From Gemmatimonadota bacterium (lineage in GTDB: Bacteria; Gemmatimonadota; Gemmatimonadetes; Gemmatimonadales; GWC2-71-9), in assembly GCA_016874005.1 (NCBI GenBank), contig VGVQ01000006.1, forward strand, positions 1 through 64,000: a stretch of 64,000 nt of DNA. The letters run 5' to 3'. Shown here in pieces: positions 1-64,000 of this stretch (position 1 is the stretch's first letter; the number at the start of each line of letters is the position of its first letter). The notes beneath the pieces are model-generated. The model was not told where the DNA came from and ran no database searches. It worked only from the letters and a program-made list of their open reading frames with translations. The position numbers and the translations under genes are program-made.

Positions 1-150
1 GCACCCGAACCGCGGGATCGGACCGACCGGCAGCCCGACCCGGCGGCCGGAGATCCTCAACGCGGTCGGAGACGGCGCCGGCGCCGCGGGCGGCGCGGGC
101 CCGGGGGTCCCGGCGACGGATCGCCGCCCAGCGCGCCGGAGACGCCGTGA
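1..150 (+). CDS. C-terminal tail of an upstream protein (partial)
   Basis: The frame beginning at base 1 is open to a TGA at 148-150 that overlaps the GTG start of metG by 4 bp (GTGA), the coupling style used throughout this window. The 49 visible residues are low complexity, with a run of arginines followed by Gly/Pro/Ser-rich sequence, typical of a disordered basic tail. No domain is visible. In many bacteria a PSP1-domain (RicT/YaaT-like) gene lies directly upstream of metG, and such proteins can carry basic tails in Bacteroidota-like genomes; that identity is only a guess from context. Confidence 0.5.
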   Translation, partial: APEPRDRTDRQPDPAAGDPQRGRRRRRRRGRRGPGGPGDGSPPSAPETP

Positions 151-1664
151 GCAAGTTCTTCCTGACGACCGCGATCGATTACTCGAACGGCGACCCCCAC
201 CTGGGCCACGCCCTCGAGAAAATCGGCGCCGACGTCATCGCCCGCTTTCGGCGGATGGCCGGCGACGAGGTCCACTTCCTGATGGGGATGGACGAGAATT
301 CCCAGAGTGTCCTGCCCATGGCGGAGAAGAACCGGATCACGCCGGCAGCCTGGGTGGAGCAGCTCGCGGCTCGGTTTCAGTGGTTCTGGGAGCGGCTCGG
401 CTGCAGCAACGACGACTGGATCCGGACCACGGAGCCGCGGCATCTCGCGGCGGTCGCCGAGCTGCTCGAGCGCATTCAGGCGCGGAACCCCACCGACGTG
501 TACCTGGCCGACTACGAGGGCCTCTACTGCACCGGGTGCGAGGAGTTCAAGACCGAAAGCCAGATCGCCGACGGCAAGTGCGGGGAACATCCCACCCTGG
601 CCCTGATCCCGACCAAGGAGCGTAATCACTTCTTTCGGCTATCGGCCTACACCGACCGAATCCGGGCCCTGATCGATTCGGGCGAACTCGCCGTCGAGCC
701 GACCATCCGGCGGAACGAGATCGTTCGCCTTCTCGAAGCCGGGCTCCAGGACATCTCGATTTCACGATCCCGGCTGCCCTGGGGGATTCCCTTCCCCGGC
801 AGCCCCGGCCACACCATCTACGTCTGGTTCGACGCGGTGATCAACTACCTCTCGGCGACGGGGTTCCCGGCCGAGGGATACCAGCGCCTTTGGCCCGCCG
901 ACCTCCACGTCATCGGCAAGGGCATCACCCGATTTCATTGCGTGCTGTGGCCGGCGATGTGCCTTTCGGCCGGGATCGCCCCACCACGGATGGTCTGGGC
1001 CCACGGCTACGTCCAGTGGCTCGGCACCAAGATGTCGAAAACGGCCGGGACCGCGGTCAATCTGGACGATGCCATCAACCGCCACGGTGCCGATGCTCTT
1101 CGCTACTTCTTGATGCGGGAGGTCGGGTTCGAAAGCGACGGGGATTTCACCTGGGACCGGTTCGACGCCCGGTACACGGCAGACTTGGCCGACGGATTCG
1201 GCAACCTGGTCGCCCGCAGCATCGCGATGATCGAGAAGTACCGCCAGGGCATCGTCCCGCCTGGACCGGAGACCGAACTCGACCGCCTGGCGACCGGGGA
1301 GATCATCCCGGCCTATCGGCGGGCCCTGGACCGGTTCGACCTGCGAGCCGGAGCGGAATGTCTGGGGACTCTGGTCGCCGGGGCGGACGGCTTCATCGCC
1401 GCCTCGGCCCCGTGGAGCCTTGCCAAGGCTGGTGCCGCGGCCGATCTGGACCGGGCTCTGGCGGCCTTGGGCCGATGCCTCTACCGGCTCGCCGTGCTCG
1501 CGGCGCCCTACCTCCCCGGCAAGGCGGCGGAGGTGTGGGAGGCGCTGGGCGGTCTTGGCTCGATCGATGCCACCGCCTGGAAACAGGTCGACCTGGCGCC
1601 GGTGACGGGCCGCCTGGTACGCCGCCCCGCGATCCTCTTTCCGAAGCCTGCTTCACCGAAGTGA
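147..1664 (+). CDS. metG: Methionyl-tRNA synthetase
   Basis: Class I aminoacyl-tRNA synthetase of 505 residues that charges tRNA-Met and initiator tRNA with methionine in the cytoplasm. The HIGH-type motif is HLGH at residues 18-21 and the KMSKS-type loop is KMSKT at about 295-299. A single zinc knuckle is visible as Cys128, Cys131, Cys145 and probably His148, the arrangement known from the Thermus enzyme. An anticodon-binding alpha-helical domain follows; there is no C-terminal tRNA-binding EMAP-type domain, so this is the short form. The GTG start overlaps the stop of the upstream frame. Confidence 0.95.
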   Translation: MSKFFLTTAIDYSNGDPHLGHALEKIGADVIARFRRMAGDEVHFLMGMDENSQSVLPMAEKNRITPAAWVEQLAARFQWFWERLGCSNDDWIRTTEPRHLAAVAELLERIQARNPTDVYLADYEGLYCTGCEEFKTESQIADGKCGEHPTLALIPTKERNHFFRLSAYTDRIRALIDSGELAVEPTIRRNEIVRLLEAGLQDISISRSRLPWGIPFPGSPGHTIYVWFDAVINYLSATGFPAEGYQRLWPADLHVIGKGITRFHCVLWPAMCLSAGIAPPRMVWAHGYVQWLGTKMSKTAGTAVNLDDAINRHGADALRYFLMREVGFESDGDFTWDRFDARYTADLADGFGNLVARSIAMIEKYRQGIVPPGPETELDRLATGEIIPAYRRALDRFDLRAGAECLGTLVAGADGFIAASAPWSLAKAGAAADLDRALAALGRCLYRLAVLAAPYLPGKAAEVWEALGGLGSIDATAWKQVDLAPVTGRLVRRPAILFPKPASPK

Positions 1665-1715
1665 CCGCTTCCAAGTCTTTGTAAAACAACCAGTTGGCGT
1701 CAAGAAACTCGACGC

Positions 1716-1744
1716 TTGACACCCCTCGGCGCGGACGCCATTAT
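1716..1744 (+). promoter_or_regulatory. Candidate sigma70 promoter for the M23 peptidase gene
   Basis: TTGACA at 1716-1721 is a perfect -35 match, followed after 17 bp by CATTAT at 1739-1744 (4 of 6 to TATAAT). It lies in the 224-bp gap after metG and would leave a leader of about 135 nt before the ATG at 1889. Confidence 0.5.
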
Positions 1745-1888
1745 TTGGCTTGAGTCGGCTGGGCGGCGGTGTTGCAATAGTCGACGGCAGGGGGAGCACC
1801 CGGGGTCTCTCGGGTTCAGGGGCGCCAGGCCCACCAGACACAATCGGCGGCCGGACCCGAGGTCCGGCGTTAGGTGCGAGTTAGGGCA

Positions 1889-2806
1889 ATGTCCAAGAGC
1901 CGGTGGACGGTCATCGTCGTCCCGACGGGGTCGAGCACGTCACGGGTGATCGAGGTGTCTCATGCCTCGGTCAAGCTGGTGGCGAGCCTGGCCATCGCGA
2001 CGGTGGTCATCGCGCTCTTGCTCGGGTACGGCACGGTGGCGAAATCCGTCAACGTGGCCCGCGCCAAGGCTGCGGCCGAAGAGAACGCCCGGCTCGCCCA
2101 GGAGCTCGGCGCGATACAGGGCCGGATGGCTCAGCTCTCCGACTCGATTACCGCCCTGGAAGCCCGGGACGCCAAGCTCCGAGTCCTCGCCAATCTCGAC
2201 CCGATCGATCCGGCGGTGCACGCGGCTGGGATCGGGGGTCCGAGACCCGGCCATCCGGAGGAGCACCGGAGCGTTTTGCTCGACCGAGCGGCCGAAACCA
2301 GGGTCGATCTCGGTGCTTTGATTCGCCGAGCCAACCTCCTGACTCGGTCGTTCCGAGAAGCGGGCGACAGTCTGGCGGCGCACTCAGCGCGGCTTGCGGC
2401 CACGCCGTCGATCATGCCGACCGCGGGCTGGCTGACCAGCGCTTTCGCCGCGATGCGCCAGCACCCGATTCTCCACGAAGCGCGCCCCCATGAGGGCGTC
2501 GACATCACCGCCCCGATGGGCACCCCGATCGAGGCGCCGGCCCACGGCACCGTGAAATCGGCGGGCTGGGAGGCGGGCTACGGCCACAGCGTCGTGATCG
2601 ACCACGGCTATGGCATCGTGACCAGATTCGCCCACGCCTCGCGCCTGTTCGTGGCCGCCGGGACCAAGGTGGTTCGCGGTCAGCGGATCGCCCTGGTCGG
2701 CAACAGCGGCCTGTCGACCTCGCCCCATCTCCACTACGAAGTGCACGTCAACGGCCGTCCGGTCGATCCTCGCAAGTACATCCTGCCGAACGTCGTCACC
2801 GACTGA
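1889..2806 (+). CDS. M23-family (LytM/NlpD-type) peptidase with N-terminal membrane anchor
   Basis: A 305-residue envelope protein. After a short cytoplasmic stretch there is one membrane helix (about residues 25-47), then a charged helical region likely to form a coiled coil (about 50-90), then a C-terminal M23 domain. The zinc ligands are visible: HEGVD gives His201 and Asp205, and PHLHYE gives His280 and His282. A domain with all ligands should be an active endopeptidase on peptidoglycan cross-links; this is family knowledge. I chose ATG 1889 over GTG 1874 because it gives a compact N-terminus. The gene stands alone behind its own promoter. Confidence 0.85.
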   Translation: MSKSRWTVIVVPTGSSTSRVIEVSHASVKLVASLAIATVVIALLLGYGTVAKSVNVARAKAAAEENARLAQELGAIQGRMAQLSDSITALEARDAKLRVLANLDPIDPAVHAAGIGGPRPGHPEEHRSVLLDRAAETRVDLGALIRRANLLTRSFREAGDSLAAHSARLAATPSIMPTAGWLTSAFAAMRQHPILHEARPHEGVDITAPMGTPIEAPAHGTVKSAGWEAGYGHSVVIDHGYGIVTRFAHASRLFVAAGTKVVRGQRIALVGNSGLSTSPHLHYEVHVNGRPVDPRKYILPNVVTD

Positions 2807-2823
2807 ACCGTCGTCCGGCATCG

Positions 2824-2852
2824 TTGGTCCCACCTCCCCAGGCGCTTAGCTT
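2824..2852 (+). promoter_or_regulatory. Candidate promoter, leaderless start of the 2859 gene
   Basis: TTGGTC (2824-2829), 17 bp, TAGCTT (2847-2852). The -10 is identical to the one in front of the tRNA-Ala gene. Transcription would begin at about 2859, which is the first base of the start codon, so the mRNA would be leaderless. Confidence 0.4.
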
Positions 2853-2858
2853 TCGTTG

Positions 2859-3566
2859 ATGCGCGCCATGGGCCTGGGAGTCATCCTGCTGGGACTGATG
2901 GCGTGTCGACCGCGGACGGCCACGGTTCGAGTCACCATCCCGGACTTCGACGGCAAGGAAACCGCGGTTCCGCAGCTGATGGTCACGTTCCTCCCCTACG
3001 ATCGCGACAGCATCGTCGCCGCACTCGAGGCGGCGGCGCCGCCGCGTCCCCACGTCGCGGCGCTCGACAGCCTCTTCGCCGTGTTTCGGCCTCGCTATCA
3101 GGCAGCCGCGGTGGCGGGCGCTCGGGTGGAGGCGGCCGTACTGGCGAGGGCGGAGTTGGTCCGGGGGCAGGCCCCGGCCGGCGATCTCGCCGCGGCCGAT
3201 GCCGCCTTGGCCGCCCTTCGCGCCGAGCAGCGGCTGGCACGCCAGGGGCTCGATAGCGTCCGCTCGGCGCTCGGGCCGACGATCGACCGGCTCCGCCGGG
3301 AGGTCGCCCAGTGGGAGGACAGCGCCTTGGGATCGTATCGGTCCATCGTCCGCTCCCTCGGCGATCGGGTCTTCGCCAATCCCGTGGCGGATACCACCTC
3401 CTCCGACGGCTGGGCCAGCGCCGAGTTGACCGATGGATCGTGGTGGGTGACCGCGCTCACCATCGATCCGACCGATCCCAATCGGGAGTGGTACTGGAAT
3501 CTCAAACTCGACCGCGACACGGTATACTTGAGTCCCCGAACCGGCCGGAACCGGCCGAGGTACTGA
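2859..3566 (+). CDS. Predicted lipoprotein of unknown function
   Basis: A 235-residue protein with a lipoprotein signal: hydrophobic N-terminus ending in a Leu-Met-Ala-Cys lipobox at about residues 12-15. After the lipidated Cys comes a long Ala/Arg/Leu-rich stretch (about residues 60-150) that is likely helical or coiled coil, then a C-terminal part with several Trp residues that looks like a small beta domain. No known family recognised. There is no Shine-Dalgarno before ATG 2859, consistent with the leaderless promoter just upstream; TTG 2856 is an alternative start. The next gene starts 2 bp after its stop, so the two are probably co-transcribed. Confidence 0.7.
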   Translation: MRAMGLGVILLGLMACRPRTATVRVTIPDFDGKETAVPQLMVTFLPYDRDSIVAALEAAAPPRPHVAALDSLFAVFRPRYQAAAVAGARVEAAVLARAELVRGQAPAGDLAAADAALAALRAEQRLARQGLDSVRSALGPTIDRLRREVAQWEDSALGSYRSIVRSLGDRVFANPVADTTSSDGWASAELTDGSWWVTALTIDPTDPNREWYWNLKLDRDTVYLSPRTGRNRPRY

Positions 3567-3567
3567 G

Positions 3568-4176
3568 ATGCGATGCTGGCTCGTCGTGGTGCTGGTGGCG
3601 GCCGCGGGTCTCGCGGAGGCGCAGAACGTTCCCTTGGCCGCTCGGACCAAGGGGTCGCCGACCGCCCCGATCGTGGTATACGAGATGTCGGACTTTCAAT
3701 GTCCCTTCTGCCGGCGCCACGCGATCGAGGTCTTCCCGACTCTCGAGCGGGAGTACATCCGAACCGGCAAGGTTCGGTGGGTGTTCATCAACTATCCGCT
3801 GACCTCGATCCATCCGAACGCGGTTCCGGCCGCGGCGTTGGCGATGTGCGCGGCCCATCACAACAAGTTCTGGCCGGCGCACGACCTGCTGTTCCAGCAC
3901 CAGGAAGTATGGGCCCCTCTCAAGAACCCGGCTCCGTTCTTGTTGTCGCTGGTGGATTCCTTGCGGCTCCCGAAGGCTCCGATGACCGCTTGTCTGCAGA
4001 GGTCGGAAACGGTGGCGCAGATCAAGAGCGACGCCGACGGCGCGGTCAAGAGCGGCGCGCAGAGCACGCCGACGTTCTATGTCGAGGGGGCGCTGGTGGT
4101 GGGGGCCCAACCGCCGCAGCTGGTCAGGATGGTGCTCGATTCGATCTACCGGGCCAAAACAGCCAAGAAACCCTGA
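3568..4176 (+). CDS. DsbA-like thioredoxin-fold protein (secreted)
   Basis: A 202-residue exported thiol-disulfide oxidoreductase. A signal peptide ends at about residue 18 (Ala-Glu-Ala before Gln). The active site CPFC is at residues 45-48, preceded by a typical beta strand, and the cis-proline loop appears as Ser-Thr-Pro near residue 165. The size and the CPFC motif fit the DsbA/BdbD-type family that oxidises or isomerises cysteines in secreted proteins. No DsbB-like partner is present in the window. The gene lies 2 bp after the lipoprotein gene, suggesting one transcript, and its stop is 5 bp from the convergent GGDEF-EAL gene. Confidence 0.85.
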   Translation: MRCWLVVVLVAAAGLAEAQNVPLAARTKGSPTAPIVVYEMSDFQCPFCRRHAIEVFPTLEREYIRTGKVRWVFINYPLTSIHPNAVPAAALAMCAAHHNKFWPAHDLLFQHQEVWAPLKNPAPFLLSLVDSLRLPKAPMTACLQRSETVAQIKSDADGAVKSGAQSTPTFYVEGALVVGAQPPQLVRMVLDSIYRAKTAKKP

Positions 4177-4181
4177 CCAGG

Positions 4182-5963
4182 TCAGACGAACCCGGGGACC
4201 TCGCTGTGGAGCTTGGCGCGGAGTTCCTCCCGCGGCATGGCGTAGCCGAACCAGTGGCCCTGGAGTTGCGCCACACCCAATCGGCGCAGGGTGACGGCCT
4301 GATCCCGCGATTCGACCCCTTCCGCGGTCACCAGCATTCCTAACGCGATCGCCAGACGGACCACCGCGTCAACGATGGCCAAATCGCCATCCTGCCACAT
4401 CCGGGCGATGAAGCTGCGATCGATCTTGAGGTCGGAGACCGGGAAGTCGCGCAGATAGGTCAGCGAGGAGTACCCGGTCCCGAAGTCGTCGATGGCGATC
4501 TGTATCCCGGTGGCCCGAAGGGCGGCCAAGTCGGTGCGGGTCTTGGCGGTCGCCTGGATCAGGGTGGTTTCGGTGATCTCGAGGCAGAGCACCTCGGGGG
4601 GACAGCCGGATTTCGCCAGCACCGCCTTCACCAGCTCGGCGAAATCGTCCTGGTCGACGAACCGACCGGATACGTTGCAGGAGAACCGCAGTTCCCGGCC
4701 AGGCCGTTCGTGGGCCAGCTCGGCGGCAACCTGGCAGACGGTTTCGAGCACCAGCCGATCGATGTCGGAGATGAGCCCGGTCTCCTCGGCGACGGACACG
4801 AAGGCCGCCGGCATCAACAGCTCGCCGTCGTCGGCCCGGCAGCGGACCAAGGCCTCGGCGCCGACCATGCGGCCGGTCGCGGAATCGACGAACGGTTGAT
4901 AGAGGACCACGAGTCCATCGTTGTGAAGCGCGTGCACCAGCATCTGCTCGGTGGCGATTCGTTGCAGGGCCCGCTGGTGCATGGCTTCGTCGAAGACCTC
5001 GGTGCGATTGCGGCCCCGTTCCTTGGCGCCGTACATCGCGGTGTCGGCCTCGCGGAGCAGATCGTCCGCGGTGTGCCGCGCGGGATCCGCCAACGCCACC
5101 CCCACGCTGGCCGTGGTCCGGATCAAGTGGCTGCCGACATCCATCGGCGCGCTCAGCACTTGCCGAATCCGATCCCCGACCCGGCGGGCGTCGCCGGGAT
5201 CGTCCAGATCCTCGAGAATGACCACGAACTCGTCGCCCCCGAGTCGTCCCAAGGTGTCCTCGGGACGGAGGATGCTCTGGAGCCGCCGGGCCACCAGCAC
5301 CAAGAGGTCATCCCCGACCGTGTGGCCGAAGCTGTCGTTGATTCGCTTGAACCGATCGAGGTCGAAGAACACCAGACCGATCGGACGATTGCGGCGCTTG
5401 GCCAACGAGAGGGCGTGTTGCAATCGATCGCGCAGGAGCGATCGGTTGGGCAGGCCGGTGAGCGGGTCATGAAGCGCTTGCCGGCGAAGCGCTTCTTCGC
5501 CCTGACGCTGGTCGGTGACGTCGAGCAACGCGATGACCGCGCCTAACACCGTCCCCGCGCCATCGGTCAGCCGATGTCCCCACGCCCGCCGGTGGAACAT
5601 CACGCCCTCGGGTGAGCGCACCGCGTATTCGAAGCCCTCCACCGGCTCGCCCCGCAAGGCGCGGAGCATCGGCGCATCGACCCGCTCCATCGGGGTGACT
5701 CCATCGGGCTCGAAATATTGGAACTGCTCGATCCAGGTGGCGATAGCTGCGCCGCGTTCCGGCGTTGGATGCGCCGCCGCGAAGGCCCGGTTGATCAGGA
5801 CCACGAATCCCTTGGCGTCGCAGGCGATGATCGGGACGTCGATCCGGTCGATGATCGATCGGAGCAACTCGGTACTGAGTCCCTCCTCGATGAACGCATG
5901 GGCGATGCGATCACGGATCGCGGCCGGATTCGGCAGCGTGTGAGGGAACGAAGCGTTGGGCAT
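4182..5963 (-). CDS. PAS-GGDEF-EAL bifunctional cyclic-di-GMP enzyme
   Basis: A 593-residue cytoplasmic signalling protein. An N-terminal PAS-like sensor (about residues 30-155) is followed by a diguanylate cyclase domain with intact GGDEF at 242-246 and by an EAL phosphodiesterase domain. RPED at 233-236 sits five residues before GGDEF, the exact position of the allosteric inhibitory I-site. The EAL motif (370-372), Asn429, Glu461, the Asp pair 491-492, Lys512 and Glu547 are all present, so both activities look possible. No transmembrane segment is visible, so the input is probably intracellular or partner-borne. It is a single gene, convergent with the DsbA-like gene. Confidence 0.93.
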   Translation of the reverse strand: MPNASFPHTLPNPAAIRDRIAHAFIEEGLSTELLRSIIDRIDVPIIACDAKGFVVLINRAFAAAHPTPERGAAIATWIEQFQYFEPDGVTPMERVDAPMLRALRGEPVEGFEYAVRSPEGVMFHRRAWGHRLTDGAGTVLGAVIALLDVTDQRQGEEALRRQALHDPLTGLPNRSLLRDRLQHALSLAKRRNRPIGLVFFDLDRFKRINDSFGHTVGDDLLVLVARRLQSILRPEDTLGRLGGDEFVVILEDLDDPGDARRVGDRIRQVLSAPMDVGSHLIRTTASVGVALADPARHTADDLLREADTAMYGAKERGRNRTEVFDEAMHQRALQRIATEQMLVHALHNDGLVVLYQPFVDSATGRMVGAEALVRCRADDGELLMPAAFVSVAEETGLISDIDRLVLETVCQVAAELAHERPGRELRFSCNVSGRFVDQDDFAELVKAVLAKSGCPPEVLCLEITETTLIQATAKTRTDLAALRATGIQIAIDDFGTGYSSLTYLRDFPVSDLKIDRSFIARMWQDGDLAIVDAVVRLAIALGMLVTAEGVESRDQAVTLRRLGVAQLQGHWFGYAMPREELRAKLHSEVPGFV

Positions 5964-6145
5964 TCACGCCCTGAAGTGCAGATCGTATGCCAGGTCAGCA
6001 GTCCGAGCAGGCTGAGGTTCCTCAACCCAAGGCATTGACTGGCAACATCTTACGGATCGGCTTGAAGGGGGCGAGACGGAGATTCTTGCTTTCGGCGTTT
6101 ATTCGGTATATCGTAGTTCCCCGCTTTCCCCGAGGTCCTCGCACC

Positions 6146-6880
6146 GTGCCCGCCGCCGCGCTTCGTCATCCCGTCGGAGCCCCGCCAGTACCCCGGGTCT
6201 CGCCGAGCCAGTTGCACGCGTTGCTCGCGGAGCGGTTTCCGTCCGCCGTGCCGTCGACCGAGCGGGCGGCGGTCCTCGGTACCGGACTCGGGCAAATCGA
6301 TTCGATTCTTCCTCATGGAGGGCTTCCGCGGGGTCGGGTGACGGCGTGGCAATCGATCCAGGGCGGGGCCACCGCCATCTTGAGCGCGGTCACCGCCAGG
6401 CTGCTCGGTCGGGGCGAGCGGGTGGCCTGGGTCGATGGGGCTCGCCAGATCGGTCCGTACTGGCTCGTCGGTCCGCTGGTCATCCGGCCCACCGACCCCG
6501 CGTTGGCGGCCAAAGCGGCGGAGATTCTCCTCCGTTGTGGCGGCTTCGGACTCGTCGTCCTGACTGGGGCCGCGCTGGACAGCGGCGCCATGTTACGGTT
6601 TTCCCGCATGGTTCATGAGGGCGGCGGGGCGTTCGTCGCGGTCACGCCTCAGACCCATACCGCCATCCTGCGACTCGAGTCGCGCTATCTCGCCGACCGG
6701 TTCCGAACCGCGCCCTCGCCGTTTGGCGACCCCGCGCTGATCGAACGGGTGGCGCTCCGGCTCGAGGCCCGCGGGCCCGGGTGGAACGCCCACACTGTCC
6801 TCCATCTCCCCGCCCGCCCCCATGACCTTCGCCTGTCTCTCGAGCCCGGCGTGGCCGACCGACGCGGCGATCTCGACTGA
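6146..6880 (+). CDS. imuA: ImuA-like RecA-fold protein of the mutagenesis cassette
   Basis: A 244-residue RecA/SulA-fold protein. It is identified mainly by position directly before imuB and dnaE2 and by the LP.GGLPRGR segment near residues 55-65 that in ImuA precedes the nucleotide-binding loop. Here that loop reads Gln-Gly-Gly-Ala-Thr with no Lys-Ser/Thr, so the classical Walker A lysine is absent and ATP binding is doubtful. GTG 6146 is chosen because GAGGT lies 9 bases upstream. The family supports translesion synthesis by bridging RecA and the polymerase proteins. The AT-rich tract 6100-6118 probably holds the promoter; I see no clear LexA palindrome. Confidence 0.8.
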   Translation: MPAAALRHPVGAPPVPRVSPSQLHALLAERFPSAVPSTERAAVLGTGLGQIDSILPHGGLPRGRVTAWQSIQGGATAILSAVTARLLGRGERVAWVDGARQIGPYWLVGPLVIRPTDPALAAKAAEILLRCGGFGLVVLTGAALDSGAMLRFSRMVHEGGGAFVAVTPQTHTAILRLESRYLADRFRTAPSPFGDPALIERVALRLEARGPGWNAHTVLHLPARPHDLRLSLEPGVADRRGDLD

Positions 6881-8135
6881 GATCGTCGCCCGGGCGCTCG
6901 CGATCGCTCCTCGGGTCCGTGCCGAGCCCGCGCTCGGCGTGCTGTGGGCCGATGCCCGGGGCCTCGATGGTCTGGCCATTGCCCATGCGCTCCTCGATCT
7001 CGCCGACGCCACCCCGCTCCCGGGCGCCACCGCCGGCATCGCGGCCACGCCGATCGCTGCCGACGTCGCCGCGCGAACCGGCACCGAACGGGTCACCGCC
7101 GTCGCCTCTGGCACCGACCGCGCGTTTCTCGCTCATCATGACATCGGGGTGCTTCGCCCGTTGCCTCCCGCGGCGCTGTACCCGTTGCTCGCGAGCGTCG
7201 GAATCGAGCGCTGTGGCGATCTCGCCACCTTGGACCGAGAGGCCGTCGAGATCCGGTTCGGCCCTCACGGCACCGCCCTCTGGCGTCTGGCTCGCGCCGA
7301 CGACCCCCGGATTCTGTTTCCCCCCCGTCCCCGTGAACTCCCCAGCGCCGAGGTCGAGTGGGTCGACTACGAGCTCGATCGTCAAGAGCAGCTGGTGTTC
7401 ATCGTCAACTCGCTGTTGGGCAGCGTCACCGATCGGCTCGGGCGACAACGGCAGGGAGCCCACGCCATGACGTTGGAGTTCCAGCTGGCCAACCGGACCT
7501 CCGCCACCGAGCCGATCCGCGCCGCGCATCCTACCGCCGACCGGGCCACCTGGCTTCGGATCGTCCGGGCCCGCCTCGAGCAAGTGACATTCGCCGCGCC
7601 GGTCACCAGGATCCGCCTCGTGGTGGATCGGCTGGCACCGATCGACGACCGGCAAGGCGATCTCTTCGACAAGGGATTCGCCACCGCGCGGGCGACCGAG
7701 GCGGCACTGGCCCACTTGCTCGATCTCGCCCCGAATGCCATCGCGGTCCCCCGAGCGACCCGACATCCGCTTCCCGACCATCGGCTCGACTGGGCCGCCG
7801 ATCCGAGCGGCGAAAGCCTGGCCAGGGAATCATCGGTCGGCGCCATCCCGGTTGACCTCGATCCCGTCCTCACGGTCCAAACGCTGCCCGCCGCGGCGCC
7901 GATCGACGTCTGGAGCGTTGCCCGCCGAGACGCGGTCGTCCCGGATCGCTACTTCGACGGCATCCGCAACTATCACCTCACCAGGAGCTTGGGCCCGGAT
8001 CGAATTTCCGGTGGATTCGGCGGGGTCCGCTTCGACCGGGAATACTTCCAGTGCGTTCGCGACGACGGGGTGATGGTACTGCTCTACCACGATCGCGAAT
8101 CCGCGCGGTGGTGGCTCGCGGGATGGTGGGATTGA
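6822..8135 (+). CDS. imuB: ImuB, Y-family polymerase-like protein
   Basis: A 437-residue member of the DinB/UmuC superfamily, typical of ImuB in length and in its position between imuA and dnaE2. The N-terminus begins like family members (CLSSPAWPTDAA), but the acidic catalytic triad of Y-family polymerases is not visible; ImuB proteins are known to be catalytically dead scaffolds that bring DnaE2 to the sliding clamp. The C-terminal 60 residues form the Trp-rich module often found at ImuB ends. The start overlaps the imuA 3' end by 59 bp in another frame, supporting translational coupling. dnaE2 begins 1 bp after the stop. Confidence 0.88.
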   Translation: MTFACLSSPAWPTDAAISTEIVARALAIAPRVRAEPALGVLWADARGLDGLAIAHALLDLADATPLPGATAGIAATPIAADVAARTGTERVTAVASGTDRAFLAHHDIGVLRPLPPAALYPLLASVGIERCGDLATLDREAVEIRFGPHGTALWRLARADDPRILFPPRPRELPSAEVEWVDYELDRQEQLVFIVNSLLGSVTDRLGRQRQGAHAMTLEFQLANRTSATEPIRAAHPTADRATWLRIVRARLEQVTFAAPVTRIRLVVDRLAPIDDRQGDLFDKGFATARATEAALAHLLDLAPNAIAVPRATRHPLPDHRLDWAADPSGESLARESSVGAIPVDLDPVLTVQTLPAAAPIDVWSVARRDAVVPDRYFDGIRNYHLTRSLGPDRISGGFGGVRFDREYFQCVRDDGVMVLLYHDRESARWWLAGWWD

Positions 8136-8136
8136 G

Positions 8137-11100
8137 ATGGCCTTCGTCGAGCTTCGCTGCCACAGCGCCTTCTCGTTCGGTGACGGCGGCGTGGCGCCCG
8201 AGTCCCTGGCTCGCCATGCCAAGGCGTTGGGTCACACCACCATCGGTCTCACCGATCACGCCGACCTCGGCGGCATCGTCCGATTCGCGGTCACCTGTCG
8301 GGAGCAAGCGATCCGGCCGGTGGTGGGCTGCGAATTCCTGGTCGACGGTCGTCCACTCGCGCTGCTGGCCCGCGACCAGATCGGATTCCGCAACCTGGCC
8401 GCGCTGGTCACCGCCGCGCGGGTCGGCAATCTCCGCCGTTGGACCAAAGCCACCGCGACTCGCGGTCGCCCGCGACTTTCCTGGTCCCAGGTCGCCGAGC
8501 GGAGCGCCGGGCTTCACCTGCTCACCGGCCCGTCGTCGAGCATGCTGGCGACCCTGCTCGATCGGGGTCTGACCGACGACGTCGACCAATGGCTGCGCCG
8601 CTTTCGCGAGGCCTTCGATCGTCGCCTCGCCATCGAAGTCCACCTCCACCACGCCGGACGCCGCGAAGCCGCGTTGGCCGGCGCCTTGATCGCCCTGGCG
8701 CGCCGAGCCGGCATTCCCTGGGTGGCGACCCAGAACCCGCGCTACCTCGACTCGGGGACCAGGCTGGCGCACGAGGTGCTCACCGCGCTACGCCACGGCC
8801 TCGACGTGCCGACCGCCACCCGCGACGGTCTCCTTCATCCCAACGATCAATGGCGGCTGCTATCCGAATCCGAGATGGCTCGGCGGTGGCATGGAGCCAC
8901 GGCCGGCCTCGACGAGAGCGCCCGCATCGCCGAGGTCTGCCAGTTTCAGCTCCGCTGGGTCCGTCCCCCGCTTCCGACGTTCAAGGTCCCCGAGGGTCAC
9001 GACGACGACAGCTTCCTGCGATATCTCACCCTCGCCGGTGCCCGGACTCGTTGGGGCGATCCGTCGCCCCGTCAGCTCGCCCAACTCGATCACGAGCTGG
9101 CCATCATCGGCCGGCTCGGGTTCTCGGGTTTCTTCTTGGTGATGTGGGATGCGGTCCGCTTTGCCCACGATCGCGGGATTCTCGCCCAGGGGCGGGGCAG
9201 CGCCGCCAATTCCGCCGTGGCCTACTGTCTCGGGATCACCGCGGTGGACCCGGTCAAACACGGGCTGTTGTTCGAGCGGTTTCTCTCGGAAGCGCGGGTC
9301 GACGGGCTCACCGAGGCGCCCGACATCGACGTCGACATCGAACACGACCGTCGCGAGGAAGTGCTCGATTACGTCTATCGCCGCTATCGACGGTCCCACT
9401 CCGCGATCACCGCGGTCACCCAGATCTACAGCGCCTGCACCGCGGTCCAAGATTGTTTCCGCGCTTTCGGGCTCCCGGCGGAACAGGCCTTTCGGCTCTC
9501 CAAGCGGCTCCGAGGCTACGGCTGCCGGGAAGGGGTCGAGATCCTCCGTGACGGGCTCGCGGCGGCCCAGGGAGTCGACTTGGACGGTCCGGTGGGTGCC
9601 ACCATCCTGGAAGCCATCGCCGCGTTCGACGACCTGCCTCGTCTCCGCTCGACCCACCCGGGCGGCTTCGTGCTGTCGTCGGAGCCGTTAGGCGACTACT
9701 GCCCGATCGAGTCCACCTCGATGGGCCGGACCATCATCCAGTTCGACAAGGACGACCTCGACAGCGTCGGGATCCCCAAGTTCGATTTTCTCGGGCTCGG
9801 CGGGCTCGCGCTGGTCCGCCGGGCGTTCGACGCCATCGCGACCCGGACCGGCACCCAGCTGTCGATCTACCGCCTTCCCGACGACGACCCGGTCACCTAC
9901 GCCATGATCAGCCGGGGCGACACCATCGGCACCTTCCAGATCGAAAGTCGCGCCCAGATCGCCTCGATCCTCCACACCAAGCCGGACCGGCTCTACGATC
10001 TCGTCGTCCAGGTCGCCCTGATTCGCCCCGGACCGATTCAGGCCAAGTTCGTACACCCCTACACCAAACGGCGCCGCGGCGAAGAACCGGTCAGCTACCT
10101 CCATCCCGCGCTCGAGCCCATCCTGAAGCGCACTCAGGGCATTCCGATCTTCCAGGAACAGGCCATGGCCATCGCCATGACGCTGGCGGGGTACACCGCC
10201 GCGGAGGCGGATCTCCTCCGCCGCACCATGGGACATCAGCGAAAGCGGGGCAAGTTGCTCCAGGCGCTCGCCACGCTGCGCGAGCGACTGATCACCAAGG
10301 GCATCTCGGACACCGTCGCTCATCGGATCGAAGAGGACTTGATGAGCTTCGCCAACTACGGGTTTCCCGAATCGCACGCCTGGAGCTTCGCGCTGATCGC
10401 CTACGCCACCGCCTATCTCAAGGCCCACTACCCGACCGAGTTTCTGCTGGGGCTCCTGAACGCTCAGCCGATGGGGTTCTATCCGATCGCCACCTTGATC
10501 CACGACTCGCGACGATCGGGGGTGGTGGTGCTGCCACCCTGCCTTTCGGTTGGCGAGGGCGATTGCACCATCGAGCTGAACGAACGGGGCGAGCCGGCGA
10601 TGCGGCTGGGCTGGCGGTTCATCCGCGGCGTCGGCGACAAAGCGCTCGATCGGCTTCAGTCCATTCGCCATCGGGAAGGGCGGTTCGCGAGCATCCGCCA
10701 CGTCGTCAAGTCCGCCGAGCTCTCCGGGTCCGACGCGATCGCCTTGGCGCGTTCCGGCGCGTTCGGTCACTGGGAGTCCGATCGCCGCAAAGCGGCCTGG
10801 GAAGCCTTGCAGCACGTCCGCGATACCCTCCCACTGGCGCCGGCCCACCGGACCACCCACCAACCCCGCTCCCTCACGAAAACCGAGCGGGTTTTCCTCG
10901 ACTATTTCGCGACCGGGATGAGTATCGCCGGCCACCCGGTCGAACACATGCGAGCCCGCCTCGCGGCCGCCGGAGCAACCGACAGCCGCGCCCTCGCGAC
11001 GGCCCCGCATGGCGCTCCCGTGCTCATCGGCGGTTTGGTGGTCGCTCGGCAACGGCCGGAGAGCGCCAACGGCGTGATGTTCATCCTGATGGAGGACGAA

Positions 11101-11292
11101 TTCGGTTTCTTGAACGCCATCGTCCGCAGGGAGGTGGAGGTTGCCTACCGCGAAACGGCCCGCCGGGCCCCGTTCCTGCTCATTCTTGGCAGGATCCAAC
11201 GAGATGGTTCGGTGATCCAGGTTCTCGCCGAGAAGCTCAAACCGATCCGGCCCCAAGCGGCTCTGGCGTTTCGCTCCCGCGACTTTCGGTGA
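8137..11292 (+). CDS. dnaE2: Error-prone DNA polymerase III alpha subunit
   Basis: A 1051-residue C-family polymerase, the length expected for DnaE2/ImuC and shorter than replicative DnaE. An N-terminal PHP domain opens with LRCHSAFSF, where the first histidine of the usual His-x-His pair is Arg, suggesting a non-catalytic PHP. The polymerase active site carries the conserved PDIDVD block and a later KFDFLGL segment, which supply the three catalytic aspartates. A C-terminal OB-fold follows. In the family this enzyme performs damage-induced mutagenic translesion synthesis together with ImuA and ImuB. It is the last gene of the cassette. Confidence 0.95.
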   Translation: MAFVELRCHSAFSFGDGGVAPESLARHAKALGHTTIGLTDHADLGGIVRFAVTCREQAIRPVVGCEFLVDGRPLALLARDQIGFRNLAALVTAARVGNLRRWTKATATRGRPRLSWSQVAERSAGLHLLTGPSSSMLATLLDRGLTDDVDQWLRRFREAFDRRLAIEVHLHHAGRREAALAGALIALARRAGIPWVATQNPRYLDSGTRLAHEVLTALRHGLDVPTATRDGLLHPNDQWRLLSESEMARRWHGATAGLDESARIAEVCQFQLRWVRPPLPTFKVPEGHDDDSFLRYLTLAGARTRWGDPSPRQLAQLDHELAIIGRLGFSGFFLVMWDAVRFAHDRGILAQGRGSAANSAVAYCLGITAVDPVKHGLLFERFLSEARVDGLTEAPDIDVDIEHDRREEVLDYVYRRYRRSHSAITAVTQIYSACTAVQDCFRAFGLPAEQAFRLSKRLRGYGCREGVEILRDGLAAAQGVDLDGPVGATILEAIAAFDDLPRLRSTHPGGFVLSSEPLGDYCPIESTSMGRTIIQFDKDDLDSVGIPKFDFLGLGGLALVRRAFDAIATRTGTQLSIYRLPDDDPVTYAMISRGDTIGTFQIESRAQIASILHTKPDRLYDLVVQVALIRPGPIQAKFVHPYTKRRRGEEPVSYLHPALEPILKRTQGIPIFQEQAMAIAMTLAGYTAAEADLLRRTMGHQRKRGKLLQALATLRERLITKGISDTVAHRIEEDLMSFANYGFPESHAWSFALIAYATAYLKAHYPTEFLLGLLNAQPMGFYPIATLIHDSRRSGVVVLPPCLSVGEGDCTIELNERGEPAMRLGWRFIRGVGDKALDRLQSIRHREGRFASIRHVVKSAELSGSDAIALARSGAFGHWESDRRKAAWEALQHVRDTLPLAPAHRTTHQPRSLTKTERVFLDYFATGMSIAGHPVEHMRARLAAAGATDSRALATAPHGAPVLIGGLVVARQRPESANGVMFILMEDEFGFLNAIVRREVEVAYRETARRAPFLLILGRIQRDGSVIQVLAEKLKPIRPQAALAFRSRDFR

Positions 11293-11369
11293 ACGTTTCA
11301 ACCCCGCCGCTTCATTCGCTCTTCAGCCGGCCGTCGCTACCCTCTTGCCACCCCCGTCGAGAGACCGGT

Positions 11370-11852
11370 ATGGATTGGGCCCACCTTCATGTCGCGTTGA
11401 ACCATATCCCGATCATCGGCATCCCCATGGTCGGGCTATTCCTCGTCATCGCGCTGTTCCACCGTTCCCGCGACTTGGCCCTGGCCGCCACGGCGGTGTT
11501 GGTCCTCCTCGGCCCCGCCACCCTGGCGGTCAAAATGGGCGGGGAGCAAGCCGAGGAGGCCGTCGAAGGCGCGGCCTGGTTCAACGAAGCCGCCGTCGAG
11601 GAGCACGAGGAGGCCGCCGACCTGGCCACCATCGCGGCGCTGTTGACGGCCGTCGCGGCCGCCGTGGTGTGGTGGCGTCAGCGGGCCATGACCGAGATCA
11701 ACCGTTACGGCGTGGCCGGCCTTCTGGTGATGGTCGTCATCACCTCGGCGCTCCTCGGTCGTACCGCGCTCGCGGGCGGGGTGATCCGCCACGACGAGTT
11801 CGGCTCGGCCTCCCGAGTCGCGCCGGCCGTCCGCGAGGACGACGAACACTGA
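11370..11852 (+). CDS. DUF2231-like small integral membrane protein
   Basis: A 160-residue protein with four predicted membrane helices (about residues 10-30, 36-54, 88-108 and 118-136) and a conserved-looking start, His-Leu-His-Val-Ala-Leu-Asn-His. That pattern and layout recall DUF2231-type membrane proteins, some of which are thought to bind heme; the assignment is tentative. The loop between helices 2 and 3 is Glu/Ala rich. ATG 11370 is chosen because the membrane protein begins there; it follows dnaE2 by 77 bp and is convergent with the CPBP protease gene. Confidence 0.65.
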   Translation: MDWAHLHVALNHIPIIGIPMVGLFLVIALFHRSRDLALAATAVLVLLGPATLAVKMGGEQAEEAVEGAAWFNEAAVEEHEEAADLATIAALLTAVAAAVVWWRQRAMTEINRYGVAGLLVMVVITSALLGRTALAGGVIRHDEFGSASRVAPAVREDDEH

Positions 11853-11957
11853 TCGGTTGACGAGTCGACTTCTCGCGAGGATGTCCGGCGACACTTCGCC
11901 CCGAGACCGTTTCGCAGCCTCGACCCGGTACGCCCAGCCGGGGAGCCTCCGTTCGCC

Positions 11958-12686
11958 TCAGCGTTGCACCACGGCCAGGAACACGTCGTAGAGGGCGTGG
12001 CTCCAGGCCGCGATTCCGAATCCCCGGGCGAGGTACAGGCCGCTGAAGAGCAGGCCGGCGATGGCCCGGAAGGTGAACGAGTCGACCTCGAATGGGTCGC
12101 CGTAGGGTCCCAGGTAATGGAAGCCCGAGAATATCAGGGCACCGGCGACGATGGCGACGGTCGCGCTCGACCCGGGCTTCATTCCGAGGAGGCCTCGACC
12201 CACGGCGGCCAGACCCGAGACCAGGAGGACCCGGAACACCAGCTCCTCGTAGAGCCCGGCGCCGAGTGAGATCATGATCTGGGTCGGGAACCCGAATTGA
12301 TCCATCGGGCCGATCGCGAGCCCCCGACCCAGGACCAGCCCGGTCAGGGTGCTGGCGACCCCGCCTAACAGGGCGGCATAGACCATCGATTCGACCAGCA
12401 TCAAGGCCAGCAATCGACTCTCGATTGGCCCGGCTTTTCGATCGCGCCAGACCAGCACGGCGCCGACCCCGATCAAGAGGAGGCCGAAGGCCGCCAGGCC
12501 GTGTCGCCCCCCGAGCGCGGTGAACACGCTCTTGAGCAAGACGTCCGCCCCGTTGCGAACGCCGGCCATCGCGTCGCCGCTCAAGAGAAACGCCAGCGCC
12601 TCGTAGGCGAGCAGCAGCGGCAAGGCGAAGGTGAGGCTGTGTCGGGGGGCGCGGGATTTGGTCCAGTACGACGCGGCGGCGGACAT
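11958..12686 (-). CDS. CPBP (CAAX-type) intramembrane metalloprotease
   Basis: A 242-residue polytopic membrane protein with about six to seven helices. The three CPBP signatures are present: Glu-Glu-Leu-Val-Phe-Arg, then FSGFH, then a C-terminal His-Ala-Leu-Tyr-Asp, which together form the metal site of Rce1-like proteases. ATG 12686 is used; a stop codon (TAG) of the duplicated upstream reading frame ends 7 bp before it. Its first 28 or so codons are copied in degenerate form at 14647-14730, and comparison of the two copies shows that this gene was once directly downstream of the 14738-15250 gene. Confidence 0.85.
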   Translation of the reverse strand: MSAAASYWTKSRAPRHSLTFALPLLLAYEALAFLLSGDAMAGVRNGADVLLKSVFTALGGRHGLAAFGLLLIGVGAVLVWRDRKAGPIESRLLALMLVESMVYAALLGGVASTLTGLVLGRGLAIGPMDQFGFPTQIMISLGAGLYEELVFRVLLVSGLAAVGRGLLGMKPGSSATVAIVAGALIFSGFHYLGPYGDPFEVDSFTFRAIAGLLFSGLYLARGFGIAAWSHALYDVFLAVVQR

Positions 12687-12740
12687 GGGAACTAATGTAC
12701 GAGAAACCCGGGCCCGGGATTCAGCGGGCCATCTGGGGTT
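12564..12740. repeat. Direct repeat copy A: 170-aa-gene tail plus CPBP 5' end
   Basis: Positions 12564-12647 align without gaps to 14647-14730 with about 14 substitutions, and 12691-12730 align to the 40 bases ending near 14777. Read on the minus strand, copy A contains a relic reading TPDGPLNPGPGFLVH-stop, matching the true C-terminus (PLNPGPGFLVQ) of the 170-aa protein, followed by the intact start of the CPBP gene. Confidence 0.8.
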
Positions 12741-12908
12741 GCCGCGGGGTGGTAGTGTCGCCGATGGACCCCGCGGATCGGTCGGGCGTTGGAATTCCCC
12801 CGTCCATGCCGGTGTCCCGGCCGCTGTGATCGGCGGCTGACCGGGCACTGACCCGGGGATGATATCCCGGCCGCATCCTTCGACTGTCCTCAAAAGGCCC
12901 GGTCTCCA

Positions 12909-14645
12909 ATGCCAGCATCGTCCGCTCCGCGGCTCCTCGCCGCCGTCCTCCTCGGGCTGCCTGCCGCGGTGGGCGCTCAGTCCACGACGCCCAACACCAC
13001 CGTCAGGGTCTCGGCTCCGTCGGCGGCTGCCCCGCACCCCAGCGTGTCTCTCGCCCCGAGCCCCGGCCGCAAGATCCTGGGTGGCGGCGCCTTCGCCGAC
13101 TGGCGAGGTGCCGGGAGCCTGCTCGACCGCCTCCGTCCGGTCGGCGGCGCCTGGGAGGCCAGCGCCAAGGACCATTTATTCTCCGACCCGTCCTCCATTA
13201 CCGGGTACCTGGTCCAGCTCAACGATCCGACCAATCGGTTCGACGTCCAGGTGGCGGCGGCCGCGAGCGCCCCGTCCAACCGGCCCACCGCCACCGCTAC
13301 ACTGCCCGCCGGATACCTTGTGACCGGCGGTGGCTGCTGGGTGGACTGGCAACGGGCGGCCCAGCCCGCGGGCAACCTGCTCACGGGCTCATACCCCGAC
13401 GAAACGAGCCTCCGATCCTGGATCTGCGAGGCCAAGGACCATCTGGGCCCGAACCCCGCGGTGGTGCACGCCTACGCCATCGGAATCCGGGCGGTGAGCG
13501 GGCCAGCGCCGGCCGTCGTCATCACCAAGGTGACCAGCGGGGTGGGGCCGGCGCCCAGCATTCGGGCGACCGTGGCCCCGGGCTACGAGGTGACCGGTGG
13601 TGGGGCTCGCGCGGAGGTGTATCGAATGGCCAGCCTGGCCGCGCCCCGAACGACCACCCGCTCCCTGGCAAATCGCACCGTGCCGGGGGTTGCGCCGCCG
13701 GACAGCGGTGTCCTGCTCACGGCGTCGTTCCCTGTGGTTGGCCTGGCGTCGGCTGCGACTGGCTGGGAGGCTCGCGCCAAAGATCACGGAGTCTCGAGCC
13801 CAGGCTCGGTCACGGCGTTCGTCATCGGGATCAAGCTGCCCCCACCCCCGGCACCCCCGCCGCCCCCGCCGCCCCCGCCAGCCACCTGCTTCTGCACGGC
13901 CACCGGACCCTTCGCCCCCGCTGCGCCCGGTCCGATCAGCGGCGGTCTCCAAGGCTTCTTCAACCACCCCGTTGACGGCCGGTTCACCGTCACCGCGCAG
14001 TTGGTCAGTGGCCTGTCGGAACTCACGGTCACCGATGCTCAAGGACGAGTGGCGCTCAGCGTGAGCGGTGCGGTCGCCTGGGGCGTGAGTCCGAATAGCC
14101 GCTACTTCGCGGTCGTCAACTCGCCGGTTGGGACCAACGCCGGCAGCCCGCTGACGGCGTACCGGGTAGCGAGGGGTTCGAGCGGGTTCCGGTCCATCAT
14201 GTCTTCGGAGGTCTGGCCGGACGGCAGGTGGGGGTTCAGTCCGGACGGGAGCCAGCTCCTGATCGAGCGACTGCAAAACGCCCCGGTGAGCTACAGCCTG
14301 ACCGCGCACAATTTGTTGGCCGCGAATCCCATGACGGCCGTGCTGCACACCCAGGAGCTGTCCGTATTCGGCCCGAACGTGACGATCAGTCCTTGCGGCG
14401 ATCGGCTGATGTACAATCGGTGGACTCAGCTCAACCCGCAGCAGGGCCAGCTCGGCTTTTATGCCCGGAAGGACTATCCAATGACCTCATCGGTGGTCGC
14501 CGACTGGGATGGGTCTTCAGCCACCATGAGTGCCGCGATCGAGGCGGGAACCACCTTGAATACCTTCCTGGTCCGGCTCACCGGGGCCCGCCTGCGGAGC
14601 AACGGCCAGACCACGTTTACCAGCCGGCAATGCGAGGTACCCTGA
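12909..14645 (+). CDS. Secreted protein with three GGG...AKDH repeats and a proline-rich hinge
   Basis: A 578-residue exported protein of unknown function. A signal peptide ends near Ala23. Three tandem repeats of about 90 residues follow, each with a Gly-Gly-Gly turn (58-60, 140-142, 230-232), an aromatic strand and an Ala-Lys-Asp-His signature (about 86-89, 175-178, 290-293) followed by a strand like VxAYxIGI. A run of prolines (311-324) links to a 250-residue C-terminal part with phrases such as WGFSPDGSQLL, which look like blades of a beta-propeller, and with several cysteines. It lies between the two copies of a duplicated operon junction, on the opposite strand, so it was probably inserted there. 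Confidence 0.75.
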   Translation: MPASSAPRLLAAVLLGLPAAVGAQSTTPNTTVRVSAPSAAAPHPSVSLAPSPGRKILGGGAFADWRGAGSLLDRLRPVGGAWEASAKDHLFSDPSSITGYLVQLNDPTNRFDVQVAAAASAPSNRPTATATLPAGYLVTGGGCWVDWQRAAQPAGNLLTGSYPDETSLRSWICEAKDHLGPNPAVVHAYAIGIRAVSGPAPAVVITKVTSGVGPAPSIRATVAPGYEVTGGGARAEVYRMASLAAPRTTTRSLANRTVPGVAPPDSGVLLTASFPVVGLASAATGWEARAKDHGVSSPGSVTAFVIGIKLPPPPAPPPPPPPPPATCFCTATGPFAPAAPGPISGGLQGFFNHPVDGRFTVTAQLVSGLSELTVTDAQGRVALSVSGAVAWGVSPNSRYFAVVNSPVGTNAGSPLTAYRVARGSSGFRSIMSSEVWPDGRWGFSPDGSQLLIERLQNAPVSYSLTAHNLLAANPMTAVLHTQELSVFGPNVTISPCGDRLMYNRWTQLNPQQGQLGFYARKDYPMTSSVVADWDGSSATMSAAIEAGTTLNTFLVRLTGARLRSNGQTTFTSRQCEVP

Positions 14646-14646
14646 C

Positions 14647-14730
14647 GGCCATCGCTTCGCCGCCCAAGAGAAAAGCCACCGGCGCGTAGGCGAGCGGCAG
14701 CGGCGACACGAAGGTGAGGCTGTGTCGGGG
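14647..14730 (-). pseudogene. Degenerate fragment of the CPBP protease gene (28 codons)
   Basis: The minus strand keeps an open, recognisable copy of CPBP codons (PRHSLTF at one end, GGEAMA at the other) with about 14 base changes in 84 and no gaps relative to 12564-12647. The segment that held the start codon is missing: about 36 bp present in copy A are absent here. It lies directly after the stop of the 170-aa gene, the place where an intact CPBP gene would be expected. Confidence 0.75.
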
Positions 14731-14780
14731 AAGCGGACTACTGCACGAGAAACCCGGGCCCGGGATTCAGCGGGTCCGGT
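14647..14780. repeat. Direct repeat copy B: CPBP relic plus 170-aa-gene 3' end
   Basis: The partner of the repeat at 12564-12740. It carries the intact 3' end of the 170-aa gene and a broken 5' end of the protease gene, the mirror image of copy A. Both copies contain the palindrome CCCGGGCCCGGG inside the coding tail. Confidence 0.8.
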
Positions 14781-15250
14781 TTGGTCCACCAGCCTTCGAC
14801 AACCCGCTGCAGCATCGGGGCGATTCGTCGCGTCTCAGCCCAGGTGCCACCGATGCTCAAGTGCCGAAGGACCCAGTTGGCCAGGGCGAGACTGGTCGCC
14901 TGGTCGACCTCCTGCAACGTTTGGCTCTGCTCTTGCCCGGTCGGAGGGACCGTGGCCCCTTCGGCCTCGACCACCAGCGATTGGCTTTGCGGAAACCGTG
15001 CGGCCAGGGCGGCGAACAACGCCGCTCGCAACCGGTCGAAGCGCTTCCCGTCACCACGCACGGCCTGGAGGAGTGGAAAGATGGCGAGCAGGACGCAGGC
15101 AATCGTCAGGGCCCGAATGGCCCGATCGCGGTCGGGTGTCAGGGGCGCGAGCGGCAGTTGGTACCAGTGTCGGGAGAATCCGTCCGCCACGACGGCCACC
15201 AATCGCTCGGCCCGATCGGCCAGCGGGTCTCGAGCGCCAAACACCGGCAT
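14738..15250 (-). CDS. Single-pass membrane protein of unknown function
   Basis: A 170-residue protein with one clear membrane helix (about residues 48-65) and a C-terminal, probably extracytoplasmic, helical domain containing a Gln/Ser-rich segment and a Trp-Trp pair near the end. No family recognised. It starts 4 bp after the stop of the antiporter gene, so it is the second gene of an operon. Duplicated DNA shows that the CPBP protease gene originally followed it within 5 bp. Confidence 0.7.
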   Translation of the reverse strand: MPVFGARDPLADRAERLVAVVADGFSRHWYQLPLAPLTPDRDRAIRALTIACVLLAIFPLLQAVRGDGKRFDRLRAALFAALAARFPQSQSLVVEAEGATVPPTGQEQSQTLQEVDQATSLALANWVLRHLSIGGTWAETRRIAPMLQRVVEGWWTKPDPLNPGPGFLVQ

Positions 15251-15254
15251 CGAC

Positions 15255-16538
15255 TCAGGCGGGCCGGCGCCCGAAGGCCCACTTGAGGGCGGGCGGGGTG
15301 ATCATGGTCGTCACGATGACCATGACGACGATCGCGGAGTAGAGGGTCGGGCTGATCACGGCTACGCCTCCGATCGACAGTCCGAGCCCGATGTTCGCGA
15401 AGATGAGCCCGACCTCCCCTCGGGGCACCATCCCGATCCCCACCGCCCAGCGATTGACCGCGGCCCCCGCGCCGAGCCCGGACGACAGCTTGCCGATGAT
15501 GGCCGCGACCGAGAGGACACCCGCCAGCCCGAGCACCCCTAAATCGGCAAAGGAGCTGAGATCGGTCCTCATCCCCATCAACACGAAGAACACCGGTACG
15601 AACGCCTGGACCAGCGGATGGAGCAGGTCTTCGATCGACTGATCGCCGCGGGAGGTGTAGGGCGAGTAGTGAGCCGACTCGAGCACGAGCCCAGCCGCAA
15701 ACGCCCCGATGATCGCCGCCAGGCCGATCTGATAGGCCAGGTAGGCGGTCACGAAACAGAGGACGAGGCTGACGGCGAGCGCGGCCCCCTTGGTGCGCAA
15801 CCGAGCCGATCGGGCCACCACTCTGGGAGCCAACCAGACCCCGATGACCGTAGCCGCCACCAGGAAACCGACCGACTTGACCACCACCAACCCCATGGCG
15901 CCGTAACCCATGGCGGTGCCGGTGTTGGCGGCGGCGATCACCCCGGTCACCACCGCGAGCACCACCAACCCGAGCACGTCGTCGATCACCGCCGCCCCGA
16001 CGATGATCTTGGCCTCGGCGGATTGCGAGGTTCCCAGGTCCTTGAGCACTCGTGCCGTGATCCCGACGCTGGTGGCGGTGAGGGTCGCGGCGATGAACGC
16101 GTGCACGAACGGCCCGGCATCCGGAAGCCACCACCACCCCACCAGCCACCCCAGCGCAAACGGGGTCACCACCCCGAGGAGCGCCGCCGCCAGCGCTCGA
16201 GTCCCGACCGACAGCATCTGTCGCACCGTGGACTCGACGCCAACTTCGAACAGCAGGATCAACACGCCGATCCTGGCCAAGAGATCGACCCCAGGCTCCG
16301 TCTTGATGAAATCGAGCCCGCCGAACCCGAGCAACCCGAGATTCCCCAGAGCGACCCCGGCCAGCAGTTCGCCCAAGACGGCCGGCTGCCCGAGCCGCAC
16401 CGATAACTCCCCGGCCAGGAGGGCGACCAAGTAGATCACCGCCAGCGCCAGGATCACCGGAGCCGACGGGTCGGGCCCGGCGGCGGCCAGGGGAAGAACC
16501 AGGAATGGAACGAACCGGTGCCGCCGCAACCTCGCCAT
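15255..16538 (-). CDS. CPA2-family cation:proton antiporter
   Basis: A 427-residue inner-membrane transporter with about 12-13 helices, the size of the membrane core of KefB/KefC and NapA-type proteins without the regulatory TrkA-N domain. The segment AAVIDDVLGLVVLA carries the Asp pair expected in the CPA2 ion-binding site, and GMVPRGEVGLIFA carries the conserved Pro-Arg-Gly-Glu. ATG 16538 is chosen because AAGGAG lies 5 bases upstream. Family knowledge suggests exchange of Na+ or K+ for protons. First gene of a former three-gene operon with the 170-aa protein and the CPBP protease. Confidence 0.9.
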   Translation of the reverse strand: MARLRRHRFVPFLVLPLAAAGPDPSAPVILALAVIYLVALLAGELSVRLGQPAVLGELLAGVALGNLGLLGFGGLDFIKTEPGVDLLARIGVLILLFEVGVESTVRQMLSVGTRALAAALLGVVTPFALGWLVGWWWLPDAGPFVHAFIAATLTATSVGITARVLKDLGTSQSAEAKIIVGAAVIDDVLGLVVLAVVTGVIAAANTGTAMGYGAMGLVVVKSVGFLVAATVIGVWLAPRVVARSARLRTKGAALAVSLVLCFVTAYLAYQIGLAAIIGAFAAGLVLESAHYSPYTSRGDQSIEDLLHPLVQAFVPVFFVLMGMRTDLSSFADLGVLGLAGVLSVAAIIGKLSSGLGAGAAVNRWAVGIGMVPRGEVGLIFANIGLGLSIGGVAVISPTLYSAIVVMVIVTTMITPPALKWAFGRRPA

Positions 16539-16855
16539 GGAAACTCCTTCTCCCGAAAGTGCATCGCGCCGCCCACCGAAAGCGGGGAGCGGCGCGAGCG
16601 AAGTCACTCGAACTCGAGACGATACGCCTTGGGAAAGCTTCCCGACGCCGTCTCCAGCACGGGACCTACGCGATCACATGGCGACCGCTTGCCCAGCTCG
16701 AGTTCGAACGACGTTTATCACTAGACAATGGATCACCTCCTTACGAAAAAGGTGAGAAGGAACTGCCCCAGGGGCGTTTCCAAACTGACGAAGCCCGGTT
16801 CGGAAGACAAGGGGGCGGTCTTGGTGGCCGGCCGACCCAGGTCCTATCATTGATC
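16539..16855. other. 317-bp divergent intergenic region with a perfect long Shine-Dalgarno
   Basis: The region lies between the divergent antiporter and waaA genes. Plus-strand bases 16729-16743 equal the last 15 bases of bacterial 16S rRNA (TGGATCACCTCCTTA), so a minus-strand RNA would have a perfect 15-nt Shine-Dalgarno. Seven bases after its core, a TTG opens a 20-codon frame (16728 down to 16666). TCACCT (16733-16738) and AGGTGA (16750-16755) could pair and hide this site. GGGAA/TTCCC form a small hairpin near 16632-16644. I see no rRNA or tRNA gene here. Confidence 0.5.
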
Positions 16856-18172
16856 GTGCCTCAGCCCCCTGCCGCCTACCGCGTGCTCGCCGGCCTGGCC
16901 TTCCGGCTGCTCCCACTGGCGGGCTTGCTCTCGACCAAGCTCGCCGCCGGCGATCGGGAACGGCGCCGGGCGCTCGACCGGTGGCGGGCCTGGGCCCGCG
17001 ACCATCGCGATCCCGCCCGCCCGAGACTCTGGGTCCATGCCCCGTCGGTTGGCGAGGGGCTCCAAGCCAACGCGGTACTCGGGCTCCTCCGAAACCGCCA
17101 CCCCGAGTGGCAGATCGTCTACTCGTTCTTCAGCCCGTCGGCCCAACCGCTCGCCGCCCGGCAACCGGTTGATCACGCCGACTTCCTCCCTTACGACACC
17201 AAGACGACGATGGCCGCGTTGGTCGAAGCAATCGGGGCCCGCGCCCTGGTGTTCACGAAGCTCGACCTCTGGCCCTGCTTGGCCACCTCGGCGGCCGAAG
17301 CGGGAACCAGGGTGGGGATGATCGCCGGGACCGTGAGCCCGATCAGCGGCCGGCTCCACCCGTTGGCGCGATGGCTGGCCCACTCCGGCTACCAGGCCCT
17401 GGAGTTGGTCGGTGCCATCGACGCCCCAGACGCCGCCCGCCTCAAAACGTTAGGCGTTTCGCCGGCCGCGATCGAGATCACCGGTGACCCGCGGTTCGAC
17501 AGCGCCCTCCATCGGGCTCGCCTCGCGGTTCCAGCCGAGATCGCCGCCCTGACGGCCGCCGGGCCCCCGCTGGTCGCGGGCTCGACCTGGCCCGAGGACG
17601 AGCGGATCGTCCTCGAGGCGTTCGCCGCGGTCCGATCGGGCCACCCCGCCGCCCGGCTGGTTCTGGTCCCACACGAACCGACCGCCGATCACCTCGGCTC
17701 GATCGAGGCCGCGGCCGGCCGGCTCGGCCTCGCGGTCCGCCGCCTCTCTGGCCTCCAGCCAGGCGAGACCCCCGAGTGCCTGGTTGTCGACCGGACCGGG
17801 ATCTTGGCGAGCCTCTATCCTGGGGCCATGGCCGGGTTCGTCGGCGGCGGATTCGGTCATGCGGGGCTTCACTCCGTCCTCGAGCCGGCCGCGGCGGGGC
17901 TGCCGGTCGCCTTCGGTCCCCGGTGGCAATCGAGCCGCGAGGCGGGACTCCTGCTCGCCGCGAAGGCCGCGATCGCGCTGCCGACCGCCGATCGGGCCGC
18001 CGCGGCCTTGGCCGACCTCTGGCGCGGGTGGCTCGATCGCCCGGCGGATCGCCATGGGCAGGGTCGCCGCGCCCTCGCGGTGGTAGAAAACGAACTCGGC
18101 GCCGCCGACCGCAGCGCCGAGTTGATCGAGCGATTGATGGCCGTTCAGCGGCCGACGACCACCCCTTCGTAG
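16856..18172 (+). CDS. waaA: 3-deoxy-D-manno-octulosonic acid (Kdo) transferase
   Basis: A 438-residue GT30 glycosyltransferase of the inner membrane that adds Kdo from CMP-Kdo to the lipid A precursor. An N-terminal hydrophobic stretch is followed by the conserved block WVHAPSVGEGLQA, where the Glu of SVGE is the catalytic base, then by the LTKxDLWP-type segment (FTKLDLWPC) and the C-terminal GGGFGHAGLHSVLEPAAAGLPV nucleotide-binding region. GTG 16856 gives the expected length. Its presence indicates a lipopolysaccharide-containing outer membrane. The 3' end overlaps the convergent lipoprotein gene by 28 bp. Confidence 0.92.
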   Translation: MPQPPAAYRVLAGLAFRLLPLAGLLSTKLAAGDRERRRALDRWRAWARDHRDPARPRLWVHAPSVGEGLQANAVLGLLRNRHPEWQIVYSFFSPSAQPLAARQPVDHADFLPYDTKTTMAALVEAIGARALVFTKLDLWPCLATSAAEAGTRVGMIAGTVSPISGRLHPLARWLAHSGYQALELVGAIDAPDAARLKTLGVSPAAIEITGDPRFDSALHRARLAVPAEIAALTAAGPPLVAGSTWPEDERIVLEAFAAVRSGHPAARLVLVPHEPTADHLGSIEAAAGRLGLAVRRLSGLQPGETPECLVVDRTGILASLYPGAMAGFVGGGFGHAGLHSVLEPAAAGLPVAFGPRWQSSREAGLLLAAKAAIALPTADRAAAALADLWRGWLDRPADRHGQGRRALAVVENELGAADRSAELIERLMAVQRPTTTPS

Positions 18173-18513
18173 ATGACCGTCTTCGGGGCGATCAGTCCGA
18201 GGGTGAGCCCGGTGAAGAGCAGGTCGGTCCATCGGCTCTTGGTCCTGATCTTGAGCTGGGCGATCTCCTTGCCGCCAACCAGCTGATTGGCGAGGGCCCG
18301 GTCCAAGTTGGCCTTCTTGAGTTGGACCAAACCCCAGAGCCCGTGCACCGTGCTGGTCTTGACCGTGAACGCTTGGCCGGCCGGCGTTTCGCCGGCGGCG
18401 GTCGCCATCGTCACCGGCACGCCGACCGCGGTGGCGTCGAAGGATTGGGCGCAGCCCCCGAGCATCAAGACCGCGGCCGCTGCCACGATGGTCCACCGAC
18501 ATCGTCCGATCAC
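18145..18513 (-). CDS. Bor-like small lipoprotein
   Basis: A 122-residue lipoprotein: signal peptide with Leu-Gly-Gly-Cys lipobox at about residues 18-21. The C-terminal half (a basic stretch followed by LLFTGLTLGLIAPKTVIYEG) resembles in pattern the end of Bor-type lipoproteins, where a Gly/Leu hairpin precedes a Pro and a final strand; this is a weak similarity judged by eye. GTG 18513 has AGGAG about 9 bases upstream. It is preceded by 12 bp after the stop of the beta-barrel gene at 18526, so it is probably the last gene of the minus-strand run that includes the three barrels. Confidence 0.65.
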   Translation of the reverse strand: MIGRCRWTIVAAAAVLMLGGCAQSFDATAVGVPVTMATAAGETPAGQAFTVKTSTVHGLWGLVQLKKANLDRALANQLVGGKEIAQLKIRTKSRWTDLLFTGLTLGLIAPKTVIYEGVVVGR

Positions 18514-18525
18514 CCGAGGCGCTCC

Positions 18526-19191
18526 TTACCTGAACTGGTAGCTGATGCCGAGGCTGATGCCCGCGGCGCGTTCCGTCGCGCTGTCCCACCCCAGCCGATT
18601 GTCGTAACCAACTCTGATACCAAGCCCGTTGAGCAAGCCGAGATCGACTCCCGCGGACAGGGCCGGCTTCAGGCGACTTCCGGTGACCGGTTGCTCACCC
18701 CGATACTCGACCCGCGGCGCGAGCCAGGGTCTGATCGACAACACCACGGTGGGAATGGTGACCGAGGCGCCCAGCCCGAGGCTTCCCCGCCACGGTCGGG
18801 CCCCACCGCCCAACTCCCGCCAATAACCCGCCTGCCAGGAAATCCGAAACGGGACCAAGGGCCCGCCGATCATCGCCACGTCCGCGAGGACGCCCGCCGT
18901 CGTGGCGGTGCGGTCGGGACCGCTCGCGGGGTCGACTTCGGTGCGGCTGATGACCCCGAGCGCCGCGAGCGGTCCGACCCCCAGCCTCACCGTCCCCGCG
19001 AGTGCCCGACTGACGTCATCCCCCGCCGAGCGTTTGATCCGGCCTGCTCCGAAGTCGACCCCGATCGATACCCCCTGGCCGGGGCCAGGGCCGGCGACCG
19101 GAACCCCGGTCGCCTGCCCGGGCAGGCGGGAAACTAGACTCGTCCCGACGAGGGCGAAAGTCAGCCATCGGTAGCGCTGCGTCAGCATCAT
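18526..19191 (-). CDS. Predicted outer-membrane beta-barrel protein
   Basis: A 221-residue protein with a signal peptide (cleavage probably after Gly-Gln-Ala near residue 27) and alternating hydrophobic strands ending in Tyr-Gln-Phe-Arg, a typical barrel end with an aromatic penultimate residue. It shares the layout and phrases (GGPLVPFRISW, GLLNGLGIRVGYD) with the neighbouring gene at 19222, whose equivalents are GGPLVPVSLNF and GFLNGLGIDLAFD, so the two are paralogues. Function unknown; members of such families are small eight- to ten-strand barrels. Start ATG 19191 is followed at once by a second ATG. Confidence 0.75.
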   Translation of the reverse strand: MMLTQRYRWLTFALVGTSLVSRLPGQATGVPVAGPGPGQGVSIGVDFGAGRIKRSAGDDVSRALAGTVRLGVGPLAALGVISRTEVDPASGPDRTATTAGVLADVAMIGGPLVPFRISWQAGYWRELGGGARPWRGSLGLGASVTIPTVVLSIRPWLAPRVEYRGEQPVTGSRLKPALSAGVDLGLLNGLGIRVGYDNRLGWDSATERAAGISLGISYQFR

Positions 19192-19221
19192 GTGAAGGAC
19201 AGATCGACCGGCCGAGCGCCC

Positions 19222-19893
19222 CTATTTCAAGGAATAGCTGAGTCCCAAGCCGACCACGGTTGGCTTGGATCCAGTCCCTCCGGCAAAGACCCGGTCGAAG
19301 GCAAGGTCGATTCCGAGACCGTTCAAGAACCCGAAGGTGATGCCACCGCTCAAACCGAAGTCCGTTTCCGTGTCCGTCCCCACCGACGCGAAAGGCGTCG
19401 ACGTCCGCCGGATGTCGGCCCGCGGGGAGAGCCACGGCTTGACGGCGACCACGGGCTGCGGGAAAGTCCATGACAGGCCCAAACCGATCGGGACGTGCCA
19501 GCTCTTGAAGGTCGAGGCCCCACCACCGGCCAACGCCAAGGCCGGCTCCGAATAGGCCGCGCCGGCGTGGAAGTTGAGAGACACCGGAACGAGCGGGCCG
19601 CCGAGGACCCGGTAGGCGATCGCGGCCCCGCCGGAGAAGAAGGTCCCGTCATCGAGGGTCGACCCGGAGAGGGTGGAGGCGAACCCGGCGATGGCCAGTC
19701 GGCGGAATCCGTACCCCCCCTGGATGCCAACGGCGGTCCCGCTGCCGGCCCCGTCGTTGCCGACGCCGGCCATGACCCCGAACATGGCACCTCGGGTGAC
19801 ACCCCCGTTGACGACGGGAAGACCGGGCGCCTGGGCGGCCGCGCCGGTGGCGAGGGCCGCGAGGATGCCGACCGTTCCGAGGAAACCCTTCAT
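19222..19893 (-). CDS. Predicted outer-membrane beta-barrel protein (paralogue)
   Basis: A 223-residue barrel with a signal peptide ending after Ala-Ala-Ala-Gln near residue 21 and a C-terminus of Ser-Tyr-Ser-Leu-Lys. It is clearly related to the protein encoded at 18526-19191 and more loosely to that at 19913-20512. Gly-rich turns alternate with strands throughout. ATG 19893 is preferred over GTG 19899 because a GGGGGTG tract sits just upstream. Three adjacent related genes point to local duplication of an outer-membrane protein. Confidence 0.75.
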   Translation of the reverse strand: MKGFLGTVGILAALATGAAAQAPGLPVVNGGVTRGAMFGVMAGVGNDGAGSGTAVGIQGGYGFRRLAIAGFASTLSGSTLDDGTFFSGGAAIAYRVLGGPLVPVSLNFHAGAAYSEPALALAGGGASTFKSWHVPIGLGLSWTFPQPVVAVKPWLSPRADIRRTSTPFASVGTDTETDFGLSGGITFGFLNGLGIDLAFDRVFAGGTGSKPTVVGLGLSYSLK

Positions 19894-19912
19894 GAGCACC
19901 CCCGAAGATCCC

Positions 19913-20512
19913 TCATCGCAGGATCGAGAACCCGATGCTGACTCCCTCGGCGTCGCCTAACGCGCCCGCCACTCGGAGCTCGAACCGCCGGTTGAAGCGC
20001 ACGTCGACCCCGAGCCCGAGCCGGAAGTCGAGACCGCTCGGGGCGTCGCCGAACACCGGCGCGAGAATGGGATGCAGGTAGGGCACGAACTGGACGCTGC
20101 TGTCTTCGAGTTCGACCAGGCGCCCCAAGGAAATCCCGATCGGCACCGAGGCCACGGAGGCGCCGTTGCCGAACTGCCCGCCCAGCCCGACCGTCAGGGC
20201 GCCGTCGAGCGGGAAGTCGAGGCTGTGATCCACGATCCGAGTTCGGAAATCGACCCCCGCCAAGAATATCGTCTCGGCGCCGTCGGCGTCCGCAAACCCG
20301 GCCCGGAACCCGAAGTCGTACCGTTTGTTGGCGAACCGGTAGAAGCCTTCCAAGGCGAAACCCTGCCCGGGATCGGACACCTGGGCGCCGAACTCGACGC
20401 GGTTGAAGGGACGATACGGGGCGAGAAAGGTCGGTGTGCCGGTCGATTGGGCTGCCAGATCGAGCCCGGCGGCGGCGGTCATGACCGCCGCGACCACGAT
20501 TCCACGTACCAC
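19913..20512 (-). CDS. Predicted outer-membrane beta-barrel protein
   Basis: A 199-residue protein with a signal peptide (cleavage after Ala-Ala-Gln near residue 21) and strands of alternating polarity ending in Gly-Phe-Ser-Ile-Leu-Arg. The sequence has the GVDVRFNRRFELRVAG phrase typical of small outer-membrane barrels. GTG 20512 has GAGGAG 8 bases upstream. It begins 35 bp after atpC with no terminator visible between, so it may be transcribed from the ATP synthase promoter. Function unknown. Confidence 0.75.
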   Translation of the reverse strand: MVRGIVVAAVMTAAAGLDLAAQSTGTPTFLAPYRPFNRVEFGAQVSDPGQGFALEGFYRFANKRYDFGFRAGFADADGAETIFLAGVDFRTRIVDHSLDFPLDGALTVGLGGQFGNGASVASVPIGISLGRLVELEDSSVQFVPYLHPILAPVFGDAPSGLDFRLGLGVDVRFNRRFELRVAGALGDAEGVSIGFSILR

Positions 20513-20547
20513 GAAGCAGTCTCCTCGAGTAGGGGCCGCGCCGGCCG

Positions 20548-23121
<2,574 letters not shown>

Positions 23122-23124
23122 CGA

Positions 23125-24699
<1,575 letters not shown>

Positions 24700-24744
24700 G
24701 GGTCCCTGCGCCTGAGATGTTAGGAGGCTATCGGCGGTTCCAAG

Positions 24745-24780
24745 CTTGTGAAAAATATCACAAGGAACACAGTAAGGCAA
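24745..24780 (-). promoter_or_regulatory. atpA promoter with an overlapping CRP/FNR-type palindrome
   Basis: On the minus strand TTGCCT (24780-24775) and TATTTT (24757-24752) are separated by 17 bp. A perfect inverted repeat CTTGTGA-N6-TCACAAG covers 24745-24764. Its core TGTGA-N6-TCACA equals the CRP consensus and resembles FNR sites. The palindrome overlaps the -10, so a bound protein would be expected to repress rather than activate. It also lies 47 bp after the AraC-type gene but has no following T-run, so I read it as an operator rather than a terminator. Confidence 0.55.
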
Positions 24781-24810
24781 GCTCACGATTCGACATCGGG
24801 CCCTTCCGGT

Positions 24811-25581
24811 CTACCCGCGGCTCCGGGTCCCTTGGCCGGCGAACCGACGAGTCAATTCCCCGGCGGATGACCGCCTGAAGTCGCGGAACGGGAGCCGGGT
24901 AACCCGCCGGACCACATTGCGCAGGTGGCTCGGCCCGGCGTAGCCCAGCAACGACACCACCCGTCCCAAGGAGTATCCTGGACTGCTGACCAGGTCGCGC
25001 GTCGCGAGCACCTGGAGCAGGTCGATCACCCGTTTGAGATTGGGCGCTCCGCCGGCCCCGAACTGCCGGGAGAGGTGCTCGCGGCTCACCCCCAGCGACC
25101 GGGCCACCGCCTTGGTCGAGGGCGGCGGGCCTAACCGACCGAGGAGGGTGTCGAAGGTGGCCCGTTGCACCGGCTCGGAGAGCCGGAGCAGTCGGGGTAG
25201 CTCCTTGAGATCTCGCCGGCGGCGGGCCAAATAGCCGGACTGGGTCACCGTTTCGCCGAGCACCGGGTCGTCGAGACCCTCGACCAGGAAGCCCGAGACC
25301 CCGGCGGCGGAGAGCTCGCGAATCGCATCGCCATGGTCCGGCTTGAGAGGGCCGTAAACCACGATCGGTAAGAACGGGTAGTTCCCGCGGAGCCTGGCGA
25401 GGTCGAAACCGCGCGCGTGTTTGAAGCCGATGACCGCGATGTCGACGAGATTCGTCTCCAGCAAGCGGCCGAAGACCTCGGGGCTCCGGCAACCGCGCAC
25501 CGGGACATGGCTCTTCGGCACCGCCCGGCGGAGGGCCACCGTCGCGGCGGTGGTGTCGAGCAAAGCCGCGACCACGGTCAC
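24811..25581 (-). CDS. AraC-type regulator with receiver-like N-terminus
   Basis: A 256-residue protein. The C-terminal third holds two helix-turn-helix units of AraC type: TKAVARSLGVSREHLSRQF and, later, VVSLLGYAGPSHLRNVVRR with the typical aromatic/Pro-Phe ending. The N-terminal 120 residues have an alternating beta/alpha layout (VDIAVIGF, FLPIVVYG, GVSGFLVEG) like a degenerate receiver domain without an obvious acidic triad, so phosphorylation is doubtful. GTG 25581 overlaps the Nudix gene stop by 4 bp. Target unknown; the atpA promoter lies directly downstream. Confidence 0.75.
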   Translation of the reverse strand: MTVVAALLDTTAATVALRRAVPKSHVPVRGCRSPEVFGRLLETNLVDIAVIGFKHARGFDLARLRGNYPFLPIVVYGPLKPDHGDAIRELSAAGVSGFLVEGLDDPVLGETVTQSGYLARRRRDLKELPRLLRLSEPVQRATFDTLLGRLGPPPSTKAVARSLGVSREHLSRQFGAGGAPNLKRVIDLLQVLATRDLVSSPGYSLGRVVSLLGYAGPSHLRNVVRRVTRLPFRDFRRSSAGELTRRFAGQGTRSRG

Positions 25582-26051
25582 GGCGGGGGCAGCTCGAGCA
25601 GGGTCATCGCGCGACGGAGCACCCCTCGGGCGTTTTCATACCCCAGTTGGCCCAGGGCATCCTCGAACGCGAACCAGCGGCACTCGGTAATGCCCTCGTC
25701 GCGCTGAGGAACCGGATCGCCGGCCTGCGATTCGAACAGAAAGAAGTGGCAATACTTGTGGATCAACTTGCCGCGGAGCCGGAAATACCAGTCGATGGTC
25801 TCGATCGGTCCGCGAAGGTCGAGGGCGTCGAGGCCGGTCTCCTCGGTGGTTTCCCGGGCCGCGGCCGCCGCGGCGCTTTCGCCGGATTCGAGATGTCCCT
25901 TGGGAAAACCCCAATGGCCATAGCTGTCGCGGATCAAGAGGTAGCCTAACGGCAGTGCGGAGGTCCGCCGATAGACCACGCCCCCGGCGCTGACCTCGCG
26001 TTTGGCGCCACGTTTCCTGCCGCCGGGGCCGTTGGAGCGACTGGTGGGCAC
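25578..26051 (-). CDS. Nudix hydrolase
   Basis: A 157-residue hydrolase. The complete Nudix box Gx5Ex7REUxEExGU spans residues 52-74 (Gly52, Glu58, Arg66, Glu67, Glu70, Glu71, Gly73). A basic N-terminal tail of about 18 residues precedes the first strand. The family cleaves nucleoside diphosphates linked to another moiety; WGFPKGHLESGE and the region around it resemble diadenosine polyphosphate hydrolases, but the substrate cannot be fixed from sequence. It lies 5 bp after mlaD and overlaps the AraC-type gene. Confidence 0.88.
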   Translation of the reverse strand: MPTSRSNGPGGRKRGAKREVSAGGVVYRRTSALPLGYLLIRDSYGHWGFPKGHLESGESAAAAAARETTEETGLDALDLRGPIETIDWYFRLRGKLIHKYCHFFLFESQAGDPVPQRDEGITECRWFAFEDALGQLGYENARGVLRRAMTLLELPPP

Positions 26052-26056
26052 GCGGC

Positions 26057-27064
26057 CTAGAAGACGGAGAATCGGAAGTAGCGGCGCGGGTTCGCCTGGA
26101 TATCGGCGAGGAGCTGCCGCATCTGGCCGATCACCTTGGTCGTCTCGAGGTACAAAGTCGAGTCCCGGGCCAGCAAGCCGAGGCTGCCCTGGCCCGATCG
26201 GACTTTGGTGAGGAGCGTGTCGGTGGTTTCGAGCACTCGCACCAGGGTCTGTTGGTGCTGCTTGATCGTCGCCAGCAGCTCCTTGGCGTCCCGAGAGGCG
26301 GCTTGCAGATCGGCCGTGGTGGCCTGGGCCGAGTTCATGATCGACGTCACCTGGCCGTCCTTGGTGGCGCTATCCACTCGCCCGAGCAGGGTGTTGACTC
26401 GTTGCGATGCCAGGCCCACCTCGTCCGAGGTGCTCGCGAGATTCCGGGCGACTTGGTTGAACGGGCCGGTCTGGTTCCGAGCGAACTCGGCGAGCCGGTC
26501 GGCGGCCTCGCGGAGATCGCGGAGGCTCCGGCGGACGTCCTGAATGGCGGCCGAATCGAGCGCTCCGGACACCCGATTGGTGATCAGGCCGATATCGCCG
26601 GCGATCCGACTGGCCTGTTGGGTCAACTGGCCGATGTCCGGCAGGGTGGCCCCGGGCCACTGGTCGCCGCCGGGTGCCTTGGCCTCGCTCAGGCGAAGCC
26701 GAAGCTCAGGATCCTGGGGCGCATCGGGCAGCCCGACCACGGTCACCTGCCATTCGCCGAACAAGCTCCCCGAGGCCGCGATGGCCACCGGGCTTGCCGG
26801 AAGGTCGACGTCGAGACGGATCTTGAGATCCGCTTCGACCCAGTCCTGCTCGGCCAGTCGGATGGCGTCGACCCGACCCACTCGAACCCCACGGAGCGTG
26901 ACCGGGGCGCCGACGTTGAGCCCGCCGATCTCCCGGAACCGGGCGGTGTGCACCACGTCCCGGTTCCCGATGTCGGTTTCGGAGAGCCAAATGGCGCCCG
27001 CGACCACCAGCACGAACGCGGCGATCACGGCCAGTCCCACCAGGAACTCGTTCCGACGTTTCAT
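26057..27064 (-). CDS. mlaD: MCE-domain protein, MlaD-like
   Basis: A 335-residue periplasmic substrate-binding component of a phospholipid (Mla-type) transporter. One N-terminal membrane helix (about residues 8-28) is followed by the MCE domain (VHTARFREIGGLNVGAPV, ending near SLFGEWQVTVVGLP) and then a long helical region (about 150-300) of the sort that forms a tunnel or coiled coil in longer MCE proteins. It overlaps mlaF by 4 bp. The long helical tail makes it bigger than E. coli MlaD (183 residues). Confidence 0.9.
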   Translation of the reverse strand: MKRRNEFLVGLAVIAAFVLVVAGAIWLSETDIGNRDVVHTARFREIGGLNVGAPVTLRGVRVGRVDAIRLAEQDWVEADLKIRLDVDLPASPVAIAASGSLFGEWQVTVVGLPDAPQDPELRLRLSEAKAPGGDQWPGATLPDIGQLTQQASRIAGDIGLITNRVSGALDSAAIQDVRRSLRDLREAADRLAEFARNQTGPFNQVARNLASTSDEVGLASQRVNTLLGRVDSATKDGQVTSIMNSAQATTADLQAASRDAKELLATIKQHQQTLVRVLETTDTLLTKVRSGQGSLGLLARDSTLYLETTKVIGQMRQLLADIQANPRRYFRFSVF

Positions 27065-27783
27065 GGCCTTCCTTCGATGAACTGGCGCACCAACGGGTCG
27101 CTGGTATGGCGCACCTCGTCGACGGTACCGACCGAGTGGACCCGACCCTGATACAGCATCGCGATCCGATCGCCGACCGCGAAGGCACTCCGCATGTCGT
27201 GGGTGACGACCACGCCCGTCACCCCAAGATCGCGCTTGGTCCGGACCATGAGTTCGTCGATGACCGCCGCGGTCACCGGGTCGAGGCCGGTCGTGGGTTC
27301 GTCGTACAAAATGTAGCGAGGCTCCATCGCGATCGCCCGGGCGATCCCCACCCGCTTGCGCATCCCGCCGGAAAGCTCGCTCGGGAACCGGGGGCCGCTG
27401 TCGGCCAGGCCGACCCGGTCGAGGCTCGATCGTACTCGCCGTTCGACCTCGCCTTCGCCGAGGCCCCGTTGCCGGAGCCCCAGGGCGATGTTGTCGAACA
27501 CCGAGAGTGAATCGAACAGCGCGGCGAACTGAAAAACGTAGCCGATCGAGGCGCGCAGTCGCTCCAGATCGTCGCGAGACAGCTCGTGGACGACCCGACC
27601 GTCGACCTCGACGTGTCCGGCGTCAGGTTCGAGCAACCCGACGATGTGCTTCAAGGCCACGCTCTTTCCGGTGCCCGAATAGCCGAGCAAGACGGTGGTC
27701 TGCCCGTCGGGGATATCGAGGGTGAACCCGTCGAGCACCTTTTTGGCGCCGAACGCCTTGACGACCTCGCGGAAGCGGATCAC
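27061..27783 (-). CDS. mlaF: ABC transporter ATPase, MlaF-like
   Basis: A 240-residue ATPase of the phospholipid transporter. Walker A GYSGTGKS is at 34-41, the signature LSGGM at 137-141 and Walker B ILYDEP at about 158-163; a switch His follows in VVTHD. GTG 27783 overlaps the mlaE stop by 4 bp (GTGA) and is the only start that leaves an intact first strand. It powers lipid transport through MlaE and MlaD between the membranes. Confidence 0.93.
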   Translation of the reverse strand: MIRFREVVKAFGAKKVLDGFTLDIPDGQTTVLLGYSGTGKSVALKHIVGLLEPDAGHVEVDGRVVHELSRDDLERLRASIGYVFQFAALFDSLSVFDNIALGLRQRGLGEGEVERRVRSSLDRVGLADSGPRFPSELSGGMRKRVGIARAIAMEPRYILYDEPTTGLDPVTAAVIDELMVRTKRDLGVTGVVVTHDMRSAFAVGDRIAMLYQGRVHSVGTVDEVRHTSDPLVRQFIEGRP

Positions 27784-28541
27784 AGCAGGACCAGCGCCCA
27801 GAACGCATCGAGCACCAGGATCGCCTGACATCCGAACACCACGGCGCGGGTGGTCGACCGGCCGACGCCCTCCGCCCCGCCCTGGGTCCGCAACCCGGTT
27901 AGCGCCCCCATCAGCGCGATCGCGCCGCCGAAGCTGGCGCTCTTGAGCAGGCCGAACCAGATGTCCTTGAAGGCATAGAACTGGCGCACGCCCTTGAAGA
28001 ACTCGGCGGTCGACAGATCGAGCAGGCTGGTGGCGGTGAGCCAGCCGGAGACCACCCCGACCGCCACGGCCATCGCCGTGACCACCGGGAACATCAGCGT
28101 GGCCGCGAGGACCCGGGGCACCACCAGATAAGCGTGGACGTCGACCGCCAGGGTCTCGAGCGCGTCGACCTGCTCGGTCACCTTCATGGTCCCGAGTTCG
28201 GCCGCGATGTTGGCGCCGACCCGGCCGGCGAGCGCCATCCCGGTGAGGACCGGCCCGAGTTCCATCATGATCGTCTTGGCCACCAGGGCGCCCACGAAAT
28301 ACAGCGGGACCGCCCCGGTGAAGATGTAGGAAGCCAGCAGCGCGAGGACGATCCCGGTGAAGACCGCCAGGAACAGCGCGATCGGGATCGAGTCGACCCC
28401 GAGTCGGCGCATCTGGGGAATCAGGAGCGGAAGCCAGGTCTTCGGGAGCCGGAGCGCTCGGGACGCGTCGGCGGCCCACCGCCCCGTCCGTCGGATGAAG
28501 CCAAGCTGGGCGACGCCGAGCAGGTTGAGGCGATCGGTCAC
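27780..28541 (-). CDS. mlaE: ABC transporter permease, MlaE-like
   Basis: A 253-residue inner-membrane permease with an N-terminal amphipathic segment and five membrane helices. The conserved MlaE stretch ELGPVLTGMALAGRVGANIA and the following ELGTMKVTEQVDALE are present. GTG 28541 overlaps the stop of the sigma factor gene. With MlaF and MlaD it forms the core transporter; MlaA, MlaB and MlaC genes are not in the window. Confidence 0.93.
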   Translation of the reverse strand: MTDRLNLLGVAQLGFIRRTGRWAADASRALRLPKTWLPLLIPQMRRLGVDSIPIALFLAVFTGIVLALLASYIFTGAVPLYFVGALVAKTIMMELGPVLTGMALAGRVGANIAAELGTMKVTEQVDALETLAVDVHAYLVVPRVLAATLMFPVVTAMAVAVGVVSGWLTATSLLDLSTAEFFKGVRQFYAFKDIWFGLLKSASFGGAIALMGALTGLRTQGGAEGVGRSTTRAVVFGCQAILVLDAFWALVLL

Positions 28542-29422
28542 GCGGCGTAGCTGGCGAGGGCCCGACCGGCCTCGCCCTCGCGAAGCCGCTTGAGCGCGCG
28601 ATCACGCAACTGGCGAACCCGTTCGCGAGTGATTCCGAAGATGACGCCGATTTCCTCGAGGGTGTGTTCCCGGCCGCCATCGAGCCCGAAATAGAGCCGG
28701 AGCACCCGGCTATCGCGGGGAGAGAGCTTCGACAGCGCCAGGGCGACTTCCTCGGTCAGGAATTGATCGATCGAATCGGCGTCGGCGTCCGGATGACCCG
28801 ACACCAGGAACCGGTCGATCGTCGCCCGGTCGCCTTCGCCGGTGATCGGCGCGTCGAGCCGCACCTCGGCGGTGTTCAGGGCCGCGAGCGATTGAACCAA
28901 GTCGACGCTCAGTCCGAGGGCATCGCCGATTTCTTCGGCGGTCGGCTCCCGCCCAAGCGACTGCCGCAGCGATTCCGAGGTCCTGACGATCCGGGAGAGA
29001 TCCGCCGTTCGGTTGAGCGGGACCCGGACGGTGCGGCCGTGCCGGGCAATCGCCGCCAGAATCGATTGCCGGATCCACCACACCGCGTACGAGATGAATT
29101 TGACGCCGCGGTTGGGATCGAATTTTCCCGCGGCGATCATCAGGCCGACGTTGCCCTCGCCGATCAGGTCGACCAGCGGGAGCCCACGGTTCTGGTACTT
29201 CTTGGCGACGGAAATGACGAAACGGAGGTTCTTGGTGACCAGCTCCTCCATCGCGGCAGGATCGCCCGCTTGAACCCGGCGAGCCACCGCGATTTCCTGT
29301 TCGGCAGTCAGCAGCTTGGAGAGGCTGACATCGTGGAGATAGAGGTCGAGAATGTCGCGCTCCGCCTCGTGCACCCCGAGGGATGCCACGGCAGCGCGTT
29401 TCTTGAGCCTCTTCTTGGCCAT
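28538..29422 (-). CDS. Sigma-70 family RNA polymerase sigma factor (RpoD/RpoS-like)
   Basis: A 294-residue group 1 or 2 sigma factor with regions 1.2 (YLHDVSLSKLLTAEQE), 2 (NLRFVISVAKKYQNRG, then FISYAVWWIRQSI for -10 recognition), 3 and 4 (TLEEIGVIFGITRERVRQL for -35 recognition). It lacks the long region 1.1 and non-conserved insert of E. coli RpoD, and in length and sequence it resembles the short primary sigma of Bacteroidota. It could therefore be the housekeeping sigma. Start ATG 29422 is the family start, with no strong Shine-Dalgarno. It is the first gene of the sigma-mla-Nudix-AraC run. Confidence 0.9.
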   Translation of the reverse strand: MAKKRLKKRAAVASLGVHEAERDILDLYLHDVSLSKLLTAEQEIAVARRVQAGDPAAMEELVTKNLRFVISVAKKYQNRGLPLVDLIGEGNVGLMIAAGKFDPNRGVKFISYAVWWIRQSILAAIARHGRTVRVPLNRTADLSRIVRTSESLRQSLGREPTAEEIGDALGLSVDLVQSLAALNTAEVRLDAPITGEGDRATIDRFLVSGHPDADADSIDQFLTEEVALALSKLSPRDSRVLRLYFGLDGGREHTLEEIGVIFGITRERVRQLRDRALKRLREGEAGRALASYAA

Positions 29423-29459
29423 AGCGTTATGTTCGCGAGGAGAACGGCACGAGTTCTGC

Positions 29460-29488
29460 TTGACACCCCCCAGCGCGGCGGCTAGCTT
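29460..29488 (+). promoter_or_regulatory. Promoter of the tRNA cluster
   Basis: TTGACA (29460-29465), 17 bp, TAGCTT (29483-29488). It points toward tRNA-Ala, whose first base is 44 bp further on. Confidence 0.65.
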
Positions 29489-29531
29489 GCCGCTCGCAAT
29501 CAAGCACCCGGCCGACGACGAGAAGTATAGC

Positions 29532-29604
29532 GGGGGCGTAGCTCAGTTGGGAGAGCGCGTGAATGGCATTCACGAGGTCAGGGGTTCGATCCCCCTCGCC
29601 TCCA
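29532..29604 (+). tRNA. tRNA-Ala(GGC)
   Basis: Full cloverleaf: acceptor GGGGGCG/CGCCTCC, anticodon loop ATGGCAT giving GGC, T-loop TTCGATC. 73 nt, CCA not encoded. Confidence 0.95.
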
Positions 29605-29634
29605 TTTGTCGTCTTCGCGAACCGAGTGCGGTGG

Positions 29635-29663
29635 TTGCATAAGCGGCGCCCCAACGCTACAAT
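29635..29663 (+). promoter_or_regulatory. Promoter of tRNA-Gly
   Basis: TTGCAT (29635-29640), 17 bp, TACAAT (29658-29663, 5 of 6 to consensus). The tRNA starts 19 bp downstream. Confidence 0.55.
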
Positions 29664-29681
29664 GGGTGCCCGCTCGAAAGT

Positions 29682-29754
29682 GCGGGAATAGCTCAGTTGG
29701 TAGAGCACAACCTTGCCAAGGTTGGGGTCGCGGGTTCGAGTCCCGTTTCCCGCT
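29682..29754 (+). tRNA. tRNA-Gly(GCC)
   Basis: Acceptor GCGGGAA/TTCCCGC with discriminator T, anticodon loop TTGCCAA giving GCC, T-loop TTCGAGT. 73 nt, CCA not encoded. Confidence 0.95.
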
Positions 29755-29826
29755 CTCGACAGAAGACCGCAGGCGACGGCACCAGGTTGCCGGGCCGAAG
29801 CGCTTGGATCGATGCAGGACCACCGA

Positions 29827-29900
29827 CGCGGGGTGGAGCAGTCTGGTAGCTCGCCGGGCTCATAACCCGGAGGTCGTGGGTTCAAATCCCACCCCCGCCA
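29827..29900 (+). tRNA. Initiator tRNA-fMet(CAT)
   Basis: Starts CGCGGGG and has an unpaired first position (C1 against C72), three G-C pairs closing the anticodon stem (GGGCTCATAACCC) and anticodon CAT: all initiator features. 74 nt, CCA not encoded. Confidence 0.93.
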
Positions 29901-29940
29901 TGAACCCACGCGACGCCGAAACCCAACGGCCCGCGTGCCG

Positions 29941-30004
29941 AAGGGCGGACGGTCGACTCGGGGCAACCCCAAGGTCACGGGTCCCCAGTCAACCGTCCGC
30001 CTTT
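29941..30004 (+). terminator. Large hairpin between tRNA-fMet and tRNA-Val
   Basis: Arms 29941-29958 and 29987-30004 can pair over 18 positions with one G-T wobble and one mismatch (core GGCGGACGGT / ACCGTCCGCC). The 28-nt loop contains a nested GGGG/CCCC. The right arm runs into TTTGGTTTT. It looks like a terminator for the first three tRNAs, though the loop is large for one. Confidence 0.5.
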
Positions 30005-30032
30005 GGTTTTGAACGGATCAATGGCCATGACC

Positions 30033-30106
<74 letters not shown>

Positions 30107-30138
30107 TGGGGTCGGAGTCCCCGACCAGCAGGGTTCGA

Positions 30139-30212
<74 letters not shown>

Positions 30213-30225
30213 TGCAATTCCCGAT

Positions 30226-30299
30226 CGGGGCGTAGCGCAGCCCGGTAGCGCGCTTGCTTCGGGAGCAAGAGGTCCCGGGTTCAAATCCCGGCGCCCCGA
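30226..30299 (+). tRNA. tRNA-Pro(CGG)
   Basis: Acceptor CGGGGCG/CGCCCCG, anticodon loop TTCGGGA giving CGG, T-loop TTCAAAT. 74 nt, CCA not encoded. Confidence 0.95.
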
Positions 30300-30404
30300 C
30301 TCACCAGCATCGACCCGAGCGGCCCAGGAGGCAGTCGCCACCTGGGTCGCTCGACTCGTTATCGACAGGGTCAGCCACCGGCCCCCGCTCTTCCGAGGCT
30401 CGCT

Positions 30405-31883
30405 CTGCGACGCGCTATCCTCCTCCTGATCGACGGTCTCAGGCCGGACGTGGCCGAGTCCGAGCTGGCCCACGGCCGGCTCCCGAACTTCGCCCGCCTG
30501 CTCGCCACCGGCGGCGCGACGCGGGCGGTCTCGGCATTCCCGTCGACCACCAGCGTGGCGTATCTGCCGTTGCTCACCGGCTGCTTGCCGGGGCGGTGCA
30601 ACGTACCGTCGATCCGGTGGCTCGACCGTCAAGCCTACCAGGGCCGCTGGTGGCGCGACCGGGAGGCGGTCCGGAGCTATTGCGGCTACCAAGCCGGCCG
30701 CCTCGACGCCGATATCGACCCCGGGGTCAAGACCATCTTCGAGCTGGTGCCGGCGAGCGCCGCGTTCTTCACCCCGATCACTCGGGGACTCACCCCGGAC
30801 CGCGACCCCACCCAGGGGGCTCGGAAATTCTGGGGCGCGCTCTCGCATTATTTGCTGTGGCATCAGCCCGGCGACGACGCCGCGGCGGCCGGCCTGCTCG
30901 ACTGGATCGACCGCGACCCCGAATGGCGCTTCTTGTTCGCCCAATTCCCCGCGGTAGATGGCTACACCCACCAGACCACGCCGAACGCCGATCGGGTAGT
31001 CGAATCCCTCCGACGCCTCGACCGAACCATCGGCCAACTGGCCGAACGGCTGGCGGCCAGAGGACTCGCCACCGAGACCCTCATCGTCGTGGTCAGCGAC
31101 CATGGCGCGACTCGAGTCGACCGCCATCTCGACCTCGCCGAGTGGTTCCGCCAACGGGGAGTCCCGACCCTGGCGCACCCCGAGGTCTGGCGCCCCAATC
31201 CCCAGGCGGCGGTGATGGTGGCCGGCAACGGCTCGGCCATGGTGTACGCCGCGCCGAACACGGCCCGAGCCAGCCGGTGGTCGCTGGCCCGGCTCCGCCA
31301 TCCGGAGGCCTTTGGCGCGGGCCGCGACATGGTGGCCGACCTGGTACGGGCGCCCGGGGTGGCGTTCGTGGCCGCCGAGGATGAGCCCGGGGTGGTCCGG
31401 CTCGCCGATCGCCGCGGGGAGGCGCTGCTTCGCCAGCGGCCGGAGGGCATCGAATACGCCTTCGAGTCCGGCGACCCGCTCGGCATTGGCGGCGGCCACC
31501 CCGTCGACCGACCCACGAGGTATTCGAGCGACCGCCCTGAGCCGGTCGTCGAGACCCGGAGGGGGTGGCTCGCCCGGACCTTCGACGGACCCTTCCCCGA
31601 TGGGCCAGTGCAGCTCCTCGATCAGTTCCGGGCGACCCGGACCGGCGACCTGGTGGTCGTTGCCGAGCGGGGGACCGATTTTCGGGATCGGTGGGAGATC
31701 CCGGAGCACAAGTCCGGACACGGGAGCCTGATCCGGGAACACATGCAGGTGCCGCTGTGGTCGAATCGGCCGCTCGGTACGATTCCGATCCGGACCGCGG
31801 ACCTGTTCGTGTCGATTCTGGGCTGGCTGGGGACGCCGGTTCCCGAGGGGATCGACGGGGAGGAGGTCTGGCGGGTGGCCTAG
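30405..31883 (+). CDS. Alkaline-phosphatase-superfamily hydrolase (NPP-like), CTG start
   Basis: A 492-residue metal-dependent phosphodiesterase/phosphatase-like enzyme. The first metal ligand is Asp10 in LLIDGLRPD and the probable nucleophile is Thr49 in FPSTTS; later VSDHG and SGHGS supply further metal ligands. No ATG, GTG or TTG lies upstream of the essential LIDG strand; the first is GTG 30450, which would remove it. The in-frame CTG at 30405, with GAGG about 6 bases before it, gives a natural N-terminus (MRRAILLLIDG). Family members hydrolyse nucleotide pyrophosphates or phosphodiesters; substrate unknown. It stands between tRNA genes. Confidence 0.8.
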   Translation: MRRAILLLIDGLRPDVAESELAHGRLPNFARLLATGGATRAVSAFPSTTSVAYLPLLTGCLPGRCNVPSIRWLDRQAYQGRWWRDREAVRSYCGYQAGRLDADIDPGVKTIFELVPASAAFFTPITRGLTPDRDPTQGARKFWGALSHYLLWHQPGDDAAAAGLLDWIDRDPEWRFLFAQFPAVDGYTHQTTPNADRVVESLRRLDRTIGQLAERLAARGLATETLIVVVSDHGATRVDRHLDLAEWFRQRGVPTLAHPEVWRPNPQAAVMVAGNGSAMVYAAPNTARASRWSLARLRHPEAFGAGRDMVADLVRAPGVAFVAAEDEPGVVRLADRRGEALLRQRPEGIEYAFESGDPLGIGGGHPVDRPTRYSSDRPEPVVETRRGWLARTFDGPFPDGPVQLLDQFRATRTGDLVVVAERGTDFRDRWEIPEHKSGHGSLIREHMQVPLWSNRPLGTIPIRTADLFVSILGWLGTPVPEGIDGEEVWRVA

Positions 31884-31890
31884 CGGCCAG

Positions 31891-31919
31891 TTGCGGAACC
31901 CGGAGTCGGGGTGCACCTT
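31891..31919 (+). promoter_or_regulatory. Promoter of tRNA-Arg(CCG)
   Basis: TTGCGG (31891-31896), 17 bp, CACCTT (31914-31919). The tRNA begins 20 bp further on. Confidence 0.4.
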
Positions 31920-31939
31920 TCTCGCCCCGCAGATTGCTA

Positions 31940-32013
31940 GGGCTCGTAGCTCAGCTGGATAGAGCGTTTGCCTCCGGAGCAAAAGGTCGCGCGTTCGAAT
32001 CGCGCCGAGCCCG
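31940..32013 (+). tRNA. tRNA-Arg(CCG)
   Basis: Acceptor GGGCTCG/CGAGCCC, anticodon loop CTCCGGA giving CCG, T-loop TTCGAAT. 74 nt, CCA not encoded. Confidence 0.95.
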
Positions 32014-32116
32014 TTTCCCCACTCATCACCTCTGGTGCCCGCGGCGACAAGGCCACTTCGTCGGCCCCTCCTCCCGCGTTGAGATTGCGTTGACGGCGCC
32101 GGCTAGACTTCTCGAC

Positions 32117-32821
32117 ATGCCCCGCCCCAACCGTCTGGCCGCCATCGCGCTGGCGGCCGCCGTCGCGACCGCCATCGCCGGCTGCGCCACCACCGTGGAA
32201 CTTCCCCCGCCTCCCGACAGTCGGCCGCTGATCGAGGCCATCCTGGTCGCGGGCCAGCCGCCGCTGGTTCGGGTCCGGTCGATCGGGTCGTCGGACCGGG
32301 GGAGCCTGGTCGACCCGGCCCAAGTCAGGTTACGGATCGGACCCGCCGGCGGGAACCTGGTCGCCCTGGCCTCCGCGAATCCTGCCGAGGGGACCTTCGG
32401 CGCCCCCCTGTCGATCGAGCCCGGTCGCCGCTACCGGCTCGAAGGCACGGTTGGCTCGGCGGCGATCCGAGCCGAGACCCTGATCCCGGCTTCTCTGGAA
32501 GTGATCGAACCGGCCGGCCCGGTGCCCGGTGGCGCCGATCGGGTCCCCTACCGCCTCCGGTCGGTCGGGGCGACGGTCTTCTCGCTCGATCACGGCGCCT
32601 TCGAGGCGAACCGGCTTTCCCATTCCCGCGATACCGTGGGCGGGTTGTTCGTGGCACCGGTCGGCCCCGATCGACAGCCGGCCGAGTTGACCTTCTTCGC
32701 GCTCAATCGCGATGGCGAACGCTACCTGTTCTCGCTGGCGGCGGCGGAGGGGAACGTCGCCGGAGCGTTAGGCGTCTTCGGCGGGGCCATCGCGGTTCGG
32801 CGGCCAATCCGATGGCCCTGA
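32117..32821 (+). CDS. DUF4249-like lipoprotein
   Basis: A 234-residue lipoprotein with an Ile-Ala-Gly-Cys lipobox at about residues 20-23. The following region reads like the N-terminal domain of DUF4249 proteins of Bacteroidota: a strand of the LVAGQPPLVRVR type, a PAQVRLRI strand, then a PGRRYRLEG strand. Such proteins are usually encoded next to a TonB-dependent receptor, as here, where the receptor start overlaps this gene by 10 bp. It is shorter than typical family members. Role unknown, probably a surface partner of the receptor. A TTGAGA...TAGACT pair (32079-32109) may be its promoter but the spacing is 19. Confidence 0.6.
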   Translation: MPRPNRLAAIALAAAVATAIAGCATTVELPPPPDSRPLIEAILVAGQPPLVRVRSIGSSDRGSLVDPAQVRLRIGPAGGNLVALASANPAEGTFGAPLSIEPGRRYRLEGTVGSAAIRAETLIPASLEVIEPAGPVPGGADRVPYRLRSVGATVFSLDHGAFEANRLSHSRDTVGGLFVAPVGPDRQPAELTFFALNRDGERYLFSLAAAEGNVAGALGVFGGAIAVRRPIRWP

Positions 32822-35088
32822 CCCGTTCGCTTCTGGCCGCGGCCGTGGCGGCCTCGCTGCCGCCGACGGTGGCGGCCCAGGTCGTTCGTGGCGCGGTCCT
32901 CGCCGACTCCACCAGGACCCCGATCGTCGCGGCCTCGGTGACGTCCCGCCGATCGGGCACGGCGGCCAGCACCGACCGACTCGGGCGCTTCCGGCTGGAA
33001 ACCCGCGGCCTCCCCGACACCCTGGTGGTCGCCGCGATCGGCTACCACGCCGACACGGTCGTCGCCACCTCGGCCGAATCCGTGCTCACCGTGCTCCTGG
33101 CGAGGGCCCCGGTCGCTCTCTCCGACCTGATCGCCACCGCCTCGGTCGAGCCGTCGCTCGACCTCTCGAACCATGGTCGCTGGCAGATGCCGATTCAGGC
33201 GGCCCGGACCGTGCCGCCCGCCGTCGAAACCGATGTCTACCGGGCGCTGGCGCTGGTCCCGGCAGTCAGCTTCACCAGTCCGCTGTCGGCCCGGCCGATG
33301 GTCCGCGGCTACGACGCCCAGGAGGTGGTGACCCGCATCGACGGGTTCGAGGTGCTCAACCTCTTCCATCTCGGGAGGGTGTTCTCGTCCTTCCCCGCCG
33401 ACGCGGCGGAAGACATCGGGTTGACCGCCGCTCCCTATACCTCGGCGAACGGCGGTTCCGTCGCCGGCCTGATCGACATCACCGGACGCACCGGCCCGGT
33501 TGACCGAACCACAGCCGGGGGCGGCTTCAGCTTCGGGTCGTTCTCGGCGTTCGCCGGCGGCGGGTCGGAGCGGGTCCGCTATTTCGGAACGGGACGGCTG
33601 TTCCATCTCGGCACCCTGCGTTTCCTGCCGGGCGTCGACATCCCCTACCACTTCGAGGACTTCTACGGCAGCGTGGTATTCGGCCCGTCCCAGCGGCCGA
33701 AGGGACGGATAACACTGTTTGCCACCCAGGACCGGGCCGGCAACAAGGACGACGACGACAACGGATTTGGACGGACCTATCTCGACTGGGACAACCTCGT
33801 CGCCGGAACCCGGTGGCGACTCCTCGATCGGGCCCGAACCACGCTCGAGTTGTCCGCGGCTGCCGCCTCGTTCCGGGAACAGGGTGAGCGCATCCCGGCG
33901 GTTCGCCGGTTCTCCACCGCGGACATCAGGAACCGCTTCGCCAGGGTGTCCACCACACTCGATCTCGCCCGAACCACAGGCTCCACCCGAGTCGCGGTGG
34001 GGGTCGCGGCGGGTTGGCGAGGAATCTGGAATTGGATTGCGGAGTCGGACGAAATCGGGGTCGGGTCGCCCCAGTTTCAGGAAGCCGACGCCGCCACCGA
34101 CCGTCTGGAACTCGGAGGCTATCTCGAAGCCACCGCGAGACTCGGCCGAATGGCTCTCGAGGGGGCGGCACGGATCGACGCGGCCGGCAGCCGCACCAGC
34201 GTTCAACCACGGGTCCATGCCCGATTCGCCATTGGCCCGCGAGCCGAGCTCTCGGCCGGGGTGGGGCGAACGAGCCGTCTCTACCACCTGCTCGGAGAAG
34301 CCCGCTCCGAACCCGATTTCGATTTCCTCGACTTCTGGCTCGACGCCGGTGACTCGGTCCCGACGGCAACGGTGGACCACGCGACGATCGACCTCAACCT
34401 CGACCAGTCGCCGATCGTCGCCCGGTTCTCGGGATACGCCTCCCGCGGGAGCGGCATCGGCGAGGTCCGGCCCGAGTTCGACGCCGCTCCGCGAACGTTC
34501 GACTTCTTCCGGTTCGGCCGGTCGCGCACCCGCGGGGTCGAGGCGCAGCTGGCCCTGCGCGGCTCCGACCGCAGCCCACACGCCCTGTCGGTGAGCTACA
34601 GCTACTCGGTGTCGGAACGAGACTGGGGCGAAGGGTGGCTCCGCTGGGCTCAGGACCGCCGCCACGCGGTCCGGGTGTTCGGGCAGTATCAACTGGGTCG
34701 ATTGACCGCTTTTGGAGCGGTGGACGCGGCGAGCGGGATGCCCGCTACCGGACTGGACTATCGATTCACCCGGCAAGTACCGGGTCTGAACGAGCGCCAG
34801 AACATGCCCGTCGGTGCCGACGCCAGGGTCTACGGGCCCGAGAACGCCGTGTCGACGTCGGGCACGATCCGCCTCGACGGGGGAATCAACTGGACCATCG
34901 GTGGACGGGGGCGTAAGCGCTTGGTGCTGGGCGTCGGCGTCATCAACCTGCTCCAGACGGCGGTGGCACCGATCGCGCTGGAAGGAAGCGGGACGTTGGC
35001 TCGCGACCAACAAGGTCAACCGACGCCGTTCCGGCGATTGTTTGACCTCCCAGGCTTTCCTACCGTAACACTACGGGCGGAATGGTGA
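32812..35088 (+). CDS. TonB-dependent outer-membrane receptor
   Basis: A 758-residue receptor. Signal peptide to about residue 22, then a carboxypeptidase-regulatory-like beta domain (about 24-105: VVRGAVLADSTRTPIVAASV and GYHADTVVAT), then a plug (about 130-235, with PMVRGYDAQEVVTRIDGFEV) and a 22-strand barrel to the end. The last residue is Trp rather than the common Phe. The architecture is that of Bacteroidota-style receptors. Substrate unknown; no other transport genes are adjacent. Translationally coupled to the DUF4249-like lipoprotein. Confidence 0.9.
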   Translation: MALTRSLLAAAVAASLPPTVAAQVVRGAVLADSTRTPIVAASVTSRRSGTAASTDRLGRFRLETRGLPDTLVVAAIGYHADTVVATSAESVLTVLLARAPVALSDLIATASVEPSLDLSNHGRWQMPIQAARTVPPAVETDVYRALALVPAVSFTSPLSARPMVRGYDAQEVVTRIDGFEVLNLFHLGRVFSSFPADAAEDIGLTAAPYTSANGGSVAGLIDITGRTGPVDRTTAGGGFSFGSFSAFAGGGSERVRYFGTGRLFHLGTLRFLPGVDIPYHFEDFYGSVVFGPSQRPKGRITLFATQDRAGNKDDDDNGFGRTYLDWDNLVAGTRWRLLDRARTTLELSAAAASFREQGERIPAVRRFSTADIRNRFARVSTTLDLARTTGSTRVAVGVAAGWRGIWNWIAESDEIGVGSPQFQEADAATDRLELGGYLEATARLGRMALEGAARIDAAGSRTSVQPRVHARFAIGPRAELSAGVGRTSRLYHLLGEARSEPDFDFLDFWLDAGDSVPTATVDHATIDLNLDQSPIVARFSGYASRGSGIGEVRPEFDAAPRTFDFFRFGRSRTRGVEAQLALRGSDRSPHALSVSYSYSVSERDWGEGWLRWAQDRRHAVRVFGQYQLGRLTAFGAVDAASGMPATGLDYRFTRQVPGLNERQNMPVGADARVYGPENAVSTSGTIRLDGGINWTIGGRGRKRLVLGVGVINLLQTAVAPIALEGSGTLARDQQGQPTPFRRLFDLPGFPTVTLRAEW

Positions 35089-35098
35089 GGCGGTACTA

Positions 35099-35112
35099 GG
35101 GCCATTTGGCCC
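35099..35112 (+). terminator. Weak hairpin after the TonB receptor gene
   Basis: GGGCC-ATTT-GGCCC forms a 5-bp stem 10 bp after the stop codon; there is no T-run, so termination strength is doubtful. Confidence 0.25.
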
Positions 35113-35147
35113 CTACTCACCTAACAGTCGATGTTTGAAATTGCGTC

Positions 35148-37397
35148 GTGCCCGTGGAACCGACGCAACCGTCTCAACTTCGGCCGGGGTTCGACTCCCT
35201 GGCCTCCTTCCTCGAAGCAACCGAAGACCCCGCCATCGTCGCGGGACCCGACGACCGCATCGTCGTGGCGAACCGACCGGCCGCGTCGTTGTTCGGATAT
35301 TCCGGCCTGGAGCTTGTCGGCCGACCACTCGACGACCTGGTCATGCCGGGGACCGGGCCGTTGAGCGGCGAGCAGCTGGGCGAAAGGACCACCGTCGTGG
35401 CCCGCCACCGGGACGGCCACACGATGCGTCTCTCGGTGGCCTTCCGGAGCGTCCCGATCGACCGGTCCGAGCTTCGGGCCGCCTATTTCCGCCCCGATCC
35501 GGCGGCGGACGACCCGAGGGCCATCGTCGACCGGTTGCCGGTTCCGGTGAGCCGGTTCGACCGGACCGGCCGGCTGGTCTACGCCAACCTCGCCACCCTC
35601 ACCACGTTAGGTGCCAAGGCGGCCGAGCTGCATGGCCGCCTGCCCACCGATTTCGGGCTCGCCATCGAGGCCGGCCAATCGTGGCTCGATTCGGTGATCC
35701 AGGCGGCCGAGGGAGGCATGGGCCGCCGGTTCGAGCTGGCCCTGCCGCGCCCCGAGCCCGCCCGTTGGTACGCCGGTACCGCGACCCCCGAGCGGGACTC
35801 GAGCGGCCAGGTCGCCTCGGTCGTGGTCACCCTCCAGAACGTCACCGACCGGCAACGTCTAACGCAGTTGGCCGAGGCCGTCGAGCTCCAGTTTCGGCGG
35901 GTGACCGAAGGCTCGCAGGATTTGATTTCCCAGCACGACGCCAACGGCGTCTTCCTCTACGCCTCGCCGGCGGCGCTCACCATCCTCGATCGCCACCCCG
36001 CCAGCCTGGTGGGCAAGGCGCTCGTCGAGTTCGTCCACGAAGGGGACCGCCAGGCCCTTCATCACGCCTTCCGTGAGGCGGCGGTCCGCGACGTGGGCCG
36101 CCTCACGACATTTCGGCTGCTCCGTCCGGATGGAAGTCCGGTATGGTGCGAGATGACCGCGCATTGGAGCGTGAGCCTCCCGGCAACGGCCGCGACGGTG
36201 ACCTGCATCATCCGCGACATCACCGAACGGATCCGGGGGGAGGAGATCCTCCGTGGGGCGTCGCGGATGGAGGCCACCGCGACGCTGGCGGCCGGCGTGG
36301 CCCACGATTTCAACAACCTGATGACCGCCATTCTTGGCAATGCCGAGCTCCTCCTCAGCGACCCGGCCTTCCCGGATGCCCCGTCGCGAATCGGCCAGAT
36401 CGCCGAAGCGGCCAAGCGGGGCGGCGCGCTGGCCCAACAGCTCCTGGCCTACGCCCGCGGCGGTAAGTACCAGGCCCAGGTGGTGTCGCTCAACGATATC
36501 GTCACCCAATCGATGGCCCTGCAGAAGCACGCCCTTCCCCCGCGGATTCAGCTCGAGGCCATTCTCGAGCCACGCGATCCCCACATCGAGGGTGACCCGG
36601 TCCAGATCGGCCAGGTGCTCACCAACCTGTTGATCAACGCGGGCGAGGCGATTCCCGGATCCGGGCGGATCATGGTCAGGACCGAGGCCGTGACGCTCGC
36701 CCCCGCCGCGGTCACCGACAAACCTGGACTGGCACCTGGCCCCATCACGATTCTCGAGGTCGCCGACACCGGAAAGGGGATCGACCCGGCGGCCCTACCC
36801 AGGATCTTCGAGCCGTTCTTCAGCACCAAGTTCCAGGGACGCGGCCTTGGGTTGGCCGCCGCCTACGGGATCGTCAAGAACCACCGGGGCTACATCGCCG
36901 TGAACAGCTGTCTGGGCAAGGGAACCACGATCCGGATCTACCTCCCGGCGATCCCGGCTGCCCCCCGGGATCCGAGTCCCCCCGAAGAGCCGTATCCGAC
37001 TGGAACGGAAACGCTCCTTCTCGTCGACGATGACGAGGCCGTGATCGACGTCACCAAGAGCATTCTGGAGCGGCTCCACTACACGGTGCTCGTCGCCAGA
37101 CACGGGATCGAGGCGGTCGAAATCGCCGGTAACCACCCCGGGCCGATCGACCTCGCCTTGCTCGACATGGGGATGCCGCTAGCCGGGGGCGCCGAAGCGT
37201 TCCCGTTCCTCAAGGCGAGTCGCCCCGAGATGAAAGTCTTGATCTCGAGCGGATACGAAATGAACGAGGTCGTCCAGGGGTTGCTCGCGGCGGGGGCAGA
37301 CGCCTTCCTCCAGAAGCCGTATCGGGTCACCACGCTGGCTCGGGGGCTTCGGCGGGTGCTCGACCGCCGGGTGGCCGGCTTGCGTCTCGACGACTAG
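35148..37397 (+). CDS. Hybrid sensor histidine kinase (PAS-PAS-PAS-HK-REC)
   Basis: A 749-residue cytoplasmic kinase. Three PAS domains (about residues 18-95, 120-230 and 240-350) are followed by a DHp domain with the NtrB-like box AHDFNN (His386), an ATP-binding domain with ADTGKGID and the GRGLGLAAAYG lid, and a C-terminal receiver whose phosphoacceptor is Asp673 in LLDMGMP. No membrane helix is present. GTG 35148 is used; GTG 35154 is possible. No response regulator is adjacent, so signalling is likely through the attached receiver. Its stop codon overlaps the stop of the convergent 65-aa DHp gene. Confidence 0.92.
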   Translation: MPVEPTQPSQLRPGFDSLASFLEATEDPAIVAGPDDRIVVANRPAASLFGYSGLELVGRPLDDLVMPGTGPLSGEQLGERTTVVARHRDGHTMRLSVAFRSVPIDRSELRAAYFRPDPAADDPRAIVDRLPVPVSRFDRTGRLVYANLATLTTLGAKAAELHGRLPTDFGLAIEAGQSWLDSVIQAAEGGMGRRFELALPRPEPARWYAGTATPERDSSGQVASVVVTLQNVTDRQRLTQLAEAVELQFRRVTEGSQDLISQHDANGVFLYASPAALTILDRHPASLVGKALVEFVHEGDRQALHHAFREAAVRDVGRLTTFRLLRPDGSPVWCEMTAHWSVSLPATAATVTCIIRDITERIRGEEILRGASRMEATATLAAGVAHDFNNLMTAILGNAELLLSDPAFPDAPSRIGQIAEAAKRGGALAQQLLAYARGGKYQAQVVSLNDIVTQSMALQKHALPPRIQLEAILEPRDPHIEGDPVQIGQVLTNLLINAGEAIPGSGRIMVRTEAVTLAPAAVTDKPGLAPGPITILEVADTGKGIDPAALPRIFEPFFSTKFQGRGLGLAAAYGIVKNHRGYIAVNSCLGKGTTIRIYLPAIPAAPRDPSPPEEPYPTGTETLLLVDDDEAVIDVTKSILERLHYTVLVARHGIEAVEIAGNHPGPIDLALLDMGMPLAGGAEAFPFLKASRPEMKVLISSGYEMNEVVQGLLAAGADAFLQKPYRVTTLARGLRRVLDRRVAGLRLDD

Positions 37398-37591
37398 GCC
37401 CCCCGCAGCAGCGCCCGCATCCGAATCGCCAGGGCTTCGATTTCTCGCAACGAGGTGACCGCGGCCCCGGGAAGCTGCCCGGCATCCATCAACAGCAGTT
37501 GGGTCTCCGCGAGCAGTGCCGCCAGCGGATTGGCCAGGTCGTGGCGCAGGGTGGCCAGCCGCTCGGCATCGGTCCGTTGGCCGTCGGTCAT
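37394..37591 (-). CDS. Stand-alone histidine-kinase DHp-like mini-protein
   Basis: A 65-residue protein that is almost entirely a two-helix dimerisation and phosphoacceptor unit. RLATLRHDLANPLAALL contains an H-box (His17) of the HDLxNPLA kind, then a turn with Gly and Pro residues and a second helix. There is no ATP-binding domain. The gene faces the hybrid kinase and shares the CTAG at its stop. It could act as a phosphotransfer or inhibitory partner; it could equally be a remnant of a lost kinase. The protein-like composition and the ATG start favour a real gene. Confidence 0.6.
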   Translation of the reverse strand: MTDGQRTDAERLATLRHDLANPLAALLAETQLLLMDAGQLPGAAVTSLREIEALAIRMRALLRGA

Positions 37592-37603
37592 CGGGTGAAT
37601 TCC

Positions 37604-38749
37604 TCAGTGAGCGAAAGGAATTGGGACGAAGGTGCCGACAAAAACCCCCAGGCAGATCAGCCCGATCCAGGCTCGGCTCCGGGGAATTGGCCGCTCGGGA
37701 ATGGCCACCGGAGGATGGCCGAGGTGACCGCCGCCGACGGCGAAAGCGAGGACCACCCAGAGGAACCAGCTCCAGGAGTACTGCGCCAGGTAGAGGAGAC
37801 CGACGACGGTCAGGACGGCGACCGTCGACTGGCGGCGACCGAGGAGCCCATAGGCGATGTGGCCGCCGTCGAGTTGGCTCAGCGGCAGTAAATTGAGCCC
37901 GGTGAGGAAACACCCGACCCAACCAGCGAACGCGGGGAGGCTCAGCCGAACCGCCGCCTCACCGGGCAGCAGCCACTCGCGGAGGTAATGGGTGATCAAG
38001 GAATCCCCGAGCCAGAGGATGTTCCCGGCGAAGACGATATAGCTCTTGGTTTCGCCCGGTTCGAAGGGAACCCGCTCCGAGGTGAGGTAACCCCAGACCA
38101 GGACCGCGAGGGCGATGACGAACCCGGCCAACGGACCCGCCGCGCCGACGTCGAGCAGCTGCCGGCGATCGATGACCGGGCTGCGAACCCGGATGAAGGC
38201 GCCGAAACTCCCGATCGGGGACCCCAAGGGGGCCGCCAGCGGCGGCATCGGAATGAAGGTGGGGGGTGTGGTGTCGATCGCGTATCGCCTGGCGGTGAGG
38301 TAGTGACCCAGCTCGTGAATCAGGAGGATCCCCAGGGAAGGGACCGCGAAGGTCCAGCCCACCAGGAAGAGGCGCCAGTCGCCCTCGACGAAACCGCGAG
38401 CGAATTGGACGATTTCCGGCCCGAGACCGGCCAGGAACCCGGTGTGATCGATCGGATACCACACCCCGGCCATGGCGGCCCCCGCCGCCAGCGAGCAGAT
38501 CAGGGTGGCGATGAACAGGAGCAGGTACTTCGCCGGGCGGATCGGCGCACTCGGCCCGAGCGGTCGAACCAAAACCAGCCGGCCGGTCGAGTGATCGGCC
38601 CAGTAATGCGCCCCGGGCCAGCCCTTGAGGAACGCCGCCAGGGCGCCGCCGGGCCCCCGGTGTTGCGGCAGGACGGCCGCGTCGATCACCTCGCGGTTGC
38701 CGAAACGGACCGACCGCCACGCGGCGAAGAACTCCGAGAATCGTTCCAC
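37604..38749 (-). CDS. M50-family site-2 protease homologue
   Basis: A 381-residue membrane metalloprotease. HELGH (His145, Glu146, His149) lies in a membrane helix and LDGGH near residue 300 supplies the third zinc ligand, as in site-2 proteases. About seven helices and an N-terminal cytoplasmic domain of 75 residues are visible. GTG 38749 (AAGG 5 bases upstream) is preferred to TTG 38791 because the latter would start inside the divergent rho promoter region. The family cleaves membrane-bound regulators or signal peptides; the target here is unknown. The stop is 12 bp before the start of the DHp mini-gene. Confidence 0.85.
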   Translation of the reverse strand: MERFSEFFAAWRSVRFGNREVIDAAVLPQHRGPGGALAAFLKGWPGAHYWADHSTGRLVLVRPLGPSAPIRPAKYLLLFIATLICSLAAGAAMAGVWYPIDHTGFLAGLGPEIVQFARGFVEGDWRLFLVGWTFAVPSLGILLIHELGHYLTARRYAIDTTPPTFIPMPPLAAPLGSPIGSFGAFIRVRSPVIDRRQLLDVGAAGPLAGFVIALAVLVWGYLTSERVPFEPGETKSYIVFAGNILWLGDSLITHYLREWLLPGEAAVRLSLPAFAGWVGCFLTGLNLLPLSQLDGGHIAYGLLGRRQSTVAVLTVVGLLYLAQYSWSWFLWVVLAFAVGGGHLGHPPVAIPERPIPRSRAWIGLICLGVFVGTFVPIPFAH

Positions 38750-38756
38750 GAAACCC

Positions 38757-38785
38757 TTGACGGTTATTGAGATGCCCGCTACCTT
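38757..38785 (+). promoter_or_regulatory. rho promoter
   Basis: TTGACG (38757-38762), 17 bp, TACCTT (38780-38785). Transcription would start near 38792, 11 nt before GTG 38803, which supports that start codon. Confidence 0.55.
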
Positions 38786-38802
38786 GACCAAACCACCCGT
38801 CC

Positions 38803-40155
38803 GTGTCTTCCCCGAGCCCTAAACCCCGAAAGCGCCGACGCTCCAGGAACGGAGCAGCCGCACCCCCAATTCACCATCGTCACGCCGGCGAACACGAGGT
38901 TCCCCCCGTGGATATTTCTGAGCTGAAACAAAAGTCCGTTGCCGAGCTGCACCAGCTTGCGCAGGAACTGAACATCTCCAACTACTCGGGCCTCCGCAAG
39001 CAGGACCTGATCTTCCGGATCGAGCAGTCGCTTCTGGACAAGGATACGGTCATCCGCGGTGAGGGGGTTCTCGAGATCCTGCCCGAAGGCTATGGCTTCC
39101 TCCGCAGTCAGGACTGGAATTACCTCTACGGCCCCGACGACATCTACGTCAGCCCGAGCCAGATCAAGCGGTTCGACCTTCGCACCGGCGACACCGTCTC
39201 GGGCCAGGTTCGGCCGCCGAAAGAGGGCGAACGATATCTCGCACTGCTCAAGGTGGAGCAGGTCAACTACGAGGAACCCGAGAAGACCAAGCATCGAATC
39301 GCGTTCGACAACCTCAAGCCGCGATATCCCGACCGGCGCCTGAAGTTGGAAGGGAAGAACGGCGACATCTCGATGCGGGTCATCGATCTGCTCGCCCCGA
39401 TCGGCAAAGGCCAGCGGGGCCTGATCGTCGCCCAGCCGAAGGCCGGTAAGACCATTCTCCTCCAGAAGCTGGCCAACGCCATCAGCGAGAATCACCCGGA
39501 GGTCGTCCTCATCGTCCTGTTGATCGACGAACGGCCGGAAGAAGTCACCGACATGCAGGAGAACGTCCAAGCCGAGGTCATCTCCTCGACCTTCGACGAG
39601 CCGGCCGACCGCCACGTCCAGGTCGCCGACATGGTGATCGAGAAATCCAAACGGCTCGTCGAGCATGGCCGCGACGTCGTCATTCTGCTCGATTCGATCA
39701 CCCGACTGGCCCGGGCCCATAACGTGGTCGTGCCCCACTCCGGCAAGATCCTCTCGGGCGGCGTCGACGCCAACGCGCTCCAGAAGCCCAAGCGGTTCTT
39801 CGGCGCCGCCCGGAACATCGACGGCGGCGGCTCCCTCACCATCATCGCCACCGCGCTGATCGACACCGGCAGCCGGATGGACGAGGTCATCTTCGAGGAG
39901 TTCAAGGGCACCGGCAACAGCGAAATGGTCCTCGATCGGCGCCTGTCGGACCGCCGGATCTACCCGGCGCTCGACATCCAGAAGACCAGCACCCGGAAAG
40001 AGGAACTCCTCATGGACAAGGATGAACTCAACCGGGTCTATCTGCTGCGGAACTTCCTGGCCGACATGCCGCCGGTCGAGGCAATGGAGTTCCTCCTCGA
40101 GCGGATGAAGCGCACCAAGACCAACAAGGAATTCTTCGCGACCATGACCCAGTAG
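38803..40155 (+). CDS. rho: Transcription termination factor Rho
   Basis: A 450-residue RNA-dependent helicase. A basic N-terminal extension (about 35 residues, [11 protein letters not shown]) precedes the standard protein, which begins at DISELKQKS. The Rho-N and cold-shock RNA-binding domain includes [13 protein letters not shown] and the ATPase domain has QPKAGKT (Lys near 216), [13 protein letters not shown] and [15 protein letters not shown] 38908, with GAGGT upstream, would give a 415-residue form close to the E. coli length; I keep the longer form because the promoter is next to it. Confidence 0.95.
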
Positions 40156-40165
40156 CAGGTGCCCG

Positions 40166-40606
40166 GTGGGACTGCCGACACTGGGGCGACTTCTTGCCGT
40201 AGACTGGGGGGAGATCCGACTCGGCATCGCGATCTCCGACGAGACCCAACTCATCGCGACGCCGCTCGACACCTTGACCCGCCGCCGCGGCAAACGCTTC
40301 CCGATGCCCGCCTTCCTCGGGCACGTCACCAGGCACAAGCCGACCGGCATCCTGGTCGGCTTGCCGCTCGCGCCCGACGGCACCGAGGGCGACGCCGCCC
40401 GGGCCGCCCGGAGTCTCGCCGCCGAGATCGGGGGACGCACTTACCTTCCGGTCGAGATGTGGGACGAACGGATGTCGACCGCCAGAGCCTTGTCCGCCAT
40501 CAAGGAGCAGGGGGGCTCGCCTAGCGAACGGCGAAAACAGGTCGACGCCGTCGCCGCCGCCGTGCTGCTGCAACACTACCTCGATGCCCGGCGGTCGGTG
40601 CCGTGA
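40166..40606 (+). CDS. ruvX: RuvX/YqgF-type putative pre-16S rRNA nuclease
   Basis: A 146-residue RNase H-fold nuclease. The catalytic Asp13 is in LAVDWGEIRLG, the middle strand has ILVGLPLAPDGTEG, and the C-terminal Asp is in KQVDAVAAAVLLQHYL. In E. coli the family member YqgF matures the 5' end of 16S rRNA; a Holliday-junction role was proposed earlier. It lies 10 bp after rho and overlaps mltG by 4 bp (GTGA). Confidence 0.92.
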   Translation: MGLPTLGRLLAVDWGEIRLGIAISDETQLIATPLDTLTRRRGKRFPMPAFLGHVTRHKPTGILVGLPLAPDGTEGDAARAARSLAAEIGGRTYLPVEMWDERMSTARALSAIKEQGGSPSERRKQVDAVAAAVLLQHYLDARRSVP

Positions 40607-41595
40607 GGCGCTTCCTCCTGCTGCTGCCCGCCGCTCTCGCTTGTTCGAGCCCTGCCCCGGACGCCCCGGTCGAGGCGGTGTTCCTGCCCAGCGGGCTGAG
40701 TTTCGGCCAGATGACCGACAGCCTCACCGCCCACGGTATCGTCACCAAGCGACGGCTGTTCACCTGGCTGGCCAGGCTGGGGCGCTACGATCGGAGGCTC
40801 AAGGCCGGCTATTACGAGATCCGCCGAGGCGAGTCCGAACTCGCCGTCCTCAAATTGCTCGCGGCCGGAAGCGAGAAGACCTTCCGGCTCACCATCCCGG
40901 AAGGGTTCACCATTCTCGAGATCGCCGCGGCCGCCGAAGCCTCGCTCGGGATCCCGGCGGATTCGGTGCGGCGGGCCGCGGCCGACCCCACCCTGATGGC
41001 CGAGTTCGGGGTCGACGGCGGCAGCATGGAGGGATTCCTGCTTCCGGAGACCTACTTCGTCTCACGGCTGATAACGGCCCGCGGCCTGGTCCGGGAAATG
41101 GCGGAAGCATTTCGGCGGGGCTGGGACTCGTCCTGGGATGCCCGCGGCAAGGAACGCGGACTGAGCCGCCGCGACCTGGTGACGCTGGCATCGATCGTCG
41201 AAGGCGAAGCGAAGGTCGATGAAGACCGAGCCCTCGTGGCCGCGGTCTATTTGAACCGGCTCCGGCTCGGGATGCCCCTCCAAGCCGACCCGACGGTCCA
41301 GTACGCCATCCAACAGGCGACCGGGCAGCGGAAGAAGCGGTTGTTCGAACGCGACTACCGGTTCCCTTCGGAATTCAACACCTACCTCCGCGCCGGCTTG
41401 CCGCCGAGTCCGGTCGGGGCCCCGAGCCTCAAGAGCATCGAGGCCGTGCTGGCACCGGCACCGGTCCCATATCTGTTCTTCGTGGCAGGGCTCGACGGCA
41501 AGCACGTGTTCACGAGGACCTACGGCGAGCACCTCCGAGCCATCGCCCGGATCCGGGCCGCCGAGCGGCAGGCCCGACGGGAACGCGGCGAATGA
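40603..41595 (+). CDS. mltG: Endolytic murein transglycosylase MltG (lipoprotein form)
   Basis: A 330-residue cell-wall enzyme that cuts nascent glycan strands. The N-terminus ends in Leu-Ala-Cys, which looks like a lipobox rather than the usual single membrane helix. A LysM-like subdomain (about 25-75) precedes the YceG/MltG domain with LASIVEGEA, where the Glu after Val is the expected catalytic residue, and the conserved end LPPSPVGAPSLKSIEAVL. Its pairing with ruvX is common in bacteria. It overlaps the next gene by 4 bp (ATGA). Confidence 0.92.
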   Translation: MRRFLLLLPAALACSSPAPDAPVEAVFLPSGLSFGQMTDSLTAHGIVTKRRLFTWLARLGRYDRRLKAGYYEIRRGESELAVLKLLAAGSEKTFRLTIPEGFTILEIAAAAEASLGIPADSVRRAAADPTLMAEFGVDGGSMEGFLLPETYFVSRLITARGLVREMAEAFRRGWDSSWDARGKERGLSRRDLVTLASIVEGEAKVDEDRALVAAVYLNRLRLGMPLQADPTVQYAIQQATGQRKKRLFERDYRFPSEFNTYLRAGLPPSPVGAPSLKSIEAVLAPAPVPYLFFVAGLDGKHVFTRTYGEHLRAIARIRAAERQARRERGE

Positions 41596-42425
41596 CGATC
41601 AGAATCGTCGAGGTGGGACCCCGCGACGGACTCCAGAACGAGAAGGCGATCATCCCGACCGACGTGAAAGTCGCCTTCGTCGACGCGTTGTCCCGTTGCG
41701 GCTTCGCCGAGATCGAGGTGTCTTCTTTCGTCTCGCCGAAATGGGTCCCCCAACTGGCGGACGCCACCGAGGTGTTTGCCCGGATTACCCGGCGCCCCGG
41801 CACCGTGTATTCGGCTCTGGTTCCCAATGCCGCCGGGTTGGCTCGGGCGGCCGAGGCCGGGGTCGACAAGATCGCCGTGTTCACCGCGGCCAGCGAGACC
41901 TTCACCCGCCGGAACATCAACGCGACCATCGCCGAGTCGATCGAGCGGTTTCGCGAGGTGATCGCTCGAGCGACGGTTCCGGTCCGCGGCTATCTCTCGA
42001 CGGCCTTCCATTGTCCCTACGAGGGACCGATCGCTCCGGACGCCGTGGTCCGAGTTGCCCAGCGGCTCCTCGACGTCGGCTGTCTGGAGGTGTCGATCGG
42101 CGATACCATCGGCAAGGCCACCCCTGACGAGGTCGAGGACGTCTGCTCGGCGCTGGCCCCCGTGGTCCCGATCGATCGGCTCGCAATGCATTTCCACGAC
42201 ACCTTCGGCCGGGCGGTCGCCAACGCCGAGCGCGCCGCGGCCGTGGGCGTCACGACGTTCGATTCGAGCGCGGGAGGGATCGGGGGCTGTCCCTACGCCC
42301 CGGGGGCGAGCGGCAACGTGTCGACCCAGGCCTTGATCGAGCGATTCGGCGCCGCCACCGGGCTCGATCGCGCCGCGGTCGACCGCGCCGCGGCCATCGT
42401 TCAACCGTGGCTCGGCGGGGCGTAA
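41592..42425 (+). CDS. Hydroxymethylglutaryl-CoA lyase
   Basis: A 277-residue TIM-barrel enzyme that splits HMG-CoA to acetoacetate and acetyl-CoA, the last step of leucine breakdown. EVGPRDGLQNE gives the catalytic Arg11 and Asp12, HFH (His200, His202) binds the metal, and GGCPYAPGASGN contains the active-site Cys233. All are intact. Together with the two CoA-transferase genes directly downstream it makes a short route from leucine catabolism or ketone bodies to acetyl-CoA. It starts inside the stop of mltG. Confidence 0.95.
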   Translation: MTIRIVEVGPRDGLQNEKAIIPTDVKVAFVDALSRCGFAEIEVSSFVSPKWVPQLADATEVFARITRRPGTVYSALVPNAAGLARAAEAGVDKIAVFTAASETFTRRNINATIAESIERFREVIARATVPVRGYLSTAFHCPYEGPIAPDAVVRVAQRLLDVGCLEVSIGDTIGKATPDEVEDVCSALAPVVPIDRLAMHFHDTFGRAVANAERAAAVGVTTFDSSAGGIGGCPYAPGASGNVSTQALIERFGAATGLDRAAVDRAAAIVQPWLGGA

Positions 42426-42469
42426 GCCCCTATCTTCGGTCCGTCCATCCTTCAGCCGAGCAAGGCAAC

Positions 42470-43165
42470 GTGAACAAGGTGTTCCCCAACGCGCCCGCCG
42501 CCTGCGCCGACATCCCCAACGGCGCGACCCTGTTGGTCGGCGGGTTCGGGCTCTGCGGCGTGCCTAACGAATGCATCGCGGCCGTCCGCGACCTCGGCGT
42601 GTCGGGGCTCGTGGTGGTCAGCAACAACGCCGGCACCAGCACCAGCGGCCTGGTCCATCTCCTCAAGAACCGCCAGGTCAAGAAGATGATGGCGTCCTAC
42701 GTGGGAGAGAACGTGGTCTTCGAGCAGCAAATGCTGTCCGGCGAACTCGAAGTCGAACTGATTCCGCAAGGCACCCTCTCGGAGCGAATTCGAGCCGGCG
42801 GCGCCGGGGTCCCGGCCTTCTTCACCCCGACCGGGGTCGGGACCCTGGTGGCCGAGGGGAAGGAAGTCCGCGAGTTCGACGGGCGGCGATACGTGATGGA
42901 ACGGGGCATCACGGGCGACTACGCGCTGGTCAAAGCCTACCGAGGCGACCGCTTCGGCAATCTGGTGTTCCGAAAAACATCGCGAAATTTCAACCCGATG
43001 ATGGCAACCGCCGGGCGGATTACCATCGCCGAGGTCGAGCACCTGGTCGAACCGGGCGAGATCGAACCGGACCAGGTCCACACCCCGGCCATCTTCGTCC
43101 AGCGGATCTTTCAAGCCGCCCCAACCGAAAAACAGATCGAGCGGCGAACGGTGAGGAAACGATGA
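42470..43165 (+). CDS. scoA: 3-oxoacid CoA-transferase subunit A
   Basis: A 231-residue alpha subunit of a succinyl-CoA:acetoacetate CoA-transferase. The glycine-rich start [19 protein letters not shown] and the segment [19 protein letters not shown] are typical. GTG 42470 has AAGG 5 bases upstream. A TATCTT at 42431 may be part of a promoter, but no good -35 is present. It overlaps scoB by 4 bp. Confidence 0.93.
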
Positions 43166-43806
43166 GCGACGACATTCGGCAGGTCATCGTCCGGCGAGCG
43201 GCCCAGGAGCTGACGTCGCTCAACGAGAGGACCGGGTTCTACGTCAACCTCGGGATCGGGATCCCCACCATGATCGCCGACAATGTGCCGCCCGGGGTCG
43301 AGGTCGTGCTCCAGTCGGAGAACGGGATGCTCGGCGTGGGCCCGTACCCGTTCGAAGGCGAAGAGGATTCCGATCTGATCAACGCCGGGAAGGAAACGGT
43401 CAGCGAATTGCCCGGGACCAGCTACTTCGACAGCGCCACCTCCTTCGCGATGATTCGCGGGGGGCACGTCGCGATGAGCATCCTGGGTGCCATGCAGGTC
43501 TCCGAGACCGGCGACCTCGCCAACTGGATGATCCCCGGAAAGATGGTCAAGGGGATGGGCGGTGCCATGGATCTCGTCGCCGGTGCCCGCCGGGTCATCG
43601 TGGTCATGGAACACACCGCCAAGGGCGCCCCCAAGATCCTCAAGCGATGCTCCCTGCCCCTGACCGGCGAACGCTGCGTCCACCGGATCATCACCGAACG
43701 GTGCGTCCTGGACGTCACCCCCGATGGGCTCAAGGTCGTCGAGCTGCTGCCGGGGTGGACTCGGGCGCAGGTCGAGGAATCGACGGAACCCAGCCTCATC
43801 TGGTAA
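43162..43806 (+). CDS. scoB: 3-oxoacid CoA-transferase subunit B
   Basis: A 214-residue beta subunit. The catalytic glutamate is in [11 protein letters not shown], followed by the typical [15 protein letters not shown] and [13 protein letters not shown] blocks. With ScoA it moves CoA from succinyl-CoA to acetoacetate; acetoacetate would come from the HMG-CoA lyase encoded just upstream. ATG 43162 overlaps the scoA stop. Confidence 0.93.
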
Positions 43807-43813
43807 CAGGACG

Positions 43814-44973
43814 GTGTATCCCGCCGTCCGGGTGACCAAACGGGCCGCCGATGGTGGGCCCACGGACACCCGTGGATATTCGCCAGCGATGTCGACGGCG
43901 GCCCGGATCGACCCGGGATCGTCACCGCGACCGCCGGCAACGGCCGCCCACTCGGCTTAGCCCTCTACTCCCCTCAGTCCGAGATCAGGCTCAGGCTGCT
44001 CGACCCGAAATCAACCACGACCATCGACGCCAACTGGTGGGCCCGCAGAATCGCCGACGCGCTCGATCGCCGTTCAGGCGTCGATGCCACCGGGTATCGG
44101 GTGGTTCACGGCGAGGGGGATGGACTCCCCTCCTTGGTGATCGACCGGTACGACCGTTGGGTGGTGGCCCAGCTGCTGAGCGCGGGCCTCGAAACGTGCC
44201 GACCCGACATTCTCCAAGCGATCGAGACCGTGCTGGCGCCGGACGGCATCCTGCTCCGGCACGATGTGGGAGTCCGGCGCCGTGAGGGTCTGCCGGTCGA
44301 GGTGGAACTGGTCGCCGGTTCGGTGCCTGCCGACGTAGAAATCCGGGAGGGGCCGATTCGGTATCTGGCCGCCCCCTGGACCGGGCAGAAGACCGGCGCG
44401 TTTCTCGACCAGCGGGACAACCGTTTGGCCATCGCCGAGCGGATGCCGATCGGTGGGCGGGGGCTCGACTGTTTCAGCTATCATGGCTCCTTCGCGATCC
44501 ACCTGGCCCGCCGAGCCGGCAGTGTCGTGGCCCTGGACGTCAGCGGCGAGGCTTTGGCGAGGGGGGCCGAAAACGCCGCCCGGAACGGTCTGGCCAACGT
44601 CGCCTTTCAGGAAGCGGATGCCTTCGAGGAACTGCGCGCCATGGAGCGCCGGCGGGAGCGGTTCGACGTGGTGGTGGTCGATCCCCCGGCTTTTGCCAAG
44701 AACAAGGGCGCGGTGCCGCAGGCGTTGCGCGGGTACAAGGAGATCAACCTGAGGGCCATCCGCGTCGTCGGTCCCGGCGGTTGGCTCTTGTCGGCCTCGT
44801 GCTCGTTCCACGTCCCTTGGGCCTTGTTCCTCGATGTCATCGCCGCGGCGGCCCGGGATTCCGGCCGCCGGGTCACCATTGCCGGCCACCTGGGCCAGCC
44901 GGTCGATCACCCCGAGATCGCGACCATCCCCGAGACCGGCTACCTCAAGGCGCTGCTGCTCCGGGTCGATTGA
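43814..44973 (+). CDS. rlmI: RlmI-family rRNA cytosine methyltransferase, frameshifted near its start
   Basis: The main frame encodes an SAM-dependent methyltransferase: PUA-like start GHPWIFASDV, a central region with VHGEGDGLPSLVIDRY, the SAM loop DCFSYHGSFAIHLARR and the catalytic segment VVDPPAFAKNKG. This frame has no ATG, GTG or TTG before 44101, which would remove the PUA domain. The expected first residues (VYPAVRVTKRAAD) are in the frame starting at GTG 43814 and switch frame near 43850. Adding one base there would give a continuous protein of about 386 residues. Either a real frameshift or a sequencing error. RlmI methylates 23S rRNA. Confidence 0.7.
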
Positions 44974-45003
44974 GGCGCCAACACCCCGGGCTCCCCTTGC
45001 GCC

Positions 45004-45930
45004 GTGTTAGGCAGGCTCGTTAATACTTCCGGCACCTTCGTACCCAACAACACCGTGCTCACCGCCGCGCAGCTCGAAGCCGGGAATCTGCCAGCCGTCG
45101 CCCATCGGGTGCGGTCGCTTCGATCGTTGGAGCAGCAGTACCGGGCCTACGTGATGCAGCGGATCGAGGGGTTCAAGGACACCTTGAGCCGGGCCGAACT
45201 GATGAGCCTCGGCGACGACGCGGCCCGAGAGCTGGTCGACGGCGACCGGCAGGGTCAGCTGGTCCTGACGGAAATGCTGATGCTCGAGACGGTCGACCAG
45301 CAGATCGTGACCAAGCTCAAGCTGCCGTCGTTCAAGAAGTGGCGGGCCAGGATCCTTCCGCTTCGCGAGGCCCAGCGTTCCCCGACTCGTTGGGGAATCG
45401 AGGCCTCCGAACCGGTGGCCCACGGGCTGCGTGCGATGGAGCCGGACGATCACGCCTTGGTGATCGGTGGCGGCGCCGAGCGGGCGATGTACCTCCTGGC
45501 GGCCCATGATCTCCATGTCCAGTGTCTGGTGGACGACAGCGCCACGGCCGGCCGGATCGAAGGCACCTTGGCCTCGGAGGCGCTGAGCGCGCAATGCGAG
45601 GTCTTCGTCGTCATGCTCGGCCTCTGGGCCCCCTCGGAAATCGTCGGGCCGTTTCACTTCGTGGTCGTCGACGCGGCAGCGGTCGGGTACCTGCCCCGAG
45701 ACCGCCAGCGGGCCTTGATCCACCTGGCGCAGCAGCGAACGGTCCCGGGTGGTCTCCATGCGGTCGTCTCCTCCGACCCCGATCTCGCCCCCGAGACCTG
45801 CCTCACCCTCTACCAGGATTGGCAGCGGGTCGGACACCCCGGCGGCACCTCGACCGCGGGCCAGGCGCTCCGAGGCCAGTTGCTCAGTCCGCCTCCCCTG
45901 CTCCCCTCTCCGCTCAGGTCGTTACCCTAG
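45004..45930 (+). CDS. Protein of unknown function with Rossmann-like C-terminus
   Basis: A 308-residue soluble protein. The N-terminal half (about 1-130) is helical. The second half has an alternating pattern beginning ALVIGGGAERAMYLL and followed by VQCLVDDS, CEVFVVML and FHFVVVDA, which resembles a nucleotide- or SAM-binding Rossmann fold but lacks a clear methyltransferase motif. No family recognised. The C-terminus is Pro/Leu-rich. GTG 45004 lies 30 bp after the RlmI-type gene, so both may share a transcript. Confidence 0.65.
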   Translation: MLGRLVNTSGTFVPNNTVLTAAQLEAGNLPAVAHRVRSLRSLEQQYRAYVMQRIEGFKDTLSRAELMSLGDDAARELVDGDRQGQLVLTEMLMLETVDQQIVTKLKLPSFKKWRARILPLREAQRSPTRWGIEASEPVAHGLRAMEPDDHALVIGGGAERAMYLLAAHDLHVQCLVDDSATAGRIEGTLASEALSAQCEVFVVMLGLWAPSEIVGPFHFVVVDAAAVGYLPRDRQRALIHLAQQRTVPGGLHAVVSSDPDLAPETCLTLYQDWQRVGHPGGTSTAGQALRGQLLSPPPLLPSPLRSLP

Positions 45931-46003
45931 GCCGTGCGGTCGGGCGGCCTCGCCGGCGTCTCCTTGGCAGCCTCGATCCCGGGGCCAACCCAAGGAGCTG
46001 GCC

Positions 46004-46156
46004 GTGCCCGATTCCGTTTCGACTTCGCGCCATCCGGTTGGCATCGTGATCTCGCCCGGGGCGACCCGCACCACATCGAGCCGTCTGTGGGCCTTTCTGT
46101 GGACGGTGGAGCCCGGGTCCGAGACGCGAGAACCGCCGCCTCGCCGCGGGGAGTAA
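46004..46156 (+). CDS. Possible small protein (50 aa)
   Basis: The frame GTG 46004 to a TAA at 46154 encodes 50 residues and is preceded by AAGGAG with a 6-base spacer, the best Shine-Dalgarno in this stretch. The product has a short hydrophobic core (VGIVISP, then WAFLW) and an acidic, Pro/Arg-rich end. No homologue recognised, and the rest of 45931-46166 holds nothing else I can support. Confidence 0.35.
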   Translation: MPDSVSTSRHPVGIVISPGATRTTSSRLWAFLWTVEPGSETREPPPRRGE

Positions 46157-46166
46157 CCCGCCCCGA

Positions 46167-46196
46167 CTGACATCCGACTCAGGGGGGTGGTATCTT
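46167..46196 (+). promoter_or_regulatory. tdh promoter
   Basis: CTGACA (46167-46172, 5 of 6), 18 bp, TATCTT (46191-46196). The start would be near 46203, 19 nt before ATG 46222. Confidence 0.5.
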
Positions 46197-46221
46197 GAGC
46201 CGCCCTCTCTCCGATCGGTCG

Positions 46222-47265
46222 ATGCGCGCAATCATCAAAGCGGCGCCCGGTGTCGGCATGACCGTCGCCGAGGTGCCGACCCCGCGGTGCGGTCCCGCCG
46301 ACGTGCTCATCAAGGTCAAAGCGGCTGGCGTCTGTGGTACCGATCTCCACATCTGGGAATGGGATCGCTGGGCGTCCAATCGGATCCGGCCCCCCGTCAC
46401 CATCGGACATGAGTTTGCCGGAGAGATCGTCGACCTCGGTCCGGAGGCTCTGGCCGCCGGCATCCTGCGACCGGGCGATCTGGTGACCGCCGAAGGTCAC
46501 ATCGTCTGCGGCCACTGTCTTCAGTGTCGCACCGGCCACGGCCACCTCTGCAAACGAACCAAGATCATCGGGGTCGATCGCGACGGCGCCTTCGCCGATT
46601 TCATCGCCATGCCCGCCTCCAACATCGTCAAGCTCCACGGCATTCCGGTGGAAGTCGGCGCGATCATGGACCCGGTCGGCAACGCGGTCCACACGGTACT
46701 CGAGGGGGTCGAGATCCCAGGCAGCACCGTGTTCGTCCTTGGTTGCGGTCCGATCGGTTGTTTCGCGGTCGGGGTGGCCAAAGCGGCCGGGGCGTCGTTG
46801 GTGATCGCCAGCGACCTCAACGACATGCGGCTCGATCTCGCCCGCAGTATGGGTGCTGACTTGGTCCTCAACCCGATGTCCGACGACGTGGTCAGCCGGG
46901 TGCTCGAGGCCACTCACGGCAATGGCGTCGATCTCGTCTGCGAGATGAGCGGCCATCCGGCCGGACACGCCCAGGCCTTCAAGGCCGCCCGGCTCGGCGG
47001 ACGAGTCAATCTGCTGGGGACGCCGAGCCAGAGCACCGAGGTCGACTTCGCCCATGAGATCATCTTCCGTGGCCTCACCCTGTACGGCGTGACGGGACGG
47101 AAGATGTACAGCACCTGGAACACCATGGCTCGAATGATCCGCTCGGGCCAACTCGACCCGCGACCGGTCATCACCCACCGGTTCCCCCTCGAGTCGATCG
47201 CCGAGGCCATCGCGGTGATCAAGGAGGGCCGGGCCGGCAAGGTCATCCTGGAGATCGATCGATGA
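46222..47265 (+). CDS. tdh: L-threonine 3-dehydrogenase
   Basis: A 347-residue zinc-dependent NAD oxidoreductase that converts threonine to 2-amino-3-ketobutyrate. Catalytic zinc ligands Cys38, His63 and Glu64 (GHE), four structural-zinc cysteines 96, 99, 102 and 110, and a Rossmann loop GCGPIGCFA are present. ATG 46222 matches the family start; TTG 46195 lies within the promoter -10 and is rejected. Its stop overlaps kbl by 4 bp, and the pair completes threonine breakdown to glycine and acetyl-CoA. Confidence 0.95.
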   Translation: MRAIIKAAPGVGMTVAEVPTPRCGPADVLIKVKAAGVCGTDLHIWEWDRWASNRIRPPVTIGHEFAGEIVDLGPEALAAGILRPGDLVTAEGHIVCGHCLQCRTGHGHLCKRTKIIGVDRDGAFADFIAMPASNIVKLHGIPVEVGAIMDPVGNAVHTVLEGVEIPGSTVFVLGCGPIGCFAVGVAKAAGASLVIASDLNDMRLDLARSMGADLVLNPMSDDVVSRVLEATHGNGVDLVCEMSGHPAGHAQAFKAARLGGRVNLLGTPSQSTEVDFAHEIIFRGLTLYGVTGRKMYSTWNTMARMIRSGQLDPRPVITHRFPLESIAEAIAVIKEGRAGKVILEIDR

Positions 47266-48461
47266 AGAACGCTCTCGACACCAGACTCGGAAACGAACTC
47301 AGCGCCTTTCGACGTGACGGGGTCTACAAGCGGCTCAACTTCCTGGAGGGGCCGCAGGCGGCCCGGGTCCGGATGGAAGGCCGCGGCGAAGTCGTGATCC
47401 TCTCGTCGAACAACTACCTCGGTCTCTGCAACGAGCCCGAGGTGGTCGCGGCCGGCAAGGCGGCGTTCGATCGGTTTGGCGCGGGGTCGGCGTCGGTCCG
47501 GTTCATTTGCGGGACCCTCACCATCCACCGCGAGTTGGAAGCCGCGCTCGCTCGCTTGGTCGGTACCGCCAGCTCGCTCTCGTTCATGAGCTGCTGGAAC
47601 GCCAACGAGGCCTTCCCGGTCACGCTCCTCACCGAACACGATCTGGTGTTGTCGGACCAACTCAATCACGCCTCCATCATCGACGGGATCCGCCTCGCCA
47701 AGTCGATCACCCGATGTCAGACCGGCGTCTATCAGCACAACGACATGGCCGACCTCGATGCCAAGCTCGGTCAGGCGAACGACCGTCAGGTCAAGATGGT
47801 CGTCACCGACGGCGTGTTCTCGATGGAAGGCTCGGTGGTCAACCTCCCCGACCTCCTCACGGTATGCCGTAAACACGGGGCCATCCTGGTGGTCGACGAC
47901 AGCCACTCAACCGGGGTCCTTGGGGCGACCGGCCGGGGGACGGCGGAGCACTTCGGCCTCCTCGGCGAGGTCGACATCATCACCACGACCCTGGGGAAAG
48001 CGCTGTCCGGCGGCGCCGGCGGGTTCGTGGCAGGTTCCACCGAGGTGTCCGACTACCTGATTCAGCGGGCCCGGCCCCAGCTGTTCACCAACGCCCTGCC
48101 AGCCCCGGTGGCGGCGGCAGGCCTGGCCGCCATCCGGTATCTCGAGGTCCATCCGGAACGGGTCCGAAAACTCCAAGACAACACTCGGTACTTCAGGGCC
48201 GGGCTCAAGGAGTTGGGTTTCAAGCCGCTCGATGGCGTCACCCCGATCGTGCCGGTCATCATCGGCGAAACGGCGGCGGCGATCCGGATGAGCGAGCTGT
48301 TGCTCGACGAGGGGATCTTCGTGACGGGGTTCGGCTACCCGGTGGTCCCGCAGGGTACGGCCCGGGTTCGCTGCCAGATCTCGGCCGCCCATTCGATCGA
48401 CGACCTCGACGAAGCCCTCCGGGCCTTTACCAAGGTGGGGCGCCGGCTCAGCCTGATTTGA
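47262..48461 (+). CDS. kbl: 2-amino-3-ketobutyrate CoA ligase (glycine C-acetyltransferase)
   Basis: A 399-residue PLP enzyme of the alpha-oxoamine synthase family. The Schiff-base lysine is Lys246 in TTTLGKALSGGAGG; VVDDSHSTG (Asp213, His215) binds the cofactor ring. It takes the product of Tdh and CoA to glycine and acetyl-CoA. Length and operon order (tdh then kbl) are typical, although in E. coli kbl comes first. ATG 47262 overlaps the tdh stop. Confidence 0.95.
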   Translation: MKNALDTRLGNELSAFRRDGVYKRLNFLEGPQAARVRMEGRGEVVILSSNNYLGLCNEPEVVAAGKAAFDRFGAGSASVRFICGTLTIHRELEAALARLVGTASSLSFMSCWNANEAFPVTLLTEHDLVLSDQLNHASIIDGIRLAKSITRCQTGVYQHNDMADLDAKLGQANDRQVKMVVTDGVFSMEGSVVNLPDLLTVCRKHGAILVVDDSHSTGVLGATGRGTAEHFGLLGEVDIITTTLGKALSGGAGGFVAGSTEVSDYLIQRARPQLFTNALPAPVAAAGLAAIRYLEVHPERVRKLQDNTRYFRAGLKELGFKPLDGVTPIVPVIIGETAAAIRMSELLLDEGIFVTGFGYPVVPQGTARVRCQISAAHSIDDLDEALRAFTKVGRRLSLI

Positions 48462-48590
48462 GGCCGCGGCGTGGCCCGGCAACCTGCGTTTCGGTTGCGA
48501 AAGCCGGACCCCCGACCCCCTGGGGCGGGACCGCGGGCGCGGCCCGAGCCGATACGCCAATTAATTAGACAGTCCAATCCTGGCCAGGAA

Positions 48591-48618
48591 CTGACGATCT
48601 AAGTTATTTTCTTACAAT
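48591..48618 (+). promoter_or_regulatory. Promoter in the AT-rich 303-bp gap before the 48765 gene
   Basis: The gap 48462-48764 contains one unusually AT-rich stretch (48555-48640). CTGACG (48591-48596), 16 bp, TACAAT (48613-48618) forms a plausible promoter with a leader of about 140 nt. Nothing else recognisable is in the gap. Confidence 0.5.
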
Positions 48619-48764
48619 GTTTTAGATAGATTTCAACCAGCTGGCTCGCCGATGGCTGACGGCGACGAACCGGCCAGCCATGCAGGAAATCGCCTGAGCA
48701 CGGGGTTTGCCATGGGAACCTCCCGGCTGGCATTCTCTTGGATCATTGGCGGAGGGTCGCTTCA

Positions 48765-49427
48765 ATGCGTCGTTCGGCTATTCTCGGTGTCGCCCTCGTG
48801 GGCCTGGCTCTGGTTTCGAAGCCCGTCTACGCCCAGCAGTGGGATGACCAGTTCCGGTGGTACATTGGGGCTCAGGCCGGAGTACTTGGCTTCGAAACCC
48901 CATCGCAAACGCGGGCCTTTGTTCCGACGGGCGGTGCTTCGCTGGTCATCCGGGCCAAGCGCACCGGCCTGATGGTGTCGCTCGACGAGGCCTTCGGCAG
49001 CGAAGAACTCACCGGGTATTCCGACGTCAACGTCAGCACTGGCGTTCGGCGGGTCACCTTCGACCGTCTCCGGAAGTACTCGGCGATGCTGACCGCCAAT
49101 CCGCTCAAGGGCGCGACTCAGCCGTACTTCGGATTCGGGTTCGGGCTCCTTCAGGTGGTCAATCCCAAGCCTCAGGACGTCTTCACGTCGCCCCAACAGT
49201 TCACCCTGGCCAAGCGTTTGGCGACCAGCAAGTCGACCGACGGGTTCATGTCGGTTCTCGCCGGCGTCCAGGCCCGAGTGAACGGCGTCGTCATCTTCGG
49301 CCAGTATCAGATCACCTCGTCGCCGTCGGATGGGAATCTGCTTCGGGGGCCGTCGCACGGGATTACCGGCGGGATCCGGGTGTCCCTTGGCGGCGCCAAA
49401 GAGGGGATCAAGGGCGGCGGGTACTAA
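48765..49427 (+). CDS. Predicted outer-membrane beta-barrel protein
   Basis: A 220-residue protein with a signal peptide cleaved after Val-Tyr-Ala near residue 23 and strands of alternating polarity, including YFGFGFGLLQVV and VVIFGQYQITSSP. The C-terminus is Gly/Lys-rich rather than ending in an aromatic strand, which is unusual for a barrel. ATG 48765 has GGAGG about 9 bases upstream and is preferred to ATG 48738. Function unknown. Convergent with the DNA glycosylase gene, with a 20-bp overlap. Confidence 0.65.
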   Translation: MRRSAILGVALVGLALVSKPVYAQQWDDQFRWYIGAQAGVLGFETPSQTRAFVPTGGASLVIRAKRTGLMVSLDEAFGSEELTGYSDVNVSTGVRRVTFDRLRKYSAMLTANPLKGATQPYFGFGFGLLQVVNPKPQDVFTSPQQFTLAKRLATSKSTDGFMSVLAGVQARVNGVVIFGQYQITSSPSDGNLLRGPSHGITGGIRVSLGGAKEGIKGGGY

Positions 49428-50028
49428 CCGATCTCAGGGGTACGACCGGCGGGGCGACCGAGGTGGTCGCCCCGCTTTCTTTTGCGACCAGGAATCGAAG
49501 CGGCCAGTCGACCGCTTTGGAGATCCCGATCCGGGCGGTCACCGTAGCCTCGAGTCGCGGTCCAGGAAACACTTCGACAGGCGAGCCGATCATCCGCCGG
49601 CCATCGAGAGCCCGGTCGATCCCGAGGGCCTGGGCCAGCTTCCCTGGTCCATCGGCCAGATTGCGATCCGGCACCGGGCCGCGGCGGCGGCGAGCCAGCG
49701 CCGTTCCGCTGGTGATCACGACGGCGCGGAGCAATACCGCCGCGCCAAGGCCCTCGGGACCGCACACCAGATTGGCGCACCAGTGAATCCCGTAGGACCG
49801 GTAGACATACCAGGTGCCCGGCGGCTGGTAGATGGACGCGTTGCCGGCGTAGCGCCGACCCCGAAAGGCATGCGAGGCGGGATCTTCGGCGCCGAGATAC
49901 GCCTCGGTCTCGACGATCGTCGCCTCGACTCGGCCGCCCTGGGTCGAAACGAGGCTCGCCCCGATCAGATCCCGGCCGACGAGATCTGCGGGGCGAGCGA
50001 AATAATCGGGGGAGAAGCGGGCGATCAG
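49408..50028 (-). CDS. AAG-type 3-methyladenine DNA glycosylase, CTG start
   Basis: A 206-residue base-excision repair glycosylase. TIVETEAYLG contains the catalytic Glu, RYAGNASIYQPPGTWYVYRS the wedge Tyr region, and DGPGKLAQALGI the usual product-site segment. The normal fold begins about 12 residues before VGRDLIGA. No ATG, GTG or TTG precedes it: the first is GTG 49767, which would remove the catalytic Glu. CTG 50028 overlaps the stop of the NYN gene as CTGA, the same geometry as the many ATGA/GTGA overlaps here, so I take CTG as the start. Confidence 0.82.
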   Translation of the reverse strand: MIARFSPDYFARPADLVGRDLIGASLVSTQGGRVEATIVETEAYLGAEDPASHAFRGRRYAGNASIYQPPGTWYVYRSYGIHWCANLVCGPEGLGAAVLLRAVVITSGTALARRRRGPVPDRNLADGPGKLAQALGIDRALDGRRMIGSPVEVFPGPRLEATVTARIGISKAVDWPLRFLVAKESGATTSVAPPVVPLRSVSTRRP

Positions 50029-51671
50029 GCGCTGGCCTTGGGCCGGCCGCGGCCCCGCCGCGACCGAGTTCTTCCCTTGGCCGTCGCCTGCCCGTCCCGA
50101 TCGGCCTGGCGCTCGGCGGGCTGAGCGGCGATCTCGCCGGCTGCCCCCGCCGCGGCCGTTGCCGCCGGTCGTTTGCCGCGGCTTCGGCCAGCCGGTCGGC
50201 GCGACTTCTCGCCGGTCTTTGGCTCGGGCGCGGTTGCCGCCGCGGGCTTGGCGGGCTCTTCGACGCTGACGACGCCGACGAGCGGGATATCGGCCTTGAG
50301 GAGCGGGCTTCGGGAGCCGCGGCGGAACCGCAGGGTCGGTTGCCGGGCCGCCTCCGAGGCGCCGTCTGGCGTGGGAGCGGCCGCCGGCAGCGGCGGCGCG
50401 GCGGTCACCGACACCGGGCTGCTGCCGTTGGCGGTGAGTCGAGCCCGTTCGACCCGCGACAGCGACACCTCGAACTCATCGGGACCGATCTTCTTGGCGT
50501 CGGCGACCTCGGCGTCGTTCGCCTGCCGGAGGAGGCGACCGAACCGTTCGGCATCGAGAATCTCGTCTTCGCGTCCGTGGAGGGCGGCCATTCTGGCGCG
50601 GAGCACGTCGCCGCGGGCGGGGCTCCCGAGCTCGCCTAACGCGCGCTTGAGGAGGTCGAAGGCGCCGCTCAAGGTCAGCCGGTCCGACGGGGGAGGCGAG
50701 CTCGGCGGCCGGGTCGGGGCCTTGCGATCGGTGGTGGCTCGCTCCGCCGACCCGTTCCGGCCGCGGTCTCGATCGCGGCCCCGCCGGCTGCGACCCCGGC
50801 CTCGGCGGTCGTCCTCGGCCCGACCGGCCCCGCGAGCCGACTCGGGCAATGCCGCTGGGGCCGCCGCGGCGGTCGGGCGCGACGAGGGCGCCGCCGGCCC
50901 TGGGGCGACTTCGTACTGGCCGTTGTCGAGTTTGGTGAGGGTCACCAGGCCCCGGCTGGCCGCTTCGGAGACGAATTTGGAAAACCGGTTGAATCCGGCA
51001 TTTCGTTCGTCGAAGTTCTGGTCGATCTGCTGCATCACTTGCTTGAGCCGGTCCGACCGCATCACGTCGCCGTTGGCCACCATCCGCTGCACCGCCTCGC
51101 GGACCAGCTCCCAGGGATCCCGCTCGGCGGACGGCGCATCGGTCTCTTTGTTGAGACCCGCGAGCTCGCTGTACGAGTAGTACTCGTCACAGTTCTGGAT
51201 CAGCAGGTCGCTGGCCGATTCCCGAATGCCGATCCCGACGACGTATTTGCCGTATTCCTTGAGCTTGAGCACCAGCGAGGAGAAATCGCTGTCGCCCGAG
51301 AGGATGATGAAGGTCCCGATCTCCGGTCGGGTGAACACCAATTCGATCGCATCGATCGCGAGACGGATGTCGGTCGCGTTCTTCTTGGTGGAGCCGACGG
51401 CCGTCGCCCAGATCATGTCGATCGAGCGCTCGGTCAGCGGCATCACGTATTGGGGATACCGGCGCCAATCGGCATAGGCCCGCTGGACCGTGACCTTGCC
51501 CTTGATGATGTCGCTGTTGAGCAGGGTCTTGAGCTCCTTGGTCAGGTCGGAGCGGACACCCATGGTTACGTTGTCGAAGTCGATCAGGAGCGCCGCATGG
51601 GGCGCGACGAATGGCACTGCGGTGGCCGCCGATGTTGTCAATCGGCCAGCCCGGTTGATGGGGCCCGTCAC
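50025..51671 (-). CDS. NYN-domain protein with LOTUS/OST-HTH repeats
   Basis: A 548-residue predicted RNA-binding protein or ribonuclease. The NYN (LabA/DUF88, PIN-like) domain spans about 25-180, with LLIDFDNVTMG and LSGDSDFSSLVLKLK bearing the acidic residues. Two OST-HTH/LOTUS-like winged helices follow (about 195-270 and 345-430), separated and ended by low-complexity Arg/Gly/Ala/Pro stretches, including a basic tail. Such proteins are thought to bind or cut RNA. It is translationally coupled to the downstream DNA glycosylase. GTG 51671 is used. Confidence 0.85.
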   Translation of the reverse strand: MTGPINRAGRLTTSAATAVPFVAPHAALLIDFDNVTMGVRSDLTKELKTLLNSDIIKGKVTVQRAYADWRRYPQYVMPLTERSIDMIWATAVGSTKKNATDIRLAIDAIELVFTRPEIGTFIILSGDSDFSSLVLKLKEYGKYVVGIGIRESASDLLIQNCDEYYSYSELAGLNKETDAPSAERDPWELVREAVQRMVANGDVMRSDRLKQVMQQIDQNFDERNAGFNRFSKFVSEAASRGLVTLTKLDNGQYEVAPGPAAPSSRPTAAAAPAALPESARGAGRAEDDRRGRGRSRRGRDRDRGRNGSAERATTDRKAPTRPPSSPPPSDRLTLSGAFDLLKRALGELGSPARGDVLRARMAALHGREDEILDAERFGRLLRQANDAEVADAKKIGPDEFEVSLSRVERARLTANGSSPVSVTAAPPLPAAAPTPDGASEAARQPTLRFRRGSRSPLLKADIPLVGVVSVEEPAKPAAATAPEPKTGEKSRRPAGRSRGKRPAATAAAGAAGEIAAQPAERQADRDGQATAKGRTRSRRGRGRPKASA

Positions 51672-51875
51672 AGGTTGCTACTCCACTGCGCTCGAGGCGG
51701 GGTGCCTCGTCCCTGCCGCTTCGCCGCACCGCCACTTCGGGCTGGTCGCGTGAACTCGGTCGGGGGCCGGGGCGGCCAGCGCTCGGCGCTACAAGTTGTT
51801 GCCAGGTCACTCGCATGTGGACCTGGCGTTGGCGGGGAGAATACTACGAGCCACCACGCCGCGACGGTAGTCCCG

Positions 51876-52574
51876 TCAGCCGCGGAGCACCTCGTCGACG
51901 ACCCGCTCCCCGGCGCGGCCGTCCCAACCTTCGGGGCGCCGCGGGGAGAACATCCCCCTCGCGCGCTCCGCCAAAATCGCCTCGACCGCCGAGCCGATGG
52001 CGCGCCGACTCGACGCCACCAGCCGATTGGTGCCCTGGGACACCGTCACCGGCCGTTCGGTGTTGGGGCGCGCGGTTAGGCATGGCACCCCGAGTACCGT
52101 GGTTTCCTCCTGGAGTCCCCCCGAATCCGTCAGCACCAGCGCGGCCTGCTCGACCAGCCCGATGGTCTCGAGATAGCCGAGCGGCTCGAGCAGCCGGACC
52201 GCCGACCGGGTCGGAGCCAGGCCGGCATCGCCAAGTCGCTGGCGGGTCCGCGGGTGCACCACGAACACCACCGGCATCGTCGTGCCCAAGTCGTCCAGGG
52301 CACCGATCAGCTCGGCGAGGGTCGCCGGGTCATCGACGTTGGATGGCCGATGCAAGGTCACCACGGCGTAGTGGCCCGGCGTCAACCCGAGCCGATCGGG
52401 CATCCCGAGGGCACCGGCCTTCTCCCGGAGGAACAGCAGGGTATCGACCATCACGTTGCCCACCAGGCGGACTCGATCGCTGGGAATCCCTTCGGCCGCC
52501 AGGTTGGCGTTGCCGTCTCGACTGGGGGTCAGCAGCAGGTCGGCCAGGCGGTCGGTCAGGACCCGGGCCCTTGC
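51876..52574 (-). pseudogene. wecB: 3' part of UDP-GlcNAc 2-epimerase gene
   Basis: The frame encodes the C-terminal 230 or so residues of a WecB-type epimerase: RVLTDRLADLLLTPS, VGNVMVDTLL, VTLHRPSNVD, VFVVHPRTRQ and the UDP-binding SGGLQEETTVLGVPCLT. The N-terminal Rossmann domain (about 140 residues with the first catalytic residues) is missing. In this frame a TGA occurs at 52577-52575, and the DNA upstream of about 52570 is transketolase. The only later start is GTG 52463, which begins at VGNVMVD. It is not expected to be functional. Confidence 0.85.
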
Positions 52575-52764
52575 TCACCACCAACCGGTCCCGAGTCGGC
52601 GACCGCGGCGCCGCCGGATCGACCCGGAGCACGCCGCTGTAGAGCACGGCGAGGATGTCCGTCATCGACAAACAGGTGCCGATGTGCGAACTCTTCGCGG
52701 CGTGGACCATGGTGAGGGCGTGCCGCCGAACTCGGCGGGCCAGCTCAGCCGGTGCGATCGCCAT
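52567..52764 (-). pseudogene. 5' fragment of a transketolase N-terminal subunit gene
   Basis: From ATG 52764 the frame reads LARRVRRHALTMVHAAKSSHIGTCLSMTDILAVLYSGVL and continues to DRLVVSKG, the first 65 residues of an N-terminal transketolase subunit, including the thiamine-phosphate-binding HIG motif. The next expected residue (His of KGH) is lost because the DNA changes to wecB. The start overlaps the stop of the epimerase gene (52745) by 20 bp. Such small transketolases occur in polysaccharide clusters. Confidence 0.85.
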
Positions 52765-53689
52765 GGTCCCGGTACCAGGCCACCGTTTCGGCGAGCCCGC
52801 GGTCGAGATCGATCGCGGGGGACCAACCGGTGGCCCGCTGGAGGCGGCTGATGTCGGCCTCGAGGTGCATCACCTGATCCGGCCGATAGAGCAGTTCACC
52901 GAACCCGACCGGCAGGCTCGGGTCGATGAGGTCGCGGATTCGCTCCACGACCCGGCGAACCGTCACGATCCGGCCCGAGCCGATGTTGTAGACGCCCTCG
53001 GCGTCGGAGTCGTCGATGGTGGCCACCACGGCCGCCGCGATGTCGCGCACGTGGATGTAGTCCCAGTTCTGGCGCCCTTCGGTCAACTGGGGGCGCTCCC
53101 CGCGCAGCAATCGGAGGGTCACGTAGGGGATCAACCAGCGGGGATGGTCTTTGGGGCCGTAGGTCGAAAAGAGGCGGAGCCAGACGAACCGCATTTGGTG
53201 CTGCGAGGCTCGGAGCCGGGCGAGATGGCTGACCGCGAGTTTCGAGGCCCCGTACAGGGTCGTGGGCCGAGTGGCGTCGGTCTCTCGAATGCTCGCCATG
53301 TGCGGTCCGTACTCGGCCTGCGATCCCATCCCGATCCAGTGGGCCGCGCCGACCTGATGGGCCACGTTGAGCAGCTCGATCGAGCTTTCGATGTTCTTGA
53401 GCTGGCGGGCTTCGTCGCGGTCTTTGGGGCCCACGCCTTCCCAGGCGAGGTGCACCACCGTATCCGGGGCGAATCGGGCCAGGGCGTCGCGGTAGCTCTC
53501 GGGTCGGTCGAGATCGCCCTCGATCAGGGTCAACCGATCGACCAGCGAGCGGTCCAGCCGCCAGAGATTCGATCCGGGCCGGACGATCGCCGCGACGGCT
53601 CTCGTGCCATCGGCGAGCAGCTGCTCGACGGTATACGATCCGACGAACCCGCTCGCCCCGGTCACCAGCACCCGCCGGCCGCCGGTCAC
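52745..53689 (-). CDS. NAD-dependent epimerase/dehydratase (extended SDR)
   Basis: A 314-residue nucleotide-sugar enzyme. The NAD loop TGASGFVGS lies near residues 9-17, a Ser/Tyr/Lys active site is visible (SQAEYG, then YGASK), and the C-terminal substrate domain includes DYIHVRDIAAAV. GTG 53689 overlaps the stop of the phosphotransferase-like gene (GTGA). The exact sugar nucleotide is not clear. It is part of the polysaccharide locus. Confidence 0.88.
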   Translation of the reverse strand: MTGGRRVLVTGASGFVGSYTVEQLLADGTRAVAAIVRPGSNLWRLDRSLVDRLTLIEGDLDRPESYRDALARFAPDTVVHLAWEGVGPKDRDEARQLKNIESSIELLNVAHQVGAAHWIGMGSQAEYGPHMASIRETDATRPTTLYGASKLAVSHLARLRASQHQMRFVWLRLFSTYGPKDHPRWLIPYVTLRLLRGERPQLTEGRQNWDYIHVRDIAAAVVATIDDSDAEGVYNIGSGRIVTVRRVVERIRDLIDPSLPVGFGELLYRPDQVMHLEADISRLQRATGWSPAIDLDRGLAETVAWYRDHGDRTG

Positions 53690-54732
53690 GGCCTCACCGC
53701 CTCGGGAAGACCTAACGCCTCCATCGCCCGGGTGATCCTCCCCGCGGCGGCTGGCCGCCCCGGCGGGTCCCCGATGCCGAACCGCAGTCGCACCACGGTC
53801 CGAGCCACCGCGATCCGGAGATAGTAGAGCCAGAACCGGCAACCCCGCTCCTGTGCCAAGGCGAACCGGTAGCCCTCGAACAGGGCCGGCCAGCGGCGTT
53901 CCGGGTGGAACGCCGCGCAGGAGGCGATTTCGAAAATCGGGGCACCCACCAGGGCGTCCTCCCAATCCACCAGCCCCTTCACGGTGCCGTCCATGGCGAG
54001 AATGACGTTGGGACCGCCGGGATCGCCATGCAGCAGGCGGTCGGAGATGTCGTCGTACCGACCGGCTCGAATCCGCCGTTCGATGGCCCCGGCCGTCTCG
54101 GCCGCGACGACCCCGCCTGTCACCAACGCGGCGAGGTGGTCCGGGAGCCGCTCGACGACGTAGTCGGCCCAGCTCGTCTCGATGCCGACGAAGTCGGTCG
54201 GGCCACCGCGCTCGGCGACGATCGCGATCGGTCCGGCGCCGGCGAGACAGACGCCGTGGAGTTCGCGAAGGTACCGGCCGAGCGATCTCAAGGCCCGCTC
54301 GGTGGCGACGTCGTCGTCGTCGCAATCGGCGAGGGTCGGTCCCTCGAGGCGTTCCACCACGCCGAACGCCGCCGGCACGGCCGCCTTGCTGGTGTCGACC
54401 GCCACCACGGCGGGCACCGCGAGGCCGATGGTCCGCAGATAGCGAAGCAGCCGGGCCTCGACCGCAAGGCCGGTTTCCAGTTCGACATGGTCCAGCCGGT
54501 TGACCCGGATCATCACCCGGAGTCCGTTGCCAAGCTCCGCCGGCACCACCCAACGGAAGGTGCCTCGCCGCGCCTGGCCCTCGATGGCGGCCACCGCGAG
54601 CCCGGTGGATGCCTCCACCGCGCGGCGCAGCGCGTCGGTGGGCGGAGGCCGGTCGGGAGCCAGTCCCGCCCGCAGCGCCCGGAGCCGATCGTCCGCTTCG
54701 GTCAGGTCCGCTTTGAGGAGGAACCGTCCCAT
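53686..54732 (-). CDS. Aminoglycoside-phosphotransferase-family kinase
   Basis: A 348-residue protein kinase-like phosphotransferase. LLHGDPGGPNVI has the catalytic Asp of the HGD motif and the metal Asn, and GLVDWEDALVGAP has the second metal Asp. The nucleotide-binding strand near residues 60-95 is less clear. In polysaccharide or lipid-related clusters this family phosphorylates sugars or small alcohols; antibiotic resistance is unlikely from context. ATG 54732 is preferred to ATG 54786, which would overlap the sulfotransferase end by 29 bp. Confidence 0.8.
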   Translation of the reverse strand: MGRFLLKADLTEADDRLRALRAGLAPDRPPPTDALRRAVEASTGLAVAAIEGQARRGTFRWVVPAELGNGLRVMIRVNRLDHVELETGLAVEARLLRYLRTIGLAVPAVVAVDTSKAAVPAAFGVVERLEGPTLADCDDDDVATERALRSLGRYLRELHGVCLAGAGPIAIVAERGGPTDFVGIETSWADYVVERLPDHLAALVTGGVVAAETAGAIERRIRAGRYDDISDRLLHGDPGGPNVILAMDGTVKGLVDWEDALVGAPIFEIASCAAFHPERRWPALFEGYRFALAQERGCRFWLYYLRIAVARTVVRLRFGIGDPPGRPAAAGRITRAMEALGLPEAVRP

Positions 54733-54757
54733 CGAGGCACCGGCGCGACGGTACGAC

Positions 54758-55687
54758 CTACCGCGCGGTTCCGCGGCCCGCGACATCGTCGGGATAGATC
54801 AAGTCGAACATCACTTTCGTCAGCCCGGCCATCCGCGCTTGCTCGTCGGGGGACAATTCGGTCCGGGTCGCGAGGTTCGCGGCCGTCGTCGGCGTCTTGA
54901 TGGTCCCCCACGGGGCGATCTCGCCCATCGACTGGGCGTTGAAGGTCGGCGCCAGGCAGATGTCGGACCATCCCAGTCCCATCTTGGTCAAGATCGGCTC
55001 CAGCGCCCGGCGCGGACCGGCCACCAGATCCTCGAACCGGAGGATGTGGAACTTGCCGGGATACTGCCCCGCGGCCACCAGCGCCATGTGCTGGCAGTGA
55101 TTCCAGGTCCACCCGTATCGCTCCAGCGAGATCGGGAACGGTCGCTTCTTGGTATCGGCATAGCCGCCGAACGGGTGGCGAACCACGTGGAGCATGTGGC
55201 CGTCCGGGAAATCGGCGAAGAACTTCGCCACGTCGAGCACCTGAACCGGATTGTACCCGACGAAGAACCGCTCCTTGCCGGAACGATTGAGATTCCGCCA
55301 GGTCGCGAAGGTCGAGTGATAGTAGGCGAGCACGATGTTCCGCCGGCTCCGGGGTTTCCCGGCCAGATACCCGGCGAACTCCCGCTTCCGATCGGCCTCG
55401 TCCATCTCGAGCCCGCAATCGCGGAACTTGCTCCGCGAACGAACCCGGAGATACGTCTTCAGCTCCTCATCCCAGAACGCTTCGTAGTCCTGGTCGGGGG
55501 TGCCGTCGAGCCCGAACTCGGGCCACCGATAGCGGATCGGGACGAAGCTGGTGAGGTAGTCGCTCACCGCCCCGGTCCCCACCTGCGACTCGAACGGATA
55601 GACGAACAGTTCGGGATGCCCGTCGAGCATTCGGTGGGTCGTGTTCCCGCCGTTCTCGTACATCGCCGAGATCATGATCAAAGACAT
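54758..55687 (-). CDS. Sulfotransferase
   Basis: A 309-residue enzyme of the sulfotransferase family, which moves sulfate from PAPS to a sugar or other acceptor. The 5'-phosphosulfate loop is in the N-terminal MISAMYENGGNTTHRML segment, and HVVRHPFGGYADTKKRP is the 3'-phosphate-binding motif with its Arg. A Trp/Tyr-rich middle follows. PAPS would be provided by the CysC half of the fusion at 57784-59091. It is the first minus-strand gene left of the divergent gap 55688-55999. Confidence 0.85.
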   Translation of the reverse strand: MSLIMISAMYENGGNTTHRMLDGHPELFVYPFESQVGTGAVSDYLTSFVPIRYRWPEFGLDGTPDQDYEAFWDEELKTYLRVRSRSKFRDCGLEMDEADRKREFAGYLAGKPRSRRNIVLAYYHSTFATWRNLNRSGKERFFVGYNPVQVLDVAKFFADFPDGHMLHVVRHPFGGYADTKKRPFPISLERYGWTWNHCQHMALVAAGQYPGKFHILRFEDLVAGPRRALEPILTKMGLGWSDICLAPTFNAQSMGEIAPWGTIKTPTTAANLATRTELSPDEQARMAGLTKVMFDLIYPDDVAGRGTAR

Positions 55688-55826
55688 GGTGCGGTTTTCT
55701 CCGAGTTTTTCTTGGCTGCCGCGATGGTGCCCGTTCGGGCAAGAACGGTGCCCGCCAATGGGTTACGTCACTGCCCGGTGTGCTCCGGCCAGCCGCCGAC
55801 AAAACTGAACCGACCCGACATCCGAC

Positions 55827-55844
55827 TGTTGCGTACACGCAACA
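55827..55844. promoter_or_regulatory. 18-bp palindromic operator candidate
   Basis: TGTTGCGT-AC-ACGCAACA, a perfect 8-bp inverted repeat with 2-bp spacer, in the 312-bp gap between the divergent sulfotransferase and sulfatase-like genes. Its size and symmetry fit a dimeric helix-turn-helix repressor. Confidence 0.45.
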
Positions 55845-55863
55845 CCCCAAACACGGTGCCAAC

Positions 55864-55887
55864 GGGAGGACAGGTACCTCACCTCCC
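55864..55887. promoter_or_regulatory. 24-bp imperfect palindrome in the same gap
   Basis: GGGAGG-AC-AGGTACCT-CA-CCTCCC: 12-bp half sites with two mismatches, centred on GGTACC, 20 bp from the first palindrome. The rest of the gap 55688-55999 shows no other signal except a GCCCG/CGGGC mini-hairpin near 55726-55737. Confidence 0.4.
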
Positions 55888-55999
55888 TCGGGACCGTATT
55901 TTGCCAGTTCACAGGCCGCTGGCCGACGCCGGGGGCTCCAAGAGCCTGTCAACCAGCTCGTGTCACCCGGGGCCAACCCGAACAACTGGGGATTTTCTC

Positions 56000-57787
56000 T
56001 TGACGAGCAAGCGCGAGTTCGCCCAGCAATGGCTCAGCACCGCCCTGGCGTTCGGCCTCCTCTCCGGCTTTCTGGAATCGGGCTCGAGAGTCCTTCGAGC
56101 GGACGCCAGCCCCGACCTGGTGAAGCTCGGCGCCTACGTCGCATGGATGCCGGCGGCCAGCGCCGGCGCGATCTTCCTGGCGTTCGCCATCGCCGCCCTC
56201 CCCCTGGCTGGCTGGCAGCGGTCCCGGCTTACGACCCCCCGGATTGCCGGCCTCTTCGGGGCGCTCGCGGCCTTCAACGTTCTCTGGGTGGTAAGCCCCC
56301 CGTTTGCCCTCTACGCCGTGGCGATCATGGCGGTCGGGATCGGTGTCACTCTCACCCGCTGGGCCGCCTCGAGCACCGACCGCTTCGCCCGGGTGGTCGG
56401 GCGCGTTTGGCCGCCGCTGCTGGCCGCGACGGCTGTCGTGGCGATCGGGATCGAGGTCGGTCGGGGCATCCACGAGCGACGGGCGCTCCGCACCCCGCCC
56501 CCTGCCGGCGCGCCGAACGTTCTGGTGCTGCTGCTCGATACCGTCCGCGCCATGAATCTCTCGGCCTACGGGTTCTTCCGGCCCACCTCGCCGGTGCTGT
56601 CCGAGCTGGCGGCGCAGGGCGTTCGCTTCGAAGAGGCCTATTCCACCTCGCCCTGGTCCCTGCCATCCCACGCCTCGATGTTCACCGGCCGGTGGCCCCA
56701 CGAGATCCGAGCCGACTGGGAGACTCCGTTTGACGACGAGCATCCGACCCTCGCCGAGGCGATGACCCGAGCGGGGTTCGCGACCGGCGGGTTTGTTGCC
56801 AATCTCAATTACACCCAGCGCCAATCCGGCATCGCGAGGGGGTTCGCCCATTACGACGACCTCCTCACCAGCCCACGCCAGGTGCTCCAGAGTTCCCGGA
56901 TCGGCCAGTGGCTGGTCAACACCTGGCACGAGCGGGTCCGCCAACTCCCCGGCCCGTTCAATCCGATGTACCATCGCAAATCGGCCGAAGTGTTGCATCG
57001 CCGACTGCTGGGCTGGATCGACGGGCTCGGCGGCCGCCCCTTCCTGGCCTTCGTCAACTACTTCGACGCCCACACCCGGTACTATGCCCCGGGGACGTTC
57101 CCGGATCCGCCGCGAATCCCCATTCCGGAGCAGGGACCGGTTCCCTCGCTCTGGGGCGCGCCGTTCACGCCCAAGGCGACCAGCGCCAGATACGACAAGG
57201 CGATCAGCTACGTCGACTTCGAGATCGGCCGCCTGTTCGACGAGCTCCGCCGCCGGGGCACCCTCGACAACACCATCGTGATCGTCACCTCGGACCACGG
57301 CGAGGAGTTCCGGGAACACGGGATCTTCGGACATGGGAACACGCTCTACCTCCCGGCCCTGCGGATCCCGATGTTGGTGCGGTTTCCCGCGTCAGCACCC
57401 GCCGGACGGGTCGTGAAAACGCCGGTGAGCCTTCGCGATGTCGCGGCGACGGTCGTCGACCTCGCCGGCATCGCGGACCGGGCGACCTTCCCCGGCCGCT
57501 CGCTGGCATCACACTGGCGCGACAGCACCACCCCGGCCGACACCATCCTGGCCGAGGTCAACAAGGGGATCAACCTCCCGTCGAGCTATCCGGTGAGCAA
57601 GGGCGACATGCGGTCGATGTTCGTCGCCGGAAAGCACCTGATCCTCGGGGGCGATGGCGTCGTCGAGCTGTACGACGTGACGGTCGATCCGTGGCAGCAG
57701 CGCAACCTCGCCAACGACTCCGCCCACCAGGCGTTCGTGGCCAGTGGGACCAGGTACCTGCGAGAGCTGCCCGGACCGAAGCGTTAG
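56000..57787 (+). CDS. Sulfatase-like membrane protein (alkaline phosphatase superfamily)
   Basis: A 595-residue protein: four N-terminal membrane helices (within about 1-160), then a periplasmic sulfatase-fold domain starting NVLVLLLDTVRAMNLSAYG. The metal Asp is in LLDT; the catalytic position reads Trp-Ser-Leu-Pro-Ser-His, so the formylglycine Cys of true sulfatases is replaced. TSDHGEEF and HGNTLY supply metal ligands. This variant is common in phosphoethanolamine or phosphoglycerol transferase-like proteins of envelope clusters. TTG 56000 has GGGGA 7 bases upstream. The only plus-strand gene of the locus, divergent from the sulfotransferase and convergent with cysQ-cysC (4-bp overlap). 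Confidence 0.82.
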   Translation: MTSKREFAQQWLSTALAFGLLSGFLESGSRVLRADASPDLVKLGAYVAWMPAASAGAIFLAFAIAALPLAGWQRSRLTTPRIAGLFGALAAFNVLWVVSPPFALYAVAIMAVGIGVTLTRWAASSTDRFARVVGRVWPPLLAATAVVAIGIEVGRGIHERRALRTPPPAGAPNVLVLLLDTVRAMNLSAYGFFRPTSPVLSELAAQGVRFEEAYSTSPWSLPSHASMFTGRWPHEIRADWETPFDDEHPTLAEAMTRAGFATGGFVANLNYTQRQSGIARGFAHYDDLLTSPRQVLQSSRIGQWLVNTWHERVRQLPGPFNPMYHRKSAEVLHRRLLGWIDGLGGRPFLAFVNYFDAHTRYYAPGTFPDPPRIPIPEQGPVPSLWGAPFTPKATSARYDKAISYVDFEIGRLFDELRRRGTLDNTIVIVTSDHGEEFREHGIFGHGNTLYLPALRIPMLVRFPASAPAGRVVKTPVSLRDVAATVVDLAGIADRATFPGRSLASHWRDSTTPADTILAEVNKGINLPSSYPVSKGDMRSMFVAGKHLILGGDGVVELYDVTVDPWQQRNLANDSAHQAFVASGTRYLRELPGPKR

Positions 57788-59091
57788 GCGGCGGTCGATC
57801 GCCGCCAGGCCTCCACCACCCGCTCGGCCGCGGTGGCTGCCTCGGTCGCGGTGGTGTCGATGGTGACCTCCGGCGCCGGCGGCGGCTCGTAGGGATCATC
57901 GATGCCGGTGAACTGGGCGATCTCGCCCCGCCGGGCCTTGGCGTACAGCCCCTTGATATCCCGCTGTTCGCAGACCTCGAGCGGGGTCGCCACGAACACC
58001 TCGACGAACCGACGACAGAGACCTCGGACGAAGTCGCGCGAGGCTCGATACGGCGAGACCAGCGACGCCACCACCGTGACGCCGTGCCGCTCGAGGCGGC
58101 TCGCCAGGTAGCCGACCCGCCGGATGTGGGCGTCTCGCTCGGCCCGAGAGAATCCGGTGGCCGGAAAGATCTCCCGAATCGCGTCGCCGTCGAGGTACTC
58201 GACCGGAATCCCGGTCGCCTCGAGCCGCTCGACCACCCGCCGCGCGATGGTGGTCTTCCCCGACCCGGACAGCCCGGTGAACCAGATCACCCGGCCCTCG
58301 CGCGAGGCGGTGTCGAGCTCGGCGTCGAGCAGCCCGATGACGAAATCGCCGTTCTTGAGATCCGACTTGTTGTAACTGAGCGGCGAGACCCGGGGCCGGC
58401 CGGCGCCCGAGTTGCGGAAAATGCAATCGCCGGCCGCGACGTCCCATTCCATGGTCGGTCCGAGTCGCGGGTAGACGTCGGCCGAGCCTTCCGCCACCAG
58501 ACAGAATTTGAGCGAGCTGCCGACCGGCACCCGGGCGGCCACCGGAATGGTCTCGAGGTAGGCCTCGAGCCTGGCCGAGGGGTGGGAGCGACTCTCGGCG
58601 ACCCGGAGTCGATGCCCCGGAAGCGGGGGACGCGATTGGATCCGGGTGGTTGCTCCCGAAGCCTCCTGGCGCCAGGCGCCGAGCCCATCGGCCGCGTAGT
58701 AGAGCCGCCCGGTCGGCGGGACCAGAATCGCTCCGAGCACCGGAACACCGGCCTCGATCAGGGCGATGTTGACTGTGAACTCGCCGTTGCCGCTGATGAA
58801 TTCCTTGGTGCCGTCCAGTGGGTCGACCAGCCAGAACCGAGGCCAATCCCGGCGCACCTCCCAGGGCGGGATCTCGCCCTCTTCGGATACCAACGGAATC
58901 TCGGGCGTCCAGGCCGCCAGTCTGGCCGCGATGATGTCGTGGGCCGCTCGATCGGCCGCGGTCACCGGGCTGGCATCGGCCTTGGTTTCGACCGCGACCC
59001 CCCGACCGTAGTAGGCCATCATGGCCGAGCCCGCCTCGCGAGCGATGCTCGCCAGGCGAACCAAGCCATCCGGCGAGACGAGCCCGCTCAC
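57784..59091 (-). CDS. CysQ-CysC fusion: PAP phosphatase plus APS kinase
   Basis: A 435-residue fusion. Residues 1 to about 255 are a CysQ-type 3'(2'),5'-bisphosphate nucleotidase with metal residues in VSEEGE (70-71), DPLDGT (90-95) and WDVAAGD (216-222). Residues about 265-435 are a CysC-type APS kinase with P-loop GLSGSGKT (273-280) and LERHGVTVVASLVSP. CysC makes PAPS, the donor for sulfotransferases; CysQ removes the PAP they produce. No ATP sulfurylase is in the window. GTG 59091 overlaps the stop of the small membrane protein gene (GTGA). Confidence 0.92.
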   Translation of the reverse strand: MSGLVSPDGLVRLASIAREAGSAMMAYYGRGVAVETKADASPVTAADRAAHDIIAARLAAWTPEIPLVSEEGEIPPWEVRRDWPRFWLVDPLDGTKEFISGNGEFTVNIALIEAGVPVLGAILVPPTGRLYYAADGLGAWRQEASGATTRIQSRPPLPGHRLRVAESRSHPSARLEAYLETIPVAARVPVGSSLKFCLVAEGSADVYPRLGPTMEWDVAAGDCIFRNSGAGRPRVSPLSYNKSDLKNGDFVIGLLDAELDTASREGRVIWFTGLSGSGKTTIARRVVERLEATGIPVEYLDGDAIREIFPATGFSRAERDAHIRRVGYLASRLERHGVTVVASLVSPYRASRDFVRGLCRRFVEVFVATPLEVCEQRDIKGLYAKARRGEIAQFTGIDDPYEPPPAPEVTIDTTATEAATAAERVVEAWRRSTAA

Positions 59092-59228
59092 CCGCGCCTG
59101 AAGATCCCGGCGATCCGCTTGGCGACGCCCACCACCTGGCGCCAGAAGATCATGATCGCACCGCCGATCGCGCCGAGGATCGACGCGAGGGGTAACAACT
59201 GGTCGGGACCAACGTAGAGAATCACCAC
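59088..59228 (-). CDS. Small membrane protein (46 aa)
   Basis: A short frame coding for VVILYVGPDQLLPLASIL, a Gly-rich membrane helix (to about residue 30) and a basic C-terminus. Its YVGP start followed by one helix and a positive tail recalls short membrane proteins seen next to phosphatase-superfamily genes in polysaccharide clusters. GTG 59228 or 59225 is the start; AAAGGG lies upstream. Coupled to cysQ-cysC by a GTGA overlap, which supports it being real. Confidence 0.6.
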   Translation of the reverse strand: MVILYVGPDQLLPLASILGAIGGAIMIFWRQVVGVAKRIAGIFRRG

Positions 59229-59271
59229 CGTGCACTTGCCCTTTCTGGAAATGACCGGTCCGCCGACGGCG

Positions 59272-59577
59272 CTACTCTTCGCGAACCAATCCGTTGTACA
59301 CCGCCCCAATCAGCCGACCGGTCGCGTACCCCACCACGAACGCGTACACGAAGCCGATCAAGCTGCCGACAAAGCTCACCGAATACCCGGGGAAGAACAC
59401 CCGGAGCAGTTGGAGATGCGCTCCCGGCGTGGGGCCGCCCTTGAGCACCAGGAAATTCGTGGCGAAGAACAAGATCCCGCCGGCCAGCAATCCGGTGGCC
59501 ATTCCCCAGGCCCGGGCGTTCAAACGCCGGAGAGCGTGCTCGAGATCGCGGTCGCGCTGTTCGTCCGATGCGGTCAT
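59272..59577 (-). CDS. Holin-like small membrane protein A
   Basis: A 101-residue protein with a charged N-terminus and two or three helices. The segment FFPGYSVSFVGSLIGFVYAFVVGYATG parallels YFAGYRVSWSGVAIGFFWGFVAGFAAG in the next gene, so the two are paralogues. Similar pairs are sometimes annotated as bacteriophage holins, but they lie in polysaccharide loci; a role in secretion or membrane organisation is a guess. It follows the other gene by 12 bp. Confidence 0.7.
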   Translation of the reverse strand: MTASDEQRDRDLEHALRRLNARAWGMATGLLAGGILFFATNFLVLKGGPTPGAHLQLLRVFFPGYSVSFVGSLIGFVYAFVVGYATGRLIGAVYNGLVREE

Positions 59578-59589
59578 GGCTCGGCCCCG

Positions 59590-59952
59590 TCAGATGTGGT
59601 CGAGAAAGTCGCGTGACTGGGCCAGGTCGGCGCGGGTGCGGACCGCGAAGACCGATGCCGCCACGATGAAATTGCGCCAGAAGGCGACGAACCACCCCGC
59701 CGCGAAGCCGGCGACGAAACCCCAGAAGAACCCGATCGCCACCCCGGACCAACTGACCCGGTACCCGGCGAAGTACTCCGCCAAGAGGCCCAGGTTGATC
59801 GGATCGCCGCCCTGGAAAAGCACCACGACCGTGGCGAGCGCGATCAGGCTGCCGGTCGCGACGCCGATGGCGACGCCGAAGGCGCGTTTGTCGAGCGGCT
59901 GAAAGGCGAGCGCCAGTCGGGCCGACAACGTCTGGTTCGTGGGTGTCGTCAC
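59590..59952 (-). CDS. Holin-like small membrane protein B
   Basis: A 120-residue paralogue of the protein encoded at 59272-59577, with two or three helices and the shared GYxVSxxGxxIGF motif. GTG 59952 overlaps the glycosyltransferase stop (GTGA). It extends about 20 residues further at the C-terminus than its paralogue. Function unknown. Confidence 0.7.
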   Translation of the reverse strand: MTTPTNQTLSARLALAFQPLDKRAFGVAIGVATGSLIALATVVVLFQGGDPINLGLLAEYFAGYRVSWSGVAIGFFWGFVAGFAAGWFVAFWRNFIVAASVFAVRTRADLAQSRDFLDHI

Positions 59953-61064
59953 CGCTGCTCCTCCTGCTTGGGGCGAGGCGTGTCGAACCGCTTCGGGACC
60001 GGTGGCCGCTTGACCACGTTGCGTTCGGCGAAGGCTTGCACGGTGGCCGACGGCTTCGGATCGCCGATCGTCTGGTGGAGTACCACCGCGACCATCACCG
60101 AGACGCCGTTGAGAATGTAGTAGAGGAGGTGTAACGGCAGGACGCCGATGGCGAAGCCAAAGCCCCGCGCCCGCTTGAAGAACCGGTAGAGCGGCAGGTT
60201 GGCCACCAGCAGGGCCCCGACCAACGCCGCCGAGATCCAAAGCCACCGAACGTCTCGCAGGATCGCGGCCGGCACCAGGGGAAGCAAGGCCACCCAGGCC
60301 ACCGCCGTGCAGACCTTTTCCTTGAGCTTGAGATTGAGCGTCTTGCCGCTGACCGTCTCGTTTCGCTCCAGCAGAATCCGGCTCCAGGGCACCCCACGGT
60401 CCTTGAGGTCGGCCGTGACCATGCCCCGAAAGGTCCACCGCTTGAGGTGGGTACCCTGGATCTCCGGCCGCAGCTCGATCCGGTAGCCGTGGTCGCGGAG
60501 CCGCTGGCCCAGCTCGATGTCTTCGACCTGGGGTCGCGAAAACCGCCACTCGTTGTACATCCCAACCGCGACGAAAGCGTCCCGTCGGACCGCGCCGCAA
60601 CCCGCCCAGAACGTCTCGGCCGGACCCGGGCTTTGCTGATGGACGTAGTGGTGGAGCAGGTTGCGATACTGGGACACGAATCCGGGCGCCACGGGACGGT
60701 CGTCGTACGATCCGAACACGGCGGCCAACGACGGGTTTTCGGCGAAGACCCAGGCGAACCGCCGGAGCGTATCGGGGTGGACGCAGACGTCGGCATCGAT
60801 GAACACCAGCACCTCGCCCCGAGCCACTTCGGCTCCCCGGTTTCTGGCGTACGAGGGGCCGTGCGGCCGGGGCCCCAACTGAGCGATGGCGTCGGCGTAG
60901 GGCACCGCCCGGTCGACCGAGTCATCGGTGCTGGCGTCGTCGACCACGATCAGTTCCCAGAACGCCCGATCGAGATCGCTCGCCGCCAGGGCGGTAAGAC
61001 AGCGGGCGAACACCTCGCCGCCGTTATGCACCGGCACGATCACCGAGAGGAGCATCGCGCTCAC
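59949..61064 (-). CDS. Glycosyltransferase family 2
   Basis: A 371-residue membrane-attached glycosyltransferase. GT-A fold start LLSVIVPVHNGGEVFARCL, the metal DxD in VFIDADVCVHP, and the acceptor-side VEDIELGQRLRDHG (the ED motif) are present. Two or three C-terminal helices (about 245-330) anchor it. GTG 61064 overlaps the deacetylase stop; ATG 61055 is an alternative. It is expected to add a sugar to the growing polysaccharide. Confidence 0.88.
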   Translation of the reverse strand: MSAMLLSVIVPVHNGGEVFARCLTALAASDLDRAFWELIVVDDASTDDSVDRAVPYADAIAQLGPRPHGPSYARNRGAEVARGEVLVFIDADVCVHPDTLRRFAWVFAENPSLAAVFGSYDDRPVAPGFVSQYRNLLHHYVHQQSPGPAETFWAGCGAVRRDAFVAVGMYNEWRFSRPQVEDIELGQRLRDHGYRIELRPEIQGTHLKRWTFRGMVTADLKDRGVPWSRILLERNETVSGKTLNLKLKEKVCTAVAWVALLPLVPAAILRDVRWLWISAALVGALLVANLPLYRFFKRARGFGFAIGVLPLHLLYYILNGVSVMVAVVLHQTIGDPKPSATVQAFAERNVVKRPPVPKRFDTPRPKQEEQR

Positions 61065-61810
61065 CCGAGCCCCCAGAACCCCTGCACCCCGGCGCGGAAT
61101 CGGCGGGCCAGGCCGCGGAGCCGTACCGACCGTCGAAACGCCACCGTGGGCCAGCGCTCGAGCGCCCCCTTGCGGCGGAAATAGTAGACGTCGAGGCGTG
61201 GCACCCGGGCCGGGTCGACCGGGCGGTCGAAGGCCCGATGCTCGGTGGTGACCGCCAGCCGGTAGAACCGGCTGGCATGGCGGACCACCGGGTCGTTCAG
61301 GTCGCCGTACGGATAGGCGAACGCGGTGGGTCGGACCCCGAGCTCGCGCTCGATCCGCGCGGCGCACCCTTCGAGTTCGTCGTCCACCGCGCCGATCGGG
61401 ATCCGGGTCAACCGGGGGTGGCTCCTGGTGTGGGCCCCGATCTCGACGCCGCGCTCCGCGGCCTTGCCGAGCGCGTCCCACCCTAACAGCGGGAGCGTCG
61501 GGATGCCCGGCGCATCGCGCCCACCCCAGGCGTTGGTCCGGCCGACATGGTCGCTGACGACGAACACGGTGGCGGGAAGCCTCCGGGCCGAGAGCCCGTC
61601 GAGGGGCCCGTCGCCCAGGTTGGCGAAACCGTCGTCGAAGGTCAACGCCACGGCGTCCAGGCCGGTCGGCTCGGCCACCAATTCCGCGAGCGGCAGCACC
61701 CGCACCACCCCGGAGGCGAGCCAGTCGAGATGGCGCTCGAAGCTGGCCCGATCGATCGAGATCGGCGATCCCGAATCGTCCACCGAGTGGTAGGTGAGCA
61801 CGGCTCGCAT
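61061..61810 (-). CDS. Polysaccharide deacetylase (NodB domain)
   Basis: A 249-residue carbohydrate esterase 4. TFDDGF (Asp59, Asp60) supplies the base and metal Asp, HTRSHP the two metal histidines and AFAYPYGDLND the usual third motif. No signal peptide or membrane helix is evident, so it may act on lipid-linked sugars in the cytoplasm. The start lies 5 bp after the SDR gene. Confidence 0.9.
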   Translation of the reverse strand: MRAVLTYHSVDDSGSPISIDRASFERHLDWLASGVVRVLPLAELVAEPTGLDAVALTFDDGFANLGDGPLDGLSARRLPATVFVVSDHVGRTNAWGGRDAPGIPTLPLLGWDALGKAAERGVEIGAHTRSHPRLTRIPIGAVDDELEGCAARIERELGVRPTAFAYPYGDLNDPVVRHASRFYRLAVTTEHRAFDRPVDPARVPRLDVYYFRRKGALERWPTVAFRRSVRLRGLARRFRAGVQGFWGLG

Positions 61811-61815
61811 CGTCG

Positions 61816-62793
61816 TTAGGCCCGTCCCGCCAGTCGGGCCCGCTGGTCGGCCACCACGTCAGCGATGATCGTCGCGAGCGGGGTCCGGGGCCGATATCCG
61901 ACGGCCTGTTCCAGTTTCGCCACGTCGGGCACCCGGCGCATCATGTCCTCGAAACCCTCGGCATAGGCCTCGGAGTAAGGCACGAAACGGATCTCGCTCG
62001 AGCTGTTGGCCGCCTCCCGCACCCGCTTGGCGAGATCGAGAATGGTCACCTCTTCGTCGTTGCCGATGTTGAAGACCTGGCCGACCGCCGCCGGGGCCTC
62101 GAGGAGGCGCAGCACCGACTCCACCGCGTCGCCAACGTGCCCGAAACAGCGGGACTGCTCCCCGGTCCCGTACACCGTGATCGGCTCGTTCCGGATCGCC
62201 TGGGCCGCGAAGCTCGGCAGCACCATCCCGTACCGGCCGGTCTGCCGGGGACCCACGGTGTTGAAGAACCGCGCGATGATCACCGGGACGCCCTTCTCCC
62301 GCCAATACGCCAGCGCCAACCACTCGTCGAGGGCCTTGGAGCAGGCATAGGCCCACCGGGAGTGCGAGGTCGGGCCCAGGGTCAGGTCGTCGCCCTCAGA
62401 AAACGGCACCTTGGAGCCCTTGCCGTACACTTCCGACGTCGAGGCCACCAGCACCGGCTTTTGTTTCTTCGCGGCCGCCGCGAGGACGCACTCGGTGGCG
62501 CCCACGTTGGTCTCGATGGTGTGGACCGGCTTCTCCACGATCAATCGCACCCCGACCGCGGCGGCCAGATGGACCGTGACGTCGCAGCGATCGGCCAACT
62601 CGGTCACCAGCGGCTGGTCGATCGCCGACCCGATCCGGTACTCGAAGCCGGGACGACCCACCAAGCCGGCGATGTTATCCATCGACCCAGTCGACAAGTC
62701 GTCGAGGACGATCACCTGATCGCCCCGCTCGATCAGCCGATGGGCCAGATGCGACCCGATGAACCCGGCCCCGCCCGTTACGAACACTTTCAT
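61816..62793 (-). CDS. NAD-dependent nucleotide-sugar epimerase/decarboxylase
   Basis: A 325-residue extended SDR: NAD loop GGAGFIGSH (7-15), STSEVYGKG, then WAYACSKALDEW with the Tyr-x-x-x-Lys pair, and CFGHVGDAVESV. Sequence style fits UDP-glucose 4-epimerase or UDP-glucuronate decarboxylase; which one is not certain. ATG 62793 overlaps the stop of the next gene (ATGA). Confidence 0.9.
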   Translation of the reverse strand: MKVFVTGGAGFIGSHLAHRLIERGDQVIVLDDLSTGSMDNIAGLVGRPGFEYRIGSAIDQPLVTELADRCDVTVHLAAAVGVRLIVEKPVHTIETNVGATECVLAAAAKKQKPVLVASTSEVYGKGSKVPFSEGDDLTLGPTSHSRWAYACSKALDEWLALAYWREKGVPVIIARFFNTVGPRQTGRYGMVLPSFAAQAIRNEPITVYGTGEQSRCFGHVGDAVESVLRLLEAPAAVGQVFNIGNDEEVTILDLAKRVREAANSSSEIRFVPYSEAYAEGFEDMMRRVPDVAKLEQAVGYRPRTPLATIIADVVADQRARLAGRA

Positions 62794-64000
62794 GCCGAGG
62801 GACTCCCATTCGCCAGTAGCTCCGCCACGCCGTGAATCGGCGTCGCGGGGTCGAGGCGCGCGAGCACCCCGCTGTTGCCTTTGCGCTCCGCGACCCGCCG
62901 CACCACGTCGAGGTACTTCGGGACGACCACCCGCTCCGACCAATAGGTCTGGAAGGCGTTCCGGCCGGCCTCCGCCGAGCGCCGCACCAGACCGGGATCG
63001 GACCCGAACCGATCCATCGCCTGGGCCAGTTCGGCCGGGGTCTCGAAGAGGAGCCCGGCCCCACTCGTCTCGATCAACTCCGGGAACGGGCCGAGCCGCC
63101 GCGCGATGACCGGGGTTCCTTGCCGGAACGCCTCGATCAGGATGATGCCGAAGGTCTCGAAGCACACCGAGGGCACCACCAACGCCATGGCGTGCTGGTA
63201 GTACCGCTTCAAGGCCTCGACCGGAACCCGGCCGAGGAAGTGGACCCGGTATTGGCCGGCGGCTTGGGCCCTGAGGGTTTCACCGTACTCCCCGTCGCCA
63301 GCCACCACCAGATCGGGACCTTCGTCGCCCCGGAAGAGGGGGAGCACGTCGTCGAGCCCCTTGATCTTCTCCAGCCGGCCGACGAACAGGAAGTACGGCC
63401 TCGGATGGGGGGCCGCTCCGAGCGGTGCCGCCGACCCCTCGGTGTCCTCGAGGAAGTACGGCACCACCTCCATCGGCGGCGCGAAGCCGAACTCCCGGTG
63501 TTTCCGGCGGCTGAACTCGCTCATCGCGATGAAGGCGTCGATGTGACGGGACTCCCGCTCCAGGAGGCCGGTCATCCGCCACCACTGGGGCGGCCGCCGA
63601 TAGGTCAGCTGGCACTTGAGGCACTCTCGGCCGGTGCACAGCTCCCGATTGTGGCGCCAGAGCACGTGGCTCGGACAGACCAGCCAATGCTCGTGAGCCA
63701 TGTACAACTTGATCCCCTGACCATAACGGAACAGGCCGGGCCCGCCGACCAGCGAGACGTTGTGGAAGTTGATCACCTCGAAGCGGCCCGCCTCGAGCAA
63801 TCTCCCGATCCGCGGCCCGTTGACGATCGGCCGGCCCAACTGCTGGGTCAAGAACGGCGACAGGGTGCCCAGCCCGCTCCTCAACGAGACCACCTCGACG
63901 CCGGCGGGGTCGACCACGGGGTCGGGGGCCGGGCCGCGACGGAGGGCGCTGAAGGCGTCGGCGTCGTGGATGACGGTGACCTGGTGGCCGGCCCGCACCA
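62790..64000 (-). CDS. Glycosyltransferase family 4 (partial, N-terminus beyond the window)
   Basis: At least 403 residues. The GT-B fold's C-terminal domain shows YFLFVGRLEKIKGLDDVL and the Ex7E motif in ETFGIILIEAFRQG. The N-terminal domain enters the window at RAGHQVTVIHDADAF, so 20-30 residues are probably missing. An unusual Cys-containing insertion (CTGRECLKCQ) lies near the domain join. It would transfer a sugar to a lipid-linked acceptor. Confidence 0.88.
   Translation of the reverse strand, partial: VRAGHQVTVIHDADAFSALRRGPAPDPVVDPAGVEVVSLRSGLGTLSPFLTQQLGRPIVNGPRIGRLLEAGRFEVINFHNVSLVGGPGLFRYGQGIKLYMAHEHWLVCPSHVLWRHNRELCTGRECLKCQLTYRRPPQWWRMTGLLERESRHIDAFIAMSEFSRRKHREFGFAPPMEVVPYFLEDTEGSAAPLGAAPHPRPYFLFVGRLEKIKGLDDVLPLFRGDEGPDLVVAGDGEYGETLRAQAAGQYRVHFLGRVPVEALKRYYQHAMALVVPSVCFETFGIILIEAFRQGTPVIARRLGPFPELIETSGAGLLFETPAELAQAMDRFGSDPGLVRRSAEAGRNAFQTYWSERVVVPKYLDVVRRVAERKGNSGVLARLDPATPIHGVAELLANGSPSA

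Follow-up and report, generated by a model that had tools for sequence, protein, structure and literature searches.

A duplicated antiporter-CPBP junction around a secreted-protein gene in a Gemmatimonadota genome, probably a scar of ordinary recombination

Genes and a direct repeat at the locus

The locus described here lies in a 64-kb stretch of a Gemmatimonadota genome, which was analyzed as a whole and is referred to below as the window. On the minus strand, an RNA element is followed by a cation:proton antiporter gene, a 170-aa open reading frame (ORF), and a broken CPBP 5' end, with an intact CPBP gene farther on; a gene encoding a 578-aa secreted protein occupies the plus strand between the broken and the intact CPBP (Table 1). 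Orthologs of CPBP are present in 30 of the 41 genomes searched, with 73 to 80% identity within the genus. A previous reading of the window from sequence alone (here called the sequence-only reading) had recognized both the broken CPBP 5' end after the 170-aa gene and the intact CPBP ORF, and the present analysis agrees on both. An additional ORF of 160 aa (positions 11370 to 11852, plus strand) that resembles a membrane protein sits between dnaE2 and CPBP; it had no Pfam match and was unmatched in the syntenic loci of congeners.

Table 1. Coordinates of features at the locus (positions are those of the window)
Feature	Position	Strand	Remarks
Intact CPBP gene	11958..12686	-	Rce1-like CAAX-protease family; Pfam PF02517, E 3.5e-10
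J2, native junction copy, 166 bp	12563..12728	-	Antiporter stop region, spacer, and CPBP codons 1 to ~41
Left part of 1917-bp insert, upstream of 578-aa gene	12729..12908	+	Limit is the repeat end
578-aa secreted-protein gene	12909..14645	+	
J1, duplicated junction, 129 bp	14646..14774	-	Decayed CPBP 5' end (pseudogene)
170-aa orphan ORF	14738..15250	-	Last 12 codons and stop inside J1
Unique core of 170-aa ORF	14775-15250	-	Second insert
CPA2-type monovalent cation:proton antiporter gene	15255..16538	-	PF00999, E 2.1e-55; TIGR00932, E 2.7e-46
Conserved RNA/leader element, CC2171-like	16567..16752	-	Rfam RF01867; upstream mark of the slot

The junction upstream of CPBP is present twice, as J1 and J2, and the two copies enclose exactly the 1917-bp insert (12729-14645) that carries the 578-aa gene. 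They align over a coding block (12563-12647 versus 14646-14730; 85 nucleotides, 88% identity) and a nearly identical spacer block (12670-12728 versus 14716-14774), which together represent a single homologous block with a 37-bp gap, the gap being a deletion in J1 that takes out the first codons of CPBP, including its start codon. BLASTN of J1 against J2 within the window gave E values of 2e-26 and 9e-12; the next-best match in the window (E 0.05) was the spacer's own palindrome, and the only other direct repeats of at least 40 nucleotides across the 64 kb were tRNA genes. The duplicated junction proposed in the sequence-only reading is thereby confirmed, with a similarity that extends beyond a low-complexity tail to the 85 coding nucleotides and the spacer. 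The copies are truncated at opposite ends: J1 stops at about CPBP codon 41, whereas J2 starts at the antiporter stop and runs into the intact CPBP, which leaves the apparently foreign DNA bordered on both sides by a direct repeat of target sequence. Both copies of the spacer contain a near-perfect 20-nucleotide palindrome, GAAACCCGGGCCCGGGATTC (12703-12722 and 14749-14768), which is not conserved in congeners.

An assembly chimera in this draft, probably metagenome-derived genome is a highly improbable source of the arrangement. The assembly consists of 49 contigs and J1 and J2 have an exact stretch of 30 bp in common, but 12% divergence and a 37-bp deletion between copies on one contig are not the outcome of a simple repeat collapse. 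The contig is 183 kb long with conserved synteny on both sides of the locus, and neither inserted ORF is disrupted, both being coding-like.

The locus in congeners and divergence of the junction copies

Five congeners (G001 to G005) were compared. In four of them CPBP lies directly after the antiporter gene, with a gap of 36 to 42 bp and antiporter orthologs that are 70 to 77% identical, and the flanks are those of the window, with kdtA to one side and, in contigs that extend far enough, imuB/dnaE2 to the other; the order dnaE2, CPBP, antiporter, kdtA is conserved with the site empty. In these four genomes the locus lacks both the 170-aa and the 578-aa gene, a DNA search of all congeners returned only matches to proline-rich stretches and no trace of either gene, and the left part of the insert was likewise unmatched in congeners. 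A second genome collection contained no closer relatives carrying the insertion. From the antiporter-CPBP adjacency in four congeners it follows that the ancestor had the pair directly joined, as a unit of two genes separated by about 40 bp. The empty site supports the earlier view of an interrupted operon with the 578-aa gene as a newcomer, but the uninterrupted operon has two genes and not the proposed three (antiporter, 170-aa gene, CPBP): none of the four congeners with the pair has the 170-aa gene, and the phylum sample contained no homolog.

The sequence that precedes the intact CPBP, which had been taken for a relic of the 170-aa gene, is instead the native spacer between antiporter and CPBP (CTGAATCC...) and is conserved in congeners. 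Congener spacers start with CTGAATC or GTGAATC directly at the antiporter stop, and both J1 and J2 start likewise. The copied spacer in J1 supplies the last 12 codons of the 170-aa ORF (DPLNPGPGFLVQ) and its TAG stop; the ORF gained its tail from this spacer, not the other way round. The 170-aa gene is thus itself an insert, with a core of about 480 bp. Its reading frame has coding-like codon use, and searches of 395 Gemmatimonadota genomes, of plasmids, and of phages gave no credible homolog of its product. Weak matches in four genomes were dropped on inspection: that in G008 was to a histidine-kinase-like membrane region (29% identity), and those in G138, G188, and G323 disappeared with BLAST.

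The base differences between the copies are confined almost entirely to one of them. Among the ten differences in the 85-base block, alignment with congeners assigned nine to J1 only and left one ambiguous, and at the changed codons J2 retains the congener consensus residues. Eight of the nine changed codons are nonsynonymous, against an expectation of 72% without selection. Being specific to J1 and mostly nonsynonymous, these changes indicate that J1 has decayed as a pseudogene. They also bear on homology-facilitated illegitimate recombination (HFIR), in which DNA from a relative that has the 578-aa gene upstream of CPBP would have crossed over within CPBP and been joined illegitimately to the resident gene, whose 5' end would now be J1. 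HFIR is known from several bacteria, it resembles the present case in that homology on one side anchors foreign DNA, and J1 and J2 differ by 12%. It is nonetheless improbable, since at least nine of ten differences are unique to J1 and eight changed codons are nonsynonymous, a pattern of decay after duplication rather than of two functional alleles, and since HFIR usually deletes recipient DNA instead of duplicating it.

J1 has accumulated about 0.13 changes per site, compared with a raw fourfold-site divergence of 0.42 between this CPBP and that of the nearest congener; on this rough estimate, the duplication event does not appear to be recent. When drift since the event was simulated, the frame of the 578-aa gene remained free of stops in about 3% of cases (17% if the lower bound of the estimate is used) and the core of the 170-aa ORF in about 20%. 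Such rare stop-free survival favors, without proving, the retention of the 578-aa gene by selection.

The insert and its mode of entry

The start of the 578-aa protein resembles a signal peptide and is followed by three repeats, a proline-rich linker, and a C-terminal part. Its repeats follow the pattern GGGA...W..G.LLTASYP...W.A.AKDH...P...AY.IGI, and it matched no family in Pfam, NCBIfam, PHROGs, or the PDB sequences. In a profile search of 395 Gemmatimonadota genomes the protein was detected here and, weakly, in two more; most matches within the phylum were to the proline-rich linker and were set aside. Plasmids of Streptomyces and Acaryochloris encode three-repeat proteins that are 28 to 33% identical to it. 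The repeat profile had no match in viral contigs, and neither inserted gene was matched in phages. Host codon fit is low for both genes, with 1 and 4 of the 29 reference ORFs of the window scoring lower, though the G+C content of both is normal. The rarity of the 578-aa gene in the phylum, the plasmid location of its relatives in other phyla, and its low codon fit suggest a foreign source. The three-repeat domain, of about 250 residues, is without a family name and is common to Gemmatimonadota, Streptomyces, and Acaryochloris, with the motifs GGG, LL.AS.P, and K.H. Structure prediction of the triple-repeat part alone reached a pLDDT of only 29.

No transposase or integrase family was recognized by Pfam among the ten neighbors tested, and direct and inverted comparison of the four insert ends gave no terminal repeats that stood out given the number of comparisons made. 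An inverted match of 34 nucleotides at 71% (12782-12815 and 15241-15274) was within the range of chance pairs. Insertion by a transposase also leaves an insert with direct repeats around it, but the repeat here is at least about 10-fold longer than usual transposase target duplications, and the search for a transposase or terminal repeats was negative. The sequence-only reading had likewise considered the duplication too long for a transposase target and had seen no transposase, and both points hold for the 129- to 166-bp repeat; a layout of this kind does not require a transposase. It is very unlikely that the insert is a gene-restoring integrative element now reduced to its cargo, with the junction as its attachment site in the manner of phages and islands that enter at gene ends. 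An insert between direct repeats with one gene end intact and one truncated would suit such an element, but a single gene fills the insert, in which no integrase family was found, neither gene has a phage match, and no such element was seen at this site in relatives.

The layout, in which a segment of 129 to 166 bp is duplicated, its copies are truncated at opposite sides, and foreign DNA lies between them, is exactly that of a single-crossover product. The most likely explanation, to which we assign a probability of about 0.45, is that the insert entered when a small DNA homologous to the junction over about 170 bp integrated by a single crossover, and the scar is probably of ordinary recombinational origin rather than the trace of a new system. 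The antiporter stop would have been the entry point of two foreign pieces into the two-gene unit, one being the roughly 480-bp core of the 170-aa gene and the other the 1917 bp with the 578-aa gene, which would have come in through one homologous crossover. The donor of this second piece would have been a small circular or recircularized DNA carrying the 578-aa gene and about 170 bp of the junction. Its integration would have copied the shared segment to both sides of the foreign DNA, the left copy keeping the upstream part and ending at about CPBP codon 41 (the J1 pseudogene) and the right copy beginning at the antiporter end and continuing into the complete CPBP (J2). The genome encodes ComEC- and DprA-family proteins, which is consistent with uptake of free DNA but is no proof of it, and a search of plasmids and phages yielded no circular donor with the homologous segment. 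A scan with the sigma-70 consensus, which may not be that of this organism, revealed no promoter-like site for the relocated CPBP.

In both J1 and J2 the homology begins at one and the same base, even though different foreign DNA abuts each copy. Single crossover alone does not explain this shared edge, which is a coincidence under that reading, although it is partly expected because a break outside the spacer would damage the antiporter or CPBP. The main rival is template switching during replication, in which synthesis would leave CPBP at about codon 41, copy a foreign or ectopic template of 1917 bp, and re-enter about 166 bp back at the antiporter stop, with the junction copied twice. This process is unlikely but would give an identical product and makes a circular donor unnecessary; re-entry could have occurred at a short GC-rich CCCGC that is present at the antiporter end too, and the join between J1 and the 578-aa gene is without microhomology of note. 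Against it, the genome has no second copy of the 578-aa gene that could have served as the template.

Single-crossover integration has counterparts in experimental systems. In E. coli conjugation, with nonreplicating DNA and homology at one end, most products were duplications of this type, 109 to 950 bp long, and they were ascribed to a single crossover with a circle missing part of the homologous segment (PMC3240628). This Campbell-type insertion-duplication at lacZ (PMC3240628) likewise placed a foreign segment between direct repeats of the target, with one gene intact and one truncated, and the 129 to 166 bp found here fits its size range; the lacZ case was selected in the laboratory with a plasmid, whereas the present event would be recorded in an old, diverged natural scar. 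In the merodiploids and tandem duplications of natural transformation (PMC3784515), partial homology of incoming DNA also yields a duplication, but those duplications are about 100 to 900 kb long and are bordered by pre-existing repeats.

The interval between the RNA element and CPBP

The RNA element upstream of the antiporter resembles the Caulobacter small RNA (sRNA) CC2171, with a score to Rfam RF01867 of 29.1 bits (E 0.003) that is below the gathering score of 75. The element occupies the same spot in several genomes. It is kept in all six genomes of the genus, and its exact core motif was present in 39 of 298 Gemmatimonadota genomes, once per genome, and in none of the controls. The element carries AGGAGGTGATCCA, complementary to the 3' end of a typical 16S rRNA, and after it TTG or GTG, then TCT, and a short frame of 12 to 23 codons; in G237 and G071 it ends in a terminator-like GGGGCCGC...GCGGCCCCTTTTT. 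The element could be an sRNA or a leader-peptide attenuator.

Within the family, the element is often located between kdtA and CPBP. In seven other members of the family it lies 140 to 231 bp upstream of CPBP with nothing between, whereas five members of the genus, including this genome, have the single-gene CPA2 antiporter in this interval. In G002 a complete Mrp antiporter operon (6974-12609 of its locus) replaces the single gene, with MnhG, MrpF, two Proton_antipo_M proteins, a chain-4L/MrpC-like protein, and MnhB recognized by Pfam; it is flanked by the RNA element (12722-12908, minus strand) and kdtA on one side and, on the other, by CPBP and its spacer, TGAATCCTGA. The existence of empty, CPA2, and Mrp states shows that the interval was filled on more than one occasion, most recently by the inserts in the window. 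We tentatively propose that the interval serves as a slot in which ion-transport and orphan genes are exchanged recurrently, and in which unrelated antiporter types were swapped in place at a fixed address. Alternatively, selection for antiporters beside CPBP may account for the pattern. That a single address has hosted two unrelated sodium/proton antiporter systems hints that CPBP and its antiporter neighbor are functionally linked.

The locus offers a natural record of a foreign gene settling inside an operon without a transposase, in which the empty site, the copied junction, and a decaying pseudogene can all be read at one place, together with an orphan ORF that obtained its C terminus and stop codon from duplicated spacer DNA.
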